NCBI RefSeq assembly: GCF_017874375.1 | Contig: NZ_JAGGLK010000002.1 | Coordinates: forward strand, 248,001-312,000 | Reading direction: 5' to 3' | Origin: Methanohalophilus levihalophilus | GTDB taxonomy: Archaea; Halobacteriota; Methanosarcinia; Methanosarcinales; Methanosarcinaceae | DNA length: 64,000 bases | In this document: in pieces, positions 1 through 64,000 of the stretch | Position numbering within the stretch: the first letter of the stretch is position 1 | How the letters are laid out: every line of letters starts with the position of its first letter | The notes under the pieces: model-generated | Seen by the model: the letters and a program-made list of their open reading frames with translations, nothing else | Databases searched by the model: none | Told to the model about the DNA's origin: nothing | Translations under genes and position numbers: made by a program

Positions 1-509
1 TCATGAACATGGACGGTATCGACCCAGAAGCCGCATTCCAGCACAAAGTTGAAACCGGATCCGTTGTTGGTCTCGCAAACACCGAACCAATCTCCAATGA
101 AGAAATCCTTGAATTGGATGTTGAATTGCTTATTCCTGCAGCACTCGAACACGTAATCACCGAGAAGAACGCAGACAAGATTAAAGCTAAGATCGTAGCA
201 GAACTCGCAAACGGTCCAACCACACCTCGCGCTGACGAAATTCTCCACGAGAGAGGTGTACACGTCATTCCTGACTTCCTCTGTAACGCTGGTGGAGTTA
301 CTGTATCATACTTCGAAATGGTCCAGAACTTCTACATGTACTACTGGAGTGAGGAACGTGTCCACAGCCGTTTGGACAGGAAGATGACTGACGCATACCA
401 CGCAGTCCTCGAAGCATCCAAGAACTACAACATCGACATGAGAACCGCAGCTTACGTAGTTGCTATCGACCGTGTCGTAGTTGCAATGAAAGACCGTGGC
501 TGGATTTAA
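1..509 (+). CDS. gdhA: glutamate dehydrogenase, C-terminal part (5' end outside window)
   Basis: The frame is open from the left edge to a TAA at 507-509, so only the last ~168 residues are present. They match the Rossmann domain and C-terminal helices of Glu/Leu/Phe/Val dehydrogenases: a stretch reading LIPAALEHVIT, then NGPTTPRADEIL and VIPDFLCNAGGVTVSYFE, which are typical family segments around the nucleotide-binding domain. The enzyme interconverts glutamate with 2-oxoglutarate and ammonia; substrate specificity cannot be confirmed without the N-terminal half. A strong terminator follows the stop. With glnA close by (1528), this end of the window deals with nitrogen assimilation. The ATG at position 3 is internal, not a start. 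Confidence 0.88.
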   Translation, partial: MNMDGIDPEAAFQHKVETGSVVGLANTEPISNEEILELDVELLIPAALEHVITEKNADKIKAKIVAELANGPTTPRADEILHERGVHVIPDFLCNAGGVTVSYFEMVQNFYMYYWSEERVHSRLDRKMTDAYHAVLEASKNYNIDMRTAAYVVAIDRVVVAMKDRGWI

Positions 510-533
510 GCCCCGCAACATTTGTCATTGCTA

Positions 534-577
534 AAATAGCCGAATGATCCTTAGTTGGTTCATCCGGCTATTTTTTT
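534..577 (+). terminator. hairpin terminator after glutamate dehydrogenase
   Basis: Arms 534-547 (AAATAGCCGAATGA) and 560-573 pair over 14 positions with one mismatch, with a 12-nt loop, and run into a T tract ending at 577. It lies 25 nt after the dehydrogenase stop and before npdG. Confidence 0.8.
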
Positions 578-617
578 AACCAATAATTTTATTTACATTA
601 TTAATTATGGGGTTCCC

Positions 618-1352
618 ATGAAGATCGCAGTAATTGGTGGCACAGGTAGCATCGGGAAGGGATTTGCGCTCAGATGGGGCCAGAAACACGAAGTAATTAT
701 TGGCTCCCGAAACCAGGAAAGAGCCGAAGCCAAAGCAGCTGAATTTACAAGCATGCTGGAAAATCGTGGTCTTGATGCCAGTATTACGGGTGCTCTCAAC
801 AAAACAGCAGCTTCAAAAGCTGAAGTTGTAGTGCTTGCAGTCAGGTATGGTCAGGTTGCTTCAATAATTGATCAAATAAAGCCCGTACTCGACGATCAAA
901 TCGTCATATCTGTTGTTGTACCCATGGCAAAGGATCGCTGCATAATTATGCCGGATTCCGATACAATTGAGGTGACAGCAGCTGATCGTGATGATTATAA
1001 TGTGGATTACTTCTGTTACAGTACTCCCGCTTCAGGTAGTGCGGCAGAGGAAATTGATGCACTGCTTCCGGATGGGATTGAACTTGTATCTGCATTCCAC
1101 AATGTTCCGGCAGCAAAGCTTGCAAACCTGGACATCGAATTAAACTATGATATTGGTGTATGTGGAAACAACATGCATTCCAAAAACATTGTTTTTGATC
1201 TCGTCAGGGATATTTCAAATATGAGACCAATTGACATTGGCCCGCTTGAAACATCCTCTATGGTTGAAGCCCTGACTCCGCTTGTTATCAACGTAGCCAT
1301 CAGGAACAATATGAAAGATGTTGGTATAAAGTTCGTTGATGAGAACTGCTGA
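618..1352 (+). CDS. npdG: F420H2:NADP+ oxidoreductase
   Basis: A 244-residue protein that transfers hydride between reduced coenzyme F420 and NADP+, supplying NADPH for biosynthesis in methanogens. The N-terminus has the Rossmann motif MKIAVIGGTGSIGKGFALRW, followed by GSRNQERAEA, which reads as the NADP 2'-phosphate-binding SR segment of this family. The central AFHNVPAAKL and C-terminal RPIDIGPLETSSMVEALTPL segments are also typical. I chose the ATG at 618 because the glycine motif follows directly; an in-frame upstream extension to 555 overlaps the preceding terminator and looks non-coding. The gene is monocistronic, with TGA stop and ~175 bp before glnA. Confidence 0.9.
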   Translation: MKIAVIGGTGSIGKGFALRWGQKHEVIIGSRNQERAEAKAAEFTSMLENRGLDASITGALNKTAASKAEVVVLAVRYGQVASIIDQIKPVLDDQIVISVVVPMAKDRCIIMPDSDTIEVTAADRDDYNVDYFCYSTPASGSAAEEIDALLPDGIELVSAFHNVPAAKLANLDIELNYDIGVCGNNMHSKNIVFDLVRDISNMRPIDIGPLETSSMVEALTPLVINVAIRNNMKDVGIKFVDENC

Positions 1353-1467
1353 TTACCAACTACTTCCTTTTTTAGGATATCACCACTTCGTAAGTGAAAC
1401 TCCAATAAAGTGAACCAAAATCCTGTATGCTTCTTTTCTGTTTTATGTTACATTTATCACCAAAAAC

Positions 1468-1495
1468 ATGATATATCATACAGGGCGTAATCCCT
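1468..1495 (+). promoter_or_regulatory. probable glnA promoter (TATA box and initiator-region inverted repeat)
   Basis: ATGATATATCAT at 1468-1479 is a palindromic TATA-like box. The predicted transcription start, about 25 nt downstream, falls near 1500. AGGG-N6-CCCT at 1482-1495 lies between the box and the start and could be a repressor site, but it does not match the published NrpR consensus I know, so regulator identity is open. A GGTGAT Shine-Dalgarno lies just before the ATG at 1528. Confidence 0.45.
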
Positions 1496-1527
1496 CTCCA
1501 TAATACAAACAATCATCAGGTGATATT

Positions 1528-2862
1528 ATGATAATCAACACTAAAGAAGATGTATTGAAAGCAACTGAAGAACTGAATGTTAAGTTCATTCGCTTGCAGT
1601 TCACCGATATTCAGGGTGGTGTCAAGGATGTTGAGATTCCTGTGACGCAGATCCAGAAAGCCCTTGATACCGGTATATCTTTTGACGGTTCTTCAGTTGA
1701 AGGTTTTGTGAGGATCGATGAATCCGACATGGTGTTGCGACCTGATGTTCGTAGCTTCGCAATCTTGCCATTAAATTCCAAAAAGGGTATTGTTGCCCGT
1801 ATGATCTGTGATGTATACATGCCGGACGGCACTCCCTTTGAAGGAGACCCCCGCTATGTCCTTAAGAAAGTAATGAAAGAAGCTCATGAAATGGGTTACA
1901 CTTTCAATGTCGGGCCGGAACTCGAGTTTTTCCTTTTTGAAAAGGATGAGAATGGAAATTCAACGACCAAACCCCACGATTATGGACGCTATTTTGAGTT
2001 TGCTCCGACAGATCTGGCCGAAGACATCCGCAGGGATATTGTACTCACACTTACCGATTTGGATTTTGATATTGAAGCTTCTCATCATGAAGTTGCTTTC
2101 GGGCAGCATGAAATCGATTTCAAATATGGGGATGCTCTGACTACCGCAGACAATGTTGTTACTTTCAAGTATGTTACACGTGCCATTGCTAAAATAAACG
2201 GTCTTCATGCAACTTTCATGCCAAAACCCATTTTCGGTGAAAATGGATCAGGTATGCACGTAAATCTTTCTCTTTCAAAGGATGGCAATAATGCATTCTA
2301 TGATCCCGATGGGAAGATGGAATTGAGTGATATTGCATTCCATTTTATTGGAGGTTTGCTAAAACACGTAAACGGTATTACTGCAATTTCCAATCCTTTA
2401 GTTAACTCATACAAGAGGCTTGTTCCGGGCTATGAAGCACCGGTTTACATTGCCTGGTCAGGGGCCAACCGCAGTTCACTAATACGTATTCCTTCTGCAA
2501 GAAAGAAAAGCACAAGGGTTGAATTGAGAAGTCCTGATCCTTCATGTAACCCCTACCTTACTTTTGCGGCTCTTCTCGCGGCGGGTCTTGATGGAATAAA
2601 GAACAAGATAGATCCTGCCGATTTGTACACGGAAGAAAATATCTTTGAATTAACCGCCTGTGGCAGGGATGACAGGGGAATTGAAACCCTTCCGGGAACT
2701 CTGTTGGAAGCATCCAACCACCTTGAAAAAGATGAGCTCCTGAGAAATGCCCTTGGTGAACATCTCCACAATAATCTCCTTAGATACGCAAAGGCAGAAT
2801 GGGATGATTACAGGATACAGGTTCACGATTGGGAAATCAAACGTTACCTGAATGCGGTCTGA
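1528..2862 (+). CDS. glnA: glutamine synthetase, type I
   Basis: A 444-residue GSI that makes glutamine from glutamate, ammonia and ATP; cytoplasmic dodecamer in this family. The N-terminal beta-grasp domain (residues ~15-100) includes FDGSSVEGF. The catalytic domain carries the metal-ligand segment VGPELEFFLF (~130), ASHHEVAFGQHEIDF (~190-205), GSGMHVNLS (~243), NPLVNSYKRL (~290) and the ATP/glutamate-binding NRSSLIRIP (~316) and RVELRSPDPSCNPYL. Length matches the GSI-alpha group. TGA stop. It is probably transcribed alone from the TATA box at 1468. Confidence 0.96.
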   Translation: MIINTKEDVLKATEELNVKFIRLQFTDIQGGVKDVEIPVTQIQKALDTGISFDGSSVEGFVRIDESDMVLRPDVRSFAILPLNSKKGIVARMICDVYMPDGTPFEGDPRYVLKKVMKEAHEMGYTFNVGPELEFFLFEKDENGNSTTKPHDYGRYFEFAPTDLAEDIRRDIVLTLTDLDFDIEASHHEVAFGQHEIDFKYGDALTTADNVVTFKYVTRAIAKINGLHATFMPKPIFGENGSGMHVNLSLSKDGNNAFYDPDGKMELSDIAFHFIGGLLKHVNGITAISNPLVNSYKRLVPGYEAPVYIAWSGANRSSLIRIPSARKKSTRVELRSPDPSCNPYLTFAALLAAGLDGIKNKIDPADLYTEENIFELTACGRDDRGIETLPGTLLEASNHLEKDELLRNALGEHLHNNLLRYAKAEWDDYRIQVHDWEIKRYLNAV

Positions 2863-2871
2863 GCCCATAAT

Positions 2872-2882
2872 AATATATTTTA
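2872..2882 (+). promoter_or_regulatory. TATA box for the pilin-like surface gene
   Basis: AATATATTTTA lies 10 nt after the glnA stop. Its centre (2877) is ~26 nt before the ATG at 2903, so the transcript is predicted to be leaderless; no Shine-Dalgarno is visible. Confidence 0.55.
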
Positions 2883-2902
2883 TTAAAAGGTTAAATTAGT
2901 AC

Positions 2903-4549
2903 ATGCCAGTGTTGCCACGCATGAAAACGCTTTCAAGCGACGAATCTGCAGTAGCAGAGGTCGTTGGAGAGATTCTTTTGAGTGCGATTGCAGTTCTGGC
3001 ATTTGCTGCCATTGTCACTTTTATTTTTGCAAACCTTGGGGCAGACGAATCCGCACGAGTGGATGTAGATGCCTGGACGGATATTGACACTGATACGGTT
3101 TCCTTCAGGCATACCGGTGGAGAAACCATAGATGTCAGCGACATCGCATTTCTGGTGAATATTAACGGTACCATTGAGCGAATCGATTCTTCCCAGATTT
3201 CTTCTTTCTATGGCAGGGACATATGGGAATTTGGCGACACAATTGAACTGAATGTATCGGATATGTTCGGGTACAACATTACTGAAAACAGCTCAATTGA
3301 ATCGAAACTTATTCACACTTCTGCAAACCTTGTTGTTTTTGACAGTTTCTTATCTGGAAGTTCTTCACTCTCATCAGGATCTGGTGGAGTGACGCCTGAT
3401 CCCACATGTGGATTTGCAAGATGGGCATTTGACACCGGTTCCGGATCAATTGCATATGATAGCGTAGGTTCTTACGATGCTACAATCTATGGGGCTACCT
3501 GGATTTCTGCAATAGATGGCAATGGTTTGTCATTTGACGGAACCAATGATTATGTACAGAAAACCATGGATCTGCCACAGAATGAAATAACTGTTATGTT
3601 CTGGATGAAGAGTTCGGACAGCAGCAAAAGTGGAACTCCGTTCTCATATGCTGCTTCTCACAATAATGAATTCCTGATCTATAACTACCGATCGTTTGCC
3701 ATATACAGGGGTAATTCCAATGTTGCCACCGGTGTATCCGCAAATGACGGGGATTGGCATCATATTGCTGTTACATGGAAAGGCTCGGACGGCTCCACTA
3801 AATTGTACAAAGACGGCTCTCTTGCATATTCCGGTACTCTTGCAAGCGGAACTTCTATTGGTACCGGTGGTTCAGTAGTGATGGGACAGGAACAGGATTC
3901 AGTTGGTGGAGGGTTTGCCTTAAACCAGGCATTCCTGGGTGATTTGGATGATGTAAGGATATGTGATTCAATTCTCAGTGAATCGGAAATTACACAAATA
4001 TACAATGCAGTTACACTTCCTCAGGGCAGTGAATCATACCGTGTGAGTGCTTCCAGTGATGATGCAGAGGAGAGGGTTTCAAATGGTGCGATGTCGCTCA
4101 CGAGCAGTGATCTTGAACTGATTCGTGATGGCAGTCAGGATCAGGTAACAGGAATGCGTTTCCAGAACGTTGATATCCCACAGGGAAGCACGATTAGCAG
4201 TGCTAAAATAGTGTTTATTATTGACGAAAACAATGCTCAACCAACTACTCTGAATATTTATGGTCATGACATTGATGATTCGCCGGAGTTTAGCAGTTCA
4301 GATTATAACATAAGCAGCCGTGCAGGAACTTCTGCTGTTGTCCAGTGGAACAGTCTTCCCTCTCCGGATGTAGGCGAAACTCTCGAATCCCCGGACATAT
4401 CAAGTGTCGTGCAGGAAATCGTAAGCAGATCGGGCTGGAGTTCAGGAAACTCGATGACAGTAATAATTAACGGCACAGGAAAACGTGTTGTTGAATCCTA
4501 TGATGGTGTTTCTTCCAGTGCCCCCCTCCTTGTTGTGGAATACAGCTAA
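2903..4549 (+). CDS. archaeal pilin-like surface protein with LamG domain
   Basis: A 548-residue exported protein. Residues ~12-46 form a class III (type IV pilin) signal: a charged start, then AVAEVVGEILLSAIAVLAFA, the usual EVVGE-plus-hydrophobic pattern of archaeal pilins. Residues ~165-370 read as a concanavalin/LamG fold (SFDGTNDYV, then DGDWHHIAVTWKG, and DDVRICDSILSESEI). Residues ~380-548 resemble a secreted beta-sandwich domain with VTGMRFQNVDIPQGSTI and SGWSSGNSMTVIINGTGKR. It probably sits on the cell surface as an adhesin or pilus-associated protein, with carbohydrate binding inferred from the LamG fold only. The PilD-like processing enzyme is not in the window. Confidence 0.75.
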   Translation: MPVLPRMKTLSSDESAVAEVVGEILLSAIAVLAFAAIVTFIFANLGADESARVDVDAWTDIDTDTVSFRHTGGETIDVSDIAFLVNINGTIERIDSSQISSFYGRDIWEFGDTIELNVSDMFGYNITENSSIESKLIHTSANLVVFDSFLSGSSSLSSGSGGVTPDPTCGFARWAFDTGSGSIAYDSVGSYDATIYGATWISAIDGNGLSFDGTNDYVQKTMDLPQNEITVMFWMKSSDSSKSGTPFSYAASHNNEFLIYNYRSFAIYRGNSNVATGVSANDGDWHHIAVTWKGSDGSTKLYKDGSLAYSGTLASGTSIGTGGSVVMGQEQDSVGGGFALNQAFLGDLDDVRICDSILSESEITQIYNAVTLPQGSESYRVSASSDDAEERVSNGAMSLTSSDLELIRDGSQDQVTGMRFQNVDIPQGSTISSAKIVFIIDENNAQPTTLNIYGHDIDDSPEFSSSDYNISSRAGTSAVVQWNSLPSPDVGETLESPDISSVVQEIVSRSGWSSGNSMTVIINGTGKRVVESYDGVSSSAPLLVVEYS

Positions 4550-4589
4550 ACCATAATATTAATCTCAAATGCCATCGTAGCAGTTTCCC

Positions 4590-5156
4590 ATGACCGATGT
4601 GATGCTTGTATGGGATTCTCCTATCCTTTTTGAAAAACTGTTCACAGAACATGGACTTGCGTGCATGAGGGTAGATGGTGCCGCTCTTGGTACTCCTTTC
4701 CTACCGACTTCCAGATGTCTTGTCCTGCCTACAGGTTTTGCGAATACCGCTTACAGCAAAATCCATCGGTCTATCGGGAATAAAGGAAAAAAGCTTGTAA
4801 ATTTTGTGGAGAAAGGCGGGACTTTAGTTATATTCGGTCCACTGGTACAATTCTATTCTTTTGATTGGCTCCCGTTTGAACTGGAATATTTTGAAGAGCA
4901 TGAGCAACTTCCATTGCATCAGGTGAATCAGGGTGACATTTCATGTATTATTGAAGACCTGTCAGAACCGGTGGAATGTGATGGATATTTCTCAAAAGCC
5001 GATGCTATCGTGATTCTTGAAAATGAAAGAAATCAGCCAGTGATGGTGAAGAAAGAAATAGGAAAGGGGTTGGTTGTAGCTTCCACAATTCACGAATTCC
5101 CATCCGGGGATTTCATGAAATGTGTGGTTGAAAAAGGAAGTCCTTCAAAACTCTGA
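4590..5156 (+). CDS. hypothetical protein, glutamine-amidotransferase-like fold
   Basis: A 188-residue cytoplasmic protein I cannot name. The pattern resembles class I amidotransferase-like (ThuA/GATase) folds: VMLVWDSPILFEKLF at the start, CLVLPTGFANT at ~45, then FVEKGGTLVIFGPL at ~75 and IGKGLVVASTIHEFP near the end, where such proteins place a final beta strand. No catalytic Cys-His pair is evident in the usual places, so enzymatic activity is doubtful. It ends with TGA one base before the stop of the convergent DUF1894-type gene at 5158. Confidence 0.6.
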   Translation: MTDVMLVWDSPILFEKLFTEHGLACMRVDGAALGTPFLPTSRCLVLPTGFANTAYSKIHRSIGNKGKKLVNFVEKGGTLVIFGPLVQFYSFDWLPFELEYFEEHEQLPLHQVNQGDISCIIEDLSEPVECDGYFSKADAIVILENERNQPVMVKKEIGKGLVVASTIHEFPSGDFMKCVVEKGSPSKL

Positions 5157-5157
5157 C

Positions 5158-5436
5158 TCAGTATCCGCTTTTGCGGAGTTTTTCAATTTCATCTTCGGCA
5201 TTGTCCAGTTTGAGCACAAACAGCCCTGCACAGGGTTTTACATACTGGAAATAGATTGCCTTTTCGCGAATGCCAATTGGAATGGTTTCTGCTCCCCTGA
5301 GCATAACGCCTCGAATTGTGTAACCCGCTGGAACATGGTAGACTTCATCGGAATTACGTATGACGAAGTCCTCACATTCTTTTTGGGACGCCCCTTTGAG
5401 CATTATTTCGTAAGGAATATCATTGATACAGGACAT
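5158..5436 (-). CDS. methanogen-specific DUF1894-type protein
   Basis: A 92-residue protein beginning MSCINDIPYEIMLKGAS, with GYTIRGVMLRGAETIPIGI in the middle. I recognise this as the methanogen-restricted DUF1894 family from memory; function unknown. It lies directly downstream of purM on the same strand (10 bp gap), itself downstream of aspartate kinase, so the three probably share a transcript. No membrane segment or signal peptide. TGA stop, tail to tail with the gene at 4590. Confidence 0.65.
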   Translation of the reverse strand: MSCINDIPYEIMLKGASQKECEDFVIRNSDEVYHVPAGYTIRGVMLRGAETIPIGIREKAIYFQYVKPCAGLFVLKLDNAEDEIEKLRKSGY

Positions 5437-5446
5437 TTTAGGACCC

Positions 5447-6448
5447 TTAGATGAAGTCTATTCCTTTTAGTTTAATACCCTTTTCCACAATCTTCCCGAC
5501 AATTTTACCATTGCAGAGGTTGACAGCTTTTTCAGCTTCTTCCGGTGGGAGAATAATCAAAAAGCCCATTCCCATGTTGAAGGTGCGGTACATTTCAGCT
5601 TCATCTACTCCGCCTTCCTTCTGAAGGAACTTGAAAACTTCCGGTGGTTCAATCGGGTCGATGAATTCAAATCCAAGATCGGTAACCCTCTGGAGTTTCA
5701 GCAAACCACTGCCGGTAATGTGTGCAAGACCGTGAACGTTGCATTCCCGGATCACGTCCAGTACTTCCATGTAAATCCTTGTTGGAGTAATAAGCTCTTC
5801 ACCGATGGTTTTTGAACAGTTGTAAGGAAGGGGGTCATGATAGGAATATCCGGATTCCTCAATTATCCTGCGGACAAGGGTATAGCCATTGCTGTGTATC
5901 CCGCTGCTTGGAAGGCCCACAAGAACATCGCCAATTTCCACTTTTTCGCCAGTTATTATCTCGTCTTTCTTGACCATTCCAAGACAGGTTCCTGCCAGAT
6001 CAAATCCGTTGACAATTTCCGGTAAAGTAGCTGTTTCGCCACCAAGAATTGACATCTTTGAGATCTCAGCACCCTTTGCAAGTCCGACGCCAATCTGGCG
6101 TGCAAATTCCTCGGAGTGCTTTTCGACTGCCAGGTAATCCACAAATCCGATGGGTTCGGCACCGATTGCCAGCAGATCGTTGACATTCATGGCAATACAG
6201 TCAATTCCCACTGTATCCCATTTTTCGATTTCCGTTGCAATGAGGACTTTTGAACCGACACCATCTGTGGCCATTGCAAGTGCATGTTCCCCGAAGTCCA
6301 TCAGGCCGGCATAATGTCCGATGTTTGTCAGGGGTGCACCAATGCCTTCCCTGCGATAGGTCATGCTTTTTGTCAGGTTTCCAATTGTTCCTTCCTCTTC
6401 ATGAATGTCTACGCCGGAATCGGCGTATGTAAGTTTCTTTTCCTGCAA
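5447..6448 (-). CDS. purM: phosphoribosylformylglycinamidine cyclo-ligase (AIR synthetase)
   Basis: A 333-residue enzyme for step five of purine biosynthesis (FGAM to AIR with ATP). Family landmarks: start [14 protein letters not shown], then [12 protein letters not shown] (~60), [20 protein letters not shown] (~90-108), [10 protein letters not shown] (~140), [17 protein letters not shown] (~180) and [10 protein letters not shown] (~243). The start codon is TTG (complement of 6446-6448); GGAGG inside the end of the upstream aspartate kinase gene lies ~10 nt before it, which suggests translational coupling (3-bp gap). purC (49638) and purL (56280) are elsewhere in the window, so the pathway is scattered. 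Confidence 0.94.
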
Positions 6449-6451
6449 AAA

Positions 6452-7858
6452 TCATTCCTCCCTGGGAGCACCGAGTTCGAATTCCCGGTTAAGTACACGG
6501 ACTGCATCTTCGGCCTGATCGGAGCTGACAACAAACGAAATGTTGTGCTGGGATGAACCCTGACTGATCATAATAACATTGATCTTTTCCCGGCCCAATA
6601 CGCCAAAAACCCTCCCTGCAACGCCGGGTATGCCATCCATTCCGGCTCCGACGACTGCAACCACACAGATGTTGCTGTCACAGACCACATCTGCAATAGA
6701 GTTTTTCTCAAGCTCCGGCTGGAGTGCTTTTACGGCAATATCCAGATGCGCATCATCCACTACAAATGACATGTTGGCTTCGGATGAACTCTGGCTGATC
6801 ATGATAATATTCACGCCTGCATCTGCAAGAGCTGAAAAGACACGTGCTGCTGTTCCAATTGCACCAACCATTCCTGCACCGGAAATGTTGATTGCTGCAA
6901 CATTGCGGATAAGTGTAACTGCTTTGACCACATCTTCACTGCGGGTCTGGTCTGCTACAATAAGCGTTCCACCAAAATCAGGTTCAAAAGTATTTTTTAC
7001 CCTGACAGGAATGCCGTGCTTGATGGCAGGCACAATGGTCCTTGGATGAAGTACCTTGGCACCGAAGTAGGATAATTCCATAGCCTCAATGTAAGAAATC
7101 TGCATGATTGGGCGTGCATCCGGTACGATACGTGGATCGCTGGTCATGACGCCATGCACTTCCTTCCACAACCAGATCTCATCTGCTTTGACAGCAGCAC
7201 CGATGATTGATGCGGTGTAGTCAGAGCCGCTTCGACCAAGGGTTGTGATTATTCCTTCTTCACTCTCAGCGATAAATCCTGTTACCACAGGAATATGATC
7301 TTCGATAATTTCCCCGAGTGTTTTCGCTACATTCTCGTAGGTTTTTTCCAGGGGAGATGCTTTACCATAATTACTGTTTGTAACAATACCTGCCTCTCCG
7401 CCTGTAAATGCTTTTGATTTTGTTCCAAGGCTTCGTATTGCTCCGCTTATGATTGGGGCGGCGAGCCTTTCTCCATAGGAAGAAATGTAATCAATGGAGC
7501 GAGGCGTCAGCTCCCCGAGATAGCAAATTCCGATAAGTGCCTTTTCAAGTTCATCAATGCGGGCATCAATCTGTTCGATTGCTTCATCAGCAGCAGTGCT
7601 GTCATCGATGGCCTCTTCCACAGCATCATAATGTTTCTTCGCCAGATTTGCCATGAATTCCTTGATCTGTGGAACCTTTCCTTTTCTGGAAGCTTCCATG
7701 GCATTCTCAAGCAAACCGTCAGTAACACCACCAAGCGCCGAAGTAACTGCCACTACTTCATGCCCTTCTTTCTTGTAATCATTGAGGAGGCTGGCGACAT
7801 GGCGGATCTTTTTTCCGTCCGCAATGGACGTACCGCCAAATTTCATTACATATCTCAT
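6452..7858 (-). CDS. lysC: aspartate kinase
   Basis: About 468 residues. Phosphorylates aspartate, the first step to threonine, methionine and lysine. The kinase domain begins MKFGGTSIADGKKIRHVA; GRSGSDYTASIIGAA (~215) and the WKEVHGVMTSDPRI (~233) ATP/aspartate-binding segment follow. Two tandem ACT domains end the protein (INISGAGMVGAIGTAARVFS and VVAVVGAGMDGIPGVAGRVF), indicating feedback control by an amino acid, probably threonine or lysine. Three starts are possible (TTG 7864, ATG 7858, ATG 7846); 7858 is a compromise. Heads the lysC-purM-DUF1894 transcript. Confidence 0.93.
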   Translation of the reverse strand: MRYVMKFGGTSIADGKKIRHVASLLNDYKKEGHEVVAVTSALGGVTDGLLENAMEASRKGKVPQIKEFMANLAKKHYDAVEEAIDDSTAADEAIEQIDARIDELEKALIGICYLGELTPRSIDYISSYGERLAAPIISGAIRSLGTKSKAFTGGEAGIVTNSNYGKASPLEKTYENVAKTLGEIIEDHIPVVTGFIAESEEGIITTLGRSGSDYTASIIGAAVKADEIWLWKEVHGVMTSDPRIVPDARPIMQISYIEAMELSYFGAKVLHPRTIVPAIKHGIPVRVKNTFEPDFGGTLIVADQTRSEDVVKAVTLIRNVAAINISGAGMVGAIGTAARVFSALADAGVNIIMISQSSSEANMSFVVDDAHLDIAVKALQPELEKNSIADVVCDSNICVVAVVGAGMDGIPGVAGRVFGVLGREKINVIMISQGSSQHNISFVVSSDQAEDAVRVLNREFELGAPREE

Positions 7859-7941
7859 TATCAAATCACGTTTCTGTAAGCTTTAATCGTTTTTTGGCAG
7901 TATAATATGGCAGTGTAATATAAACATTATGAACCGTCATT

Positions 7942-9051
7942 TCATCTGCGCTTCCACATAAGGGCGGAAATCAGTGCAATCACTGAAATCATTATTCCGA
8001 ATCCAGGGGTTCCCCTTGGTTCGTCTGTTGTTTCAGGTGCATCCTCTTCAGTGGTATTTTGCTCCTCGCTTTCAGTATTTCCCACACTGAAAGCAAGTTC
8101 TTCCTCGACTTCCAGTCCATCTTCAGTGATTGCCTTTACAGAAACTTCATAGATACTTGCATCAAGTTCATCGGTTATTGCAGCATAAGTCCCGGCATCA
8201 ACATCCTTCCTTTCATCAATCATATCCCCATCAAGGAATACTTCCACTTTTGAGGCGGGGGCGTCAAGGGTGTAGCTGATGATTGCTGTGTCTCCTGCTT
8301 CAATGTCGCCTACTGAGATTTCAATATTTAGACCTGCATCTATTCCGGTATCTTCGCGCAGGGCTACATCTTTGAGAATGACTGTGTTTGAATCTACACC
8401 TTCGAAGAGTGTATCCACATAAGCCATAAAAATGGTATTTACCTCTCCATTACCATGAAGAGTGTAACTGAAAACATCTCCTTCCTCCAGCTCATCTTCT
8501 GTTTTTACGATATTTCCATCCTTTTTCAGTATAAGGTCTGTCATATCCGTGTCCACATCAGTGGCTGTAATTGCATACCCATTTTTAAGATCCTTTTCTT
8601 CCCCTTGAGCTACGGAAGTTCCTGAACCAAGGAGGAGGAAATCAGAATCAGATCTCTCCGGATCAAGGAACTGTTCAATCAGGATTTCGGAAATGGTATC
8701 ATCCCCATCATCTTTCATGTCGATGAAAGAGACTTTTACGATGAGATATTCCTTTGTTTCATCCTCGTCGTCTTCATCCTCGATTTCAAGAATGTATTCA
8801 TAGGGGTCGTTTTCCTTGGCAAATCCGCTATCCACTTCCTCTCCTTCAAGAGACACCTTTATCCAGAGATCTCCGTTGTTGCTGTTAATGTCCATGACAT
8901 CTATGGAATAATCCTGCTGGATTCCGAAAACATCTCCTGCGGTGGCATCTGTTTCATAATACAGGATTGGCGGTTCGTCTTCAATGGCTGCACCTACGGC
9001 TACACTTGTAAGAATTAGTAGAATTGTTGTTACAAGAATTGTGGGTTTCAC
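7942..9051 (-). CDS. S-layer-like secreted protein with C-terminal PGF-type anchor
   Basis: A 369-residue exported protein. Residues 1-22 are a Sec signal peptide (MKPTILVTTILLILTSVAVG). The body is very acidic and beta-rich, with long runs of Asp and Glu. The C-terminus has a Thr/Glu-rich linker, then TPGFGIMISVIALISALMWKRR, a PGF-CTERM-like tripartite signal (PGF, hydrophobic segment, basic tail) recognised by an archaeosortase in known cases. Predicted to be a cell-envelope protein on the outer face of the membrane. Start is GTG with a GGAGGAGGG Shine-Dalgarno 5 nt upstream. The strongly acidic composition fits a salt-adapted organism. Exact family not recognised. Confidence 0.7.
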   Translation of the reverse strand: MKPTILVTTILLILTSVAVGAAIEDEPPILYYETDATAGDVFGIQQDYSIDVMDINSNNGDLWIKVSLEGEEVDSGFAKENDPYEYILEIEDEDDEDETKEYLIVKVSFIDMKDDGDDTISEILIEQFLDPERSDSDFLLLGSGTSVAQGEEKDLKNGYAITATDVDTDMTDLILKKDGNIVKTEDELEEGDVFSYTLHGNGEVNTIFMAYVDTLFEGVDSNTVILKDVALREDTGIDAGLNIEISVGDIEAGDTAIISYTLDAPASKVEVFLDGDMIDERKDVDAGTYAAITDELDASIYEVSVKAITEDGLEVEEELAFSVGNTESEEQNTTEEDAPETTDEPRGTPGFGIMISVIALISALMWKRR

Positions 9052-9093
9052 TTTACCCTCCTCCTCCTAGATTATTTAAAGTTATTAACAGAA

Positions 9094-9102
9094 GATATAT
9101 AG
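9094..9102 (+). promoter_or_regulatory. TATA box for apgM
   Basis: GATATATAG centred at 9098, ~26 nt before the ATG at 9124. No Shine-Dalgarno precedes that ATG, so a leaderless transcript is inferred. Confidence 0.55.
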
Positions 9103-9123
9103 CAGTTTTTCCATGGTTGTAGT

Positions 9124-10320
9124 ATGAAATACGTAGTACTCATTGGTGACGGGATGGCAGATCACCCTATTGAAAGCCTGGGCGGGAACACCATACTGGA
9201 GGCCGCTTCAACTCCAAACATGGATAAAATGGCAATGGAGGGGGCATGTGGTCTTGCAAACAATGTTCCGGAAGGATACCCGGCAGGGAGCGATGTGGCG
9301 AACATGTCGGTTCTGGGCTATGATCCAAGAAAGTACTACTCGGGACGTGCTCCCCTTGAAGCCGCAAGTATGGGTGTCAGCTTAAAGGAAGGGGAAGTGG
9401 CATTTCGCTGTAATTTAATCACCATTGAAAATGGCTTAATTCTCGATCACAGTGCAGGACATATTTCAAGCGGAGAGGCTGCACAGCTTATTGAAGCTGT
9501 GGAAGAGGAATTAGGAAATGATGTTCACTTCTATCCTGGATTCAGCTACCGTCATCTCATGACTGCTCCCTTTGGTGTGGATTGTAATTGCACACCGCCC
9601 CACGATGTACTGGAGCAACCTGTAAAAGATCACATGCCTAAAGGTGAGGCTTCCGATGAGCTTGGGAAACTGATCGAGGCTTCATGGGATATCCTTGCGG
9701 AGCATCCTGTTAACATCCAGAGGATTAAGGAAGGGAAAAAACCTGCAAATTCCATCTGGTTCTGGGGTCAGGGGTATGCACCGGAATTTCCCATGTTTTA
9801 CGATCTTTACGGGCTTACGGCTTCAGTGATTTCAGCCGTTGATCTCATTAAAGGATTAGGGGTTTATGCGGGAATGGAAGTTCTTGATGTTCCGGGAGCT
9901 ACCGGTTACCTTGATACTAACTATGCAGGAAAGGTAGGGTTTGCATTAAAGGCACTGGAAAACCATGATGCTGTTTTTGTGCATGTTGAAGCGCCGGATG
10001 AAGCCGGCCACATGGGTAATATTGAGGCTAAGATACAGGCAGTTGAAGACTTTGACGGGAAAATTGTAGGGCCAATTCTGGAAGGCGTGGAGGATCTCGA
10101 TGATGACTGCATTGTTCTTGTATTGCCGGATCATCCGACACCAATCGCCCTGAGAACTCACACGTCGGAGTCAGTTCCTTTTGTTGTCTGGTCTACTGCA
10201 GATTTTATCCGGGATGAAGTCACTGAATACACTGAAGAGCAGGCTGCAGACGGTAGTTTGGGAACGGTGGAAGGTAACGATCTTATTGATCTGCTCGTGG
10301 AACTCGGGGAAGCGAATTAA
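9124..10320 (+). CDS. apgM: 2,3-bisphosphoglycerate-independent phosphoglycerate mutase (archaeal type)
   Basis: A 398-residue enzyme of the alkaline-phosphatase superfamily that interconverts 3- and 2-phosphoglycerate. The metal/phospho-serine region is visible: [20 protein letters not shown] (metal Asp), then [25 protein letters not shown] with the nucleophilic Ser at ~60, [14 protein letters not shown] (~281, metal ligands) and [21 protein letters not shown] (~335, metal Asp/His). Length matches the archaeal ApgM family. Serves gluconeogenesis and glycolysis. TAA stop; Hsp20 follows after 77 bp on the same strand. Confidence 0.93.
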
Positions 10321-10397
10321 CGCCCTTTCGCAATCTTTTTAAGCTTCCGCAACCTAACTTTTTTTGCAGTTTTAGAGGACTGCAGGAGTGGAATTGT

Positions 10398-10862
10398 ATG
10401 AAAAGGGGTTTAATTCGCAGACCTTCGGTACCGATAGTTAGCCGCTGGGATCCATTTGATGAGATTCGCCAGACCCAGGAACACCTGAACCAACTTTTTA
10501 AGGATTTCATGCCATCCATAGAATGGAAAGGTGGGGATGTGTTCTCTCCTCTTGTGGATATTCAGGAAAAAGATGATTCAGTAGTTGTTACAACCGATCT
10601 TCCGGGAGTTGACAAAGGTGATGTGGATATCCGCATAGGTGAGGGCTACATTGAGATAAGCGCAGAGTCAAAAAAGGAGGAAGAATCTGAGAAAGAAGGC
10701 TATGTCCAGAAGGAACGTAGCTATTCCAGATTCTCAAGGGCTGTATCCTTGCCTTCCAATGTAACCGAGGAAGGCGCAAAGGCAAAACTCGAGGACGGTG
10801 TATTGACAGTAACTCTTCCAAAGACCAAGACGGCAGAAAAACCAAAGATAGAGATTGAATAA
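10398..10862 (+). CDS. hsp20: small heat shock protein (Hsp20/alpha-crystallin)
   Basis: A 154-residue ATP-independent chaperone. Residues ~10-50 form the variable N-terminal arm (RWDPFDEIRQTQEHLNQLF, the common archaeal Hsp20 opening). The alpha-crystallin domain runs from ~55 to 145 (PLVDIQEKDDSVVVTTDLPG, then YSRFSRAVSLPSNV and ending GVLTVTLPKTK). The C-terminal IEIE resembles the I-x-I/V anchoring motif. CAGGAG lies ~9 nt upstream of the ATG. The stop codon sits in the loop of a perfect terminator hairpin. Confidence 0.92.
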   Translation: MKRGLIRRPSVPIVSRWDPFDEIRQTQEHLNQLFKDFMPSIEWKGGDVFSPLVDIQEKDDSVVVTTDLPGVDKGDVDIRIGEGYIEISAESKKEEESEKEGYVQKERSYSRFSRAVSLPSNVTEEGAKAKLEDGVLTVTLPKTKTAEKPKIEIE

Positions 10863-10881
10863 TCTCTATCTTTTCTTATTT
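10844..10881 (+). terminator. perfect hairpin terminator spanning the hsp20 stop codon
   Basis: AAAGATAGAGATT (10844-10856) pairs perfectly, 13 bp, with 10861-10873 around a 4-nt loop that carries most of the end of the coding region, followed by a T-rich tract. The left arm encodes the last residues of Hsp20. Confidence 0.8.
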
Positions 10882-11031
10882 TTTTTAGAACTATAATTCG
10901 TTTTGCGGCATCAGGTCTGTAGTCCTCGTCATCCTTTGCTCGGTGGGGGTAACTCTCATCATCGCCGCAGTCAGTAATTGTAGATAGTGTTATTTATTCC
11001 TGATGCTTTTTGCAGTTGTGGAGTTGAGTCT

Positions 11032-11793
11032 TTGAAAATGGAAGTTCTTACGGTTGATGGCTTGCCTCTGGTGCAGCCGGGGGACAATATTGCGCAGATG
11101 ATCTGTGAAAACATCGCTCTTGAAGACGGTGATATTGTAGTGATTGCATCCACCATTGTAGCAAAGGCAGAAGGGCGTCTTTTTACACTTGAGGGAATTG
11201 TCCCGGGAGAACTAGCTCTGCGTCTTGGTGAAAAGGGAGACAGGGATCCACGGATCGTGCAGGCGGTTCTGGACAGGAGTCACGAATGCCTAATCGGTTA
11301 TCCCATGATGCTCATGCAGAGCAAGGGGGCTCATGTCTGTATCAATGCGGGAATTGACGATTCCAATGTTGAGGGTGGGAAGTTTGTGGAACTTCCTGAG
11401 GACTCCGATGCCAGTGCCTGCGCCATAGGAGAGGAGCTTGAGAGGCTTTCAGGAAAAAGCCTTAGCGTAATCATAACCGATACCAACGGCAGGGCTTTCA
11501 GGATAGGACAGACCGGTGTGGCTATCGGTGTTTATCATATCAAACCCATTAAGGACTGGAAAGGCACACGTGACCTTTTCGGGCTGGAACTTAAAATAAG
11601 CGAGGAAGCAGTTGCGGACGAGGTGGCAGCGGCAGCTAATATTCTCATGGGTGAGGGAAATGGCGGAAATCCTGTGGTGATTGTGAGGGGGCTAAACCTC
11701 CGCACTGACAGGGAAGTTTCAATTACCGATCTTTACCGACCAGATAATGAAGATATTGTCAAGCAGGCCTTACGCAGTTTCAAGCAGGTGTGA
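11032..11793 (+). CDS. cofE: coenzyme F420-0:L-glutamate ligase
   Basis: About 253 residues. Adds gamma-linked glutamates to F420-0 using GTP, completing the cofactor used by Mtd, Mer, Fpo and NpdG. Typical features: LPLVQPGDNIAQMI near the start, VIASTIVAKAEGRL (~37-50), IITDTNGRAFRIGQTGVAIG (~145-164) and ANILMGEGNGGNPVVIVRG (~204-222). I prefer the TTG at 11032, 8 nt after GGAG (11020-11023); an ATG at 11038 is the alternative. Its last 24 bp overlap the 3' end of the convergent dCMP deaminase gene. Confidence 0.92.
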   Translation: MKMEVLTVDGLPLVQPGDNIAQMICENIALEDGDIVVIASTIVAKAEGRLFTLEGIVPGELALRLGEKGDRDPRIVQAVLDRSHECLIGYPMMLMQSKGAHVCINAGIDDSNVEGGKFVELPEDSDASACAIGEELERLSGKSLSVIITDTNGRAFRIGQTGVAIGVYHIKPIKDWKGTRDLFGLELKISEEAVADEVAAAANILMGEGNGGNPVVIVRGLNLRTDREVSITDLYRPDNEDIVKQALRSFKQV

Positions 11794-12240
11794 TGGCTGC
11801 AGGTTCTCAACTTCCACGCCGGCATCCCTGAAGAATTCCAGTGCATCGGTATCAGGGTACGAGTTGAGATAAACCACCCTTTCGATATTAGAATTGATTA
11901 TCATTTTTGTGCACAGGATACATGGTTGATGGGTGCAGTAAAGGGTGGCGCCTTCAATCCCGGCACCGTGCAGTGCGGCCTGAATTATCGCATTTTGTTC
12001 CGCATGAACGGCACGACATTTTTCATGACGGGTGCCGGATTCGATGTTATTTTGCTGGCGTATGCACCCGATATCAAGACAGTGCTCCATATTTCTCGGC
12101 GCACCGTTGTAGCCGGTTGAGAGGATTTGCTTGTCACGCACGATTACAGAGCCTACCCGGTTACGCAGGCAGGTTGAACGTTTGGCGACCACGGTTGCGA
12201 TTTCAAGGAAATATTCGTCAGTAGAAGGTCTCTCATCCAT
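11770..12240 (-). CDS. dCMP deaminase / ComEB-type cytidine deaminase
   Basis: A 156-residue zinc enzyme that probably converts dCMP to dUMP for dTTP synthesis. The catalytic site is complete: HAEQNAI (~79, Zn His and proton-shuttling Glu) and PCILCTKMI (~105, two Zn Cys). RVGSVIVRDKQILSTGYNGAPR (~27-48) is the typical substrate loop; an extra Cys/His set (CLDIGCIR ... RHEKC) suggests a second zinc, as in T4-like dCMP deaminases. ATG start at 12240. A decayed copy of part of this gene lies at 14838-14882. Confidence 0.88.
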   Translation of the reverse strand: MDERPSTDEYFLEIATVVAKRSTCLRNRVGSVIVRDKQILSTGYNGAPRNMEHCLDIGCIRQQNNIESGTRHEKCRAVHAEQNAIIQAALHGAGIEGATLYCTHQPCILCTKMIINSNIERVVYLNSYPDTDALEFFRDAGVEVENLQPSHLLETA

Positions 12241-12296
12241 AGCTTAGGAGAGGGGTGTAAGAGGTATATATTGGTTTTTAGTGGAGTGGGATTGTT

Positions 12297-13814
12297 TTAT
12301 TTGCGCTTCAGCAAAAACGCAATTATAACCGACAGGATTGAGATGAGTATTCCAGGGCCTGGCATTTTCGGTTTCGTATTTCCTGAGCTGTCGTTGACGT
12401 AGGAGGTATCAGAAAGCTGCTCTCCGGATGACTGGCCGTTATTTTCAGAGTATTCGAGGGCCAAACTGCCGGATGTACTTGAGTCATCTTCGATGGTGTA
12501 GAAGTCGCAATGATCGGAAAGAATTGTGGAGCATCTGAGTTCGACATCATTGTATTCGTCACATTTGATCCATTCTCCTCCACTTTCCCTGTAATACAAT
12601 TCTGCTATTCCCGAATATTCACTTGAATTTGTTGCCATATACCTCTGGAAAAGGTTTCCATAAACCTCTTCAGAGTTATCTGTACTCCATTTGTTGGGGT
12701 AGTAATCACCGTAGAAATCTCCATTCAAGTTGCTGTGTACCAGATTCCCTGAGAAAATATTGTCGTATGCGGATTCCATGCTGATTCCAAACACCTCGTT
12801 GGAGATGGCAGTGTTGTTTGTAAACCGGTTATCTGTTGAATCTCCAGACATTTCAAAACCGTTTTCGGAATTTGAATTTGCAATATTTCCCACAAAAACA
12901 TTGTGCCGTGATTCTCTCAGCTATATCCCGGTGTCATGGTTTGAGATAGCATTATTGTTTACGAGCTCATTGTAATCTGATGATTGAAGGCGGAATCCAT
13001 AGTACCCATTAGAACTGACATTGTTGTTTTTCAGGATGTTGTTGCCGGAGTAGTAGAGATAAATACCATAATCATGGTTTGAGATGATGCTGTTGTTCAT
13101 GAATTCATTGTAATAACATTTCTCGAGGTTGACTCCAAACCAGCTATTCGATTGTGCAATATTATCCGAAAGTATGTTGTAGTCAGATGACGCCAGATCA
13201 ATCCCGTCGTCACCATTTGAAATTAGATTGTTGCCAACAAATGTATTATAATCAGAGTCATGAACCACGAAGGCATCTCCTCCGTTTTCACATGCAATAT
13301 TGTCTACAAACGTGTTGTTATGGGAAAATTGCATGGTCATTCCAAACTTTAAGCTTGAATTGATAATGTTTCCCACAAGCACATTATTATCAGAATTATC
13401 CAGAATGATTCCGTTTTCATTGTGGTTTGCTTCATTATTTCTTATGATGTTATTGTCCGAGGTTACAAAAATACCGCATTTTGATTTTGTGATATGGACA
13501 TTTTCAACAACACATCCATCCGCTTCAATTGCAATGCCATTTGAACTGCCACTGATTACAGTTGGATATCCATTTCCCGAATCACTCCCTTTAAGAATAA
13601 GCCCGGGTTTGTTTAAAGTAACGGCTTCATGGTAAGTTCCACTGTTGACAATTATTGTATCTCCGGTATTTGAATTTTCAATTGTTGCCTGTATGGACTC
13701 CCCGCTGTCAACTAAATATACGGCTGCCGATGCAACCACGGTTATGCCCGGCATAAAAAGAGCAAGCAATATGCCCGGCAAGATGCATTTCAGGAAAGTA
13801 CCCCGCTTTTCCAT
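12297..13814 (-). CDS. NosD-type right-handed beta-helix surface protein with in-frame TAG
   Basis: Read through one TAG (complement of 12921-12923, codon 298), this is a 505-residue secreted protein. Residues 1-30 are a signal peptide (LPGILLALFMPGITVVASA); ~31-400 are parallel beta-helix repeats of the NosD/PbH1 kind, each about 22-24 residues with N-N and GI/GF signatures; the end reads MPGPGILISILSVIIAFLL then RKK-like basic residues, a membrane or archaeosortase-type anchor. The repeat register continues unbroken across TAG: the codon sits where neighbouring coils have Tyr in GIYL (...SNHDTGI, TAG, LRESRHN...). True stop is TAA. Either pyrrolysine is inserted or a Tyr codon has mutated; I favour read-through because the downstream half, including the anchor, is undecayed. 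Confidence 0.72.
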
Positions 13815-13887
13815 GCTTTTGCCTATTTTGAGTTGCTGTATGTATTTAGGCTCTCTCTCCTATTAAACGCTGGTGTTTTGTTTCTGG

Positions 13888-14697
13888 TCACGTGTAGCTT
13901 GTAGCTATCAGTTTTTCCCGAAAGTCATCAAGTTCTTTTTTCAGTTCACTCAGGCAAAACAAATGTTCCGTTAGATGGGGTTTTCCAAGAGCGGTATCAT
14001 AAATCCAGAGTCCGATTTCCTCTGTCCTGTCGAAGTCTTTAATGTTGATTGCTATTTCATTCGATAAAATCACGGACTTTGCTATTGTTTCCAGCATTTC
14101 CATGAGGGAGTTTTTGAGGTTGATGAACAGCTCCGGCTTGAATTCGTTTATCATTGTCCCGAATTCGCTTTCAACTTCCTCCATGTTTCGCAGCAGGAGT
14201 TCTATACCCAGCGGAACCTCGCTTAGCTCCATTAACAAGTCGTTGCTATCGAGAAAGCAGTATATGTGAGGAGAATGGTATTTCTCATCTGCAATCAGTT
14301 TCAGGAATTGTTTTTCGTTTTTCGGGGAAAGGGTCATGATGTTCTGCTGATCTTTCCTGATGCTCTCATACGTGTCATCCAGATCAATTTCCATTTCGAT
14401 GTTTAAACTGACAAGGTCGCTTTTCTGATCAAAAGCCCTTGCAACAACCATCTCGGATATCTGCTTCAGGTCGAAATAGATGTTCTCATCAAGCATCGGA
14501 TTCTCGATTTCTTCAAGAATGGAATCGATCCGGAAATCCAGCTCAAAAAGGATTTTCTCGGAGAGAGCTTTCAGCTTTTCCTTCTCCTTGAACCTCTTTT
14601 CAAGTCTTTTTTGTTTACCCATGGAGTAAACAGCCACAATTAATCCGGCACTTCCAACTATGAGTCCAATAGCTTCACTGGGTTCTATCATCGGCAT
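13888..14697 (-). CDS. hypothetical membrane-anchored protein
   Basis: A 269-residue protein I do not recognise. Residues ~8-26 form one hydrophobic segment (EAIGLIVGSAGLIVAVYSMG), followed by a very basic stretch (KQKRLEKRFKEKEK), which predicts an N-out, C-in anchor with a cytoplasmic body. The rest is helical and heptad-like, rich in Leu, Glu and Lys, with no Cys-metal or nucleotide motifs. ATG at 14697 preceded by CAGGAAA. It lies upstream of the NosD gene on the same strand, 73 bp apart, so co-transcription is possible. TGA stop. Confidence 0.55.
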   Translation of the reverse strand: MPMIEPSEAIGLIVGSAGLIVAVYSMGKQKRLEKRFKEKEKLKALSEKILFELDFRIDSILEEIENPMLDENIYFDLKQISEMVVARAFDQKSDLVSLNIEMEIDLDDTYESIRKDQQNIMTLSPKNEKQFLKLIADEKYHSPHIYCFLDSNDLLMELSEVPLGIELLLRNMEEVESEFGTMINEFKPELFINLKNSLMEMLETIAKSVILSNEIAINIKDFDRTEEIGLWIYDTALGKPHLTEHLFCLSELKKELDDFREKLIATSYT

Positions 14698-14837
14698 TTT
14701 CCTGAACGGTGTATTTGTCCTGAATTGGTACTCATGAACAAAGTGCCGGATTTACTAATGAACTTGGGAAGCTGGGTGAAACTGTTTGGGGGCGGGGGTT
14801 GGTTGGGATTTTCTTGACGGCTGCTGGTATTAAAAGC

Positions 14838-14882
14838 AGTGTTTCATATTTTTCGGCGTACCGTTGTAGGGTTGAGAGTATG
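14838..14882 (-). pseudogene. fragment of a second dCMP deaminase gene
   Basis: On the minus strand this stretch reads YNGTPKNMKHCF, clearly related to YNGAPRNMEHCL of the intact gene at 11770-12240, and the DNA matches over about 45 bp with a one-base deletion after the LST codons. Neither the HAEQNAI nor the PCxxC segment is present nearby, so it is a remnant. It suggests a past duplication or an insertion/excision event between 12.1 and 14.9 kb. Confidence 0.6.
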
Positions 14883-15187
14883 TATAAGGGAATACAACGC
14901 TTGTAAGAGGAGGTTTATAGCGCAGGAAGGAATTGCAGGGTTTTTGAAATTGTAATTTTCCTGTCATCAATTGGCGGAAAATCAAGGAGCTTAAATCTTC
15001 TAATTCTTTAGTTCCAGTGGTAAGTCCAGCTCTTGGAATGAGCGTACTGTTCTATACTGAGGCATATTTCAATTAATTCGGCTCAAAGGCACTATTTTTG
15101 CTTTATGGCCTTAGGAATAGAAAATCTTGCACACAAACAAAAATACATCACAATAGAGGTTATTTTTTTATATGCATATATTAGTAA

Positions 15188-15212
15188 GGACTGGGAATGG
15201 GTATCCCAGTCC
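15188..15212. other. perfect 9-bp hairpin beside a TATA-like sequence
   Basis: GGACTGGGA (15188-15196) and TCCCAGTCC (15204-15212) flank a 7-nt loop. On the plus strand an AT-rich TATATGCATATA box lies ~20 nt upstream; on the minus strand the hairpin lies 24 nt after the stop of the tiny ORF at 15236-15340. It may be the terminator of that ORF or the 5' hairpin of a small RNA. Confidence 0.4.
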
Positions 15213-15235
15213 TGTAATCAGATATTCAAGCAATT

Positions 15236-15340
15236 TTAACATAGATCTAAAAATTCAGATGAGTTGAACAGAACAATAAGGAAAATGATTAATAAATATA
15301 TGATCAAAAAGAAAATGATCATGTACATTTTCACTTTCAC
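15236..15340 (-). CDS. possible 34-residue hydrophobic peptide
   Basis: From a GTG at 15340 the frame encodes a basic start (KVKMYM) followed by one long Ile/Leu/Phe membrane segment and a short FNSSEFLDLC tail, ending in TAA. Size and layout resemble small membrane peptides such as type I toxins, but there is no homology I can name. A GGAAG lies upstream. The high AT content of this interval could by chance give hydrophobic codons, so confidence is low. Confidence 0.25.
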   Translation of the reverse strand: MKVKMYMIIFFLIIYLLIIFLIVLFNSSEFLDLC

Positions 15341-15471
15341 TTTGCTTTCTTCCCACTTTAATAGACAAAGAACATAAAGTAAACTTGATATAATAGGTTA
15401 CAAGTGTAGTGCCTACTTTCCACTAACTTTATAATCAGAAGTTTCTATAGATAAATGGGGATATTCAACTT

Positions 15472-15951
15472 ATGGATCAATCATCAATAAAACTCAAACT
15501 CTTTCTTGATGAATTAAATGTGCCTACAACAATTGCCACTCTCGATGAAAGAAAAACTGTACAAAAAGCAGTTTACATTGGTCAATCTGCAGGTGTAAAC
15601 TTAGGCTATTCATATGGTTGGTATTTGATGGGGCCCTATAGTCCAGAATTAACAAAGGCATATTATTCATTAAATGATTATCTGGATAGTGGGGATGAAG
15701 ATTATAGAAAATTTAAATTGTCAGAGAGCTTGACTCAGAAAATTCATGAACTTAAGTTGATATTGGCTGTTCCATCTGAAAAATTAAAAGTAGACAGTTG
15801 GTTAGAGTTAATTGCTTCAATTGTTTACTTAAAAAAGGAAGAGGGTTTGACACAAGATCTTATAAAATCTAGATTAAATCTTGAAAAGCCACATCTGGTT
15901 GAATATTTTGATGATGGTGTTGAGTTATCAAAGCAATTAAAATTAATTTAA
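15472..15951 (+). CDS. YwgA-like protein (putative partner of HD hydrolase)
   Basis: A 159-residue protein. The segment TVQKAVYIGQSAGVNLGYSY and then YLMGPYSPELTKAYYSL (~28-65) resembles YwgA/Panacea-like proteins, which share a K-x-x-Y-helix and a GPYSxEL motif. The remainder is helical with no enzymatic motif. It lies 10 bp upstream of the HD-domain gene on the same strand and shares its AT-rich codon use, unlike neighbouring housekeeping genes. In Bacillus subtilis a YwgA protein is also encoded beside a COG1078-type HD protein (YwfO), from memory. Role unknown: regulator, adaptor or antitoxin are possible. ATG start, TAA stop. Confidence 0.55.
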   Translation: MDQSSIKLKLFLDELNVPTTIATLDERKTVQKAVYIGQSAGVNLGYSYGWYLMGPYSPELTKAYYSLNDYLDSGDEDYRKFKLSESLTQKIHELKLILAVPSEKLKVDSWLELIASIVYLKKEEGLTQDLIKSRLNLEKPHLVEYFDDGVELSKQLKLI

Positions 15952-15961
15952 TGGCTATTTT

Positions 15962-17452
15962 ATGTCGCTGTTGGCTACACACTTTGAAAAGAAAAAAATC
16001 CATGACCCAGTCCATGGGACAATTTATTTGAGTGATCTTGAAACTCAGGTTATTAATTCGAAAGCATTTCAGCGATTACGGAATATCAAGCAACTAGGAC
16101 TTGCTCATTTTGTCTTTCCGGGAGCTGAATATTCGCGTTTCACTCATAGTTTAGGGGTTTGTCACCTATGTGGCGAGCTCTATGATGCGCGTCTTAAGTT
16201 GGAATTTGATGAAGAAAAAGGATGCGATGGTTAGGATGATCTTATTCGGGCAAAACAGAAAATTCGACTTGCTGGGCTTTTGCATGATATCGGACATTAT
16301 CCATTCTCACATGCTATGGAAGATGCCATAAAAGAGCATTTAAAAAAACCATCCCAGGATTTAGACAACACCACAATAGACGACCTTCATTCGGAGACAT
16401 TTTTAAATCACGAATCAGTTGGAAGGGAAATACTCCGTTTGGATGTGGAAATACGAACTATTCTTGAAAGCAATAACTATGATGTCCATGAAATATACTC
16501 TTTGTTCATCAGTAACGGCGAAAAATTTGATTATGAAGACGAAAAGCAGTTCAATATTTCTAATATAATTAGTTCAGATCTTGATGCTGATCGATTAGAC
16601 TATCTACTTAGATCTGCATATCATCTTGGATTGCCTTATGGCTCTACTGATCTCCAATATATATTGTTACAAATGAAATTAGATGCAGATCAGAATATTT
16701 GCATCGATCCAAAAGCATTAAGAACGGTAGATCATTTTTTGCTATGTAGGTATTTTGATTATTCTCAAGTAATTTATCATAAATCAGTAGTAGCATTTGA
16801 AGAAGTATTAAAGAAAGTTATTCTGTATCTGCTTGAAAATAATGAGCTACAATATATTTCAGAAGAAAATAAATCATTGATCGAAGATAGTGGATGGTAT
16901 GAATATGATGATTTGTATGTCATGAACAAGATCAGAGACTATTACAAAAAAAGTGATCTTGAACCATCTATTCAACTTTTGATAAAATCACTCATAAACC
17001 GGGTTCCTCCAAAAGAAGTTCTAAGGTTGGAGTCAATTCAAGATCGTAACTCTTATTCAAATAAACATATCTCAGCATTTCGTGATTTTAAAAATTGGCT
17101 CCCAGAAATTTCGGAAAAGTTTAGCATTCCTGAGGAAGACGTGATAATCTGGGATCTCAAAGGATTTAGTATTACAAAAATTGGAAGAAGTTTTGAAATT
17201 GAGAGTGACGAATCTGGTATAGACGAAGGAATTCGAAAAACGGTTCGAATTTATGATAGAATTTCAGGTACATCAGTTCCAATTATGCAGAGGGATGATT
17301 CTTTAATGTATTTTTTGTCTGGAAAGGCGCTTTACTCAATCAGACTTTACATCTTATTTGATAAAGACATTATATCATCAGAGGATATGGTGGCCAAAGT
17401 AGATGAGATAAAAAATTACATTCAGAATAAATGGCCAAGAGAATGGAAATAA
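15962..17452 (+). CDS. HD-domain phosphohydrolase (COG1078/dNTPase type) with in-frame TAG
   Basis: Reading TAG at 16232-16234 (codon 91) as sense gives a 496-residue protein. The N-terminus has the family opening HDPVHGTIYLSDLE, then QRLRNIKQLGLAHFVFPGAE and SRFTHSLGVCHLCGEL, which supplies the first metal His. After TAG comes RLAGLLHDIGHYPFSHAME with the HD pair, then DLDADRLDYLLRSAYHLGLPYG with the last Asp. So the metal site H...HD...D is split by the TAG: neither half would be active alone. Family members hydrolyse dNTPs or related nucleotides. True stop TAA. AT-rich codon use suggests acquisition by transfer. Alternative: a recent nonsense mutation. Confidence 0.75.
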
Positions 17453-17625
17453 ACATTCAAACTTGACTTTTCTATGCTAATATCCCGGTTATCTCTCTGA
17501 TTCAAGAAATCTTCAATTCTATTTTCTAGTATTTGGTTTAGCACTTCGTCCATAGACTGTGCTCAACCACTTCACTTGACATATTTTTCCAACAGATCCA
17601 CGAAATCACAATCCAAAGGAAATTG
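17453..17625. other. short interval with a possible decayed minus-strand ORF
   Basis: On the minus strand 17553-17422 could encode 43 residues starting MDEVLNQILENRIEDF, and the same frame upstream holds DFVDLLEKYVK followed by two TGA codons. It overlaps the HD gene by ~31 bp. No family is recognisable; it may be a remnant of a further gene of the accessory patch or chance. Confidence 0.25.
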
Positions 17626-17634
17626 TTTATATAA
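17626..17634 (+). promoter_or_regulatory. TATA box for the secF-secD-rfc-elp3 operon
   Basis: TTTATATAA centred at 17630 with a purine-rich BRE-like CAAAGGAA just upstream. The predicted start of transcription is near 17655, after the upstream in-frame ATG at 17644, which supports choosing the ATG at 17686 as the secF start. Confidence 0.55.
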
Positions 17635-17685
17635 TCCAGTGCTATGGAACTACCATCTAGTGATAGTTATTGGAGTATCATACCC

Positions 17686-18582
17686 ATGGTTAGTTTTGGA
17701 GATAGGCTGGAAGCTTTTGTTCGGGGACGTGACACAAAGCAATTAATCGGCATCCCGTTGGCTGTGTTTGCAGTAGCACTGCTGGTTCTCGGGGTTTTGT
17801 TTGTGACAACAGGTTCGCCTGTGAATCTTGGCATGGAGTTTAAGGGAGGAACCATGATATCCATGCAGACGGATGATTCCGTCACAGAGCTTGAGGAACT
17901 CTACTCTTCCTATGCTCTGGTTGACGTGCGCAAAGCCGGGGACAGGGCGGTAATGCAATTCGGCCCCATGGACAATGATGAACAGTTCACTCTTGAACAA
18001 AGCGTGATGGGTATTTATTCAAATGTAGAAATCCGGCAAATCGGAGCGGTTTACGGTGCGGATTTACAGGCACAGGCACTACAGGCACTAGTCCTCTCAT
18101 TCCTCGGAATGGCAATAGTTGTCTTCCTGATTTTCAGGACCTTCGTGCCATCGGTAGCCGTAGTGCTTTCGGCACTCTCAGACATTGCAATCGCAGCCGC
18201 ATTCATGAGCATTGCAGGGATTGAATTATCCCTTGGAACGGTTGCAGCCCTTTTGATGCTTATCGGTTACTCAGTAGACAGTGACATATTGCTTACCACC
18301 CGCGTGCTCAAGCGCAGGGGAAGCATTGACGAAAAAATATCCCGCGCGCTCCATACCGGTCTGACCATGACAACCACAACCCTCGCGGCTCTTGTGGTAA
18401 TGTACCTTGTAACAACTTTCTCTTATCTTATAACTTCCACAGCGTCCCAGATTAACCTGCTCTCAGACATTGCCATAGTCCTCATTTTCGGACTGATGGC
18501 TGATATCATGAATACATGGCTGCTTAACACCGGCATCCTGAAATGGTATGTAGCAAAGAACCCCAGGGGGGTGAAAAAATGA
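17686..18582 (+). CDS. secF: protein-export membrane protein SecF
   Basis: About 298 residues. With SecD it uses the ion gradient to help release exported proteins on the outer side of the membrane. Six membrane segments: one at ~22-43 (IPLAVFAVALLVLGVLFVTTG), the outer P1-type domain with GMEFKGGTMIS (the conserved GGT/S motif), then five helices from ~135 on, including DIAIAAAFM and LMLIGYSVDSDILLTTRVL, the SecF D-x-x-V-D-ILL signature. ATG at 17686 chosen from promoter position. Its TGA overlaps the secD ATG (ATGA). Confidence 0.9.
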   Translation: MVSFGDRLEAFVRGRDTKQLIGIPLAVFAVALLVLGVLFVTTGSPVNLGMEFKGGTMISMQTDDSVTELEELYSSYALVDVRKAGDRAVMQFGPMDNDEQFTLEQSVMGIYSNVEIRQIGAVYGADLQAQALQALVLSFLGMAIVVFLIFRTFVPSVAVVLSALSDIAIAAAFMSIAGIELSLGTVAALLMLIGYSVDSDILLTTRVLKRRGSIDEKISRALHTGLTMTTTTLAALVVMYLVTTFSYLITSTASQINLLSDIAIVLIFGLMADIMNTWLLNTGILKWYVAKNPRGVKK

Positions 18583-20267
18583 ACGAGGAAAGGGAACAGA
18601 AACCAAAAACCCTCTGGCAGGACTGGAGAGTCAGGATATTCATACTTGCCCTCTTGCTATCCCTTGTAGCAATACACCCGTGGTATTCCGCAGATGAAGG
18701 CATTGAAACAAATCTCAATTACGGCCTCGATCTTGAAGGCGGTTCCTGGCTTCAGGTCAAGCTTCAGGGTGCGGTAATCCAGGCTGACGCAGATTCCGGA
18801 CAGATGGCGGAATCATTACTGGAATCAACAACCGGGTATGCAGTTGATGTGCGAAGCTCGTCTGAAACCCCCTCAGGTTCATCCACAATAGTGCTTGTCA
18901 CCGACAAACCGGTGTCCAATTCCCAAATGGACTTGCTCGGGCTGGGGGAGTATTCCATTGCAAGCGAGGGTAACGGCTCAGCGGTCACTCTCTTTTCAAG
19001 TGAGCAAAGCCTGATAATATCATATCTTTCGACTTCACTTAATTCAGAAGTTGTTCCTTTCCTGATAGAAGACGGTGTGGAATATGAAATCCGCACTGCG
19101 GTAACCGAGGAAGAACTCGACGTACTCTTTGCTGCAGTAGGCGGCTCAATCCTCACCGACGAATCAGGTGAATCCCTTTATCGTGACGGTGTCAGAACCG
19201 AGACCCGGGACATGACCAAGGACATTCTGAGTGACAAGCTCAACGGACTCGGGCTTAAGGACATCCCGGTGAGAACTGTAGGTGATGAGTACATTCTCAT
19301 GGACTTTGCGGGAATCGATCTCACCACAGCCAAGGAAATTGCACTGACTCCCGGAAAATTCGAAATTCGTGTCCAGACTACAGGAAACCAGACCAAACAC
19401 GTCCTCTACGGTGACGATATCGCAAGTGTCGGAATCGCCGGTTTCCATGAAGGTCAGTGGTTTACGCCTTTCACCTTGAGCGAAGAAGGTGCACTTGCAT
19501 TACAGAAAGTAGCCCTTGAAACGGGAGCAACCACCAATCCGGATGCACACTGGCTGATAATGTATCTCGATGACGAGGAAATATATGGTGCTCCTCTTAG
19601 TTTCTCCGCAGCTACAAAACTCCAGCAAACTCCGATTTATGCCTGGGAAGCATCCACAGGAGGGGATGAGGAAAGTGAAGATCAGGCAAAACAGCTTCAG
19701 ATTCACCTTCGCTCAGGAGCGCTTCCTGTTAACGTGGAACTAATGGGCTCGGGACAGGTTGACGCAGCTCTTGGAAGCCAGTTTAAGCTGCAGGCGATAA
19801 TCGCAGGACTTCTTGCACTTATCGCAGTCGCTCTGGCGGTATTCCGCAGGTATGGCAAGAAACAGATCCTTATCCCGATGGTTGGAACTTCCCTTTGTGA
19901 AGTCGTAATGATTCTCGGGTTTGCTTCCGCAATCAACTGGCAGCTTGACCTCCCGGCAATTGCAGGAATTATCGCAGCTATAGGAACCGGTATTGACCAT
20001 CTTGTGATAATTACCGATGAAGTCCTTTACGAAGGCAAACTGCCTCCGACAAAGGTCTATCTCTCACGCATTACCCGCGCATTCGGCATCATATTTGCAG
20101 CCGCCTCCACTACGGTTATTGCAATGTCCCCGCTTGTGGTAATGGGCTTTGGTGCTTTGAAAGGTTTCGCCATAACAACCATTATTGGTGTCATGATCGG
20201 TGTCCTTATTGCAAGACCTGTTTATGGCAAAGTGATTAAAGAAGTCCTTCACGAAGAGGAGGGTTAA
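18579..20267 (+). CDS. secD: protein-export membrane protein SecD
   Basis: 562 residues. One helix near the N-terminus (VRIFILALLLSLVAIHPW), then the D1-type motif LNYGLDLEGGSWLQV, a large extracellular region to ~390 and five further helices (FKLQAIIAGLLALIAVALAVF onward) with AIIAAIGTGIDHLVIITDEVLY, equivalent to the SecD D-x-x-V motif. Starts by ATGA overlap with secF after a G-rich Shine-Dalgarno (GGGGGG). Its last codons carry the GGAGGG that appears to drive translation of the next gene. Order F-D is reversed relative to E. coli, as in other Methanosarcinales to my knowledge. Confidence 0.9.
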   Translation: MNEEREQKPKTLWQDWRVRIFILALLLSLVAIHPWYSADEGIETNLNYGLDLEGGSWLQVKLQGAVIQADADSGQMAESLLESTTGYAVDVRSSSETPSGSSTIVLVTDKPVSNSQMDLLGLGEYSIASEGNGSAVTLFSSEQSLIISYLSTSLNSEVVPFLIEDGVEYEIRTAVTEEELDVLFAAVGGSILTDESGESLYRDGVRTETRDMTKDILSDKLNGLGLKDIPVRTVGDEYILMDFAGIDLTTAKEIALTPGKFEIRVQTTGNQTKHVLYGDDIASVGIAGFHEGQWFTPFTLSEEGALALQKVALETGATTNPDAHWLIMYLDDEEIYGAPLSFSAATKLQQTPIYAWEASTGGDEESEDQAKQLQIHLRSGALPVNVELMGSGQVDAALGSQFKLQAIIAGLLALIAVALAVFRRYGKKQILIPMVGTSLCEVVMILGFASAINWQLDLPAIAGIIAAIGTGIDHLVIITDEVLYEGKLPPTKVYLSRITRAFGIIFAAASTTVIAMSPLVVMGFGALKGFAITTIIGVMIGVLIARPVYGKVIKEVLHEEEG

Positions 20268-20270
20268 GCT

Positions 20271-21299
20271 ACGCAGGATCTGTGGACTGTCAAATACAGG
20301 CCGGAAACCCTTGACGGCATAGTGGGAAATAAGAAAGCAGTGGATATGCTTCGCCTGGTGGTATCATCAGGTCGCCTGCCACATCTTGTAATCCACGGCC
20401 CCGCAGGGTGCGGCAAGTCCACGGCAGTCCTTGCCCTTGCAAATGAAATGTATGGCGAAGACTACGAGCGCAACCTCACTTATTTCAACGCATCAGATTT
20501 TTTTGATCAGGGAAAACGTTATCTTGTAAGGGATAAGCGTTTCATCCGTTTTCTCGGAACAGACGATCCCAAAAAGATCCAGTCAAGCGTGATTTCCATT
20601 TTCAAGGATCTGGTAAATGAGTATGCTGCAATGGGTTCTCTGGATGCGGATTACAAAATCATTTTCATAGACAGCGCCGAATCCCTCAGGGAAGATGCCC
20701 AGCATGCACTGAGAAGGATAATGGAGCGCTACAGCAAGACGTGCAGGTTCGTTTTTTCCACAACCCAGCCATCCAGACTTATATCGCCCCTGCGATCCAG
20801 GGGTCTGGAACTTTTCTTCACCTACGTCGGGGAAGACGAATTCATAACTTTCCTTAAGGGAGTTGCAGAAGCTGAAAATCTGGATGTATCCGATGATGCA
20901 TGGGATAATCTGTACATGCTATGCAAAGGCAACATTGCATGTGGTCTAAATATACTGCAAACCGTTTCCCTTGAAAGCAGCGGAAAAGTAGACACGGAAA
21001 TGATTTTTACGGCCTCACAGGAAAGTATTCCTGCAGGAGTAAGGGAACTTTACAGGGCAATTCTGAAAAAGGATCTTCCAGCCGCAAGAAAAGCCATCGA
21101 TCCACTTTTAATCAGAGATGGAATGTCAGGAGTTGAAGTAATTAGCCACCTTCACAAGGTCATCTGGGAGGAGGCCTTGCAGCCCGAGGATATTGCTGCA
21201 ATGCTTCGGAAACTTTCAGATGCTGATCTGCTCATACGCAGTGGTGCCAGCGACAGGATACAGCTTGAAGCCCTTGTCACGGAGATGGCGAATGTCTGA
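20271..21299 (+). CDS. replication factor C small-subunit paralogue (RFC2-like), apparent ACG start
   Basis: An AAA+ clamp-loader subunit, ~342 residues. Conserved N-terminus LWTVKYRPETLDGIVGN, Walker A GPAGCGKST (~46), a degenerate Walker B reading IIFIDSAESL rather than DEAD, then LRRIMERYSKTCRFVFSTTQPSRL and an altered SRC-type motif PLRSRG. This fits the second small RFC subunit described in Methanosarcina, which may not hydrolyse ATP in the same way. The conserved N-terminus begins upstream of the first GTG (20322): in frame, ACG at 20271 lies 7 nt after GGAGGG and 3 nt after the secD stop. No ATG, GTG or TTG is available there. TGA stop overlaps elp3. Confidence 0.82.
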   Translation, partial: TQDLWTVKYRPETLDGIVGNKKAVDMLRLVVSSGRLPHLVIHGPAGCGKSTAVLALANEMYGEDYERNLTYFNASDFFDQGKRYLVRDKRFIRFLGTDDPKKIQSSVISIFKDLVNEYAAMGSLDADYKIIFIDSAESLREDAQHALRRIMERYSKTCRFVFSTTQPSRLISPLRSRGLELFFTYVGEDEFITFLKGVAEAENLDVSDDAWDNLYMLCKGNIACGLNILQTVSLESSGKVDTEMIFTASQESIPAGVRELYRAILKKDLPAARKAIDPLLIRDGMSGVEVISHLHKVIWEEALQPEDIAAMLRKLSDADLLIRSGASDRIQLEALVTEMANV

Positions 21300-22926
21300 T
21301 GAAGATGCAAAATTCACAGAGGCCTGTAGGAAGTTAATGGATATTGTCCTGAGTGGTGAAATCGAAGACAAAACCCTTCTAAACCGTAAGAAACTGGCAA
21401 TCTGCAGGGAAATGTCTCTTCAGAAATTGCCACGTAATTCTGATATAATTGCAGTTGCACCACCTGAATTAAAAGAAAAAGTCAAAGCCCTCCTGCGTCG
21501 CAAACCTGTGCGAACCATTTCAGGTGTTGCTGTTATTGCTGTTATGACTTCACCTGCGCCCTGTCCGCATGGAATCTGTGTTCCCTGCCCGGGTGGGCCT
21601 TCTTCCAAATTCGAGTCTCCACAAAGCTATATGGGTCAGGAACCCGCGGCTTTGAGGGCAATAAATTACGATTATGATCCTTACAGGATAGTTAACGGCC
21701 GCCTCTCGCAGCTGGAAGATATAGGACATGATGTTGACAAAGCCGAATTGATAATAATGGGGGGAACCATGCCCTCCCGAAGTCTGGATTATCAGGAATG
21801 GTTTGTAAGACGCTGCCTTGAAGCCATGAATGATTATCGAGGCAAAGAGTGGAGGGAAAGTGTCTTTTCAAGGGGGCAGTTCGTTCCGCTTGAACAGGTA
21901 CAGGTTGCCAATGAAACTGCTTCTGTGCGCAATATCGGGATGACTTTTGAGACTCGTCCGGATTGGGCAACCGAAAACGAAGTAGATAGGATGCTCCAGT
22001 TAGGCGCAACCAAGGTTGAGCTTGGTGTTCAAAGTGTTTTTGATTTCGTTTTATCCCGTATAAAAAGAGGGCATACGGTGGAAGATACCGTAAACGCAAA
22101 CCGGGTTTTACGTGACAGTGGCCTGAAAGTGGGTTTTCATATGATGCCCCGGCTTCCGGGATCGGATAATGAAAGGGACTTACGGGGATTCAAAAAACTT
22201 TTTAATGATCCAGGATTCATGCCGGATTACCTCAAGATCTACCCGACCCTTGTGACGGAAGGTACCGAGCTTAACAAAATGTGGGAGAGTGGGCAATACT
22301 CTCCGCTTTACGATGATGAGGCGATTGAGCTTATTGCGGATTTGAAGGCCATACTTCCCAAATGGGTGAGGCTGCAGCGTATTCAGAGAGATATTCCGGC
22401 AAACCAGATCCTTGCCGGAGTCAGGAAGAGCAATATCAGGCAGCTCGCTTCCGAGAAGCTTGAAGAAAAGGGAGGTACTTGCAGGTGCATCCGGTGTCGG
22501 GAAGTCGGGCACAATATGTTGAAAGGGAAGGAACCTGTTGCTTCGGATATTGAACTTATGGTAGAAAGCTACAAGTCATGCGACGGACTGGAGCATTTCA
22601 TTTCCTTTGAAGATGTGAATCAGGATATTCTGATAGGGTTTTTAAGGCTGCGTTATCCTCACAATCCGCATCGGAAGGAGCTTGAATATTCCGCTCTTGT
22701 AAGGGAATTGCATGTTTATGGTTCACTAATTCCTCCGGGAAAAGATTCCAGGACAGGAAGCTGGCAACATCGGGGATATGGCGCGGAATTGTTGAAAACT
22801 GCTGAAGAGATGTCCCGGGCTGCTGGCTACAGGGAACTCGCAATTATCAGTGGTATAGGCGCAAGGGAATATTACAGGAAATTTGGTTATCGGCTTAAGG
22901 GCCCCTATATGTCCAGGCTTCTCTGA
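21292..22926 (+). CDS. elp3: Elp3: radical-SAM tRNA wobble-uridine modification enzyme
   Basis: 544 residues. Archaeal Elp3 acts alone to place carboxymethyl groups on U34 of tRNAs. Radical SAM part ~75-370 with CPHGICVPCPGG, the C-x9-C-x2-C-type cluster region (~92-104), MGGTMPSRSLDYQEWF and FETRPDWATENEVDRM. Zinc/cluster-like CRCIRCREVGH at ~400. The C-terminal ~430-544 is a GNAT acetyltransferase domain (WQHRGYGAELLKTAEEMSRAAG is its acetyl-CoA-binding loop). ATG at 21292 overlaps the rfc stop by 8 bp with GGAGATGG upstream. TGA stop. Confidence 0.93.
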   Translation: MSDEDAKFTEACRKLMDIVLSGEIEDKTLLNRKKLAICREMSLQKLPRNSDIIAVAPPELKEKVKALLRRKPVRTISGVAVIAVMTSPAPCPHGICVPCPGGPSSKFESPQSYMGQEPAALRAINYDYDPYRIVNGRLSQLEDIGHDVDKAELIIMGGTMPSRSLDYQEWFVRRCLEAMNDYRGKEWRESVFSRGQFVPLEQVQVANETASVRNIGMTFETRPDWATENEVDRMLQLGATKVELGVQSVFDFVLSRIKRGHTVEDTVNANRVLRDSGLKVGFHMMPRLPGSDNERDLRGFKKLFNDPGFMPDYLKIYPTLVTEGTELNKMWESGQYSPLYDDEAIELIADLKAILPKWVRLQRIQRDIPANQILAGVRKSNIRQLASEKLEEKGGTCRCIRCREVGHNMLKGKEPVASDIELMVESYKSCDGLEHFISFEDVNQDILIGFLRLRYPHNPHRKELEYSALVRELHVYGSLIPPGKDSRTGSWQHRGYGAELLKTAEEMSRAAGYRELAIISGIGAREYYRKFGYRLKGPYMSRLL

Positions 22927-22983
22927 AATGGCCGTCAAATTTATGTATTTTTGTAGTACATAGCTACTACGAGAGGCTTACAC

Positions 22984-23319
22984 GTGATTGACGAAGAAAA
23001 GGCAGATGAATTCCTTTTTTTGCTCAGGAGTATTGATGGGAAGCTTGACAGGCTTCTGAAGGCCAATAATCTGGATTCAGGTGCTGAAATTCCAGAGGGC
23101 CTCGATGTGATGACTCTCCTGTCCTTGCCAGATCACTTGCGGACAACAGCAACTGCACTTTTTGAGGCCGGCTTATCTACGGCGGATGAATTATCTGAGA
23201 TGACAACCAAAAAGAGGGCAGTTGAGAGCTCTTACTTGAATCAGCTTGTGAGAATGGGTCATGTTCGAAAAGTAAGAAAAGGGAAGAAAGTATATTTTGA
23301 AGTCAAATCCTCATACTAA
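22984..23319 (+). CDS. winged-helix DNA-binding protein, uncharacterised
   Basis: 111 residues. N-terminal helix (EKADEFLFLLRSIDGKLDRLLK) looks like a coiled-coil; ~45-111 is a winged helix: LLSLPDHLRTTATALFEAG, then LSTADELSEMTTKKRAVESS (recognition-helix region) and VRKVRKGKKVYFEVK as the wing. MarR/TrmB-like in outline, family not named. GTG start at 22984 with GAGAGG upstream; a TATA-like TTTATGTATTTT lies ~40 nt before. Could regulate its own promoter or the MinD gene downstream. Confidence 0.6.
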   Translation: MIDEEKADEFLFLLRSIDGKLDRLLKANNLDSGAEIPEGLDVMTLLSLPDHLRTTATALFEAGLSTADELSEMTTKKRAVESSYLNQLVRMGHVRKVRKGKKVYFEVKSSY

Positions 23320-23409
23320 AGTAAAAAAAGGTTCAAATGAATTTATATTAATCGATTGGATTAATATTCGTAGGACAAATTAATGTATATTATTTAGCTG
23401 AATGTTAAA

Positions 23410-23462
23410 AGAAGATTTAGTGACATCCAGCTAGATTGCCATTTTATGTGCACTAATCTTCT
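23410..23462 (+). promoter_or_regulatory. long imperfect hairpin in the leader of the ParA/MinD gene
   Basis: AGAAGATTTAGTG (23410-23422) pairs with CACTAATCTTCT (23451-23462) with one bulged base; loop 28 nt. A TATA-like TGTATATTATTT at ~23384-23395 puts transcription start close to the left arm, so the structure would be in the 5' untranslated region. No clear Shine-Dalgarno precedes the ATG at 23490, and a three-codon ORF ending ATGA overlaps that ATG. Confidence 0.4.
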
Positions 23463-23489
23463 GCAAAACTACAAAACGGTCATGTTAAT

Positions 23490-24215
23490 ATGAGTATCTG
23501 TATTTCAGTTCATTCTTCAAAAGGCGGCACAGGGAAAACCTGTATTTCCCAAAACCTTGCTTCTGCTTATGCAATGGAAGGGAAAAACGTCTGCCTTATG
23601 GATCTTGATCTTAAATCCCCAAGCCTTTTTGGCAATTTGTTTCCTGTGAAAAATAGATGGTTAAACAGTGTGCTTGAAGGGAATAGGGATGTTCAGGATG
23701 TGCTTGTGGATGCGACTGATAGCGTCGGAACAAAAGGTAAACTTTCTATCGGTTATTCAAATCCCGAGATCACTGCGATAAGGGACATCTCCCTGAAGGA
23801 TCGCCACTGGCAGTCCCAGGCTCTTAAGGAAATGGTTGATTGTAAGAAAGAACTCTTTTCCAATGGCTATGATGTGGTGATTCTGGATTCCAGCCCCGGT
23901 GTAGATTATACCTCAGTAAATGTAGTTGCATGCAGTGATTATGTATTAACTGTGTTCAAGTCGGGAGAAAGCAGGGGTGTTCAGCCTGTGATTGATGGAA
24001 TCTACAAACCGCTCGAGAAGAAGTGTGGGGCTGTCGAGAACATGAATGTTAACGGCGTTACTTCTTTCTCAATAGATTCCAGTGTCCCGATACTTGCAAT
24101 GATTCCATGCATGTGCGATGTTTCGGAGCATGGGACTAAAAAAATCTTCACTCTTGAAGATCCGACTCATCCGTTTTCAAAAGCGATATTCAGTGTAAAA
24201 GAGCAGATTAGATAA
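23490..24215 (+). CDS. ParA/MinD-family ATPase
   Basis: A 241-residue deviant-Walker P-loop ATPase. HSSKGGTGKTCISQNLASAY (~8-27) has the KGGTGKT motif with signature Lys; CLMDLDLKSPSLFGN is the switch I/A' region and VVILDSSPGVDYTSVNVVAC the Walker B/switch II. No amphipathic C-terminal membrane helix is evident, and no partner (MinC, ParB) lies nearby. Possible roles: partition, localisation of a cell component or Fe-S carrier-like functions. TAA stop, tail to tail with the membrane protein at 24219. Confidence 0.8.
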   Translation: MSICISVHSSKGGTGKTCISQNLASAYAMEGKNVCLMDLDLKSPSLFGNLFPVKNRWLNSVLEGNRDVQDVLVDATDSVGTKGKLSIGYSNPEITAIRDISLKDRHWQSQALKEMVDCKKELFSNGYDVVILDSSPGVDYTSVNVVACSDYVLTVFKSGESRGVQPVIDGIYKPLEKKCGAVENMNVNGVTSFSIDSSVPILAMIPCMCDVSEHGTKKIFTLEDPTHPFSKAIFSVKEQIR

Positions 24216-24218
24216 GGC

Positions 24219-25025
24219 TCACTTCTTTTCTTTCTGCAGGATTGCCTTTACGTCGGTTTCAATGTAGTCAATAACTTCCTTGAGATCAACAATGGATTCG
24301 TCTTTATCGAGTTTCTCATTCTGGAGCACATTTGCCCACTGGAAGAAGATGTAAGCAGATGCCGCTCCTCCCAATGCGAGAACTGTACGTTCTACGGGAT
24401 ATATGAAGATAAATTCCTGGAAAAGCTCTGCTTCGAGGTTAAACACAAATGCAGCGGTGATACTGCCTGCCAGGTGATCTGCAAGGACTGCAAGCAATCC
24501 GGACAGGAAGAGATAGATAAATACTTGCCACTGTTTAGTTATTCGCTTATATGCTGATGTCTTGATAACTGCAATAAAACAGGCAAAAACAACCAGATGG
24601 AACCACAAATACTGATAAGCTTGTATCCCTTCAGGTGTAGCAAACCATGCCAGAATCAATACGCCATATATTATGGCTGCAATTTTTTGTCTGCCTGTGA
24701 TGCACAATCCCGCAACCACTGATGCAAGAGTTACAAAAGTAGGTGAAAGCATTGTGAATAAGTTGTCTCCCAGGTAATCCGGGTTAATGAAGATATGTGA
24801 CAGCATTGCTATCAGGGATACTATTGGTCCGATAAAAGGTCCCAGTAAAAAACCATTAAGCGTTCCAAAAGCGAGGATCGAACTGATGCGTCCTTCTTCC
24901 ACCACAAACCCCATTTCGAAATCAGGGAGCCAGCTTGCGAAAAAAGTAATGATGAGTGCGGTGAGGACTAACAGATTACGAATGCGTGGGTTTGCTATCA
25001 GGATATTTTCAGTTCTTAAGGGCAC
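24219..25025 (-). CDS. multi-pass membrane protein, possible ECF-type substrate-binding subunit
   Basis: 268 residues with about seven hydrophobic segments (LLVLTALIITFFASWLPDF, then FLLGPFIGPIVSLIAMLSHI and others). The segment with GTLNGFLLGPFIGPIVSL resembles S components of energy-coupling-factor transporters such as QueT-like or vitamin S subunits; no ATPase or T subunit is adjacent, so this is tentative. The last ~35 residues are a charged cytoplasmic tail. GTG start at 25025, divergent from fae-hps. Confidence 0.55.
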   Translation of the reverse strand: MPLRTENILIANPRIRNLLVLTALIITFFASWLPDFEMGFVVEEGRISSILAFGTLNGFLLGPFIGPIVSLIAMLSHIFINPDYLGDNLFTMLSPTFVTLASVVAGLCITGRQKIAAIIYGVLILAWFATPEGIQAYQYLWFHLVVFACFIAVIKTSAYKRITKQWQVFIYLFLSGLLAVLADHLAGSITAAFVFNLEAELFQEFIFIYPVERTVLALGGAASAYIFFQWANVLQNEKLDKDESIVDLKEVIDYIETDVKAILQKEKK

Positions 25026-25093
25026 GCAATTAGTATCGATTGATATTAATAAATAATTTATTGTAGTTTACGGAGTGAAGGTTCATCAGAAAC

Positions 25094-25105
25094 CATATAT
25101 ATATT
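25094..25105 (+). promoter_or_regulatory. TATA box for fae-hps
   Basis: CATATATATATT centred at ~25099, predicting transcription start ~25124, just before the ATG pair at 25131/25134. A very short or absent leader is inferred. Confidence 0.6.
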
Positions 25106-25130
25106 CATGCCCATGTAGCGAATTGATACA

Positions 25131-26309
25131 ATGATGTTAATCGGAGAAGCTTTAATCGGCGAGGCCCCCGAACTCGCCCACGTTGATCTTATGATCGGAG
25201 ACAAGGAAGGGCCGGTAGGCCAGGCCTTTGCTACCGGGATGACCCAGCTGTCTGCAGGGCACACTCCATTACTCTCGGTAGTCAGGCCAAATCTCCCTAC
25301 CAAACCCTCTACTCTCATTGTTCCGAAGGTCACTGTAAAGAACATGGATCAGGCATCCCAGATTTTCGGTCCAGCACAGGCTGCTGTTGCTAAGGCAGTT
25401 GCCGATGCGGTAGAGGAAGGTTTGATTCCTAAAGACCAGGCTGAAGATCTCGTTGTTGTTGCAAGTGTCTTTATTCACCCTGAAGCTCAGGATTATAACC
25501 GTATTTTCAGGTACAATTACGGAGCTACTAAGTTGGCAGTTAAACGTGCAATGGCCGGTTTCCCAAGCATTGACAAAGTACTTGAGGAGAAGGACAGGAT
25601 GGCACACGCAATTATGGGATTCAAAGTTTCAAGACTCTGGAATCCACCATACCTGCAGGTGGCATTGGATAATCCAAACATCGAAGCAATTTCCAGCATT
25701 GTGAAACAGCTTCCAAAGAGCGATCACTTGATTCTTGAGGCAGGTACACCTCTTATCAAAAGATATGGTGTTGACGTAATTACAAAACTCAGGGAACTCA
25801 AACCCGATGCATTCATCGTTGCTGATTTGAAGACTCTTGATACAGGTAACCTTGAAGCAAGGATGGTTGCAGATGCTACGGCAGATGCCATTGTGGTTTC
25901 AGCTCTTGCACCAATTGCAACACTTAACAAAGCAATATCCGAAGCACACAAGACTGGTATTTACGCAGTTATGGATACTCTTAACCAGCCAGATCCACTT
26001 TCAGTACTCAAACAGCTCGATGAGCTTCCTGACGTTGTGGAGCTTCACAGGGCAATCGATATCGAAGAAACTGCTCACGCATGGGGCAGCATTGCCGACA
26101 TGAAAGCACTCTCACCAAAGATGCTTGTGGCTGTTGCAGGTGGTATCCGTGTAGGCACTATTCCAGATGCTCTTGAAGCAGGTGCAGATATCCTTGTAGT
26201 CGGACGTGCTATTACCAACTCTAAAGAGGTGCGTCAGTCTGCAGAGCAGTTTATTGAAGCATTGAATTCACCTGAAATTGATCAGTACAGAGTAATGACT
26301 GATTTCTGA
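25131..26309 (+). CDS. fae-hps: bifunctional formaldehyde-activating enzyme / 3-hexulose-6-phosphate synthase
   Basis: 392 residues, two domains. Residues 1-165 are Fae, which condenses formaldehyde with tetrahydromethanopterin (here tetrahydrosarcinapterin): [20 protein letters not shown] with the catalytic His, and then [20 protein letters not shown]. Residues ~170-392 are Hps, an orotidine-5'-phosphate-decarboxylase-fold aldolase: [28 protein letters not shown] with the metal Asp, and [20 protein letters not shown]. In archaea it releases formaldehyde while making ribulose 5-phosphate for nucleotide synthesis. Followed by tpiA after 9 bp, so probably co-transcribed. TGA stop. Confidence 0.95.
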
Positions 26310-26318
26310 GGCGATTAA

Positions 26319-26987
26319 ATGCAGGTTCCGCTTATAGTGGTGAACTTCAAGACTTATTTGGAGGGCACAGGTCCTGAGGCTGTAAAGATTGCCGAAAGCT
26401 GTGTGGAAGTTTCTGATGCTTCCGGTGTTACCATTGCGGTGGCACCCCAGCTATGTGATATCTACCGTGTAGCATCACAGGTCGATGTTCCCGTGTATTC
26501 CCAGCATCTTGATGGAATGGCTCCTGGAAGCCAGACCGGACATGTGCTTGCACGCTGTGTGAAGGATGCAGGTGCCTGCGGAACCCTTATCAACCACTCA
26601 GAACACCGTCTAAGACTTGCAGACATTGAGGCTTCAGTAAGCGCTGCAAAAGCCGAAGGGTTGACTTCAATTGTCTGTACTAACAACATTCCTACAACTG
26701 CTGCGGCAGCGGCTCTTGGGCCGGATTATGTGGCAGTTGAACCACCTGAACTTATCGGAAGTGGTATCCCTGTTTCAAAAGCTGACCCGGAGGTTGTTGA
26801 AGGATCCGTCCGCGCAGTCCAGAATGTGAACCCAAATGTAAAAGTATTGTGTGGTGCAGGAATTTCAAAGGGCGGGGATGTAAAAGCAGCCCTTGAACTT
26901 AGCACCGAAGGGGTTTTGCTTGCTTCTGGTGTTGTAAAAGCAGAAAATCCGAAAGCTGCACTTGAAGATCTTGTCAGCTTTCTTTAA
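26319..26987 (+). CDS. tpiA: triosephosphate isomerase (archaeal type)
   Basis: 222 residues, the short archaeal tetrameric form. Active-site pieces visible: VVNFKTYLEG (Lys ~11), INHSEHRL (His ~90), then VAVEPPELIGSG with catalytic Glu (~138-149) and CGAGISKGGDVKAAL (phosphate-binding loop). Interconverts DHAP and glyceraldehyde 3-phosphate. GAGGCG precedes the ATG. TAA stop. Confidence 0.94.
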   Translation: MQVPLIVVNFKTYLEGTGPEAVKIAESCVEVSDASGVTIAVAPQLCDIYRVASQVDVPVYSQHLDGMAPGSQTGHVLARCVKDAGACGTLINHSEHRLRLADIEASVSAAKAEGLTSIVCTNNIPTTAAAAALGPDYVAVEPPELIGSGIPVSKADPEVVEGSVRAVQNVNPNVKVLCGAGISKGGDVKAALELSTEGVLLASGVVKAENPKAALEDLVSFL

Positions 26988-27024
26988 TCTTTACCTGTTC
27001 AACACTTTTTCTTTTCCTTTATTC

Positions 27025-27351
27025 TCATAGCGTAAGCACTGCTATTACTAGCAGAAGGGCTGAGAATCCCAGTTTAATTCCCATTGTCAGCTCAATTCTC
27101 AGATGCTGAGCCACCATATTTGAGATCCCAATGGGTGGGGGGGATATCAAAAGTGCTGCCAGAAAGAGGCAAATTCCGGGAATAAAGTTCTTGTCAATAA
27201 TAATCAAATACAGTCCCTGTATGCCAAGATATATCCCCAAAAGGGCTACAAAAAGGAGTCCTCCCTTATAAAACCGTAAGAATTCCCGGACATCTTTTCC
27301 GAAAACAGTGGGTAATCCGGCTTCTTCCTGTTCATTCTTTTTTACTTTCAT
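27025..27351 (-). CDS. small membrane protein, unknown
   Basis: About 108 residues from the ATG at 27351 (a GTG at 27366 would add five). A charged N-terminus (KVKKNEQEEAG) is followed by two to four hydrophobic segments: GGLLFVALLGIYLGIQGLYL, FIPGICLFLAALLI and GIKLGFSALLLVIAVLTL. No known family recognised. Lies between convergent tpiA and tyrA, possibly separately transcribed. TGA stop. Confidence 0.5.
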   Translation of the reverse strand: MKVKKNEQEEAGLPTVFGKDVREFLRFYKGGLLFVALLGIYLGIQGLYLIIIDKNFIPGICLFLAALLISPPPIGISNMVAQHLRIELTMGIKLGFSALLLVIAVLTL

Positions 27352-27411
27352 ATTAGCGCCCCGCAATGCTCCTTTCCAGAAGATGGGCTTCTGATTACAT
27401 AAATCCTTGCC

Positions 27412-28719
27412 TTAGCGGAGGATGCACCCGATACCTTCAAGCAGTCTTTCTATATCATCCTGTATTTTGTTAATGTCAATATCCTGACGGATGTCTATGC
27501 GGAAAGTAGCACTTCTGCGTCCATCGGGGCTTATGTAGGTATCATGTACTTTGCAGGATATTCCTTCACTAATTTTCCCGAGAATATGGCACAGGGTATC
27601 AGGATCTGCGTTTTCCGGGATGTAGGTAGAAATGTCTCTTGTTTTTGCTGCTAAGTTATCATTTTTCCATGCATTAAGCTCATCAGAGTTAAGGAGACGC
27701 ACATTTTCAATTTTAAGGTTGACAAGTTTCCCCGATTCTAAAATATCAACTGATCGGGCCATCACCTTCTCAACGATTCCAACATGAGTTTTCCCGGAGT
27801 AAATGTGGTACAGTCCCTTTTCTTTTCCGATTGACTGGAGTAGCTCTTCAAATTCAGCTACCTTTGCATTGATAAGCTTGTCAGATCTATGCAGCGCAGC
27901 CCCGGTATCTCCAAAGTGGACTGAAGCATCTTTCATGACGGTACAGAAATTGTCAGCATTATTTTCCACAACAAGTTTGGAGAGTCTTTCACATTGCTCT
28001 ATGAAACTCCGGTGTACATTCGGGATTTCAGGGTTTTGCATTTGTATTTGTGCATAGAGCCATGGGTTCTGCCCCAAGATACGGCCGACAAAGTCCAGCA
28101 TAATCTCATAAACGGGACTCATAAAACGACGTGATCCCTGTACGTCGAAATCAAGTTCTTTCAGGGTTGCACCGATTGTAATGTATGCAAAATGGGTCAA
28201 TCCCTGTACAATGGATACAATGTGATCGTGTTCTTGTGGAGTTATTATCTCGATATGTGCGCCGTGCCTCTCCAGCAGTTCACGCATTATCGGGAACCAT
28301 TTTTCACACCTGTTTTCCACCGGTGTCAGGATAAAAGTCTGGCCCTGAAGTGACGGTATTGAGGGTCCGAACATGGGGTGTGTTCCCAGAAGCTCCACTC
28401 CTTCCGGTGCGCTTCCAATCATTGCATCAACTGGATTCTTCTTGATGGATGTGAGATCCATCAACAAGCTACCGGGTTTCATGATGGGAGCTGTTTGTCG
28501 GATAATTTCAGGTGTTATATCAATTGGAACAGAGACTATTACAACATCGCACTCAGGAATGATTTCTTCAGGAGTCGATGTGAAACGAACGCCCAGTTTT
28601 TCCGCGACATCAGACCGTCCTCGGCGGCCGGATATCCATACATCATATCCTTCGTTCTTGAAAAATGTTGCAAACCATTGCCCCATTTCGCCGCTGCCGC
28701 CGATAATTAGCATCTGCAT
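27412..28719 (-). CDS. tyrA: prephenate dehydrogenase with C-terminal regulatory domain
   Basis: 435 residues. Oxidatively decarboxylates prephenate to 4-hydroxyphenylpyruvate for tyrosine. N-terminal Rossmann motif LIIGGSGEMGQWFATFF, then DLTSIKKNPVDAM and GTHPMFGPSIPSLQGQTFIL (substrate/His region ~113-130), HDHIVSIVQGLTHF helix domain. The last ~170 residues are not part of the minimal enzyme and look like a two-strand ligand-binding (ACT-like) regulatory domain; I infer tyrosine feedback. It starts 13 bp inside the end of aroE and is the last gene of the aromatic operon. Confidence 0.9.
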   Translation of the reverse strand: MQMLIIGGSGEMGQWFATFFKNEGYDVWISGRRGRSDVAEKLGVRFTSTPEEIIPECDVVIVSVPIDITPEIIRQTAPIMKPGSLLMDLTSIKKNPVDAMIGSAPEGVELLGTHPMFGPSIPSLQGQTFILTPVENRCEKWFPIMRELLERHGAHIEIITPQEHDHIVSIVQGLTHFAYITIGATLKELDFDVQGSRRFMSPVYEIMLDFVGRILGQNPWLYAQIQMQNPEIPNVHRSFIEQCERLSKLVVENNADNFCTVMKDASVHFGDTGAALHRSDKLINAKVAEFEELLQSIGKEKGLYHIYSGKTHVGIVEKVMARSVDILESGKLVNLKIENVRLLNSDELNAWKNDNLAAKTRDISTYIPENADPDTLCHILGKISEGISCKVHDTYISPDGRRSATFRIDIRQDIDINKIQDDIERLLEGIGCILR

Positions 28720-29519
28720 GCAAGCCCCTCCAACACGGCTTTTCTCATGGTTTCAACCGGAGGTTCCCGGCCGGTCCAGATACGGAAAGATTCTGCTCCC
28801 TGATGAACCAGCATCCCGACTCCGTCGATTGTTGTTGCACCGGCAGCTTCGGCCTCCTGAAGCAATTTTGTTTTCAGGGGATTGTAAACGATGTCGAATA
28901 CTGCCAGTTCCAAATGAAGTTGTTCACGAGTTGCAACTGATCCGGATACGTTCGGATGCATCCCAACGGTTGTTGTATTAATCAGGATGTCGCAGTTTTC
29001 AAGACTGCCTACAAGCACGTCCAGTCCATGTCCTTGTCCGCCAATAACATGGGCAAGTTGCTCTGCACGTTGTGGGGTGCGGTTGAATATGTCAATATTT
29101 GCACCAAGATTTGAAAAATGAAATGCTATTGATTTAGCTGCTCCGCCGGCGCCAACAATGGAAATGTTTGCGTCCTTGATGGGGATTCCTTTTTCAGTAA
29201 GGGCTTTTTCTGCACCGAACCCGTCAGTATTGTATCCCTTTATTCCATCCTTGAAGTCAATGGTGTTCACGGCACCGATTTGCAGGGAAAGTTCATCAGC
29301 TTCCACAAAATCCAGTGTGTGTTCCTTGTGTGGAACTGTAACGTTAAGTCCGCCGAATCCAAGTGCATTTGCTCCCTTTATGGCATCCCCGAGTTCACCG
29401 GGGGTAACCCTGAACGGATGGTATGCACAATCCATCCCAAGTTCGCGAAATGCAGCATTATGCATTGCAGGGGACAGGGAGTGTTCCACAGGATCTCCCA
29501 TTACCCCGAAAACCTTCAC
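28707..29519 (-). CDS. aroE: shikimate dehydrogenase
   Basis: 270 residues. NADP-dependent reduction of 3-dehydroshikimate. MKVFGVMGDPVEHSLSPAMH and FGGLNVTVPHKEHTL (catalytic Lys) are the substrate-binding signatures; the nucleotide motif is SIVGAGGAAKSIAFH (~123) and NRTPQRAEQL gives the NADP 2'-phosphate Arg. GTG start overlapping the aroD TGA (GTGA), so coupled to it. Confidence 0.95.
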   Translation of the reverse strand: MKVFGVMGDPVEHSLSPAMHNAAFRELGMDCAYHPFRVTPGELGDAIKGANALGFGGLNVTVPHKEHTLDFVEADELSLQIGAVNTIDFKDGIKGYNTDGFGAEKALTEKGIPIKDANISIVGAGGAAKSIAFHFSNLGANIDIFNRTPQRAEQLAHVIGGQGHGLDVLVGSLENCDILINTTTVGMHPNVSGSVATREQLHLELAVFDIVYNPLKTKLLQEAEAAGATTIDGVGMLVHQGAESFRIWTGREPPVETMRKAVLEGLACRC

Positions 29520-30202
29520 AGCAACATCTCCATTGCCGATTTCACTTTGTCAACCCTTAGCTGACCCGGAGCGACGGCTTTTCCGATGCATCCGTAAGTA
29601 AGAACTGATCCGTAAAGTCCACCTACAACTCTGCTGTAGCTTCCGATTTTTCCCATTGCGATGGCACATACCGGACTGTCGGCGGAATTCGCTGCTTCCA
29701 GAAGTTTCAGGACGTCCGTAGGGGATTGGGGCATAGTGGCCAGCTTTGTAATATCCGCACCTAACTCTCTTCCCTTGTTGAAAAGCTCTCTAATTTCTGC
29801 AACAGAAGGCGTACTTTCAAAAAAGTGTGATGAAACGATTGTGGTAGTTTGATTGCGTTTTGCTGCTTTGATAATCCTTTCTTTTTCAGGGGCACACATT
29901 TCGATATCAACGGCCTCAACATATGGAAGAATTCCTTCGAGTATTTCCAGCCTGTCTTCCTCTTCACCGGCCCAACATCCACCCTCAGTTGGTATTCTGT
30001 TGGTTGCAATACATGGTAATCCAATGCATGAAACCTGCTCTGTAAGTGCAATCGCGGCATTCAAAGAATCAATTCCGAGCAGATCAAGCCGTAATTCCAG
30101 AACATCAGCACCAAGATTTTTTGCGGCTAATGCTTGCGAATATGGATTCGCATCAATTGATGCAACTACAAGAGAACGATTCTGCCCGGGTAATTCCAGC
30201 AT
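29516..30202 (-). CDS. aroD: 3-dehydroquinate dehydratase, type I
   Basis: 228 residues, class I Schiff-base enzyme. VLELRLDLLG (~35), TIVSSHFFESTP (catalytic His), ADITKLATMP with the Schiff-base Lys (~148-157) and AIAMGKIGSYSRV are family features. Lies 2 bp after the aroB' stop on the same strand. TGA stop. Confidence 0.94.
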   Translation of the reverse strand: MLELPGQNRSLVVASIDANPYSQALAAKNLGADVLELRLDLLGIDSLNAAIALTEQVSCIGLPCIATNRIPTEGGCWAGEEEDRLEILEGILPYVEAVDIEMCAPEKERIIKAAKRNQTTTIVSSHFFESTPSVAEIRELFNKGRELGADITKLATMPQSPTDVLKLLEAANSADSPVCAIAMGKIGSYSRVVGGLYGSVLTYGCIGKAVAPGQLRVDKVKSAMEMLL

Positions 30203-30204
30203 GT

Positions 30205-31347
30205 TTATTTCTCGATAATTGTTTCTTCGACTTTCATACCGAAATGCCTGCCACTTTCCTCGACGTAGACCATAACTTCGTCGCCTGGCTCAAGACTGGT
30301 TACTGAAACAGGTTTTCCATCTCCTGAAACCAGTTTGATGGTTTCGGCGTTCTGGAGGATGTTTTTCATTGTCCTTCCATCGGAAGTCTGGGCTTCTACA
30401 AGCATGAGTGGGCGACGCTCTATCTTCACTCTTCCCACAATGGCCCTGCGCTGTTTTCCTTCGGCGTCAACAACTGCAACTTCGTCACCTGCTTCGAGTT
30501 CGCACAGGTAACGGGTTTTTCCGCCAGTCTGGACGTAAGCGTGAACCGCTCCGGCGTTGACTCTGAATGGCCGTGACGCAACGTATGGACTTTCCTCGGA
30601 TTCAGAGTGAACAAGGAACATGCCGCCGGAGCCGCACCCTACAAGCATTCCTTCGCCTGTGCCCATGAGGCTGCAGGTATCGACGCAAACACGGTCTCCC
30701 ATTCCTACCTGTTCTACCTTTGTGACTTTTGCAACTTCAAGCTCCAGCTTCTCTGAGGTGGCTTCTTCTGCAATTTCCACGGATTTGCGGATAGTATCAT
30801 GGTTGTCAGTATCAAGCAATACTCCGTCTGCACCATGTTCCATGGTTTCAAGAGCGAGTCTTGCTTCGTCAGTATCGCGAACACCGGATATTATTTTAAC
30901 ATCTTCCGGCTGCAGGGATGCAATCAGGTTTTCGAGTGGAATTACTTTCCAGTCTGTGCCAATTGCAATGAGGTAGTCGCAAACTCCTCCAAGGGATGAA
31001 GCAAATTTTTCATGTGCTTTGTCATGTATTACGGAGAAACCTGCAACAGTTTTCTTTTCCCTGCGAAGGTGGGCTATAATATCAAAATCTCTGGATTTGC
31101 TCAAATCAGTGGGTAAAGGAAGTGTTCCATCGCCTTCGCTGTCCTTTCCAACCACAATTATATCTGCTTTTGACAGTTCTTCTGAAAAGAAAGTGGCGAC
31201 CTTGATGTCCCCAAGTTCCTTTGTCTTGTCAACATCTTCTGGCAATACCAGCACGCATGTAACACCAGATTCAAGACCTGAAGTTATACGCTGCTTTTTC
31301 GTTTCCCAGTCGCCTTCATCGGCGCGTATCCATACTTCCTTAGTCAT
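30205..31347 (-). CDS. aroB': 3-dehydroquinate synthase II (archaeal AroB')
   Basis: 380 residues. Oxidatively deaminates and cyclises 2-amino-3,7-dideoxy-D-threo-hept-6-ulosonate to 3-dehydroquinate, using NAD+, in the DAHP-independent route of methanogens. Family features: VWIRADEGDWETKK at the start, GADGVLLDTDNHDTI (~175), VCVDTCSLMGTGEGMLVGCG (~220-239) and FRVNAGAVHAYVQTGGKTRYL. Unrelated to bacterial AroB. Second gene of the operon. Confidence 0.93.
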   Translation of the reverse strand: MTKEVWIRADEGDWETKKQRITSGLESGVTCVLVLPEDVDKTKELGDIKVATFFSEELSKADIIVVGKDSEGDGTLPLPTDLSKSRDFDIIAHLRREKKTVAGFSVIHDKAHEKFASSLGGVCDYLIAIGTDWKVIPLENLIASLQPEDVKIISGVRDTDEARLALETMEHGADGVLLDTDNHDTIRKSVEIAEEATSEKLELEVAKVTKVEQVGMGDRVCVDTCSLMGTGEGMLVGCGSGGMFLVHSESEESPYVASRPFRVNAGAVHAYVQTGGKTRYLCELEAGDEVAVVDAEGKQRRAIVGRVKIERRPLMLVEAQTSDGRTMKNILQNAETIKLVSGDGKPVSVTSLEPGDEVMVYVEESGRHFGMKVEETIIEK

Positions 31348-31362
31348 CAGGATTACTCCATT

Positions 31363-32160
31363 TCAACGTAGTATCTCTAGAGCTTCATCTACAGTACTGT
31401 TTTTATGTACTATATGTGTAATTGCTTTTGTTATTTTTGTAGGATCTGGGTGCTGGAAAACGTTTCGGCCGATTGCAACTCCACGAGCACCGGCATCTAT
31501 GGCTCCCCTGATCATTTCAAGGAATTCCCTGTCGGTGTTGGTCTTTGGTCCGCCTGCAATAACTACAGGGACAGGGCATCCTTCCACGACATTTCTGAAT
31601 GATTCCACATCTCCTGTGTACACAGTTTTAATTACATCTGCTCCCAGCTCGGCTCCTACGCGGGCTGCATGGGCTACCATTTCAGGATCATGTGGATTTG
31701 TGACCTTCTTTCCTCTTGGGTACATCATTGCAAGCAAGGGGATTCCCCAGTAATCGCATTGTTTGGCAATTTCACCAAGTATCTTGAGTTGTTCTGATTC
31801 GGTTTCAGATCCGACGTTGATGTGAACGGACACCGCATCTGCTCCCATTCTTGAAGCTTCCTCAACAGTGCACACCAATACCTTGTCATTGGGGTCAGGA
31901 CCCAGTGATGTGGACGCGCTCATATGAACAATCAGTCCAACATCATGGCCGTATCCCCTGTGGCCATAAGGAACCATTCCTTTCTGCATTAAAACAGCAT
32001 TAGCCCCGCCTTCGGCAACTTTGTTTATGGAGTCGGCAATATCGATGACACCTTTTATAGGGCCGTCAGAAATCCCATGATCCATGGGTATGATTACCAT
32101 ATTTCTGCTATCCCTGTCCATTATCCTTTCTATGCGAATGCTCTTTCCTAATTCTGACAT
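31363..32160 (-). CDS. aroA': 2-amino-3,7-dideoxy-D-threo-hept-6-ulosonate synthase
   Basis: 265 residues, class I aldolase fold related to FBP aldolase and LsrF. Joins 6-deoxy-5-ketofructose 1-phosphate and aspartate semialdehyde. [34 protein letters not shown] (~140-155), [11 protein letters not shown] with the Schiff-base Lys, then [19 protein letters not shown] and [10 protein letters not shown] are family signatures. First gene of the aroA'-aroB'-aroD-aroE-tyrA operon; GAGGAGCT lies before the ATG and a TATA-like CTTAAATATT at ~32208-32218 (read on the minus strand) is the likely promoter. Confidence 0.94.
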
Positions 32161-32270
32161 ATGTTTAGCTCCTCAATCGTGTTAGTATGTGACATAGTAG
32201 CACGGTTGAATATTTAAGCTTTTTGTTTGCAATTTTGTCTTTGGTATTATGGATGTGCACAGGCAAATGT

Positions 32271-32280
32271 ATTATATATT
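32271..32280 (+). promoter_or_regulatory. TATA box for guaAA
   Basis: ATTATATATT centred at ~32275, ~27 nt before the ATG at 32302. Predicts a leaderless message. Confidence 0.55.
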
Positions 32281-32301
32281 TTTATATTCTTCAGTTCATT
32301 C

Positions 32302-32880
32302 ATGGAAGAGTTGAAGATACTTGTCATCAACAATTACGGACAGTTCTGCCACCTGATTCATCGGACCGTCCGTGATCTGGACATGGACACAAAAATAGTG
32401 CCCAATACTACTCCAGTTGATGAAATCCTCGCAATGGAGCCGGATGGACTTGTTTTAAGTGGGGGACCCAGCATGGAGCGTGTTGGTTTTTGTGGTGATT
32501 ATGTAAAAGAAATCGATCTTCCAATTCTTGGCATCTGCCTTGGGCACCAGCTGATAGCCCTCACATTTGGTGGGGAAACCGGTTCAGGAGAATATGGTGG
32601 CTATGCAGATGTTGATATTGAAATTCTTGAAGAAGATGATATCCTGAAAGGCTTAGGTCCCAAAATTACAACATGGGCCTCCCACGCTGACGAAGTGACC
32701 GTAATGCCTGAAGAATTTATACACCTTGCCCGCTCAGAGATTTGTGAAGTTGAAGCCATGAAACACCCTAAAAAACCAATCTATGGTGTTCAATGGCATC
32801 CGGAAGTTGCACATACTGAAAGTGGAGAAGCGCTATTCATGAACTTCTTCGAGGTATGTGAGAAGCACAAAAAAGCCTGA
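32302..32880 (+). CDS. guaAA: GMP synthase, glutamine amidotransferase subunit
   Basis: 192 residues. Class I amidotransferase that supplies ammonia to the separate ATP-pyrophosphatase subunit (GuaAB, not in the window). [12 protein letters not shown], then [13 protein letters not shown] with the nucleophilic Cys (~82) and [18 protein letters not shown] with His-Glu (~167-171) complete the catalytic triad. Start chosen because [14 protein letters not shown] matches the archaeal family and agrees with the TATA position; earlier in-frame codons lie before the promoter. TGA stop. Confidence 0.94.
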
Positions 32881-32881
32881 T

Positions 32882-33709
32882 TTACTGTTTTTCAAAAGTT
32901 TCCTGAAGGAGTAACGCATCAGCTTCCAGATTAGGGCTTTCGCAAATTACAAGTCCTTCTGCGCTGAAATCCTTTAGTGCTTTCATGAGATCATGGTAAT
33001 TCAAATCAGATTCCTTCAGGACAAGATGGTTTTTTTCTCCTTTAGGAGTATACTCAATTCCTGAGATGTGTATGTGCATGTCCTTTAACCCTTCTTTTCC
33101 AAGATATTCTTCCACAAGGGAGAGGCAGTTAGCAAATTCTTCGTATGTGTTTACTTCACCATTGGCACGGGCGTGTAGGTGTGCAAAATCGATGCATGGC
33201 ATTACGCCTTCCATTTCAGCAGACATTTTCAAGGTTTCTTCAAGACTGCCAAACTGGCTGCCTTTTCCTGTAGTCTCAGGACGAAGAATTACATTAATTC
33301 CCTTCTCTTCAAAGGTTTTCCTGAGTTTATCAAGTGATTCCATAACTTTTTCAAAAACGGTCTCACTATCCTCTCCATGATAGTAAGCTGGATGAAATAC
33401 AATAGATGATGCACCACAAAGACTTCCAATTCTTGCGGAATCATAGATCCGCTTAATGCTCGCTTCTATTTTTTCAGGTTCCCGGGAATTGAAGTTGATG
33501 TAATAGGGCGCATGAACACTGAGAGCTACGTCATTTTCAGTTGCAACTGCAGCTATTTCTTTTGCAGTATCTTCCTTCATCCGGACTCCACGCACGAATT
33601 CAAGTTCCATGCAGCCAAGCCCAAGCTCGCGAATACGTCGGATTCCTCCCGCGCTCCCTTTTCCCTTTGCGCTGATAGGAGTCCCTGCAGTTCCAAAAAG
33701 AAGTGGCAT
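32882..33709 (-). CDS. nfo: endonuclease IV-like AP endonuclease (TIM barrel)
   Basis: 275 residues. Metal-ligand segments of endonuclease IV are present in order: VHAPYYINF (~65), VFHPAYYHG (~104), ILRPETTGKGSQFGSL (Glu ~141), CIDFAHLHARANG (~171) and MHIHISGIEYTPKGEKNH (~212) and ICESPNLE (~256). It would cleave DNA 5' to abasic sites. Slightly shorter than E. coli Nfo. Heads the minus direction 3 bp before... the next gene (33713) lies upstream on the same strand with a 3-bp gap, and coaD before that, suggesting a coaD-33713-nfo transcript. TAA stop. Confidence 0.85.
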   Translation of the reverse strand: MPLLFGTAGTPISAKGKGSAGGIRRIRELGLGCMELEFVRGVRMKEDTAKEIAAVATENDVALSVHAPYYINFNSREPEKIEASIKRIYDSARIGSLCGASSIVFHPAYYHGEDSETVFEKVMESLDKLRKTFEEKGINVILRPETTGKGSQFGSLEETLKMSAEMEGVMPCIDFAHLHARANGEVNTYEEFANCLSLVEEYLGKEGLKDMHIHISGIEYTPKGEKNHLVLKESDLNYHDLMKALKDFSAEGLVICESPNLEADALLLQETFEKQ

Positions 33710-33712
33710 GGT

Positions 33713-34045
33713 TTAAAGAATTCCAAGTTTGTCTTTAAGGGCTTCGACTTTCTCAGCAGATACTTTTTCACCAAGTATTTCAAAAAAACTGTCTGAATCC
33801 TCATCTTCAAGTGTGCGGATTTCTTCCTTGCCTTCCATTGCAAGGTCAGCAAGATATTCAATTTCTTCCGGGGTGAGCCGTGTAAGACGTTCCTTGAAAT
33901 CTTCTTCAGATTCTGCAAACTTGTGGGAAACCGGTCTCAAAATAAACGGAAATGGATGGCCCATTGATGACATGTTTTTTCCGCCTGCTTCAGGTGCAAG
34001 TTTGTTGAAAATTTCCATATCTTTTTCGGTGAATTCGCGTCCCAT
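33713..34045 (-). CDS. hypothetical protein between coaD and nfo
   Basis: About 110 residues from the ATG at 34045 (a TTG at 34069 is the alternative). Starts GREFTEKDMEIFNKLAPEAGG, then LTPEEIEYLADLAMEGKEEI and a charged, acidic helical C-terminus (ILGEKVSAEKVEALKDKLGIL). No Cys or metal motif, no membrane segment. It looks like a small helical cytoplasmic protein of unknown role, co-transcribed with the genes on each side. Confidence 0.55.
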   Translation of the reverse strand: MGREFTEKDMEIFNKLAPEAGGKNMSSMGHPFPFILRPVSHKFAESEEDFKERLTRLTPEEIEYLADLAMEGKEEIRTLEDEDSDSFFEILGEKVSAEKVEALKDKLGIL

Positions 34046-34070
34046 AGGAAAAATAATATGGGGCAACAAA

Positions 34071-34541
34071 TTAAAGACTTGTCCCTTTGAGATGCCCGTG
34101 ACTGTCTATCTCTCCTTTTACAATTCGGGTTGAGGAGATGGGTACATCATCTTCTGCAAGTACATAATCAATTTTTACAATAGTTATTGTATCAAGGCCG
34201 TTCTGTTCCCTGATTTCATTTATTTTGTGGGCAACAGGGAGTGTTTCAGGCGATACTACAATGTAATCATAAGTACCTGTCAGCGTTGTCCCATAAGGGT
34301 CTTCAAGCTTCTGGATTCTGTAGGAGTCCGCTTTTACCTCAATGGTTTTCAGGAATTCCTCAAGCTGCTTAACACGCTCTGTATAGTCGGGGATAGGGCG
34401 ACCTCTTTTTTGTGCCATTTCATCGGATGTTATCCCAATGTCAACATTTCCGGACTCAGCGATTTCAAAGGCTCTGATTAGGAGTTGCTTGTGTCCGTCA
34501 TGCAGGAATTCAAAGGTTCCTCCAACTGCTATATGTGGCAT
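34071..34541 (-). CDS. coaD: phosphopantetheine adenylyltransferase (archaeal)
   Basis: 156 residues. Nucleotidyltransferase that makes dephospho-CoA from 4'-phosphopantetheine and ATP. VGGTFEFLHDGHKQLL contains the HxGH-type motif (~7-22, H..DGH) and the C-terminal ISSTRIVKGEIDSHG matches the ISSTxI motif of the superfamily. Archaeal CoaD differs from the bacterial one and this matches the archaeal length. TAA stop. Confidence 0.92.
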   Translation of the reverse strand: MPHIAVGGTFEFLHDGHKQLLIRAFEIAESGNVDIGITSDEMAQKRGRPIPDYTERVKQLEEFLKTIEVKADSYRIQKLEDPYGTTLTGTYDYIVVSPETLPVAHKINEIREQNGLDTITIVKIDYVLAEDDVPISSTRIVKGEIDSHGHLKGTSL

Positions 34542-34582
34542 CAGGAATCATGATGTTTTTCTTTCTGATAAGCCTTTAGATA

Positions 34583-34609
34583 ATTGTTGCGTGCACAACA
34601 ATTATATAT
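34583..34609 (+). promoter_or_regulatory. palindromic operator overlapping the TATA box of marR-MATE
   Basis: ATTGTTG (34583-34589), spacer CGTGCA, CAACAAT (34596-34602) is a perfect 7-bp inverted repeat whose right arm runs into the TATA box ATTATATAT (34601-34609). MarR proteins usually bind such palindromes in their own promoter, so autoregulation and control of the MATE exporter are inferred. The TATA position puts the transcript start near 34630. Confidence 0.6.
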
Positions 34610-34620
34610 GGACGTGTTGT

Positions 34621-35076
34621 ATGGCTTCCTCTATGAGTTTTCCTGATCCGTCAGAGTCCCCAAGTGCCATGATTGCCTTCCTCCACCGGCAAAACCTGGG
34701 ATTCATGGCAAAACAGCTTGAAAAATACGGCATAGGTGGCGGACAATTTGGTTTTTTGATGGCTCTTTACCATTAGGATGGCCTGCGTCAGGAAGATCTT
34801 GCCACGATGTTTCTTGTAAACCGGGCAACTGCTGCCCGGGCGGTGCAAAAACTGGAATCAGAAGGATATGTTCAAAGAGTCCAGGACCTGCAGGACAAGC
34901 GGGTCTTACGGGTTTATCTCACAGAAGCTGGAAGAAAGCTGCAGGAAGTCGTAATGAAGCTCTCCACCAAAAGGAGGGAGGAACTCTTTGCGGGTTTCTC
35001 GGATGAAGAGCAGGCTACTTTCCTGAGACTGCTTTCAAAGATGGTGGATAACGTTTGTGAGGAAAAGTGGCAATGA
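34621..35076 (+). CDS. MarR-family regulator with in-frame TAG
   Basis: With TAG at 34774-34776 (codon 52) read as sense, a 151-residue MarR protein results; the ATG at 34633 is an alternative start that would suit a leaderless transcript. Before TAG: LHRQNLGFMAKQLEKYGIGGGQFGFLMALYH, the usual first helices. After TAG: DGLRQEDLATMFLVNRATAARAVQKLESEGYVQR, the HTH with its recognition helix, then the wing DLQDKRVLRVYLTEAG. The break falls in the loop just before the DNA-binding helices, where other MarR proteins have a charged residue (xDGLxQ). The half after TAG has no start with Shine-Dalgarno. It overlaps the MATE gene by 4 bp. TGA stop. Confidence 0.75.
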
Positions 35077-36428
35077 AAGCACAAAGTGAAATGCTGGGTA
35101 CCGAGAAGATAAGCAAACTTTTGTTTAAACTTTCAGCTCCGGCTACAGTGGGAATGGTGGTCAGTGGGTTATACAATATAGTCGATACGATTTTTGTAGG
35201 CCGTGCTCTCGGGGATGCCAGTGTTCAGGGCATTGCGGCTATCGCTGTGAGTTTTCCTGTTTTGATGATTAGTATGGCAATTTCACTTGCCATAGGGCTT
35301 GGTGGGGCTTCAATTATTTCCCGCAGATTGGGTGCAAGGGATCTTGAAGGGGCTGAAAGGACTTTTGGAAACATAATAGGCATGTCAGTTGCACTCGGTA
35401 CACTGGTTGCCATACTGGGAATTGTTTTCATCACTCCCATACTGGAACTTTTCGGAGCAACTCCGACAATTCTTCCTTTTGCAAAGGAGTACCTTCAGAT
35501 ACTCCTCTATGGGAGTCCGGTTTTCATGTTTTCCCTCGTAGCAAACAATGTAGCCCGATCTGAAGGCAACGCCAGAGTCGCCATGTTAACAATGGTCATC
35601 AGCGGTGTATTAAACATAATTCTGGATCCGATATTCATTTTTGGACTTGGTATGGGCATCAAAGGCGCTGCGATTGCAACTGTGATCTCCTACTTTTCCG
35701 CTGCTATTTTTCTGGTGAAGTACTTTGTTTCAGGTCATAGCACCCTTGTGTTCAGGAGTCGTGATCTAAAGCCTGATCTTCCAATAATAAAGGAAGTATG
35801 CGCTCTTGGTCTGGCGCCTTTTGCCCGCAATTCGTCAATGAGCATTGTAGTTGTCTTTGTGAATAATATTCTGGCAATCTACGGTGGGGATCTGCCGATT
35901 GCCGTCTATGGCATATTTAACCGCTTATTGGTATTTGCCTCGATGCCGCTTATCGGTCTTTTGCAGGGTATGCAGCCCATAATAGGATTCAATTACGGTG
36001 CGGGAAATTATGGGCGCGTTCTTGAAACTCTCAAACTTTCCCTCTGGATTTCCACAGCTATCGCAGTTTTCGATTTTGTGCTGCTGTACGTAATGGCAGA
36101 AATCCTGTTTTCTGCATTTACTACTGATGAACTGCTTATTGAATCCGGGGTGGACGCAACGAGGATTATGGTTCTGGCTGTACCGCTTCTCGGGATTCAG
36201 TTTATCAGTGCAGGAATGTATCAGGCATTGGGAAAAGCTTTGCCTTCATTTATTCTTTCAATGGCCAGACAGACGATTTTCCTACTTCCTCTGCTCTTCC
36301 TTTTACCTCTGATGTATGATCTTGAAGGTGTCTGGTTGGCTTTTCCTGTTGCGGATGCTCTTGCCTTTGTGCTTACTTCATGGATGCTTGTCAGAGAATA
36401 TCGGATAATAAAAGCAGAATCTGCATGA
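35073..36428 (+). CDS. MATE-family efflux transporter
   Basis: 451 residues, about 12 membrane helices in two pseudo-repeats (first: LFKLSAPATVGMVVSGLYNIVDTIFVG; second: VCALGLAPFARNSSMSIVVVFVNNILA). This is the DinF/VmrA-like branch of Na+/H+-coupled multidrug exporters. Its ATG overlaps the MarR stop (ATGA), so it is translated with the regulator and probably controlled by it. If the TAG in marR were a real stop, ribosomes would end far upstream and coupling would be lost. TGA stop. Confidence 0.9.
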   Translation: MKAQSEMLGTEKISKLLFKLSAPATVGMVVSGLYNIVDTIFVGRALGDASVQGIAAIAVSFPVLMISMAISLAIGLGGASIISRRLGARDLEGAERTFGNIIGMSVALGTLVAILGIVFITPILELFGATPTILPFAKEYLQILLYGSPVFMFSLVANNVARSEGNARVAMLTMVISGVLNIILDPIFIFGLGMGIKGAAIATVISYFSAAIFLVKYFVSGHSTLVFRSRDLKPDLPIIKEVCALGLAPFARNSSMSIVVVFVNNILAIYGGDLPIAVYGIFNRLLVFASMPLIGLLQGMQPIIGFNYGAGNYGRVLETLKLSLWISTAIAVFDFVLLYVMAEILFSAFTTDELLIESGVDATRIMVLAVPLLGIQFISAGMYQALGKALPSFILSMARQTIFLLPLLFLLPLMYDLEGVWLAFPVADALAFVLTSWMLVREYRIIKAESA

Positions 36429-36473
36429 TTATGTGTAACCCCTTGAAGAATACTTTCAGGCCGCTTTGATCAC

Positions 36474-36484
36474 GTATATATAAT
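36474..36484 (+). promoter_or_regulatory. TATA box for radA
   Basis: GTATATATAAT centred at ~36479, predicting transcription start near 36505 and a ~50-nt leader. The leader contains GTGCAC twice (36513-36518 and 36533-36538). Confidence 0.5.
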
Positions 36485-36554
36485 GCAAAGCGGATAGTCA
36501 ATCATATCACAGTGCACCCAGGACGAAAAATTGTGCACCAAAAGAGGAATTTTA

Positions 36555-37532
36555 ATGAGCGATATATCACTTGAGGAATTGGATCATGTTGGTCCTGCAA
36601 CCGCCCAGAAGTTAAAGGAAGCAGGCTATACCAGCGTGGAAGCGATTGCAGTATCATCTCCTGCAGAACTGGTGGCCAGTGCAGAAATAGGGGAGTCAAC
36701 TGCCGCCAAGATTATCAGTGCAGCCAGAAACGCAGCCGATATTGGTGGATTTGAAACCGGTGATCTTGTTATGGAAAGACGGGAGAGAGTAGCCAAACTT
36801 TCCACCGGATGCATAGAATTTGATGAAATGCTTGGTGGCGGAGTAGAGAGCCAGGCAATCACCGAACTATATGGTGAATTTGGTTCCGGGAAAACCCAGA
36901 TAACTCATCAGCTTGCGGTCAATGCCCAGCTTCCGGAAGAACTAGGCGGAATGAACGGCTCTGTTGTTATAATTGACACGGAAAACACCTTCAGACCCGA
37001 GAGAATTAAGCAGATGGTCGAGGGTGCGGCACTAAAACACGGCATTGAACTTGATCCGGAAGAATTCCTTCGAAATATCCATGTGGCGAGAGCTTACAAT
37101 TCCAATCACCAGATTCTTCTGGCAGACGCAGCATCTGAAAAGGCAACCGCATTAAAGGACACTGATAGGCCGGTGAAGTTGCTGATTGTGGACTCACTGA
37201 CAGCACATTTCAGGGCTGAATATGTGGGCAGGGGTACTCTTGCAGACCGCCAGCAAAAACTGAACAAACATCTTCACGATTTACAGAGATTCGGTGATCT
37301 TAATAACGCCTGTGTGGTGGTAACCAATCAGGTAATGGCTAAACCGGATGCTTTCTTCGGGGATCCAACCCGTCCTATTGGAGGTCACATTGTAGGGCAT
37401 ACTGCCACTTTCAGGCTCTACATTCGTAAATCCAAGGGTGACAAAAGAATTGTTAAATTGGTGGATTCTCCTTGTCTTCCAGACGGGGAAGCAATTATAG
37501 CAGTTACCACTGACGGTCTGGTAGACGGTTAA
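36555..37532 (+). CDS. radA: DNA repair and recombination protein RadA
   Basis: 325 residues, the archaeal RecA/Rad51 strand-exchange recombinase. N-terminal helix-hairpin-helix domain ([20 protein letters not shown], residues ~4-60), polymerisation motif region, then Walker [10 protein letters not shown] (~107), Walker [14 protein letters not shown] (~210-222) and L2/ATP-cap SPC-type end [15 protein letters not shown]. Typical length. ATG at 36555 chosen because family members start with MSDI-like residues; an upstream GTG is less likely. TAA stop. Confidence 0.96.
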
Positions 37533-37575
37533 TTCGGGGATAATTTTATCTTATCCCTTTTCTTAGAATACTGCT

Positions 37576-38256
37576 ATGTTTTCTGCAGTTGCCGTAGATA
37601 TAGACGGTACAATTACAGGAATGGACAGAAGGCTCCATCATGGGGTTTCTGAACTTCTTTACAATCTGGAAGTCCCTGTAGTTTTGGCTACAGGGAATGT
37701 ACTTTGTTATGCTTCCGCAGCTTCAAAACTGATAGGTCTGGATGGAAAAGTAATCAGTGAAAATGGCGGAGTTTTACAGTTGGCTTTTGATGCCAAACCA
37801 TATGTTTCAGACAATATAGAGGAATGTGAAGAAGCCTTTGATCTATTGTCTTCCAAATTTGATCTTGTCAGGTTGGATTCTCATCTTCGGAAAACGGAAA
37901 TAACCCTTCGTAGAAGCGTCCCCGTTGAAGAGCTTCAGAAATCAATCTTAGGATCTCATCCCAATGTCGAAATAATTGACACGGGCTTTGCTGTTCACAT
38001 AAAAAGCAGGGATGTTAATAAGGGTACTGGCCTTGCTAGAATGGCAGAGCTTATGGATGTCAGGGTAAAGGATTTTATTGCAATCGGTGATTCGGTAAAC
38101 GATATTGAAATGTGCGAGGCGGCCGGTTTTTCTGTTGCGGTAAGCAATGCGTCAGATGAACTGAAAAAGATAGCAGATATGGTGACCTCTTTGTCATTTG
38201 GTGATGGAACACAAGAGGCGCTCGAACGCCTCCTTGCTGAAGGACTTATTTCTTAA
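37576..38256 (+). CDS. pgp: phosphoglycolate phosphatase (archaeal HAD type)
   Basis: 226 residues. HAD superfamily with motif I AVDIDGTITGMDRRL (Asp nucleophile ~8), motif II LATGN (~40), Lys motif III HIKSRDVNKGTGL (~150) and motif IV IAIGDSVNDIEM (~172). The small cap matches the archaeal PGP/sucrose-phosphatase group. Removes phosphate from 2-phosphoglycolate; other sugar phosphates are possible. Its TAA overlaps the convergent PRC-barrel stop by 4 bp. Confidence 0.88.
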   Translation: MFSAVAVDIDGTITGMDRRLHHGVSELLYNLEVPVVLATGNVLCYASAASKLIGLDGKVISENGGVLQLAFDAKPYVSDNIEECEEAFDLLSSKFDLVRLDSHLRKTEITLRRSVPVEELQKSILGSHPNVEIIDTGFAVHIKSRDVNKGTGLARMAELMDVRVKDFIAIGDSVNDIEMCEAAGFSVAVSNASDELKKIADMVTSLSFGDGTQEALERLLAEGLIS

Positions 38257-38510
38257 GCCTGATCAAAAATAAATGCCCTGTCTACGACGATGTAATCCTT
38301 AACGGAACGGACTGCACCAAAGGATATTTTCAGGTATTGTCCTTCCATTGGGTATTTGGAAGTATCAAGACCAATATCAGGTTTGATGATTAGATCTTCT
38401 AATTTTCCACTTTTAACATCCATTACTACATTGTTAAGTATGCCTATTTCAGTGCCATCGGTTGTCATTACCTGTTTGTTGGACATGTTCTTTGCAAATA
38501 CCTTTACCAT
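38253..38510 (-). CDS. PRC-barrel domain protein
   Basis: 85 residues, a single PRC barrel: VMTTDGTEIGILNNVVMDVKSGKLEDLII is the typical beta hairpin with G-x-x-I-G spacing. Archaeal stand-alone PRC proteins are common and some take part in cell division or RNA metabolism; function here unknown. It lies 14 bp downstream of cdc48 on the same strand, so probably co-transcribed. GAGAGGAC precedes the ATG. Confidence 0.8.
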   Translation of the reverse strand: MVKVFAKNMSNKQVMTTDGTEIGILNNVVMDVKSGKLEDLIIKPDIGLDTSKYPMEGQYLKISFGAVRSVKDYIVVDRAFIFDQA

Positions 38511-38524
38511 TCTTGTCCTCTCCT

Positions 38525-40753
38525 TCAGATATATCCTGTGTATGAACTTGATTCCGCTTTTCGTGTGCCGCCCTTGAGTTTTTGTGACAGGCGGTTATAG
38601 AAGTCTATCATATCTTCGTTGACTGTAGGCTTCACTTTTTCAAATGCCTGTGTAAAGTGCCGGAAGCTGACTTTCTCATTTTCAAAGTTTTCGCGAAGAG
38701 CCAGCATTGCGGCTTCCCTGCAAACAGCTTCTATGTCAGCGCCTACGTATCCATCAGTCATGCCGGCAAGATCTGAGATATTTACGTCAGTGTCCAATGG
38801 CATGTTTCTGGTGTGAATATTGAATATGTTAATTCTTCCTTCATGAGTTGTCGGAGTAACCATAACAAGTCTGTCAAACCTTCCTGATCGAAGCAATGCC
38901 GGATCAATGAGATCAGGCCTGTTGGTGGCTGCTATAACTACGACTTCATTCAGGGATTCGAGGCCATCCATTTCGGTCAACAGCTGGTTTACAACCTGCT
39001 CTGTAACTCTTCCGCCTTCATCGCTGCCTCCCTGTCTGGTGGAAGAGATTGAATCAATTTCGTCAAAGAAAATAATGCATGGAGCAACCTGTCGGGCTTT
39101 CTTGAATGTTTCACGAATTGCTTTTTCAGATTCTCCTACGTATTTTGAGAAAATCTGTGGGCCCTTTATGCTTATGAAATTAGCATTTGCTTCATTGGCT
39201 ACTGCCTGTGCCAGAAGGGTTTTCCCGGTCCCAGGTGGACCATATAACAGAATGCCGGTTGGTGGCTTTACTCCCATTTTCTCTATTTTTTCCGGCCACT
39301 TCAATGGCCATTCAACAGCTTCTCGCAGCTCTTGTTCAGCTTCTTCAAGGCCACCCACGTCATCCCACCCTACAGACGGGATTTCCACAAGCACTTCCCT
39401 CATTGCAGAAGGCTCTACTTCCTTGAGTGCATCTTCAAAGTCCTGTGCAGTTACGACAAGTTTCTCAAGTACCTCTTCGGGAATCTTTTCCTCATCAAGA
39501 TTTATGTCAGGCAGTATTCTGCGCAGCGCTCTCATTGAAGCTTCCTGCACAAGGGCCAGCATGTCCGCTCCAACGAATGCCTGTGTGTACTCGGCAAGAT
39601 AACGGAAATAATTTTCATCGATTTCCTCGGAAAGCGGCATTCCACGGGTGTGTATCTGGAGTATTTCCAGCCTGTCATCGCTGTCCGGAACTCCAATTTC
39701 GATTTCACGGTCGAATCTTCCCGGGCGACGAAGTGCCGGATCAATGGAATCAACACGGTTAGTTGCACCGATTACTACGACTTCCTTGCGCTCATCCATT
39801 CCATCCATTAGCGTAAGCAATTGTGCAACGACCCTGCGTTCTACTTCCCCGGTTGCGTTTTCACGCTTTGGAGCAATGGAATCGATTTCGTCAATAAAAA
39901 TGATAGATGGTGTGTTCTCATCAGCTTCTTCAAATATCCTGCGCAGTCTTTCTTCACTCTCCCCGTAGAACTTACCCATAATCTCAGGGCCGGCAATATA
40001 CAGGAAATGTGCTCTGGATTCATTTGCAACAGCCTTTGCAATCAGGGTCTTTCCGGTTCCCGGAGGTCCGTACAGGATGACTCCTTTTGGTGGCTCGATA
40101 TTAAGTCTCTGGAAAAGCTCATGATGCTTCAGTGGGAGCTCTATCATTTCCCTTACGCGCTGGATCTCGTCCCTGAGGCCGCCAATGTCCTCATAAGCGA
40201 TACCACGAGTTGCATCTTCATATCCGATAACAGGCTTTTCCTGAAGCTGGATGTCGGTCGTATCAGTGATGATTAGGACGCCTTCTTCAGGCTGGGTTTC
40301 AATTGCAATAAGAGGGATGGCCTGGCTTCCGGGGGTGGTCTGTCCCATGGAACTCACAATGGGTACAATATCTTCCTTCAGGAGTGGTCTTTTGAGTATG
40401 TTGTGTTTAATAATAGCTCCGGTATTTTCTCCAAATTCCATTACTACTCCTTCGGGGGGTGCAAGAAGCACTTTTTCAGCAGGTGTTGCTTCTACTTTAC
40501 GAATTGTAACACGTTCTCCGATTCCAACGCCAGCATTTTGTCTGGTATAACCATCGATTCTTGCAATTCCCTGTCCCCAATCCTGCCTGTCGGCACGCCA
40601 CACTTTTGCAGCGGTGGTACGCTTCCCTTCAATCTGAACAATGTCTCCGGGTGAGAGTTGAAGGCTTAAAAGTGTACTTGGATCCAGACGGATAATTCCC
40701 CTTCCAAAATCAATGGGATGTGCTTTCTCAACTTTGATCTGTAGCTCTTCCAT
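38525..40753 (-). CDS. cdc48: Cdc48/VAT AAA+ ATPase
   Basis: 742 residues, hexameric unfoldase feeding the proteasome. Residues 1-~185 form the N-domain (double-psi barrel plus four-stranded part, [21 protein letters not shown]). D1: Walker [16 protein letters not shown] (~231), Walker B IIFIDEID, Arg fingers in [14 protein letters not shown]2: [15 protein letters not shown] (~505), [23 protein letters not shown]. The C-terminal end (SSSYTGYI) carries a hydrophobic-aromatic tail like the HbYX-type motif used to dock onto the 20S proteasome, though not a strict match. TGA stop. Confidence 0.96.
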
Positions 40754-40995
40754 TCAGCTGACATCCTTAAAAATTGCTTATCCTGTTATCTGTATCTATT
40801 AAATTTCCAGAGCATAAATAATTATGGTGCTGGCCCTTTTTTTCTTGTGCAAAGGGTTGATATAGTAAAAGGTGCATGTATATCGCTATCGTAAGGTATA
40901 GTTTTTCAGTGTCTAAGAAGGATCTTCATGGTACTTCTTTTGTGTCTGTTTTGCTGTATCCGGACGGTATTAATTATTTAAGGAAGTGTACTTAA
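40754..40995. other. divergent intergenic region of cdc48 and the TRAM gene, with possible leader ORF
   Basis: Contains TATA-like sequences for both directions (GCATGTATATCGC at ~40873 for the plus strand). A GTG at 40909 opens a 28-codon frame (SKKDLHGTSFVSVLLYPDG...) that ends TAA at 40993-40995, immediately followed, in the same frame, by the TTG start of the TRAM gene. It could be a leader peptide or chance. Confidence 0.3.
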
Positions 40996-41199
40996 TTGTT
41001 CGAACGTGATGAACCTACTGCTCCAGTCGAAGCTGGAGAAACCTACGACGTTGTAATTGAAGATATTGCCAAGAAAGGCGACGGAATTGCCCGCATTGAG
41101 GGCTTTGTAATTTTTGTACCCGGCACAGAAGTCGGTGATGAACTTACAGTAAAAGTCACTAAAGTAATGCGCAAATTTGCATTTGCAGAAGTCGAGTAA
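40996..41199 (+). CDS. TRAM-domain RNA-binding protein
   Basis: 67 residues, a single TRAM (OB-like) domain: [20 protein letters not shown], then [27 protein letters not shown]. Stand-alone TRAM proteins act as RNA chaperones in methanogenic archaea, with cold-responsive members in Methanococcoides and Methanolobus-like species. TTG start with AGGAAGTG upstream. TAA stop followed by a hairpin terminator. Confidence 0.9.
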
Positions 41200-41216
41200 T
41201 TTAAAAAACGGCTAAT

Positions 41217-41231
41217 GCCGGCTTTGCCGGC
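41217..41231. terminator. bidirectional terminator between convergent genes
   Basis: GCCGGC-TTT-GCCGGC with T-rich sequence after it on the plus strand and a T run (complement of 41203-41208) on the minus strand. It sits between the TRAM stop (41199) and the stop of the 60-residue minus-strand gene (41247). Confidence 0.65.
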
Positions 41232-41246
41232 AATATGCCTTATTTC

Positions 41247-41429
41247 TTATTTTTCTTCCCATATTGCAACTATTTTGTTAATGGCAATATGGGTGTACTT
41301 TCCATCCTTTTTGAGAGTCAATACGCCGTCTGCGCATGCTTCAACTTTCCCGGAAAAAGTGTCCGGGCCCCCGCAGTATGCATCTATTTCTTTCTGCAGG
41401 TAATGCTCTACAATAAAAGACTGCAACAA
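41247..41429 (-). CDS. MM0924-type small beta protein
   Basis: 60 residues. LQSFIVEHYLQKEIDAYCGG then GKVEACADGVLTLKKDGKYTHIAINKIVAIWEE: a helix followed by an Sm/LSm-like strand pattern. I recall it as the MM0924 family of Methanosarcinales, function unknown. A GGAGGTG Shine-Dalgarno lies just before its start (TTG at 41429). TAA stop. Confidence 0.7.
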   Translation of the reverse strand: MLQSFIVEHYLQKEIDAYCGGPDTFSGKVEACADGVLTLKKDGKYTHIAINKIVAIWEEK

Positions 41430-41540
41430 ATTTCACCTCCTTTTCTTTGCTGCGAATGAAATTATGTTGCAGAAAGTTAATATCTATTTCCTTTTGGTTT
41501 AATTCCAGCAATAAGTCAATTCAATATGTGGTGCACACAA

Positions 41541-42437
41541 TCAAAGGAATTCTGCCAGTCCCTCTTTGAGAGACATTTTCGGCTCAAACCCAAGTCTGGA
41601 CGCTTCAGTAATATTTGCCACACTATGCAAAATATCACCTGTCCTTTCTTCCTCATATTGCGGCTGGATGTCTGACTTGAACAACTCCCTTATAATAGAA
41701 GCCAGTTCATTTACGGTTGTGGAACTGCCTGATCCTGCATTAAGAACTTTTCCCACCGCTTCATCTTTTTGGATTGCCAAATCAACTATCCGGACAATAT
41801 CATGCACTGATATGAAATCGCGGGTCTGTTCACCAGTTCCAAAAATTAGAGGTGCTTTTTCTTCTCTTGCACAATCCATGAATTTGGATATGACTCCTGA
41901 GTATGGATTGGATGGATCCTGTCTGGGACTGTAAATGTTAAATGGGCGAATGGAAACAACCGGCAAACCATATGAACGGTGATACATCATTGCATACTTT
42001 TCTCCTGCAAGTTTGCTGACTCCGTAAGGTGATTCCGGGTTTTGTGGATGCGTTTCTCCAATGGGCAACTCTACAGGGTTTCCATAGACTGCAGCTGAAC
42101 TAAAGTAGATGAATCGCTTTATTTTCGCTCTACGTGATGCTTCAAGAAGATTCAGTGTTCCAAGAATGTTGTTTGTAGCATCAAAAGCAGGTTCTTTCAT
42201 GGAATTCGGGACGCTGACCTGTGCAGCGGTATGTATGATGATGTCTGTATTTGAAATAAGTTTGGAGACAATTTTGTCATTGATGTCTCCCCACACAAGC
42301 TCAACACCTTCCGGTACAGTTTCTCTGCACGGGAAGCTTCCATTGTCCAGTACGGTGACGTTGTTTTCTTTTTCAAAATAATCAGTCAGGTAGCTTCCTA
42401 CCTGGCCCAGACCACCGGTTATGAGTATTGATTCCAT
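41541..42437 (-). CDS. NAD-dependent sugar-nucleotide epimerase/dehydratase
   Basis: 298 residues, extended SDR fold (UDP-glucose 4-epimerase type). ILITGGLGQVGSYLTDYF is the NAD motif, HTAAQVSVP (~70), SSAAVYGNP with catalytic Ser, SPYGVSKLAGEKY with the YxxxK pair (~140) and VSIRPFNIYSPRQDPSNPY (~170). Substrate cannot be fixed. Next to the nucleotide-sugar 6-dehydrogenase and a Gfo-type 3-dehydrogenase on the same strand, it likely helps make an N-glycan or S-layer glycan precursor. ATG at 42437 preferred over GTG-like 42446. Confidence 0.88.
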   Translation of the reverse strand: MESILITGGLGQVGSYLTDYFEKENNVTVLDNGSFPCRETVPEGVELVWGDINDKIVSKLISNTDIIIHTAAQVSVPNSMKEPAFDATNNILGTLNLLEASRRAKIKRFIYFSSAAVYGNPVELPIGETHPQNPESPYGVSKLAGEKYAMMYHRSYGLPVVSIRPFNIYSPRQDPSNPYSGVISKFMDCAREEKAPLIFGTGEQTRDFISVHDIVRIVDLAIQKDEAVGKVLNAGSGSSTTVNELASIIRELFKSDIQPQYEEERTGDILHSVANITEASRLGFEPKMSLKEGLAEFL

Positions 42438-42453
42438 TGCTGTCACAAACCAA

Positions 42454-43884
42454 TTACATCAAATGATTATTTTTGTCTCCTCTTCCAATACCTTTATACA
42501 CAAAACCAGCTTCGATGAAATTGTCAGGATCGATAACGTTCCTTCCATCTACTACCACAGGTTTATCAATTCCAGTTAATTCTTTCAACTTTTCTGCATC
42601 AAGTCCAAAGTATTGCTTGTGGCCTGCGAAAATCGCCACGACATCTGCATCCTTTACGACACTTTCCAGATCCTGTGAAATCTCCACTCCAGGATAATTC
42701 AGTACATGGGGGTCATGGATTTCAACTTTTGATCCTGCGTTCATAACGATGTCCCGGTAGATTTCAGAAGGAGTATTTCTTGCATCATCCGAATCGTTAA
42801 TAAATGCCCAGCCAAGGATTGCTACCTTTGAACCTTTCACAGACTTTCCTGTGCGATCTAAAGCTTGTTCGGTCAGATGATACATATGTGTGGGCATGAA
42901 ATCATTGACGTGGCGGGCAGTGACGTAAAGTGACCTAACATCCTGTGGGAAATCCAGAGGCTGCTGTCCTGCTATCTGTATCCCTCGTTCCAGATGGTAG
43001 GTATCCTTTGTCAGGCAATGCCCTCCTACACCGGCTCCCGGCCAGAGTATGGCCCGTGTGATTCCTTCGCCTTTCAGACTGTCAATTCCCGCACGAACAT
43101 CATACACATTGATGCCCATTGCCTCGCAATAAAGTGCAAGCTGGTTTGCAGCTGCTATCTGAAGATCGCGGAAAGTATTTTCAGCCGTTTTTGTAACTTC
43201 GGCTGCCGTGGCGGTCATTGGTATGACTTTTCCTTTTGTGAGTACGGGTTCATACAATTCCACTGCCCGTTTGGTACTGGGTTCGTCAATTCCTCCTACG
43301 ATACGGTCGTGTTCCTGTATGTTTTTCAATAATCTCCCCACCATTACTCTCTCCGGGGCATGGGCAAGTGCAAAATCTTCTCCTGCAACAAAACCTGACT
43401 CTTCTTCAAGTATCTCTTTTGCCATGCCTGCGGTTGTACCGGGTGTAATTGTGGATTCCAGAACCACCAGAGTTCCGGGTTTCATATATTTGCCTGCATT
43501 TCTGATTCCGTCTATAAGTGCTCCAAAATCAGGCAAAAGATCCTTTGGATCTTTAAATGGGGTTTGTATTGCAAGTGCAACTGCATCAAGTTCTGAAATC
43601 CGGGAAAAATCCGGGGTGCATTCGAATTTTCCGGCATTTACAACCCTTCCAAGCAAGTCTTCAAGTCCGGGTTCTTCTCCTTTGAGGGGGCTTTCACCAT
43701 TATTCAGCATGTCAATTTTATATCCTGAAGTAGGTGAATTTCGCTGGAAACCAAGAACATGGTCAAACTTAGGCGAATCTGCAAACAATGCCGCTGCAGG
43801 GATGCCTACGTAACCCATGCCAATGACTCCGATTTTTTTGATAGGTCCTCTTTCCTCAAGAATTGATTGTAATTTTCCGCTCAT
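42454..43884 (-). CDS. nucleotide-sugar 6-dehydrogenase (UDP-ManNAc/GlcNAc type)
   Basis: 476 residues, UDP-glucose/GDP-mannose dehydrogenase family. IGVIGMGYVGIPAAALFA is the N-terminal NAD motif (~19), VVLESTITPGTTAGM (~140), ATAAEVTKTAENTFRDLQIA (~225-244) and GAGVGGHCLTKDTYHL with the catalytic Cys (~283). The C-terminal UDP-binding domain begins at ~345 (GSKVAILGWAFINDSDDARNTPS). It makes an uronic acid nucleotide sugar, probably UDP-ManNAcA or GlcNAcA. TAA stop. Confidence 0.9.
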   Translation of the reverse strand: MSGKLQSILEERGPIKKIGVIGMGYVGIPAAALFADSPKFDHVLGFQRNSPTSGYKIDMLNNGESPLKGEEPGLEDLLGRVVNAGKFECTPDFSRISELDAVALAIQTPFKDPKDLLPDFGALIDGIRNAGKYMKPGTLVVLESTITPGTTAGMAKEILEEESGFVAGEDFALAHAPERVMVGRLLKNIQEHDRIVGGIDEPSTKRAVELYEPVLTKGKVIPMTATAAEVTKTAENTFRDLQIAAANQLALYCEAMGINVYDVRAGIDSLKGEGITRAILWPGAGVGGHCLTKDTYHLERGIQIAGQQPLDFPQDVRSLYVTARHVNDFMPTHMYHLTEQALDRTGKSVKGSKVAILGWAFINDSDDARNTPSEIYRDIVMNAGSKVEIHDPHVLNYPGVEISQDLESVVKDADVVAIFAGHKQYFGLDAEKLKELTGIDKPVVVDGRNVIDPDNFIEAGFVYKGIGRGDKNNHLM

Positions 43885-43918
43885 ATTGTTCCCTCTAGAT
43901 ATTGTTATAAAATGACTA

Positions 43919-44851
43919 TTATTCGATTTTGATTAATTTCTCATCGTTATATGACTGAATGGCTGCAAGAGAAACTTCCAGCGCATGCTTTCCTTCTGAT
44001 CCGGATGGCTGCGCTTCTTCTCCGTTTTCAATACAATGAATGAAATGTTCCAGCTCCCTGCGAAGTGGCTCTCCTTTTTCCACTTTGGCTTTTCGAATCC
44101 AGTCTTTGTCGTGGATCTCGACGGTCTGATCCATGTAATCAAGGTAGGCAACTCCTTCGAGTCCCACCACAGTTAATTTCCGTATTTTGTGCGGGGTGAG
44201 CCAGTTTACTTCGACGAGGCCCGAAAGCTCGTGATTAAGGCGCATGTGGATGGTTGCATGATCTTCAAATGGGTGAATATTTGCGCCTGCAACCGCATAT
44301 ACTTCATTTGCCTGTGCACCATAAAGGTATGAAATAATATCGATATCATGGACCCCGATATCAAGAATAACCCCTACATCCCTTATCCTCGGGTTGTATG
44401 GTCCGACTCTTCTGGTGGAAATTGAGACAATTTTCCCGAGAATGCCTGAATCAATAATCTCTTTTAATCTGGCTACTGCAGGATTGAACCTCTCAATGTG
44501 GCCTATCATGAGAACTTTATCATTCTTTTTTGCGGCTTCGATAATTGCGTCTGCATTTTCAGTTGAATCTGCAATCGGTTTTTCAACAAGAAGATTTGCT
44601 CCGCTTTCGATTACATCAAGAGCGACCTGCTTATGGAGTTTTGTCGGAACTACTATGCTTACTGCATCAAGTTCCATTCTCAGTAGTTCCCTGTAGTCTG
44701 TGAAACCCTGTGTATTATATTCTGATGCAAGTAGAGCAACCCGTTCCTTGTCTACATCTGCGATACCCACAAGTTCGACGTTGTCCATCTCGCTGTAAAT
44801 TCGAACGTGGTTCTGGCCCATTGCGCCTGTTCCTATCACTCCAACTCGCAT
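43919..44851 (-). CDS. Gfo/Idh/MocA oxidoreductase, probable UDP-GlcNAc 3-dehydrogenase
   Basis: 310 residues. VGVIGTGAMGQNHVRIYSEM is the NAD-binding motif; LLVEKPIADSTENADAII has the family EKP lysine (~95), and DVGVILDIGVHDIDIISYL the substrate-site Asp-His (~165-175). Close to methanogen enzymes such as MMP0352, which oxidises the 3-OH of UDP-GlcNAc before transamination; the aminotransferase is not in the window. Gene order epimerase, dehydrogenase, oxidoreductase in one direction suggests an operon led by this gene (GAGGTG before ATG). Confidence 0.87.
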   Translation of the reverse strand: MRVGVIGTGAMGQNHVRIYSEMDNVELVGIADVDKERVALLASEYNTQGFTDYRELLRMELDAVSIVVPTKLHKQVALDVIESGANLLVEKPIADSTENADAIIEAAKKNDKVLMIGHIERFNPAVARLKEIIDSGILGKIVSISTRRVGPYNPRIRDVGVILDIGVHDIDIISYLYGAQANEVYAVAGANIHPFEDHATIHMRLNHELSGLVEVNWLTPHKIRKLTVVGLEGVAYLDYMDQTVEIHDKDWIRKAKVEKGEPLRRELEHFIHCIENGEEAQPSGSEGKHALEVSLAAIQSYNDEKLIKIE

Positions 44852-45003
44852 TTCTTAATTCACCTCTTTTTATGTGGCACAATATTTTATAATCCTATTT
44901 TATTTAATTATATTGATAATATGTTGGGTACAAACTCTGTCTTAATTCATACCAAGCTATTTTTACTTATTATTTTTTTCTAACTGCATCCAAAAATATT
45001 AAA

Positions 45004-45012
45004 CTATATATA
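45004..45012 (+). promoter_or_regulatory. TATA box for the PAP2 phosphatase gene
   Basis: CTATATATA in an AT-rich stretch; predicted start ~45033 leaves a short leader holding the GGAGGT Shine-Dalgarno at ~45051-45056. Confidence 0.5.
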
Positions 45013-45063
45013 GCAAACGTGACTATTTGGGAACTAACGGCATAAAACCGGAGGTTTCGAGGG

Positions 45064-46056
45064 GTGTTGTTACTTTACTTAATGACCTTGCTTTTAATTC
45101 CTGCTTTATTACTGATGGTCATTGCAGGGTACTATATCTTTGTACCAGCTGATGTTCGCAACAGCAGGAAGAATATCCGCCGTTTGAAACGCTGGGCTCA
45201 CTTCCTGACTGATATTTTGCTGTACACCATACCAATGCTGGTGGTTTATGCACTGGTGCATCTTCAGGACATTGCAGCAAGTGCGGTTGGCATTCCCGCA
45301 GGACAGAATTATGCCCGTTACATAATGATACTTGAGGGCGATTCTGTAAGCCTTATACAGGAACTAGCTACCCCTTTGCTCACTTATGTAAGCGGGTTCT
45401 TTTATTTGCTGATGTTCCCGTTTTTGATTGTGTTTACCTTCCTTCTCTTGCTATACTTGCAACGATACAGGGCAACTCAGGAATTTGTTGTAGCATTTAT
45501 ACTCATCTACATGTTTGCATTTCCTTTCTTTGTCCTTTTTCCGGTCCATGTGACGGGCTATACTCTTGCGTGCGTAACTCCCCTGCTTTATAACCTGAGC
45601 CCAATTATAGCTCATGGAGTCCGCATTGTTGATCCAACCCTTAACAACTGTTTCCCCAGTCTCCATGCGGCCCTGTCCATGATGGCTATGTTGGTAGTGC
45701 TGCATAATGTGGAATCCCGGCGCTATAGGATTTTCTCAATAGTCACAACTGCCACCATTCTCTTTACCATTCTTTATCTTGGAATCCACTGGATTACTGA
45801 TCTTGTTGGGGGTATTCTTCTGGCAGTAATATGCTGCTTTGTAGCTTTCCGGTATAGCGATTCACTGTTTGGTTCCTATAGGTCTCTGATTGCCAGAATT
45901 TCATATTATCTGCGAAAACCAAGTGTTCCATGTGTCAACTGCAATTCAAGGATAAAAATGAAATCGGATCTTTCCTGTCCAAATTGTGGGATGAGCTATG
46001 GAAGCACCATGAAAATGTCATCTTTTGTTGAAAGATTCAGGAAATTTTTTACTTAA
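45064..46056 (+). CDS. PAP2-family membrane phosphatase with C-terminal zinc ribbon
   Basis: 330 residues. About six membrane helices. Phosphatase motifs face the outside: NCFPSLHAALSMMA (the P-S-x-H motif, ~197) and GIHWITDLVGGI (H...D, ~240), as in inositol-phosphorylceramide synthase-like and phosphatidic-acid phosphatases. Residues ~292-316 form a cytoplasmic zinc ribbon (CVNCNSRIKMKSDLSCPNCG), an uncommon addition. It may recycle polyprenyl or ether-lipid phosphates. GTG start 8 nt after GGAGGT. Its last 8 bp overlap the convergent flippase gene. Confidence 0.8.
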   Translation: MLLLYLMTLLLIPALLLMVIAGYYIFVPADVRNSRKNIRRLKRWAHFLTDILLYTIPMLVVYALVHLQDIAASAVGIPAGQNYARYIMILEGDSVSLIQELATPLLTYVSGFFYLLMFPFLIVFTFLLLLYLQRYRATQEFVVAFILIYMFAFPFFVLFPVHVTGYTLACVTPLLYNLSPIIAHGVRIVDPTLNNCFPSLHAALSMMAMLVVLHNVESRRYRIFSIVTTATILFTILYLGIHWITDLVGGILLAVICCFVAFRYSDSLFGSYRSLIARISYYLRKPSVPCVNCNSRIKMKSDLSCPNCGMSYGSTMKMSSFVERFRKFFT

Positions 46057-47077
46057 GCATCCGGTTTACCAGTACGGTATCCCGAAGGATTTTGAAGCTC
46101 ACAAATCCCCCGACAAGCAGGTTCAGATAGTAGGTGAAAGCACGCCACGAAACAACGACAATTCCAAGAACGTACGTGGGTACAAATATGGAAAAAAGCG
46201 TTGTGGCTCCAATTTCTGCCACGCCGCTGGAGCCTGGTGTGGTTGGTATAACTACAACTATCATCAATAGCACCTGAGCTGCATAGACTACTAATCCTGC
46301 AGGCTCAATGTTTAATCCGATAAGGATTACTGGAAGCATGGAAAATTCTACAAACCAGAAAAATAGTGTGCATATAATACCCTTAAAGAGTCCTTTTCTT
46401 CCCTTGCTCAGGATATAATATATGCTGTCATGGAATTCTTCCACTTCGGCGTCAATTTTCTCAGAAAGGGTGCAAAAAAATACTTTTCTTTTTTTACCAA
46501 CTCTGCTTTCACATCCCTTGACAATCCATTGGATCGCTTTTCTGGTATGTTTTGGCTTCCATATGGCGTAGAGTAAAAGACCAAGTATGAAAAGCAGGAA
46601 TATTTCGCCTAATACCAGAATAGTGTCAATCCGATGGTATGTTGTGATGTCCCTGAAAAGATATAGTGCAACGGGTGCAGCCATTAGAATGAATATAGCA
46701 TCCAGAACTCTCTCCCCCAAGACTACCGCTGTAGCGCTTCCGACTGGCATTTCATTGCTATTGAGCAAATGAATGCGAAGAGGTTCTCCTCCAATTGAGG
46801 ATGGAGTTATAGAAGCCAGGAATGTACTGGATATTACTATCTGGACTGCTTTTGTAAGTTCAATCTCATATCCGAGGGCTTTTGAAAGGACACTAGTCCG
46901 CAATCCCCATACTAAAAATGAAGTGAGATGCAGGAGTATTGCAAGCACTATGTAGGCAGGTTTTATGTTGCGTATACTTTCAAGGGTATTGGCATCGATA
47001 GTATAAACCAGAACTGCGGCCATTACGACCAGACTTATCAGAAAAGATAATGCTATCCATTTGGTTGTTTTCTTCAT
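46049..47077 (-). CDS. UPF0104/AglD-type lipid flippase-like membrane protein
   Basis: 342 residues with about eight membrane helices, lysylphosphatidylglycerol-synthase membrane-region family (DUF AglD/MprF-like). Signatures: LTSFLVWGLRTSVLSKALG (~50-70), SSIGGEPLRIHLL (~95), ATAVVLGERVLDAIF and VIPTTPGSSGVAEIGATTLF (~280-300), the family's P-T-P-G-S-x-G loop. Members assist in lipid or glycan-lipid transfer. Adjacent to a glycosyltransferase on the same strand, which supports a glycan role. TAA stop. Confidence 0.85.
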   Translation of the reverse strand: MKKTTKWIALSFLISLVVMAAVLVYTIDANTLESIRNIKPAYIVLAILLHLTSFLVWGLRTSVLSKALGYEIELTKAVQIVISSTFLASITPSSIGGEPLRIHLLNSNEMPVGSATAVVLGERVLDAIFILMAAPVALYLFRDITTYHRIDTILVLGEIFLLFILGLLLYAIWKPKHTRKAIQWIVKGCESRVGKKRKVFFCTLSEKIDAEVEEFHDSIYYILSKGRKGLFKGIICTLFFWFVEFSMLPVILIGLNIEPAGLVVYAAQVLLMIVVVIPTTPGSSGVAEIGATTLFSIFVPTYVLGIVVVSWRAFTYYLNLLVGGFVSFKILRDTVLVNRMLK

Positions 47078-47146
47078 GGTATCTTTTTTGGGAATGCTTC
47101 ATTACGAAACTTATAGGTTGTATGTTAGGAATAGATGGCTATACAC

Positions 47147-48277
47147 TTATATTCTTTTGTCTCCCGCTAGAGTTTCCATAATTTTTCGTATTTCAGAGGC
47201 ACCCTCTAATTCCAGAGCAAGCGCAGAAAGGTTTTTTGGGGATGTGAGTTTTCCGGAAATGCATTCCTTTACACGATTCATAATGTCATCTGCACTGCTG
47301 TTATACTCCATGCGGAATCCGCAATTTTGTGTTTCCAATCCTTTTGCGTTATTCTGTTGCTCAGCATGCCCTATGTCTGGAAAGGAAATTACCGGTATTC
47401 CAAATGCAAGGGCTTCCATCATGGTGGTATGTCCTCCAGGTGCAATCACCACATCCGAGCCTTTTAGGAATGGATACTGGTCAGGAACAAATGGCATCAT
47501 ATTAACATTTTCAGGTAAATCATCGAAATCCTCTGTCTTGATTCCCGGTCCGGTGAGCATCGTATAATTGATACTGGAATCTTTTTTTGCAGCTTCAATT
47601 ATACTCAGGAAAATGGGTTTTCGATAGCCGAATCCTCCCACAAGGGAAAGTACATGAGGTTTTGCTAGTTCTTCCGCGTTTACAGTATCCGGTTTCTTTG
47701 CAGGAAGGGGCCCACTGTAAATTGTTTTTTCCTCAATTTGGCTTTCAAAATCCAGGTTTAGCTGACATATTGTATTGGGCTTTGGGAAATCCGGAACGAC
47801 TATATTATCAACTTTTCGAAAAACGGTTCTGTAAAATGTCCTGGCAGCTTTTCCAAGCATGCGGAAGACAAATCCGTCTTTGAAGAACTCTTCCATGTTT
47901 GATTGGTTGACCATCAGAACAACAGGGATATGGTATCTTAAGGCAGACAGGGTTCCAAGGTAGTAGCTGTCAGAAAGAATTACATCAGGTTTTTCGCGCT
48001 TAACCATTTTCATAACCCGGAAAAGGCCGCGAATCTGTCTTAGCTTCAAGCTTTCCTTAACAGAAGTGCTCATGTCCAGTGATCCGCCATCTCCCACAAG
48101 CCGGATTTCTGGAGGTATGGCATTAACCATAAATCCATTTTTTTGGATTATTTCCGCGGAATACCCATAGGCACCAAAAAGAACCTCATGGCCTGCTTTT
48201 TCGAGTTCTTTTCCTACAGACATGCTGCGTGCTGTATGGCCCAATCCTTCTCCGCAGACAAATATGAATACTTTCAT
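47147..48277 (-). CDS. glycosyltransferase (GT-B, MGT/MurG-like)
   Basis: 376 residues. N-terminal MKVFIFVCGEGLGHTARSMSVG has the G-x-G-H-x-x-R donor/acceptor loop of UDP-sugar GT-B enzymes; VLSLVGGFGYRKPIF starts the C-terminal domain (~215) and FLKGSDVVIAPGGHTTMMEALAFGIPVISFP is the nucleotide-sugar-binding segment with the family H-x-T-x-x-E pattern. Acceptor unknown, likely a lipid-linked glycan or diacylglycerol-type lipid. It lies 69 bp upstream of the flippase gene. TAA stop. Confidence 0.87.
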   Translation of the reverse strand: MKVFIFVCGEGLGHTARSMSVGKELEKAGHEVLFGAYGYSAEIIQKNGFMVNAIPPEIRLVGDGGSLDMSTSVKESLKLRQIRGLFRVMKMVKREKPDVILSDSYYLGTLSALRYHIPVVLMVNQSNMEEFFKDGFVFRMLGKAARTFYRTVFRKVDNIVVPDFPKPNTICQLNLDFESQIEEKTIYSGPLPAKKPDTVNAEELAKPHVLSLVGGFGYRKPIFLSIIEAAKKDSSINYTMLTGPGIKTEDFDDLPENVNMMPFVPDQYPFLKGSDVVIAPGGHTTMMEALAFGIPVISFPDIGHAEQQNNAKGLETQNCGFRMEYNSSADDIMNRVKECISGKLTSPKNLSALALELEGASEIRKIMETLAGDKRI

Positions 48278-48348
48278 AACAAGCCTCTGCCTTCGGAGAG
48301 GGTTTACCTGTTTTAATAAGTTGTCTTTGAATTCAAATAAAAAAGTTG

Positions 48349-48372
48349 CAGTAGGAACTCATGCTCCTACTG
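48349..48372 (-). terminator. hairpin terminator of the small zinc-ribbon gene
   Basis: CAGTAGGA (48349-48356) pairs with TCCTACTG (48365-48372) around 8 nt. On the minus strand it is followed by a T run (complement of the A tract at 48338-48344) and it lies 47 nt after the stop at 48420. Confidence 0.6.
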
Positions 48373-48419
48373 TGATTGCCTGCAAAGGCATTTTTGGATT
48401 TCAACAGTGTCTCTTGTTT

Positions 48420-48551
48420 TTACTGTGCAAGTGCCTGCTTCTCTGATTTCATATAGCAGGCTAATGTACAGAACGTTCTTTCGCGGGACACATTTTCGAC
48501 TACTGAAAAGTGATTTCCGCAAATAGGGCATCTTCTTTCTGAATATCGCAT
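48420..48551 (-). CDS. 43-residue zinc-ribbon protein
   Basis: Reads MRYSERRCPICGNHFSVVEN, then SRERTFCTLACYMKSEKQ. Four cysteines in C-x2-C...C-x3-C spacing form a zinc ribbon or treble clef similar to the small archaeal DUF2116-type proteins. ATG at 48551 with GGTGGT upstream, TAA stop, own terminator, TATA-like TATATAATTG on the minus strand around 48569-48580. Role unknown; nucleic-acid or protein binding are the obvious possibilities. A longer open frame on the same strand in another phase ends in TAG and is not real. Confidence 0.75.
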   Translation of the reverse strand: MRYSERRCPICGNHFSVVENVSRERTFCTLACYMKSEKQALAQ

Positions 48552-48615
48552 TGTACCACCAAGCCAATATCAATTATATCTATGGTGGCAGAAATATATA
48601 AGTCCTGCGCTAAAT

Positions 48616-49038
48616 TTAGAGTTTTTCTGCCGGTGGGGTGGTGTTCAATTTGACGTATTTAACACCCTTCAATGCCATGAGTCCTTCGTCAAGCCCTTTA
48701 ACATCTTTCCCATCCCCGTCAAAAATAATTACTTCGAGGCAGTTTTCCTTGTCAAGATGGATGTGGATGGAGGATTTTATCAGATCCGAGTAGTCATGCT
48801 GGACGTCGGCAACAGCATTTGAAAGCCCTCTCTTGGTATGATCATAGATCAGGGTTATTGTACCTACTCTCCTTCCACTGATGTCGTTCATCCATTCGTA
48901 ATAATTGATATAACTTCGAATGGCATCTCTTATTCCTTCGGATCTGGAAGAGTATCCTCTTTCCATTATAATGGAATCAAATTTGTTCAAGAGGTTATCA
49001 GGCAACGATACGCCAATTCTCATAAGTTCCGGATCCAT
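48616..49038 (-). CDS. nikR: nickel-responsive regulator NikR
   Basis: 140 residues. N-terminal ribbon-helix-helix ([19 protein letters not shown] then [13 protein letters not shown], residues ~5-50) and C-terminal ACT-like nickel domain with [21 protein letters not shown], which places the conserved His, His-x-His and Cys nickel ligands. Represses nickel uptake when nickel is abundant. ATG at 49038 chosen because GGAGGTGA lies ~5 nt upstream; further upstream in-frame starts lack one. No nickel transporter lies beside it in the window. TAA stop. Confidence 0.92.
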
Positions 49039-49226
49039 TTTACTCACCTCCATATCATTGGATTTTTTTCTTAATAACATTTTGTGTTACGTATACATTT
49101 GAAATTGGCTACTAATAGCATAAGCATTGATGATGAAAGCTAATCACTGACGTCATTGGGTCAAAAAAGATTCTGGTAGTGAAAAATCCAAATGCTAACG
49201 ATATTGAGTGGCTGGTGGAAGGAAGT

Positions 49227-49481
49227 TCACTTTTTTAGTAAAGCGTCAATGTCTATCTCCGCATCTTCAAGACGATTTTTCAAAAAGTCCTTGGCATCAT
49301 CTATGCCTTTATTGTACAAATCAAATCCTACAATCTGCAAAAAGCTGTTTAGAAGATCTTCAGCAGCAATGATGCCAATATCTTCATCACGCTCATCTTT
49401 AAACAAGGATATTATCTCTTGAATGCATTTTTTCCTTTTCTCCTCAGAAAGGACGTCATATGATCTTCTAACAGCCGTCAT
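49227..49481 (-). CDS. DUF2164-family protein
   Basis: 84 residues. VLSEEKRKKCIQEIISLFKDERDEDIGIIAAEDLLNSFL then YNKGIDDAKDFLKNRLEDAEIDIDALL matches DUF2164, a small helical family found in many prokaryotes without known function. TGA stop. Monocistronic as far as visible, divergent from purC. Confidence 0.8.
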   Translation of the reverse strand: MTAVRRSYDVLSEEKRKKCIQEIISLFKDERDEDIGIIAAEDLLNSFLQIVGFDLYNKGIDDAKDFLKNRLEDAEIDIDALLKK

Positions 49482-49637
49482 ATTTCCACCAATAGCAAAT
49501 TTTTCAGAGAGAATTATTTGGTATGAATGTAAAAGCTATATATCTGTCTTTTTATGTATACTTCTCTTGTGGGAGACCGGACATTTCCTTGCGTAAATTT
49601 ATTATTGAAAATAGCTTATTTGGTATCGGAGATTGCC

Positions 49638-50363
49638 ATGCCAGAGATAGAAATTAAAGATGAGTTGTATTCTGGAAAAGCTAAGACAATTTACAACACA
49701 AATGATCCGGATGTTATGGTTTCCCACTTCAGGGATAGCCTGACCGCGTTTGATGGTAAGAAGAAGAGTGAAGCTGAGAAGAAGGGTTACTATAACGCCC
49801 AGATTTCAAAGAAGCTCTTTGAGATGCTTGAAGATGCCGGGATAAAGACTCACTATCTTGGTATGCTGGATGATGAGCGCATGCTGGTCCAGAGAGTCGA
49901 AATTATTCTTATTGAAGTGATTCCAAGGAACATCGCTGCCGGTTCCATCACCCGCAAATACCCATTTGAAGAAGGTTTCCGCTTTAAGGAGCCTGTTGTT
50001 GTGATGGATTACAAGAGTGATGAACACGGTGATCCAATGCTTAATGACGACATTGCAGTAGCACTTGGTGTCGCAACAAGGGAAGAAATTGCAAAAGTCA
50101 AAGAACTTGCATTGAAGATCAATGAGCTGTTAACAACCTATCTGGAGAAGCAGGGATTGCTTCTTGTTGATTTCAAACTGGAATTCGGTCGCAGAAACGG
50201 TGAAATTGTGCTTGCAGATGAAATCTCATGTGACACCTGCCGCTTCTGGGATGCAGGAACCGGTGAATCCCTTGATAAGGATGTTTTCAGGTTTGACAAA
50301 GGCGACGTTACAGGCACCTATGAAAAGGTTGCCCGCCGCATTGTCCCGGAGATCTTTGAATAA
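49638..50363 (+). CDS. purC: SAICAR synthetase
   Basis: 241 residues. Joins CAIR and aspartate in purine synthesis. Motifs: [11 protein letters not shown] (ATP loop, ~10), [14 protein letters not shown] (~30), [27 protein letters not shown] (~88-112), [11 protein letters not shown] (~172) and [23 protein letters not shown] (~190-212). Start at 49638 after GGAGATTGCC; the frame upstream to 49554 looks non-coding. TAA stop. Confidence 0.95.
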
Positions 50364-50448
50364 TTTTTAAAGGAAACTATGGATTCCTGCCTTTTTTGTG
50401 GCAGGATTCCCCTTTGTCTTATTTTTGACTAAAAAACGGGGGATTGAA

Positions 50449-51894
50449 ATGGAAAAATATGATGTTGTAATCATAGGTGCAGGAGCAAGTGGCCTTTTGG
50501 CGGCACTTACGCTTTCAAAACACGGGAAAAAAGTGCTTGTTCTTGAAAAACAGCCCCATGTAGGTGGGAACTGCAATAGTTATACTGTCGACGGTTTTCA
50601 GGTTGACACAGGTCCTCATGCGATTTCCCATCTTGCGGCCGGCCCCCTAAAAATACTGATGGAGAACTATTTTGACTACCTCCCGATTTTTGAGGATTAT
50701 GGAGATTACTTCGTCAGGACAGAACGGAGTTTTGTCAAGGTTCCTTCCAACCTGAAAGAGTTTGCCGTATTTGATCCCCTTCCAAAGAAAGACAGGCTGG
50801 TTATTGCCCAGGCTCTTACAAAGGAACTCACGCTTTCAACATTCGGCTTTGATCTTTCAAAGCAATCCGTTTACGATGCCTTGCCTAAAAACCTATCAAA
50901 GGATACCTACGACTTCGTTGATTCCATCTCCCATTTCCTTTCCGGCAGATCAATGAAAGAAACTTCTGTGCACAGGATACTGACCGGAAGTAGCTTTGTA
51001 AGGGATAGTGTGACTCAGGAGCAGTTTGACAGTATTGTTGGCAAACCTGAGAAGCCTGCAGTCGAGTCAATTCTCCAGTCTATTATTCCTGCTGGATATC
51101 ATGCATCCTTGCAGGGGCGCATTAATAGCGTATCAAACCAGTTTTCATCTCTTGGCAGGCTTGCAACTAACAAAGCCAGCTCTTCACAGGGGTATCCTCG
51201 AAAAGGCCTCAAAGCCCTGCTAAATGCACTCCTGTTTTCCCTTCCTAACTCAGTTGAGATCAGGACTGAATGTAAAGTCAGTAGCATACTGGTGAAGGAT
51301 GGTAAGGTTATAGGTGTGGAAGCAGATGAAACGTATCTTGCTGACGTGGTCATCCACACAGGTTTTGCAAGTACTTTACCCTCTCTTGTGGAAGAGCTGC
51401 CCACTTCATATGTGGATGAACTAAATGGAATAGTTCACAGCAGGAGTCTTACATTGTGGGTAGGATTTGATAAGGTGCTGAAAGAGTTTGACTACATAGG
51501 CTCTGAAATCTGGTTTAAGGATCATGCTTATTGGGCAATGCCCATAAGCAATTATGATGCTTCCCTTGCTCCAAAAGGAAAACAGCTTGTGGGGTTTGCT
51601 TTTGCCATAGATGAAAACTCCTCTGCAGATACGGAAATTAAAAAGGCATATGAAACCGTTTTCAGGGCTGTTCCAAATGCCGAGGACCATGTGGAAATGC
51701 AGCATGAGCAGATTACAATCCCGGAAAAAGCTGCAGTCACTATTAACGGCAAATTTGCAGAAATAAGAACTCCTGTCACAAATCTTTATGTGGCAGGCAC
51801 GGATACGGATAGCCGCAGTATGGGTATTACACGTGCGGCTTATTCCATAATTGAGCTGTTAAGAATATTAAATGAAGATTCGAATCTTCATTGA
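50449..51894 (+). CDS. FAD-dependent CrtI-like oxidoreductase
   Basis: 481 residues. Dinucleotide-binding motif VVIIGAGASGLLAALTLSKHG (~6), followed by VLEKQPHVGGNCNSYTVDGFQVDTGPHAISH, the phytoene desaturase/amine oxidase opening, and a C-terminal FAD segment TNLYVAGTDTDSRSMGITRAAYS (~445-468). Family members saturate or desaturate isoprenoid chains; no carotenoid genes lie near, so in a methanogen it might act on isoprenoid lipids or quinone-like carriers. ATG at 50449 with GGGGGATTG upstream. TGA stop. Confidence 0.8.
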   Translation: MEKYDVVIIGAGASGLLAALTLSKHGKKVLVLEKQPHVGGNCNSYTVDGFQVDTGPHAISHLAAGPLKILMENYFDYLPIFEDYGDYFVRTERSFVKVPSNLKEFAVFDPLPKKDRLVIAQALTKELTLSTFGFDLSKQSVYDALPKNLSKDTYDFVDSISHFLSGRSMKETSVHRILTGSSFVRDSVTQEQFDSIVGKPEKPAVESILQSIIPAGYHASLQGRINSVSNQFSSLGRLATNKASSSQGYPRKGLKALLNALLFSLPNSVEIRTECKVSSILVKDGKVIGVEADETYLADVVIHTGFASTLPSLVEELPTSYVDELNGIVHSRSLTLWVGFDKVLKEFDYIGSEIWFKDHAYWAMPISNYDASLAPKGKQLVGFAFAIDENSSADTEIKKAYETVFRAVPNAEDHVEMQHEQITIPEKAAVTINGKFAEIRTPVTNLYVAGTDTDSRSMGITRAAYSIIELLRILNEDSNLH

Positions 51895-51900
51895 TGGTCC

Positions 51901-52593
51901 TTACCTTCTCAAAATCATTGTTCTGAGGCGATCTGCTGCATGTTCTGCTTTGTCAGCAATGTCGCCAGTGAGTTTTACAAGCTCCGTAAGGTGATATACG
52001 GCAGCTCCACCAAGTTCGTCTTCAGAGTTGAAGATTTTAGTCATCAAGTCTTTCTCGATGATGTCAACTTCGTGCTCAAGTTCTTCTACTCTTGGGACGA
52101 GGGCAAGGGCTTCTTTGACGTCTTTTTTACCGAAGGATGATTCCAGCATATCTCCGAGCTCATCTACAAGAAGTTTATACGTGTCAACAGCTTCAACTGT
52201 TTTTTCTACAAATCTTCCGAATTCTTCCTTTAGATCCTGGGGCATTTCACATTCCCTTAAAGTCAGCCAGAATCCGACTTCCTGAGCAACGTCTGCAATT
52301 GAATCCTGTGGTTTGAGGAAATTAAGCAGATCTTCTGCTTTTACCGGAAGCATTATGGATGAGGATATTTCACTCCTGATGGTTTGTTTAATGACATCTG
52401 CCTCATGCTCGATGGAATCAATCTGGTTGCTGTATTCAACTACTGCATCCATGTTTCCTTCACAATATGCTTCATATGCCTTCTGGACTGCATGGGTTGC
52501 TTCCACGCCTTTGCTGGCATGCATTGCAATCGGCTTGAAAGGCGACTTTGCAAAAACATCCAGAACTGTACGAATATAATCAAATCTTTTCAT
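51901..52593 (-). CDS. PhoU-like DUF47 phosphate-transport regulator
   Basis: 230 residues, all-helical DUF47/PhoU-like protein: [45 protein letters not shown] and [19 protein letters not shown] carry the E-x-x-x-D metal-binding patterns. Partner of PiT phosphate transporters. The ATG overlaps the pit TGA (ATGA), showing translational coupling. TAA stop. Confidence 0.9.
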
Positions 52594-53627
52594 ATTCCAA
52601 CCCCCAGTAATAGTGCGAATATAGCTGCGGAAGTAAGTGCAGCTACAGGTACTGTAATTATCCATGATGCTATAATTTTGCCTATGACACTAAGGTCAAC
52701 AGCTGCAAGACCGCCTGCAAGCCCGACCCCTATCACAGAACCTACAAGGGTATGTGTGGTGGAAATCGGAAGGGAACTGTAGCTGTGTAAAATCACCACA
52801 GAAGCTGTTGCAAACTGTGCTGCGAATCCTCTTGTGGGAGTTAGTTCAGTTATCCTTGTTCCGATGGTTTCAATCACGCGGTATCCCCATGTTCCAAGTC
52901 CCAGTACCATTCCAGCTCCGCCGACTGCGAGAACCCATATTGGAACGGCACCTTCGGCGGCAGCAAGGGCATTAAGTCCTGCGTATATAGGCCCAACAGC
53001 ATTTGCAACATCGTTAGATCCATGTGCAAATGCTATGTAACAGGCAGCTATGATTTGCAGGTAGACAAATTTTTTCTCTATAGTATGTGGGTTATCCGCT
53101 CTTTGCAGAAATAAGAATCGTATAAGTGAGAATAGCGCGTAAGCAAGTATTGCTCCAAGGACCGGGGAAAAGAGCCAGCTTCCTACAATTTTTGCCATGA
53201 CGGCCCACTTGATTTCACTCAGTACAATGATGTCCATGAATGAGGCCACAATTCCAAAACCAAGTACTGCACCAACGATAGAATGGGTTGTTGAGACCGG
53301 CAGATTGTAGAATGTTGCAAAGGTGATCCAGAATCCTGCAGCGAGGATTGCAGCGAGCATTCCAAGTACTACCAGATGAGGATCAATTGCTTTTATTGCA
53401 TCAAGGGGAACAATTCCTTTGGCAATTGTTGTTGTAACGCGGTTTCCAAAAAAAACCGCTCCGATAAATTCAAAAATTGCTGCAATTATAATAACCTGCT
53501 TCAGGGTCAGCGCACCACTGCCAACTGAGGTTCCCATGGCATTCGCCAGGTCATTGGCACCTATGTTCCAAGCCATGTATAAACCGGCAAGAACTAAAAT
53601 AATGATAAATGGGTCAAAAATATCCAT
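52590..53627 (-). CDS. pit: PiT-family inorganic phosphate transporter
   Basis: 345 residues with about nine to ten membrane helices. Two inverted signature repeats: [25 protein letters not shown] (~18-42) and [19 protein letters not shown] (~196-214), the GANDxANA motif of PiT carriers, plus [16 protein letters not shown] and [16 protein letters not shown]. Cation-coupled phosphate uptake. First gene of pit-phoU; a TATA-like sequence (minus strand ~53680-53700) precedes it. Confidence 0.93.
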
Positions 53628-53725
53628 TGTATAACTCCATATCTCTGAGGATTAGAGCTATCTTTTGCAAATATATGTTACCTATATAGTTTCATATTGC
53701 TATATAGATCAATATAGATTACAGG

Positions 53726-54943
53726 TTAATTCAAGAACTGTGACAAAGATGTTTGTTTTTGGAGATATGGCAACAATTTGGACTGAGATTGCCATTCACT
53801 CCGGCTTGTATGAATTCTCTTTTCCATATCCAGAAGTGCGCTTTCAAGGGTCTCAAATGTCTGCGGTTTTGTGGCCATTGCATCTCTTGCAGCTTCCCTG
53901 ACTACCCATACGCCAAGAGGTGCCCAGTATTCCGGTGTAATCTCCCGGATTGCAAATATGGCAGCCTGTCGTCTTGTTTTCTGGAAATATTCAAGAACCG
54001 GTAATCTTGCGGCATAGTAACCTCCTGCCAGATTTGAGTATCCCTTTTTTCCGGTCGCACCTTCCATGTCATGTCCTACCCAGGAGTTTGCACCGGACCA
54101 GACGGTTCTTTTCATCCAGATTTCAAGCAATTCAAAAGAATAGGCCCTGGGATAAAGCAGGATTTCAAAGTGATTCCCAAGACAACCTCCGCTGAAAACC
54201 TGTATGTCCCTTACTTCGGGGTAATCAAGTGCTTGTCTTGCCAGCTCTTTTCCCACCATATCGTCTGTGGCGGTTATCGCCCATCTGGTAGGGACAAGCT
54301 TGCGCTTTTGCCCAAGCAATCCGATTGAAAGGAGGCGGGTAATGTGTTCGGTTTCAATGTCAGAATCGAATAATTCGAGGGCTGCGTCTTTAGCAAGGGC
54401 ATCGGTGTCATATGTCAGGTAATCCACTTTTCCGGGGACTTTCGGGTTTTCCGCCAGGTCGAATTTTTCCACGTTTCCGGCAGGACCCATGGGCGTCATC
54501 ACGCCATCAAAGCTGGTCGTTGCTTTCAGAGTTTTGTTAAAACGTGCTTCTGCATCAACAGGCTGGCTGGAGAGGGCCAGTTCCTGAGCTTTTTCTATTA
54601 GCTGATTGTTGAGGGGTTGCTTTACATCGGCAAGTGTACTGGCACGTACAAGGCTGCATCTTTGGTGAATGATATCCTCAATACCCATTTTCAGGAGTTT
54701 CTTCGGATCTTCAAGATCCCATGCATCGTCTCCTGATACTTCCGGAGGTATCATGGGCCCGGCTTTTACCTGTGGGTAGCCGTATCTTCCGACAAAAACC
54801 GCAGGAGGGGATGCTCCAAAAACATCTTTTTTTCCTTCCTGTAAAAAAGACAGATTAGAAGTAGTTTTAAGCTTTTCAAGAATCGGGCATCTGGGTCTTC
54901 CACATAGGCCTTTGCCCTTGCACTGAATACACCTGTTACTCAA
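53726..54943 (-). CDS. nreA: NreA-type DNA repair protein with C-terminal PIP box
   Basis: 405 residues. N-terminal zinc region CIQCKGKGLCGRPRCPIL, then FGASPPAVFVGRYGYPQVKAGPM and GANSWVGHDMEGATGKKGYSNL, features of the archaeal NreA/NreB family. The last residues QKQTSLSQFLN form a PCNA-interacting (PIP) motif. In haloarchaea the family acts with PCNA in repair of mitomycin damage (known for the family). Start is TTG at 54943, overlapping the upstream regulator stop (TTGA) with GAGGAAG ~8 nt upstream; an earlier GTG is possible. TAA stop. Confidence 0.88.
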   Translation of the reverse strand: MSNRCIQCKGKGLCGRPRCPILEKLKTTSNLSFLQEGKKDVFGASPPAVFVGRYGYPQVKAGPMIPPEVSGDDAWDLEDPKKLLKMGIEDIIHQRCSLVRASTLADVKQPLNNQLIEKAQELALSSQPVDAEARFNKTLKATTSFDGVMTPMGPAGNVEKFDLAENPKVPGKVDYLTYDTDALAKDAALELFDSDIETEHITRLLSIGLLGQKRKLVPTRWAITATDDMVGKELARQALDYPEVRDIQVFSGGCLGNHFEILLYPRAYSFELLEIWMKRTVWSGANSWVGHDMEGATGKKGYSNLAGGYYAARLPVLEYFQKTRRQAAIFAIREITPEYWAPLGVWVVREAARDAMATKPQTFETLESALLDMEKRIHTSRSEWQSQSKLLPYLQKQTSLSQFLN

Positions 54944-55299
54944 GCATCTTCCTCGCCGCACAGGAAGCAGTACTCTGCTCCGGGTGCGTTTTTGTAGAGC
55001 CAGCCAGATTTCTGGACCTGCTTGCAGACCTCACACATTTTTGCAACTTTTTCCCGGGGGGTCAGATCTTCAAGCAGCTCTTCCGCAAAAATCTGTATCT
55101 GGGCGAGAGTTTCCACTGAAAAACCAACGTCAGCTCCCCTTTTCTCACTGACGTATTGAGACACTGCAGCCCTTGAAAGCCCGAGGACTTCTGCAACACG
55201 TTGTTGCGTACACCCAAATTCAATCATCATTGTGCGGGCAACTTCTGCGCGTATTGCGGGTAATACCCTCTGGACCATAATTTCGCATGTAGGTCGCAT
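54940..55299 (-). CDS. HTH transcriptional regulator with C-terminal Cys motifs
   Basis: 119 residues. Helix-turn-helix MIEFGCTQQRVAEVLGLSRAAVSQYVSEKRG (~25-55) of the XRE-like COG2522 type found in archaea, then CEVCKQVQKSGWL and EYCFLCGEEDA, four cysteines that may bind zinc or sense redox. Co-translated with nreA, so it may regulate this repair operon. The palindrome at 55346-55371 in its upstream region is a candidate operator. TGA stop. Confidence 0.85.
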   Translation of the reverse strand: MRPTCEIMVQRVLPAIRAEVARTMMIEFGCTQQRVAEVLGLSRAAVSQYVSEKRGADVGFSVETLAQIQIFAEELLEDLTPREKVAKMCEVCKQVQKSGWLYKNAPGAEYCFLCGEEDA

Positions 55300-55345
55300 T
55301 TAACTACCTCTGGCTAACGATTTAGAGTTTTGTTGTTAGCAAGGA

Positions 55346-55371
55346 GGCGATTACCAGAAAAATTAATCGCC
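55346..55371. promoter_or_regulatory. palindrome upstream of the regulator-nreA operon
   Basis: GGCGATTA (55346-55353) N10 TAATCGCC (55364-55371), perfect 8-bp arms. It lies 47 bp before the regulator start on the minus strand; a second, weaker pair (GCTAAC...GTTAGC, 55313-55340) lies closer to the gene. Possible operator or structured leader. Confidence 0.45.
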
Positions 55372-55447
55372 TTCAATCCACTTTTTAATGGATATGGTTG
55401 CTTTCTATTTTTTAAATAGTATTTGTTTAAGATTTTACAGAATAGGC

Positions 55448-55467
55448 CTGAAAATCAAGATTTTCAG
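55448..55467 (-). terminator. hairpin overlapping the aIF1 stop codon
   Basis: CTGAAAATC (55448-55456), 2-nt loop, GATTTTCAG (55459-55467), perfect 9 bp. On the minus strand it includes the TGA of the aIF1 gene. Confidence 0.6.
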
Positions 55468-55772
55468 TCCTTTATCTGGTCGGGAGAGAAGCCCTTTTCA
55501 ATAAGTACCTGCTTCATGCGGCCAAGATGATTGCCTTGTAATTCAACAGCACTGCCTTTTACAGTTCCACCGCAGGCGAATTTGGATTTCAGGTACGTTG
55601 AAAGTTCGTGAAGATCAATTTCGTTGGCATCAAAGCCTTCGACAACAGTCACTTCTTTTCCATACCTTCGCCTGTTAACCTTTACGGTAATTCTTTGCTG
55701 TTCTTTTGCCACTTCTTCGCAGATGCAAAGTTCTTTTGGCAATCCGCATACAGCACACATTTCTGAACTCAT
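55464..55772 (-). CDS. translation initiation factor aIF1 (SUI1)
   Basis: 102 residues. N-terminal [13 protein letters not shown] is a zinc-like knuckle found in archaeal members; the SUI1 domain follows ([21 protein letters not shown], then [19 protein letters not shown] and the C-terminal [12 protein letters not shown]). It secures fidelity of start-codon choice on the 30S subunit. This is relevant here because two genes seem to use ACG starts. TGA stop; ATG 80 bp from the divergent DUF192 gene. Confidence 0.93.
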
Positions 55773-55803
55773 TTTCGGGTATTTCCTCCGATATATTATG
55801 ATT

Positions 55804-55842
55804 GCTAAGCACCTGTATTTTTATATATACAGATGCTAAGCA
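55804..55842. promoter_or_regulatory. symmetric divergent promoter region of aIF1 and DUF192 genes
   Basis: GCTAAGCA occurs twice in the same orientation (55804-55811 and 55835-55842), flanking an inverted repeat CTGTAT...ATACAG (55813-55818, 55827-55832) with a TTTTATATATA core that can serve as TATA box in both directions. Confidence 0.5.
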
Positions 55843-55851
55843 TTAACTTCG

Positions 55852-56202
55852 ATGCTATTAATATCTAATGGTAATGCAGTAGCCTCAAAGGTGGAGGTAG
55901 CTAGCAGTTTCCTTGCAAAAAGCCGGGGATTGATGTTCAGGAGAAGCATCCCTGAAGATTATGCAATGCTTTTTACTTTCAAGAAACCTGAGAAGGTAAG
56001 TCTCCACATGGTTTTTGTTCCGTTTCCCATTGATGTCCTGCTTCTGGATACGGGCATGAGAATTCTGGAAACACGATATCTGAAAGCGTGGATTGGTCTG
56101 CTAAACAGTAAAACCAAAGTTAGCTATGTGGTTGAGATGCCTGCGGGTTCAATTGCCAGACACAAACTAAAGATAGGTCAGCAGCTATCTCTCGTTGACT
56201 AA
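55852..56202 (+). CDS. DUF192-family protein
   Basis: 116 residues. [20 protein letters not shown] then [19 protein letters not shown] and [21 protein letters not shown] are DUF192 features (SRGLMFR, the strand with D.G..I and E.PAG). Function unknown; often extracytoplasmic in other organisms but no signal peptide here. ATG at 55852, close to the TATA core at ~55823. TAA stop. Confidence 0.88.
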
Positions 56203-56279
56203 TCAGGAGAATTCCAGAAATATTTATCTACATGTCCGGTTTATGTGAGGACAGATTCCAGCTAACAAGAGGCGCCCAA

Positions 56280-58427
56280 ATGTTACCTGACCATGACCTG
56301 AAAATCATAACAGAAGAGATGGGAAGAGAACCAAACCTTGTTGAACAGGGTTGTTTCCTGAACCTCTGGAGTGAACATTGTTCTTACCGCTCCAGTGCAC
56401 CCTTATTGAAACGTTTCACAACCGAAGGCGACAAAGTAATCATTGGTCCCGGAGACGACGCAGCAATTGTGCGTTTTGGAGACGGGCTTGCTCTTGCCAT
56501 AGGTATGGAGAGCCACAACCACCCTTCCTATGTGGATCCTTTCAACGGGTCTTCCACGGGTGTCGGGGGAATTGTGAGGGATATTGTGTCAATGGGTGCA
56601 CGTCCAATCGCCCTGATGGACCCTCTTTATTTTGGTCCACTGAATACTCCCAAGAATCTCTATCTTTTTGAGCACATTGTAGAAGGCATCTCAAGTTACG
56701 GAAATTGTATCGGTGTCCCCGTTGTCCGCGGTGAAACTTTCTTTGATGAAAGCTACAGCGGTAACCCATTGGTCAATGTTGTCTGCGTAGGGCTTGTTGA
56801 AGAAGACAAACTCGTGACAGCTACCGCCCAAAAAGCCGGTAACAAAATTATTCTTATGGGATCAACCACCGGCCGTGACGGACTTGGTGGTGCATCCTTT
56901 GCATCCCGGGACTTATCCGAAGACTCGGAAGCTGAAGATCGCCCGAGCATACAGGTAGGCGATCCATTCACTGAAAAACTGGTTATTGAAGCAACTCTTG
57001 AAGCAGTCAACAAAGGCTATGTGAAATCCTGCAGGGACCTTGGTGCTGCCGGATTGGCAGGTGCATCATCCGAAATGGCTTCCAAGGGAAGACTCGGCAT
57101 TCGCCTGATTGCAGATAATGTTCCTCTGCGTGAGGAAAACATGACCGCTTTTGAAATAATGATTGCAGAATCTCAGGAACGCATGCTCGTAGAAGTCGAG
57201 CCTGAAAATGTTGATGCGGTCCTTGCAATCGCCGATAAATATGATTTGAAATCTGCGGTAATCGGTGAACTCACCGAACGTCTTTTCTTCACAGTTGAAT
57301 TTGAAGGTGAAGTTGCTGCAGATATGCCAATTTTACTCCTTACTGAAGGTGCTCCTACCTTTGAGCGTCCTTCAACCCCTCCGGAAAAACGTGACGTTGG
57401 AACATCTCCTGAGATGCCAGAAGATCTCAAACAGATAATTCTCGATATTCTTTCTTCACACAACGTTGCGTCAAGGGACTGGATCTATCGCCAGTACGAC
57501 CACGAAGTACAGGTGCGTACAGTTGTCAAACCCGGTGCTGATGCAGGTATTCTGCGAATTTCCGGCGAACAGGGACTTGGCCTTTCCTGCGGATGCAACC
57601 CTCGCCACACCCAACTGGATCCTTATGAAGGAAGCAGGGGTACACTTGTGGAAAATGCTATGAACCTTGCAATCAAGGGTTCAGAAGGCATTGCTCTTGT
57701 TAATTGCCTCAACTTCGGAAACCCCGAGAGGCCTGACATCTATTGGCAGTTCAAACATGGAATCCTCGGTCTGGCAGATGCTGCCAGGGATCTTTCAATT
57801 CCGGTAGTAGGCGGGAATGTATCACTCTATAATGAAAGTGGGGAATTCAATATGGCAATTCTCCCGACTCCATCTCTAGGGGTAATTGGTTACACTCCTG
57901 ATGTATCAATGGCACCTCCTTCAATATTCCAGAATGAAGGAGATTCAATCATTCTTGTGGGGGCCACAAAGGCTGAGATGGGTGCTTCTGAATACCACGT
58001 TCTTCTTGATTGTATGGATGTAGGTGTGTCTCCAATAATTCCCGAGAACACAACTTCAATCGTTTCAAAATTGATTTCCGCAACCCGCTCAGGACTTGTC
58101 AATGCTTCAAGGGATCTGTCTCTTGGTGGCCTGGCAATTGCGCTCAGTAAGATGTGCTCTGGTATGGGTGCAAATGTTGATCTTACGGGAATTTCAGACG
58201 GTTTGAGGGCAGATGAATTACTGTTCTCAGAATCCTATGCCCGTGCCCTTCTTACAACATCCGAACCCGAAGAAGTCGGGGAAATGCTGGATGGTATTCC
58301 CTATGCAGTTATAGGCAAGGTAGGTGGGGAATCCCTTGAAATTGAGCTTTCTGGAAAAACCATTTCTCTGGGTATTCAGGAAATCAATGACTCATTACAG
58401 AGCCTTACAAAAATGATGATGGAATAA
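56280..58427 (+). CDS. purL: phosphoribosylformylglycinamidine synthase subunit PurL
   Basis: 715 residues, the stand-alone archaeal PurL that works with PurS and PurQ (not in the window). Features: [19 protein letters not shown] with catalytic His (~33), [33 protein letters not shown] (ATP/Mg loop, ~62-95), [14 protein letters not shown], then the second half with [17 protein letters not shown] and [12 protein letters not shown] (~515). GAGGCG lies ~8 nt before the ATG at 56280, preferred over the in-frame ATG at 56232. TAA stop. Confidence 0.95.
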
Positions 58428-58434
58428 AAAAGAA

Positions 58435-59613
58435 TTAGATCAGGAGGGCGATTTCCTCCATGGTCTCGATTAAAAGTTCTACTTCTTCTGATGTATTGTA
58501 AGGTCCAAAAGAGGCCCTTACAGTACCTTCAAGTCCCATGTGTACGATTCCGGGCATTGCACAGTGATATCCGCTGCGGACACAAATCCTGCGGGTTTCA
58601 TCCAGAATCAGTGCAACATCATGGGGATGCATTCCGTTGAGGTTGAACGGGACTACAGGTGCCCTGTCTTCGGGACCGTAAATCTTAATTCCATCTATTG
58701 CGGCAAGCCCCTTTGCAGCCTTTTTAGCAAGCTTTTTCTCATGAGATTCTATGTTTTCAACACCCAGCTCTTCCACGTATTCCACGGCTCTTCCGAGTCC
58801 AATTACTCCGGGTATGTTCGGGGTTCCAGCTTCAAAGCGGGAAGGTGACCTATCAAGCTCATAACTTGTAGTGGTGACAGATGTAACTGCGCCTCCGCCG
58901 ATGTTAAGCGGTTTGACAATAGATGGATCTTTCATGCAAAGTATTCCTGTTCCCTGTGGCCCCAACAGTGCTTTGTGTCCGGGTGCCGCAAAAAAATCGC
59001 ATCCGATTTTCTCAAAATCCACAGGTGTATGGCCAGCAGACTGGGCTCCATCTATAACTGACAGAATTCCGTTTTCTCCTGCAAGTTTACAAATAGATTC
59101 CACGTCCTGAACAGATCCGAAAACATTGGAAATATGGGTTACAGCGATGACTTTTGTCCTGTTGGTAATTGCTTCTTCAATTTTGGCAGGATCAACGATT
59201 CCATAGTCATCAGGTTCAACCACGGTCATTTCAACACCCTGCTCTCGTAATCTCATCCAGGGAAGCAGGTTTGAGTGATGCTCAACAAGAGTTGTGATTA
59301 CATGGTCCCCTTTTTCCCATTGCAGTCCCTGTGCTACAAGATTGATGCTTTCTGTGGTGTTTCGGGTGAATACTGTGTTCTCCTCAGGAGCATTCAGGAA
59401 TCTTGCAACAGTTTCCCTTGCATTTTCATAATGCTCAGTTGTCTGGCGTGCAAGCCCGTGTGCTCCCCTGCCGTGGTTGGCAGCATATTTAAAAAAATAG
59501 TCTTCCATTGCCCGGACTGCCTGCACAGGAGTCTGGGTGGTAGCACCATTGTCAAAATAAATAACGTCTTTAAGAACCGGAAAGTCTTCCCTTATGAGTT
59601 CAATATCATACAT
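58435..59613 (-). CDS. sufS: cysteine desulfurase, SufS type
   Basis: 392 residues, class V PLP aminotransferase fold. IYFDNGATTQTPVQAV, LVEHHSNLLPW, DGAQSAGHTPVDF and FFAAPGHKALLGPQGTG with the PLP-binding Lys (~226). The C-terminal RICVRSGYHCAMP has the catalytic Cys of group II enzymes. It would supply persulfide sulfur from cysteine. Notable neighbours: a 48-residue conserved small protein and the divergent ycaO-tfuA pair, which needs a sulfur source for thioamide formation. TAA stop. Confidence 0.9.
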   Translation of the reverse strand: MYDIELIREDFPVLKDVIYFDNGATTQTPVQAVRAMEDYFFKYAANHGRGAHGLARQTTEHYENARETVARFLNAPEENTVFTRNTTESINLVAQGLQWEKGDHVITTLVEHHSNLLPWMRLREQGVEMTVVEPDDYGIVDPAKIEEAITNRTKVIAVTHISNVFGSVQDVESICKLAGENGILSVIDGAQSAGHTPVDFEKIGCDFFAAPGHKALLGPQGTGILCMKDPSIVKPLNIGGGAVTSVTTTSYELDRSPSRFEAGTPNIPGVIGLGRAVEYVEELGVENIESHEKKLAKKAAKGLAAIDGIKIYGPEDRAPVVPFNLNGMHPHDVALILDETRRICVRSGYHCAMPGIVHMGLEGTVRASFGPYNTSEEVELLIETMEEIALLI

Positions 59614-59655
59614 GGAAAACAGTACGGTTCAAAGAATAAAAAAGGTTTTTGCAGG

Positions 59656-59802
59656 TTATTTTGCCTGCATTCCACCTACGATGAACTGATAGAGTTCTTT
59701 TTCGTCCTCATTAAGTTCATCTTCTATTTTCCCATCAACCACAAGGTGGTATGATGGAGTTGCGTTTCCGCTCATCTCGTATTTTTTAAGGATGTTTCTC
59801 AT
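59656..59802 (-). CDS. 48-residue conserved small protein
   Basis: Reads MRNILKKYEMSGNATPSYHL, then VVDGKIEDELNEDEKELYQF and ends GGMQAK with TAA. Clear GGAGG Shine-Dalgarno 8 nt before the ATG. Acidic-basic mixed and probably folded. I do not know a family name. It sits immediately upstream of sufS on the same strand (42 bp) and may share its transcript. Confidence 0.7.
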   Translation of the reverse strand: MRNILKKYEMSGNATPSYHLVVDGKIEDELNEDEKELYQFIVGGMQAK

Positions 59803-59956
59803 TTATTTAGCCTCCTGTCTCTTCAACAGTTAAAAAACAATATCTAGTTCATTCAAGTCCCCTCAGACCGGATGCATTTCGACACTGCGTTGAACACTAT
59901 ATGATGTATTTATATTATTTATAGCTTTTGCAAATTTGATTGTCGTAAAGGTTATA

Positions 59957-61261
59957 ATGGATGCAGGAAACTTCCTCCACATGTCACCTATCTTGATTGA
60001 TCCTTCACTTTCATACATCAAAGGCACCCAGAGGGTAATGGACGGGGGGAAAACTCTTGAACTCGTCCAGTCAGGCCTTGACAACATAGGAGTTACCCGG
60101 GTTGCCAATATCACCGATCTGGACAGGGTTGGAATTCCTGTTTTTTCAACCATCAGGCCAAGTGCGGCAGATGGTGCAATTTCGGTTTATTCCGGAAAAG
60201 GAGCAAGTTCTGAGCAAGCTCGTATTTCGGCCATTATGGAGAGCTATGAACGCTGTCTTGCAGAGCGCGTAGGATTCAACGCAAATATTTCCGAAAACAT
60301 TGCGGGTGAGGAATTCATCGAATCGCCGGAAGTTGCCAGTGAAGAGCATCGGATAATAGATCCAGCCTCTCTTTTACTGGCTGAACCCTTGGGTCCGGGT
60401 TCCCTTGTCGAATGGACTCAGGGATTTGATCTTCTTTCAAATGAAGAAGTTTTTGTACCTTCCAATGCGGTTTATCACCCTTATAATTCCCCGGGACGTT
60501 CCTCAAAGCTTTTCAGGAGTAATACCAATGGACTTGCGGCAGGTAATGTCATGGAAGAGGCTCTTTTGCACGGTATCCTGGAAGTAATCGAAAGGGATGC
60601 TCTCAGCATGGCCGAGTTTAACCGCAATCCCGGAAAAGAACTTCAATTGTCCGGGGAAGACGGTGTAAACTACGAGCTCCTTTCAAAGTTCAGGGAAGCT
60701 GGTGTAGACGTAAAGCTCTGGGTGGTTACTCATGACAGCCCGATTACAACAGTAGTTGTTGCTACGGATGATATTGAGCTAAGGGATCCCGCATTGCTTG
60801 TAATGGGGGCCGGTGCGCATCTTGATCCGGCGATTGCAGTTCGCAGAGCACTCTCCGAAGCTGCCCAGTCCCGTGTGGTGCAGATTCATGGTGCCCGTGA
60901 GGACACCGCCAGGGAAGAATTTGTCAGGCAGATTGGTTACGATCGCATGAAAAGAATGAACGGGTTCTGGTATGAGGATGGTTATGAAACAATAACCCTG
61001 AAAAAGTTGGATGATTTATCTGCCTCTACTCCGGCACAGAACATTGAGACCGTTCTCAATCACCTACGGAAAATCACGGACAGGGTAATTGCAGTGGATT
61101 TGAGCAGGGAAAGTATTCCGGTTCCTGTAGTCAGAATTATTATTCCCGGTTTCGAGCAGTATACCCTTGACAGGGAAAGGGTTGGCAAACGGATACGGTT
61201 GGTAGGAAAAAGGAAAGGTCTGGTTGAAGACAAACCCTGGAAACGCAGGCCAAAAATTTGA
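59957..61261 (+). CDS. ycaO: YcaO protein for McrA thioglycine (methanogenesis marker 1)
   Basis: 434 residues from the ATG at 59957 (59981 is an alternative). YcaO domain: GKGASSEQARISAIMESYERCLAERVG has the ATP-binding S-E-x-x-R and E-x-x-E residues (~95-115), NTNGLAAGNVMEEALLHGILEVIERDA (~195-220) holds the second set, with PVPVVRIIIPGFEQY near the end. With TfuA it converts a glycine of methyl-coenzyme M reductase alpha subunit to thioglycine, as shown in Methanosarcina acetivorans. Its TGA overlaps the tfuA start by 4 bp if TTG 61258 is used. Confidence 0.92.
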   Translation: MDAGNFLHMSPILIDPSLSYIKGTQRVMDGGKTLELVQSGLDNIGVTRVANITDLDRVGIPVFSTIRPSAADGAISVYSGKGASSEQARISAIMESYERCLAERVGFNANISENIAGEEFIESPEVASEEHRIIDPASLLLAEPLGPGSLVEWTQGFDLLSNEEVFVPSNAVYHPYNSPGRSSKLFRSNTNGLAAGNVMEEALLHGILEVIERDALSMAEFNRNPGKELQLSGEDGVNYELLSKFREAGVDVKLWVVTHDSPITTVVVATDDIELRDPALLVMGAGAHLDPAIAVRRALSEAAQSRVVQIHGAREDTAREEFVRQIGYDRMKRMNGFWYEDGYETITLKKLDDLSASTPAQNIETVLNHLRKITDRVIAVDLSRESIPVPVVRIIIPGFEQYTLDRERVGKRIRLVGKRKGLVEDKPWKRRPKI

Positions 61262-61935
61262 GCGAAAGTGTGGGTAAGGATATGGGAAAAAAGGCCGTTA
61301 TTTTTGCAGGGACCAGCATTTCATTTGAGGATGCAAAGGCAATCCTGGACGTGGATTACCTGCCACCTGTGCGCAGGGGGGATCTGGGTAAAGTAGCTGC
61401 AAAATATGATGTAATCGGCATCATTGATGGCATTTTTTTTGACCGGGCTGCAGTGGGGCACAGGGAAATCCTTGAAGTCATGAAGAAGGGGAAAGTTGTT
61501 GTAGGCGGCTGCAGCATGGGAGCATTACGTGCTTCCGAACTTGATGTTCATGGGATGATCGGGGTTGGAAGCGTCTACGGATGGTATCGTGATGGCGTTA
61601 TCGAGGATGATGACGAGGTTGCGGTATTAACAAATCCTGATACATTCGAGCCGGTTTCATTGCCACTTGTAAATATCCGGCAAACTTTTCTGGCGGCGCA
61701 GAATGCGGGACTGGTTGATGAAAATGAATGTGCAGCACTAATGAAAATTGCCAAATCGCTACATTATTCCCTGCGAAGCTATCTTGGTATCCTCAAATCA
61801 GCCGAAAAGGAAGGTATTCTGGATTCGCAGAGGGCTGAAAAATTGCTTGATTTCTGCAAGAACAATGAAGTTGATGTCAAAAGGGAAGATGCAATTTCAG
61901 TAATCCGGAAAATTGGTGAATTGCTGAATGAGTAA
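61258..61935 (+). CDS. tfuA: TfuA-like partner of YcaO
   Basis: 225 residues from TTG 61258, or 217 from ATG 61282 which follows GGTAAGGAT. AVIFAGTSISFEDAKAIL, then YDVIGIIDGIFFDRAAVGHREIL and VVVGGCSMGALRASELDVHGMIGVG are the TfuA signature (GCSMGALRAxE). It is required with YcaO for thioamidation of McrA, perhaps by delivering sulfide. TAA stop, tail to tail with the DtxR-type gene. Confidence 0.9.
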   Translation: MSESVGKDMGKKAVIFAGTSISFEDAKAILDVDYLPPVRRGDLGKVAAKYDVIGIIDGIFFDRAAVGHREILEVMKKGKVVVGGCSMGALRASELDVHGMIGVGSVYGWYRDGVIEDDDEVAVLTNPDTFEPVSLPLVNIRQTFLAAQNAGLVDENECAALMKIAKSLHYSLRSYLGILKSAEKEGILDSQRAEKLLDFCKNNEVDVKREDAISVIRKIGELLNE

Positions 61936-61937
61936 TC

Positions 61938-62363
61938 TCAGTGATTCAAATCACAACTTCCATGTTCAATTTCACCGCAGACTCCCATTGTGGGGTGTCC
62001 CATGGAGCTGCATATCCTGTCGACCGCCTCTTTTGATACGTATCCTTCAAAACGTGAGGCCTCCGTGCATGCATTTTCATCATCGAGTCCGTGCTGCTTA
62101 AGCATCAGGCTTAAAATGCGATGCCTGTGTATCAGGAAGGTGGCGTACTCTTTTCCTCTTTCTGTAAGCCTGACTCCGCGGTAAGGGGTATGATCCGCAT
62201 ATCCTGAAGATGAAAGTTCAGCTATTGTTTTGGTAATTGTGGAAGGATCGACTTTGAAGTGCTCGGAGATTTCATTGGTGCGAACTCTTGCGTCTTTCTG
62301 GTAAAGGTACTTGACATAATCTATTTTCCTTGGTGAAAGCTCAAGCCCTGTTATCTCTTCCAT
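61938..62363 (-). CDS. DtxR/MntR-family metal-dependent regulator
   Basis: 141 residues. HTH ~20-70 (RVRTNEISEHFKVDPSTITKTIAELSSSGY), then the dimerisation/metal domain GKEYATFLIHRHRILSLML and CTEASRFEGYVSKEAVDRICSSMGHP with Cys, Glu and His ligands typical of DtxR proteins; the end VCGEIEHGSCDLNH adds Cys and His. No SH3-like third domain. Could control iron or manganese genes; the ferritin-like gene at the right edge is a nearby candidate. TGA stop. Confidence 0.88.
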   Translation of the reverse strand: MEEITGLELSPRKIDYVKYLYQKDARVRTNEISEHFKVDPSTITKTIAELSSSGYADHTPYRGVRLTERGKEYATFLIHRHRILSLMLKQHGLDDENACTEASRFEGYVSKEAVDRICSSMGHPTMGVCGEIEHGSCDLNH

Positions 62364-62405
62364 GCAGGAGAGTAGATGCAGGTGTTTATTTAAGGCTTTT
62401 GAAAA

Positions 62406-63698
62406 TCAGAAGCTTATATTTCCTGCAAAAGACATCCATGCAAAAAGCGCTGCGATTCCCACAGCTGCAAGGATAAGCAACCCCAATCTGCTTTTTCTTT
62501 CAAGTTCCGGGGTTCCCACCATGCGGATAAGAACTATCTTGTTTAGTATGCTGATAATTCCTGCAATAACTGCGATCTGCGCCGCGGTAGCGTAGGAGAG
62601 ACTTCCGTTTACCGCCAATGCTGCCAGTGAAGCTGTAACTGCTGAACTGCTGACGACTCCGCCGATGGCAAGGGCATATACGCCATAAATTCCAGCGTAC
62701 TCACTTGCGAAAGTGCCTATTAGCTGAAGTCCCAGGAAAATAATGCCGAATTCAAAGGCAGGCTTCAGGGCAAAGGGTGATTTAAGTTCCAGCTGCTCGG
62801 TGACATTCCCATCCTTGTTGTTTCCCAGAATAAAAAGTGCTGCCAGAGCAATTCCCATAAGGATATGTGGAGGTGCCATGAAATATGCAGTTCTGCCGCT
62901 TGTGTCAACAATAAATGCAATGACAAGATTGCTTATGAGCATTGAAAGGGTGGCAAGCAATACTCCCTTGTAAAAAGAGTTTATAAGACCTGTTTTTTCC
63001 TTTGCAAGCCCTGAAAGTGCAGCGACTGTTGCATCACTGCTGACAAATCCTCCCAAAAGTCCGGAGTAAGCAATTCCGCCTTCGGTTCCTACGCGCCTTA
63101 GCGAAAGATAGCTGACAAAACCAATGAACATCACCAGAACGATGATAAAGATGGTTGATTTCAGGTTTATGATTCCCCAAACAGGTTCGGACGGAACAAG
63201 AGGATACAGGATGAATGCAACTGCAAGAAATCGCAATGCACTCAGTAATTCATCGTCAGTAAGCTTTTGCGCAAAGGAGTGCAATGGACGTTTTTCGACG
63301 AGCAGGAATGTAATAATTACTCCGGTAATAATGGCAAAAAGGTAGTAACTATTAGCCACGAGAATACCCAGCAGGAATGTACAGTAGAGAGCAATTACAT
63401 TTGTCAGTCCAAGTCTTCCCCGAAGGGTGTAGGTACGGTAGATTAAAGCTACTCCGCAGAGGACGATGAGGACTGCTGCAATCAGGAGTATATTAAAACC
63501 TATAATAGTTCCCACAAATGTTGCAAGCATTCCGCTGACACAGGCAATGGCAAATGTCCGGACTCCTGCAAAAACCTCATGATCAGCTTTCCGGTGCTCT
63601 CGCTCAACACCTATCAGTATTCCTATCATGAGAGACAGGACTAATTTCTGTAAAAAATCTGAAAGTATCGGGTCAATTCCCGACAGTAGACTTTCCGT
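62406..63698 (-). CDS. MgtC/SapB-DUF4010 membrane protein, apparent ACG start
   Basis: About 430 residues from ACG at 63698, or 407 from the ATG at 63629. N-terminal MgtC-like domain (LMIGILIGVEREHRKADHEVFAGVRTFAI), then a DUF4010 domain of about ten membrane helices, with YSGLLGGFVSSDATVAALSGLA and GGVVSSSAVTASLAALAVNG repeats. Possibly a cation transporter or channel. The natural N-terminus (ESLLSGIDPILSDFLQKLVLS) lies before the first ATG, in frame, and its only well-placed start is ACG, 8 nt after GGAG (minus strand, 63707-63710). A one-base loss in the A5 run after an in-frame-shifted TTG is the alternative. Confidence 0.72.
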   Translation of the reverse strand, partial: TESLLSGIDPILSDFLQKLVLSLMIGILIGVEREHRKADHEVFAGVRTFAIACVSGMLATFVGTIIGFNILLIAAVLIVLCGVALIYRTYTLRGRLGLTNVIALYCTFLLGILVANSYYLFAIITGVIITFLLVEKRPLHSFAQKLTDDELLSALRFLAVAFILYPLVPSEPVWGIINLKSTIFIIVLVMFIGFVSYLSLRRVGTEGGIAYSGLLGGFVSSDATVAALSGLAKEKTGLINSFYKGVLLATLSMLISNLVIAFIVDTSGRTAYFMAPPHILMGIALAALFILGNNKDGNVTEQLELKSPFALKPAFEFGIIFLGLQLIGTFASEYAGIYGVYALAIGGVVSSSAVTASLAALAVNGSLSYATAAQIAVIAGIISILNKIVLIRMVGTPELERKSRLGLLILAAVGIAALFAWMSFAGNISF

Positions 63699-63729
63699 TT
63701 TTCCAACTCCTTAAAGGAAAAGGACCATC

Positions 63730-64000
63730 TCAACTGAGAATATCTTCTTCAACTTCCTTCTTCCCGGCTTCCAGTTCCTCTACCTGTTCTTCATCCATGC
63801 GAAGAAGCATTGTCTGGAATTCGCCGACATGGGTCTTTTCTTCTTTTGCAATATCCAGCAAGACGGCTTTAATTTCATCACTGGATGACAGCTCTGCCAT
63901 CTGCTCATAAAGGTTGATGGCATCAAGCTCAGCAATTACACCTGCACGTAATATCTCCTTATCAATGTTTTCTTTGCTGACACTGGCAAGGTTTATAGGT
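63730..64000 (-). CDS. ferritin-like protein (rubrerythrin/encapsulated-ferritin type), 5' end cut by window
   Basis: The last 89 residues are present, in frame to the right edge. DKEILRAGVIAELDAINLYEQMAE and LLDIAKEEKTHVGEFQTMLL give the Glu, Tyr and E-E-x-x-H ligands of ferritin-like diiron carboxylate proteins; this short type is known both as free protein and as the N-terminal part or cargo of archaeal encapsulins. The end is charged (EELEAGKKEVEEDIL). Whether an encapsulin gene follows cannot be seen. TGA stop at 63730-63732. Confidence 0.75.
   Translation of the reverse strand, partial: PINLASVSKENIDKEILRAGVIAELDAINLYEQMAELSSSDEIKAVLLDIAKEEKTHVGEFQTMLLRMDEEQVEELEAGKKEVEEDILS

Follow-up and report, generated by a model that had tools for sequence, protein, structure and literature searches.

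The minus-strand frame at 12297-13814 most probably encodes an exported, membrane-anchored beta-helix protein, in which an in-frame TAG was gained from a sense codon, is read as pyrrolysine (Pyl) in competition with the release factor, and is kept by tolerance. The window is the whole stretch of Methanohalophilus levihalophilus DNA that was analysed, 64,000 nucleotides in length, and it belongs to a genome of 2.1 Mb in 5 contigs (G000). The comparison genome G007, Methanohalophilus sp. DJKA121_NP-J24_bin.30, is a sister species of the same genus. The features of the window are as follows.

12297-13814, minus strand: NosD-like/parallel beta-helix gene, 505 codons when read through TAG (translation, Pfam, TIGR03804, G007 orthologue)
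12921-12923, minus strand: in-frame TAG at codon 298, the x of a GI-x-L coil motif (translation, coil register; TTG, Leu, in the sole orthologue)
12915-12932, minus strand: predicted beta-strand 295-300 holding the TAG, with 297 and 299 hydrophobic and 298 probably outward (AlphaFold2 model, hydrophobic alternation)
13722-13814, minus strand: N-terminal signal-peptide-like segment, residues 1-31 (hydropathy; helix 5-20 in the model)
12300-12365, minus strand: C-terminal hydrophobic segment and KRK, residues 484-505, likely membrane anchor (hydropathy, model helix 488-504, conserved in the G007 orthologue)
15962-17452, plus strand: HD-domain gene split by TAG (16232-16234), which supports TAG as sense

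Translation gives a single 505-codon frame with one internal stop, the TAG at codon 298. The frame consists of ATG and 296 codons, the TAG, 207 further codons and then TAA. The probability of 207 stop-free codons after the TAG by chance is about 2e-6 at the local base composition. The read-through protein matched Pfam PF05048 at 138 bits and PF13229 at 136 bits, and the TIGR03804 beta-helix repeat model also matched. Each half alone exceeded the Pfam curated cut-offs for NosD/Beta_helix, with 118.6 and 88.4 bits for the half upstream of the TAG and 28.1 and 29.5 bits for the half downstream. The protein is thus like the NosD-like/parallel beta-helix surface proteins in its above-cut-off matches and its fold. 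It scored 72.8 bits against TIGR04247, under the 300-bit curated cut-off of the true nitrous-oxide reductase maturation NosD, and it differs from those surface proteins in its in-frame TAG and likely C-terminal anchor.

Hydropathy identified an N-terminal hydrophobic segment at about residues 5-22 and a C-terminal one at 484-503, followed by KRK. The signal-peptide-like segment and the anchor segment fall on either side of the TAG. No PGF-CTERM-type or other sorting-signal model matched the protein. Hydropathy and the model helices fit a protein that would be exported and C-terminally membrane-anchored. The first-pass annotation had placed the TAG inside the GI-x-L repeat and had described the repeat spacing and the anchor as intact over about 207 codons past it. 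Both descriptions were borne out, the first by translation and coil register, the second by coil register, hydropathy and the orthologue. The observation of one frame with an internal TAG and unbroken coils is real. Sequencing error was rejected as the source of the TAG because TAG-split genes recur across the genome and the sister species.

The fold is a right-handed parallel beta-helix with repeated coils of 23 residues, as indicated by Pfam, TIGR03804, the coil register and the model. G-hydrophobic-x-hydrophobic motifs begin at residues 204, 227, 250, 273, 296 and 319, which gives a period of exactly 23 over six coils. The TAG occupies the x of the G-I-x-L motif in the coil starting at 296. 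This had been called a tyrosine position. The description holds for the family, where Tyr is the commonest residue at this coil position (62 of 148 sense codons across 16 collected beta-helix frames). It does not hold for the protein itself, whose other coils carry A, F, I, T, D, N, Y, R, E and S, with Tyr in one of ten, nor for the orthologue, which has Leu. Tyr as the ancestral residue at codon 298 is unsupported.

The structure was predicted by AlphaFold2 on an 8-sequence alignment, with K substituted for Pyl at residue 298. A single-sequence model (mean pLDDT 48) was set aside, and the 8-sequence model was used in its place. The pLDDT of the helix was above 90 over most of residues 31-320 and about 97 around strand 295-300, the longest strand of the coil. 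Residue 298 lies in this strand, flanked by I297 and L299. The hydrophobic alternation, rather than the coordinates, suggests that 297 and 299 face inside and 298 faces outside. No relative in the PDB was found by sequence search. The nearest solved folds to the model are alginate epimerases, polysaccharide lyases, tailspikes and NosDFYL, and a carbohydrate- or surface-binding role is therefore plausible.

The second NosD-like gene of the genome has a TAG at the same coil position (GI-TAG-LYFSSNN). This TAG is early in the gene, with 854 codons after it. The shared coil position of the two TAGs is not strong evidence of selection, because that position often has a Tyr codon, from which a single change gives TAG.

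A true orthologue was found in only one of 111 genomes of the family, G007. The remaining matches of the alignment-based scan were distant beta-helix proteins, and a single-protein scan of genome contigs found no relatives in named records. The orthologue shares 65% identity over residues 5-505 and is syntenic with the NosD-like gene, with F420 ligase and deaminase neighbours. Its codon at the TAG site is TTG (Leu), and no frameshift follows the TAG site. The pattern named beforehand as speaking against read-through, Tyr in the orthologue with later frameshifts, was therefore absent. Unlike the conserved functional Pyl sites, the TAG at codon 298 is not conserved in the orthologue. The comparison of substitution rates before and after the TAG, also proposed by the first-pass annotation, gave about equal values within the helix. 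Nei-Gojobori omega between the pair was 0.19 in the mature part upstream of the TAG, 0.21 in the helix downstream and 0.30 in the tail. With one orthologue these values are averages over both lineages and say nothing about selection since the origin of the TAG, which is possibly young. They show that the second half is maintained as coding sequence in the pair, but not that it was still maintained once the TAG was present.

G007 has its own N-terminal TAG in this gene. It was discounted as independent proof of read-through, given a 2-base length difference, a homologous start that is out of frame and the uncertainty of the start. The syntenic place in G007 lacks a block found at about 13876-17616 of the window (ORFs 13888-14697, minus strand, and 15472-15951, plus strand, and the HD gene). 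There, the NosD-like gene is directly followed by counterparts of the window genes at about 17.6 kb.

The genome contains a full pyl set. The pylS gene is located at C2:322309, about 10 kb past the window end, a tRNA-Pyl gene (pylT) with a CTA anticodon adjoins it, and pylB, pylC and pylD lie beside them. The MttB of the genome carries one TAG, as expected. The pylB gene (L049 9243-10298, minus strand) ends in TAG, and the 39 codons to the next TAA or TGA overlap pylC. This ending of pylB is known from M. mazei and M. acetivorans (PMC2933860). A review remarked that Methanohalophilus is without the Pyl system (PMC8211752). The remark does not hold for this genome, which has the pyl genes, and pyl genes had been listed before for M. 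mahii (PMC3639795).

TAG usage was counted over 337 kb of stretches of the genome (16%) in ORFs of at least 80 aa. The 347 ORF ends comprised 168 TAA, 165 TGA and 14 TAG (about 4%). In 160 kb of another species (G002), only 3 of 152 ORFs ended in TAG. As judged by reading the ORF list, where a long frame runs on past TAG it belongs to the protein before the TAG, whereas run-on frames past TAA or TGA are short noise or belong to the next gene. Several genes outside the methylamine methyltransferases follow the same pattern. A D12 DNA methylase gene is split by TAG, and its single domain spans the TAG. An in-frame TAG also splits an HD paralogue (L088, C2:341925-342740). Six other species of the genus have Glu, Asp or Thr in that column, and the sequence after the TAG is conserved to the protein end. 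In G007, TAG lies inside Elp3, Cse1 and a CYTH protein, and also inside the methyltransferase MtmB. The Elp3 of G007 (L051 14946-16652, plus strand) has the TAG where the Elp3 of the window (21193-22926, plus strand) has Glu, and the following 38 codons are nearly identical between the two. Across the genus, 100 NosD matches contained two TAG, zero TAA and zero TGA. In a family-wide Pfam scan, none of the best matches, those listed, had stops, and the scan yields no rate.

Other TAG-split frames were recorded. In G000 these include L060 5440-6747 and 6796-7038, both minus strand (an integrase-like frame without a Pfam match and a second upstream frame), an unnamed protein (L058 11529-12122, plus strand) and a protein with a weak lipocalin-like match (L059 14184-14867, plus strand). 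The Cse1 (CRISPR; L105 13194-14780, plus strand) and CYTH-domain (L098 12529-13047, plus strand) genes of G007 span their TAGs. For the HD gene of the window, the standard ORF call begins late, at 16280, and the first 90 codons are lost.

Together, these cases suggest that the clade uses TAG as a sense codon in many genes with no relation to one another. Some TAGs, such as that of pylB, still look like stops, and termination does not appear to be abolished. The idea that the NosD-like gene is a special case is unsupported. Widespread sense use of TAG in this Methanohalophilus clade deserves more notice than the single gene does.

The full pyl set and the many in-frame TAGs outside the methylamine methyltransferases point to Pyl read-through as the best reading. 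The TAG of the NosD-like gene is most likely read as Pyl, at least in part. The earlier proposal of Pyl on an exported, anchored beta-helix is likewise supported as the best reading of the sequence. A sense codon, probably TTG (Leu), would have become TAG by one T-to-A change at a tolerant surface site. Pyl-tRNA(Pyl) would then read codon 298 as Pyl in competition with the release factor. The products would be a full-length anchored protein with one solvent-exposed Pyl, together with some truncated form. The TAG may persist since the lineage rarely stops at TAG and treats it as a sense codon across many genes, and also since the site would face outward and varies. Pyl insertion, its efficiency, export, side-chain exposure and near-neutrality are what we infer from this pattern. 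The truncated, unanchored protein is probably a by-product, because termination competes with Pyl-tRNA.

Near-neutral substitution appears to fit better than a catalytic or Tyr-mimicking role, because residue 298 is probably outward at a variable coil position and the TAGs of the clade replace unrelated residues. No PYLIS-like stem-loop was found just after the TAG (z = -1.12; 28 of 200 shuffles fold as well). Pyl insertion and termination compete without a required cis element, and PYLIS is not needed (PMC9499178). UAG is both sense and stop in pyl archaea, and an introduced amber codon in M. acetivorans gave 20-30% read-through (PMC2933860). Near-neutral acquisition of Pyl was argued earlier (PMC3639795), and the NosD-like gene would be a new example of it, not a new mechanism.

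It is unlikely, though the idea deserves weighing, that the TAG is a true stop, that is, a recent nonsense mutation leaving a truncated secreted protein of 297 residues and a decaying second half. The orthologue is without the TAG, some genes such as pylB still end in TAG, and there are many NosD-like genes, probably with some redundancy among them, all of which agree with a true stop. However, the 207 codons past the TAG are open, in coil register and free of frameshifts against the orthologue, the pyl genes look working, and TAG also interrupts conserved genes in the clade, Elp3 for one, whose loss would be costly. Nonsense decay should also yield TAA and TGA, and neither was seen among the NosD matches of the genus.

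We give a small chance to a two-product switch. Here the UAG would be retained for its two products: partial termination would release an unanchored helix, and read-through, increasing with Pyl production on methylamines, would give the anchored one. The TAG does separate the exported helix from the anchor, Pyl insertion competes with termination (PMC9499178), and in Acetohalobium it depends on growth substrate (PMC8211752). However, the TAG is not conserved, with Leu in the orthologue. In the second NosD-like gene, truncation at the early TAG would remove most of the protein, and a cut in mid-helix would leave the core uncapped and exposed. That Pyl was selected because its side chain carries an electrophilic imine, which might bind a ligand or form crosslinks on the cell surface, is highly improbable: the probably exposed position on the longest strand and the coil position shared by two genes would suit it, but the orthologue has Leu, the coincidence is cheap at a position so rich in Tyr codons, and in unrelated proteins of the clade TAG stands in place of Glu or in a column of Glu, Asp and Thr, so no Pyl chemistry is shared.

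Read-through by near-neutral drift can be compared with known systems. The Thg1 (tRNA-His guanylyltransferase) of M. acetivorans has a dispensable in-frame amber codon (Heinemann et al. 2009, as described in PMC2933860). As in Thg1, where Pyl is not essential for function, a single in-frame TAG in one species corresponds to an ordinary residue in relatives, in keeping with drift in a pyl-encoding archaeon. Unlike Thg1, which is cytoplasmic and in which Pyl was physically observed, the NosD-like protein is predicted to be exported, and its Pyl is predicted from sequence. The gene shares the in-frame TAG and the pyl machinery with MtmB, MtbB and MttB, present here as the MttB of the genome and the MtmB of G007. 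In those enzymes Pyl is catalytic and its position is conserved across species, whereas the position in the NosD-like protein lacks such conservation, and the protein has no known enzyme activity. An archaeal code in which TAG is generally read as Pyl was reportedly described by Kivenson and colleagues in 2025. The clade resembles such a code in its many in-frame TAG genes across functions and its few TAG stops, but pylB of the genome still ends in TAG. A wider proposal would make UAG a near-general Pyl sense codon in the clade, with surface beta-helices showing Pyl outward at a recurrent coil position and competition at UAG deciding how much of the protein is anchored and how much released; we consider it unlikely.

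Exported repetitive surface proteins join the short list of probable Pyl locations. They do so in a clade where TAG appears to have shifted far from stop toward sense, including in core genes, of which Elp3 is one. Because gene callers split TAG-containing genes, the proteomes of such archaea are misannotated. If surface Pyl is confirmed, it would be a naturally occurring chemical handle on the cell exterior, and it would provide a clean test of the limits of neutral drift in recoding a stop codon.

Follow-up and report, generated by a model that had tools for sequence, protein, structure and literature searches.

The window, i.e., the entire stretch of 64,000 nucleotides analyzed here, carries a gene for an HD-domain protein with one in-frame TAG, preceded by a gene for a small YwgA-like partner that ends 10 bp upstream of it (Table 1). 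The original prediction, which described the metal site of this enzyme as split by the TAG, was right in both coordinates and frame: H62 lies before the codon, and H108-D109 and D210 lie after it. In an alignment to SAMHD1 and EF1143, H62 aligned with the RFEHSLG motif and D210 with the DVDKWDY motif of SAMHD1, and the metal motifs of the three proteins line up residue by residue. The HD protein was thus found to possess the H...HD...D metal ligands that mark the SAMHD1/EF1143 type. Its read-through product matched the Pfam HD domain (2e-10), and searches using an alignment of 28 HD homologues as the query matched the profiles of EF1143 (2.3e-65) and SAMHD1 (7e-44). An AlphaFold model of the protein, in which lysine was put at the TAG residue, reached a pLDDT of 86; the structures closest to it in fold were EF1143 (3irh/4lrl) and SAMHD1, with a Foldseek E value of 2e-19 to 3irh and TM-scores of 0.66-0.74. 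Judged from these profile and fold matches, the gene fits a dNTP triphosphohydrolase of the SAMHD1/EF1143 type, and its product would be predicted to hydrolyze dNTPs.

Table 1. Features of the HD gene, its partner, and the surrounding insertion (window positions)
Feature	Position	Strand	Basis
HD-domain dNTPase-like gene	15962..17452	+	Translation; 496 codons, one in-frame TAG, TAA end
In-frame TAG, codon 91 of the HD gene	16232..16234	+	Sole TAG in the frame
H62, first metal ligand, 5' of the TAG	16145..16147	+	Invariant in 28 sequences
H108-D109, HD pair, 3' of the TAG	16283..16288	+	Invariant in 28 sequences
D210, last metal ligand, 3' of the TAG	16589..16591	+	Invariant in 28 sequences
YwgA/DarG-C-terminal-domain-like partner gene, 159 aa	15472..15951	+	Homologue pairing, DarG profile, fold match
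3.7-kb stretch that the nearest relative lacks	13876..17615		blastn synteny with G037
269-aa ORF within the 3.7-kb stretch	13888..14697	-	Host-like GC3 (0.52)

EF1143 of Enterococcus faecalis (PDB 2o6i, 3irh, and 4lrl) was the best profile and fold match and has the same metal motifs, but identity in the fold alignment is only about 23%, and the HD protein differs by its TAG-coded residue. The human dNTPase SAMHD1 likewise has the same HD metal site, and FQRLR..KQLG is conserved; in contrast, the HD protein lacks a SAM domain, shares about 20% identity, is archaeal, and comes with a partner gene. With metal ligands on both sides of the TAG, the claim that activity would require read-through was borne out. 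A translation restart 3' of the TAG was considered and ruled out, since H62 would be lost in any restart in this frame. By eye, residue N32 (window 16055-16057) places an Asn at the position of SAMHD1 D137, in the allosteric GTP site, where most homologues have an Asp.

The predicted pairing with a YwgA-like gene extends well beyond this locus. Contigs yielded no match when searched with the single HD protein, and matches when the alignment was used as the query. Of the 25 best HD loci, 24 have a partner homologue immediately 5' of the HD gene, as a rule overlapping it or no more than about 25 bp away, and one has it downstream. The closest HD homologues belong to Planctomycetota and Acidobacteria (39-44% identity), and the YwgA-like and HD pair is widespread in bacteria. 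Although no Pfam match was obtained for the 159-aa partner, all the partner proteins scanned (32/32) matched the PADLOC DarG profile; the 159-aa protein aligns to the C-terminal region of DarG only. Its structural model had a single high-probability fold match, the DarG chain of 7yk3; this match is remote (E value of 0.0065, TM-score of about 0.55).

Comparison with the nearest relative, G037, delimited the stretch in which the pair lies. The blastn alignment with G037 runs up to window position 13875 and resumes from 17616, and about 14 bp occupy the insertion site in that genome. An HD orthologue is likewise missing from the remaining six genomes of the genus, so that insertion is favored over loss in G037. 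GC content is 0.30-0.39 over about 15000-17500 versus 0.44-0.50 downstream, and the two module genes have a GC3 of 0.23-0.33, compared with about 0.5 for flanking genes. The 269-aa ORF, host-like in its GC3, may have a history separate from the module. A search for repeats at the insertion ends gave nothing convincing, and plasmid and phage searches returned partial matches only, at 30-50% identity. Low GC and absence from the nearest relative agree with the AT-rich mobile accessory module that had been proposed, and the HD gene and its partner appear to have been acquired together by horizontal transfer.

The TAG is best explained at the level of the whole genome. The genome, which kinship with Methanosarcina places in the methanogen family Methanosarcinaceae, encodes both PylS and a tRNA-Pyl with the anticodon cta, as the proposal of a pyrrolysine-using host implied, and PylS is present in all eight genomes of the genus (8/8). 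We took a census of TAG in 464 kb of the genome, sampled in stretches, where 408 coding frames ended in TGA (210), TAA (184), or TAG (14). Coding sequence continued in frame after the end codon in 8/14 TAG cases versus 32/394 TAA/TGA cases (Fisher p 8e-6), and in three genomes of the same genus it continued past 5/5 TAG versus 21/222 TAA/TGA codons (p 1.4e-5). When all TAG frames were put through tblastn without filtering, antisense frames swamped the census, which was discarded. Pfam domains cross the TAG in a methyltransferase, a citrate synthase, and a TRM5/TYW2 enzyme, as they do in the positive control, the dimethylamine methyltransferase MtbB; further TAGs lie inside a histidine kinase, which has three of them, and inside a Y-family polymerase. 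In a MarR-like gene (window 34633-35076), the in-frame TAG is replaced by CAG in G037, and dN/dS is 0.10 before and 0.12 after the TAG, which points to strong purifying selection on the 3' part of marR. A second HD-domain protein, conserved across the whole family, has Glu, Thr, or Asp at the TAG in relatives and a dN/dS of about 0.31 after it. Because coding continues past TAGs, Pfam domains span them, and the marR and second HD genes have these dN/dS values, TAG appears to be mainly a sense codon in the genome and the genus. Still, 6 of the 14 sampled TAG-ended frames may be true stops, and TAG may therefore be ambiguous in this genome. By extrapolation from the sample, the TAG of the HD gene is one among perhaps a few dozen. 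Work from 2025 reportedly describes a genome-wide code in archaea in which TAG stands for pyrrolysine. Annotation in this genus should treat TAG as a sense codon; failing that, genes of this kind will be called truncated or taken for pseudogenes.

Several further TAG-containing frames were recorded along the way. The second HD-domain protein (612 aa; L045:9907-11742, at about 342 kb of G000:C2) has one in-frame TAG. A NosD/beta-helix protein in the window (12297-13814, minus strand) carries an in-frame TAG where G037 has TTG. The three TAGs of the histidine kinase, a PAS/GAF protein, lie in L057:355-3087 (minus strand), and another minus-strand frame (L054:15443-17038), about 530 aa in length, contains TAG twice, looks integrase-like by eye, and is without a Pfam match. 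In same-genus relatives, in-frame TAGs occur in TRM5/TYW2 methyltransferase, citrate synthase, and Y-family DNA polymerase genes (L060:14771-15589, minus; L065:3-671, minus; L072:1883-2971, plus).

Within the HD gene, the TAG occupies a permissive site. It stands at the start of a predicted helix (residues 88-107) within a loop region of variable length, the spacing between H62 and H108 being 45 residues here versus 33-44 in the 27 homologues. Homologues share no conserved residue at this site, where length and sequence vary freely, and none of the orthologues in the homologue alignment has a TAG at the same position. A lysine-like pyrrolysine at codon 91 would be expected to do no harm, in keeping with drift as in other TAG genes (PMC3639795). 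In the cases described there, pyrrolysine-containing proteins arose through drift and in-frame TAGs are tolerated in ordinary genes of pyrrolysine users (PMC3639795); the HD gene resembles them as an ordinary gene with an in-frame TAG in a pyrrolysine-using organism. It is a further case of a tolerated TAG, for which we found no published description. We therefore consider it likely that a full-length dNTPase was acquired with its partner and that its TAG encodes an amino acid, almost certainly pyrrolysine, as a product of neutral drift and not as a regulatory device. A SAMHD1/EF1143-type gene would have entered the genome together with the YwgA/DarG-C-like gene, and codon 91 would be read as an amino acid because the genome and the genus use TAG mainly as sense; with the residue in a tolerant surface loop region, the TAG would most simply have arisen by neutral drift. 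On this reading, a non-methyltransferase enzyme joins the list of probable pyrrolysine proteins.

Alternatively, a recent nonsense mutation could have turned the HD gene into a fresh pseudogene in which translation stops at the TAG. This TAG is indeed confined to one genome, in an accessory gene absent from relatives, and a fresh mutation leaves no decay. The best HD homologues are bacterial, with about 44% identity at most, and no close orthologue was found in 112 genomes of the family or 394 of the phylum; dN/dS after the TAG calls for such an orthologue, and a nonsense mutation of recent origin would look no different. However, the 405 codons 3' of the TAG are intact, homology runs on across it without decay, and the downstream part retains 18/18 of the columns invariant in 27 homologues and 33/34 of those conserved at ≥90%. 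The terminal branch of the HD gene accounts for 3.8% of tree length after the TAG versus 4.6% before it, which argues against relaxed evolution downstream. No other damage to the frame is visible in the homologue alignment. We regard a recent loss of the gene as improbable, because coding sequence usually continues past TAG in this genome and purifying selection acts on genes in which the codon appears to be read through.

The original prediction had gone further and tied the enzyme to the pyrrolysine supply, with full-length product only when PylS is charged. Taken as a switch, the TAG would owe its presence to selection for a dNTPase that is completed only under ample Pyl-tRNA, e.g., during growth on methylamines. 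Truncation at a codon that splits the metal site would abolish activity, and the host does have PylS and tRNA-Pyl. Nevertheless, similar TAGs are scattered across many unrelated genes in which the codon seems to be ordinary sense, leaving this part of the prediction unsupported, and the variable region in which the HD TAG lies, together with its absence from all orthologues, argues against selection for it. No PYLIS-like fold was found 3' of the TAG (folding z of -0.36), and pyrrolysine insertion is a competition with the release factor for which no signal is needed (PMC9499178, a review). The sequence around the TAG had been reported as identical at the marR TAG; the octamer TTAGGATG does occur at both (16231 and 34773), yet chance alone would give an expected 2.47 matches over the window, so that the coincidence carries no weight. 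Full-length HD product is expected to depend on Pyl-tRNA, a dependence common to every TAG gene that thus says nothing specific about this enzyme. A metabolic switch would be striking if true; the evidence favors drift, and we consider the switch very unlikely. A single-base error in sequencing or assembly, suggested by the single occurrence in one assembly, is less probable still, as similar TAGs are found in independent genes and across several of the genomes from this genus.

Returning to a full-length dNTPase acquired with its partner, the most likely arrangement is a dNTPase under the control of that partner, as suggested by the likeness of the latter to the C-terminal domain of DarG, which in DarTG binds and sequesters the toxin (PMC7003065). 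The partner would bind and control the enzyme, perhaps in antiviral defense. The resemblance to DarTG is limited to this YwgA-like domain (7yk3): the 159-aa protein has no macrodomain, and its neighbor is an HD dNTPase, with no DarT toxin gene adjacent. We can only tentatively suggest, as a rather doubtful possibility, that the pair is a mobile system of two genes, so far undescribed, whose partner protein holds the dNTPase in check until it is released in virus infection or stress, with an effector that is here a pyrrolysine protein. The genes near homologues showed no clear enrichment for defense, with restriction, Druantia, Old, and ShosA-like genes making up a few among 78 neighbors. We found no publications on a YwgA-HD system, and the analysis brings to light a widespread, uncharacterized pair of a dNTPase and a DarG-C-like gene. 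Comparable in logic is the anti-phage system Clover, which combines the dNTPase CloA with the nucleotidyltransferase CloB (PMC12265719). Both couple an HD dNTPase to a second gene with a regulatory role (predicted for the pair described here), but the partner here has a DarG-C fold instead of being a nucleotidyltransferase, and the dGTPase from the Clover study has only weak similarity to the HD protein (9p8w, 3e-7).
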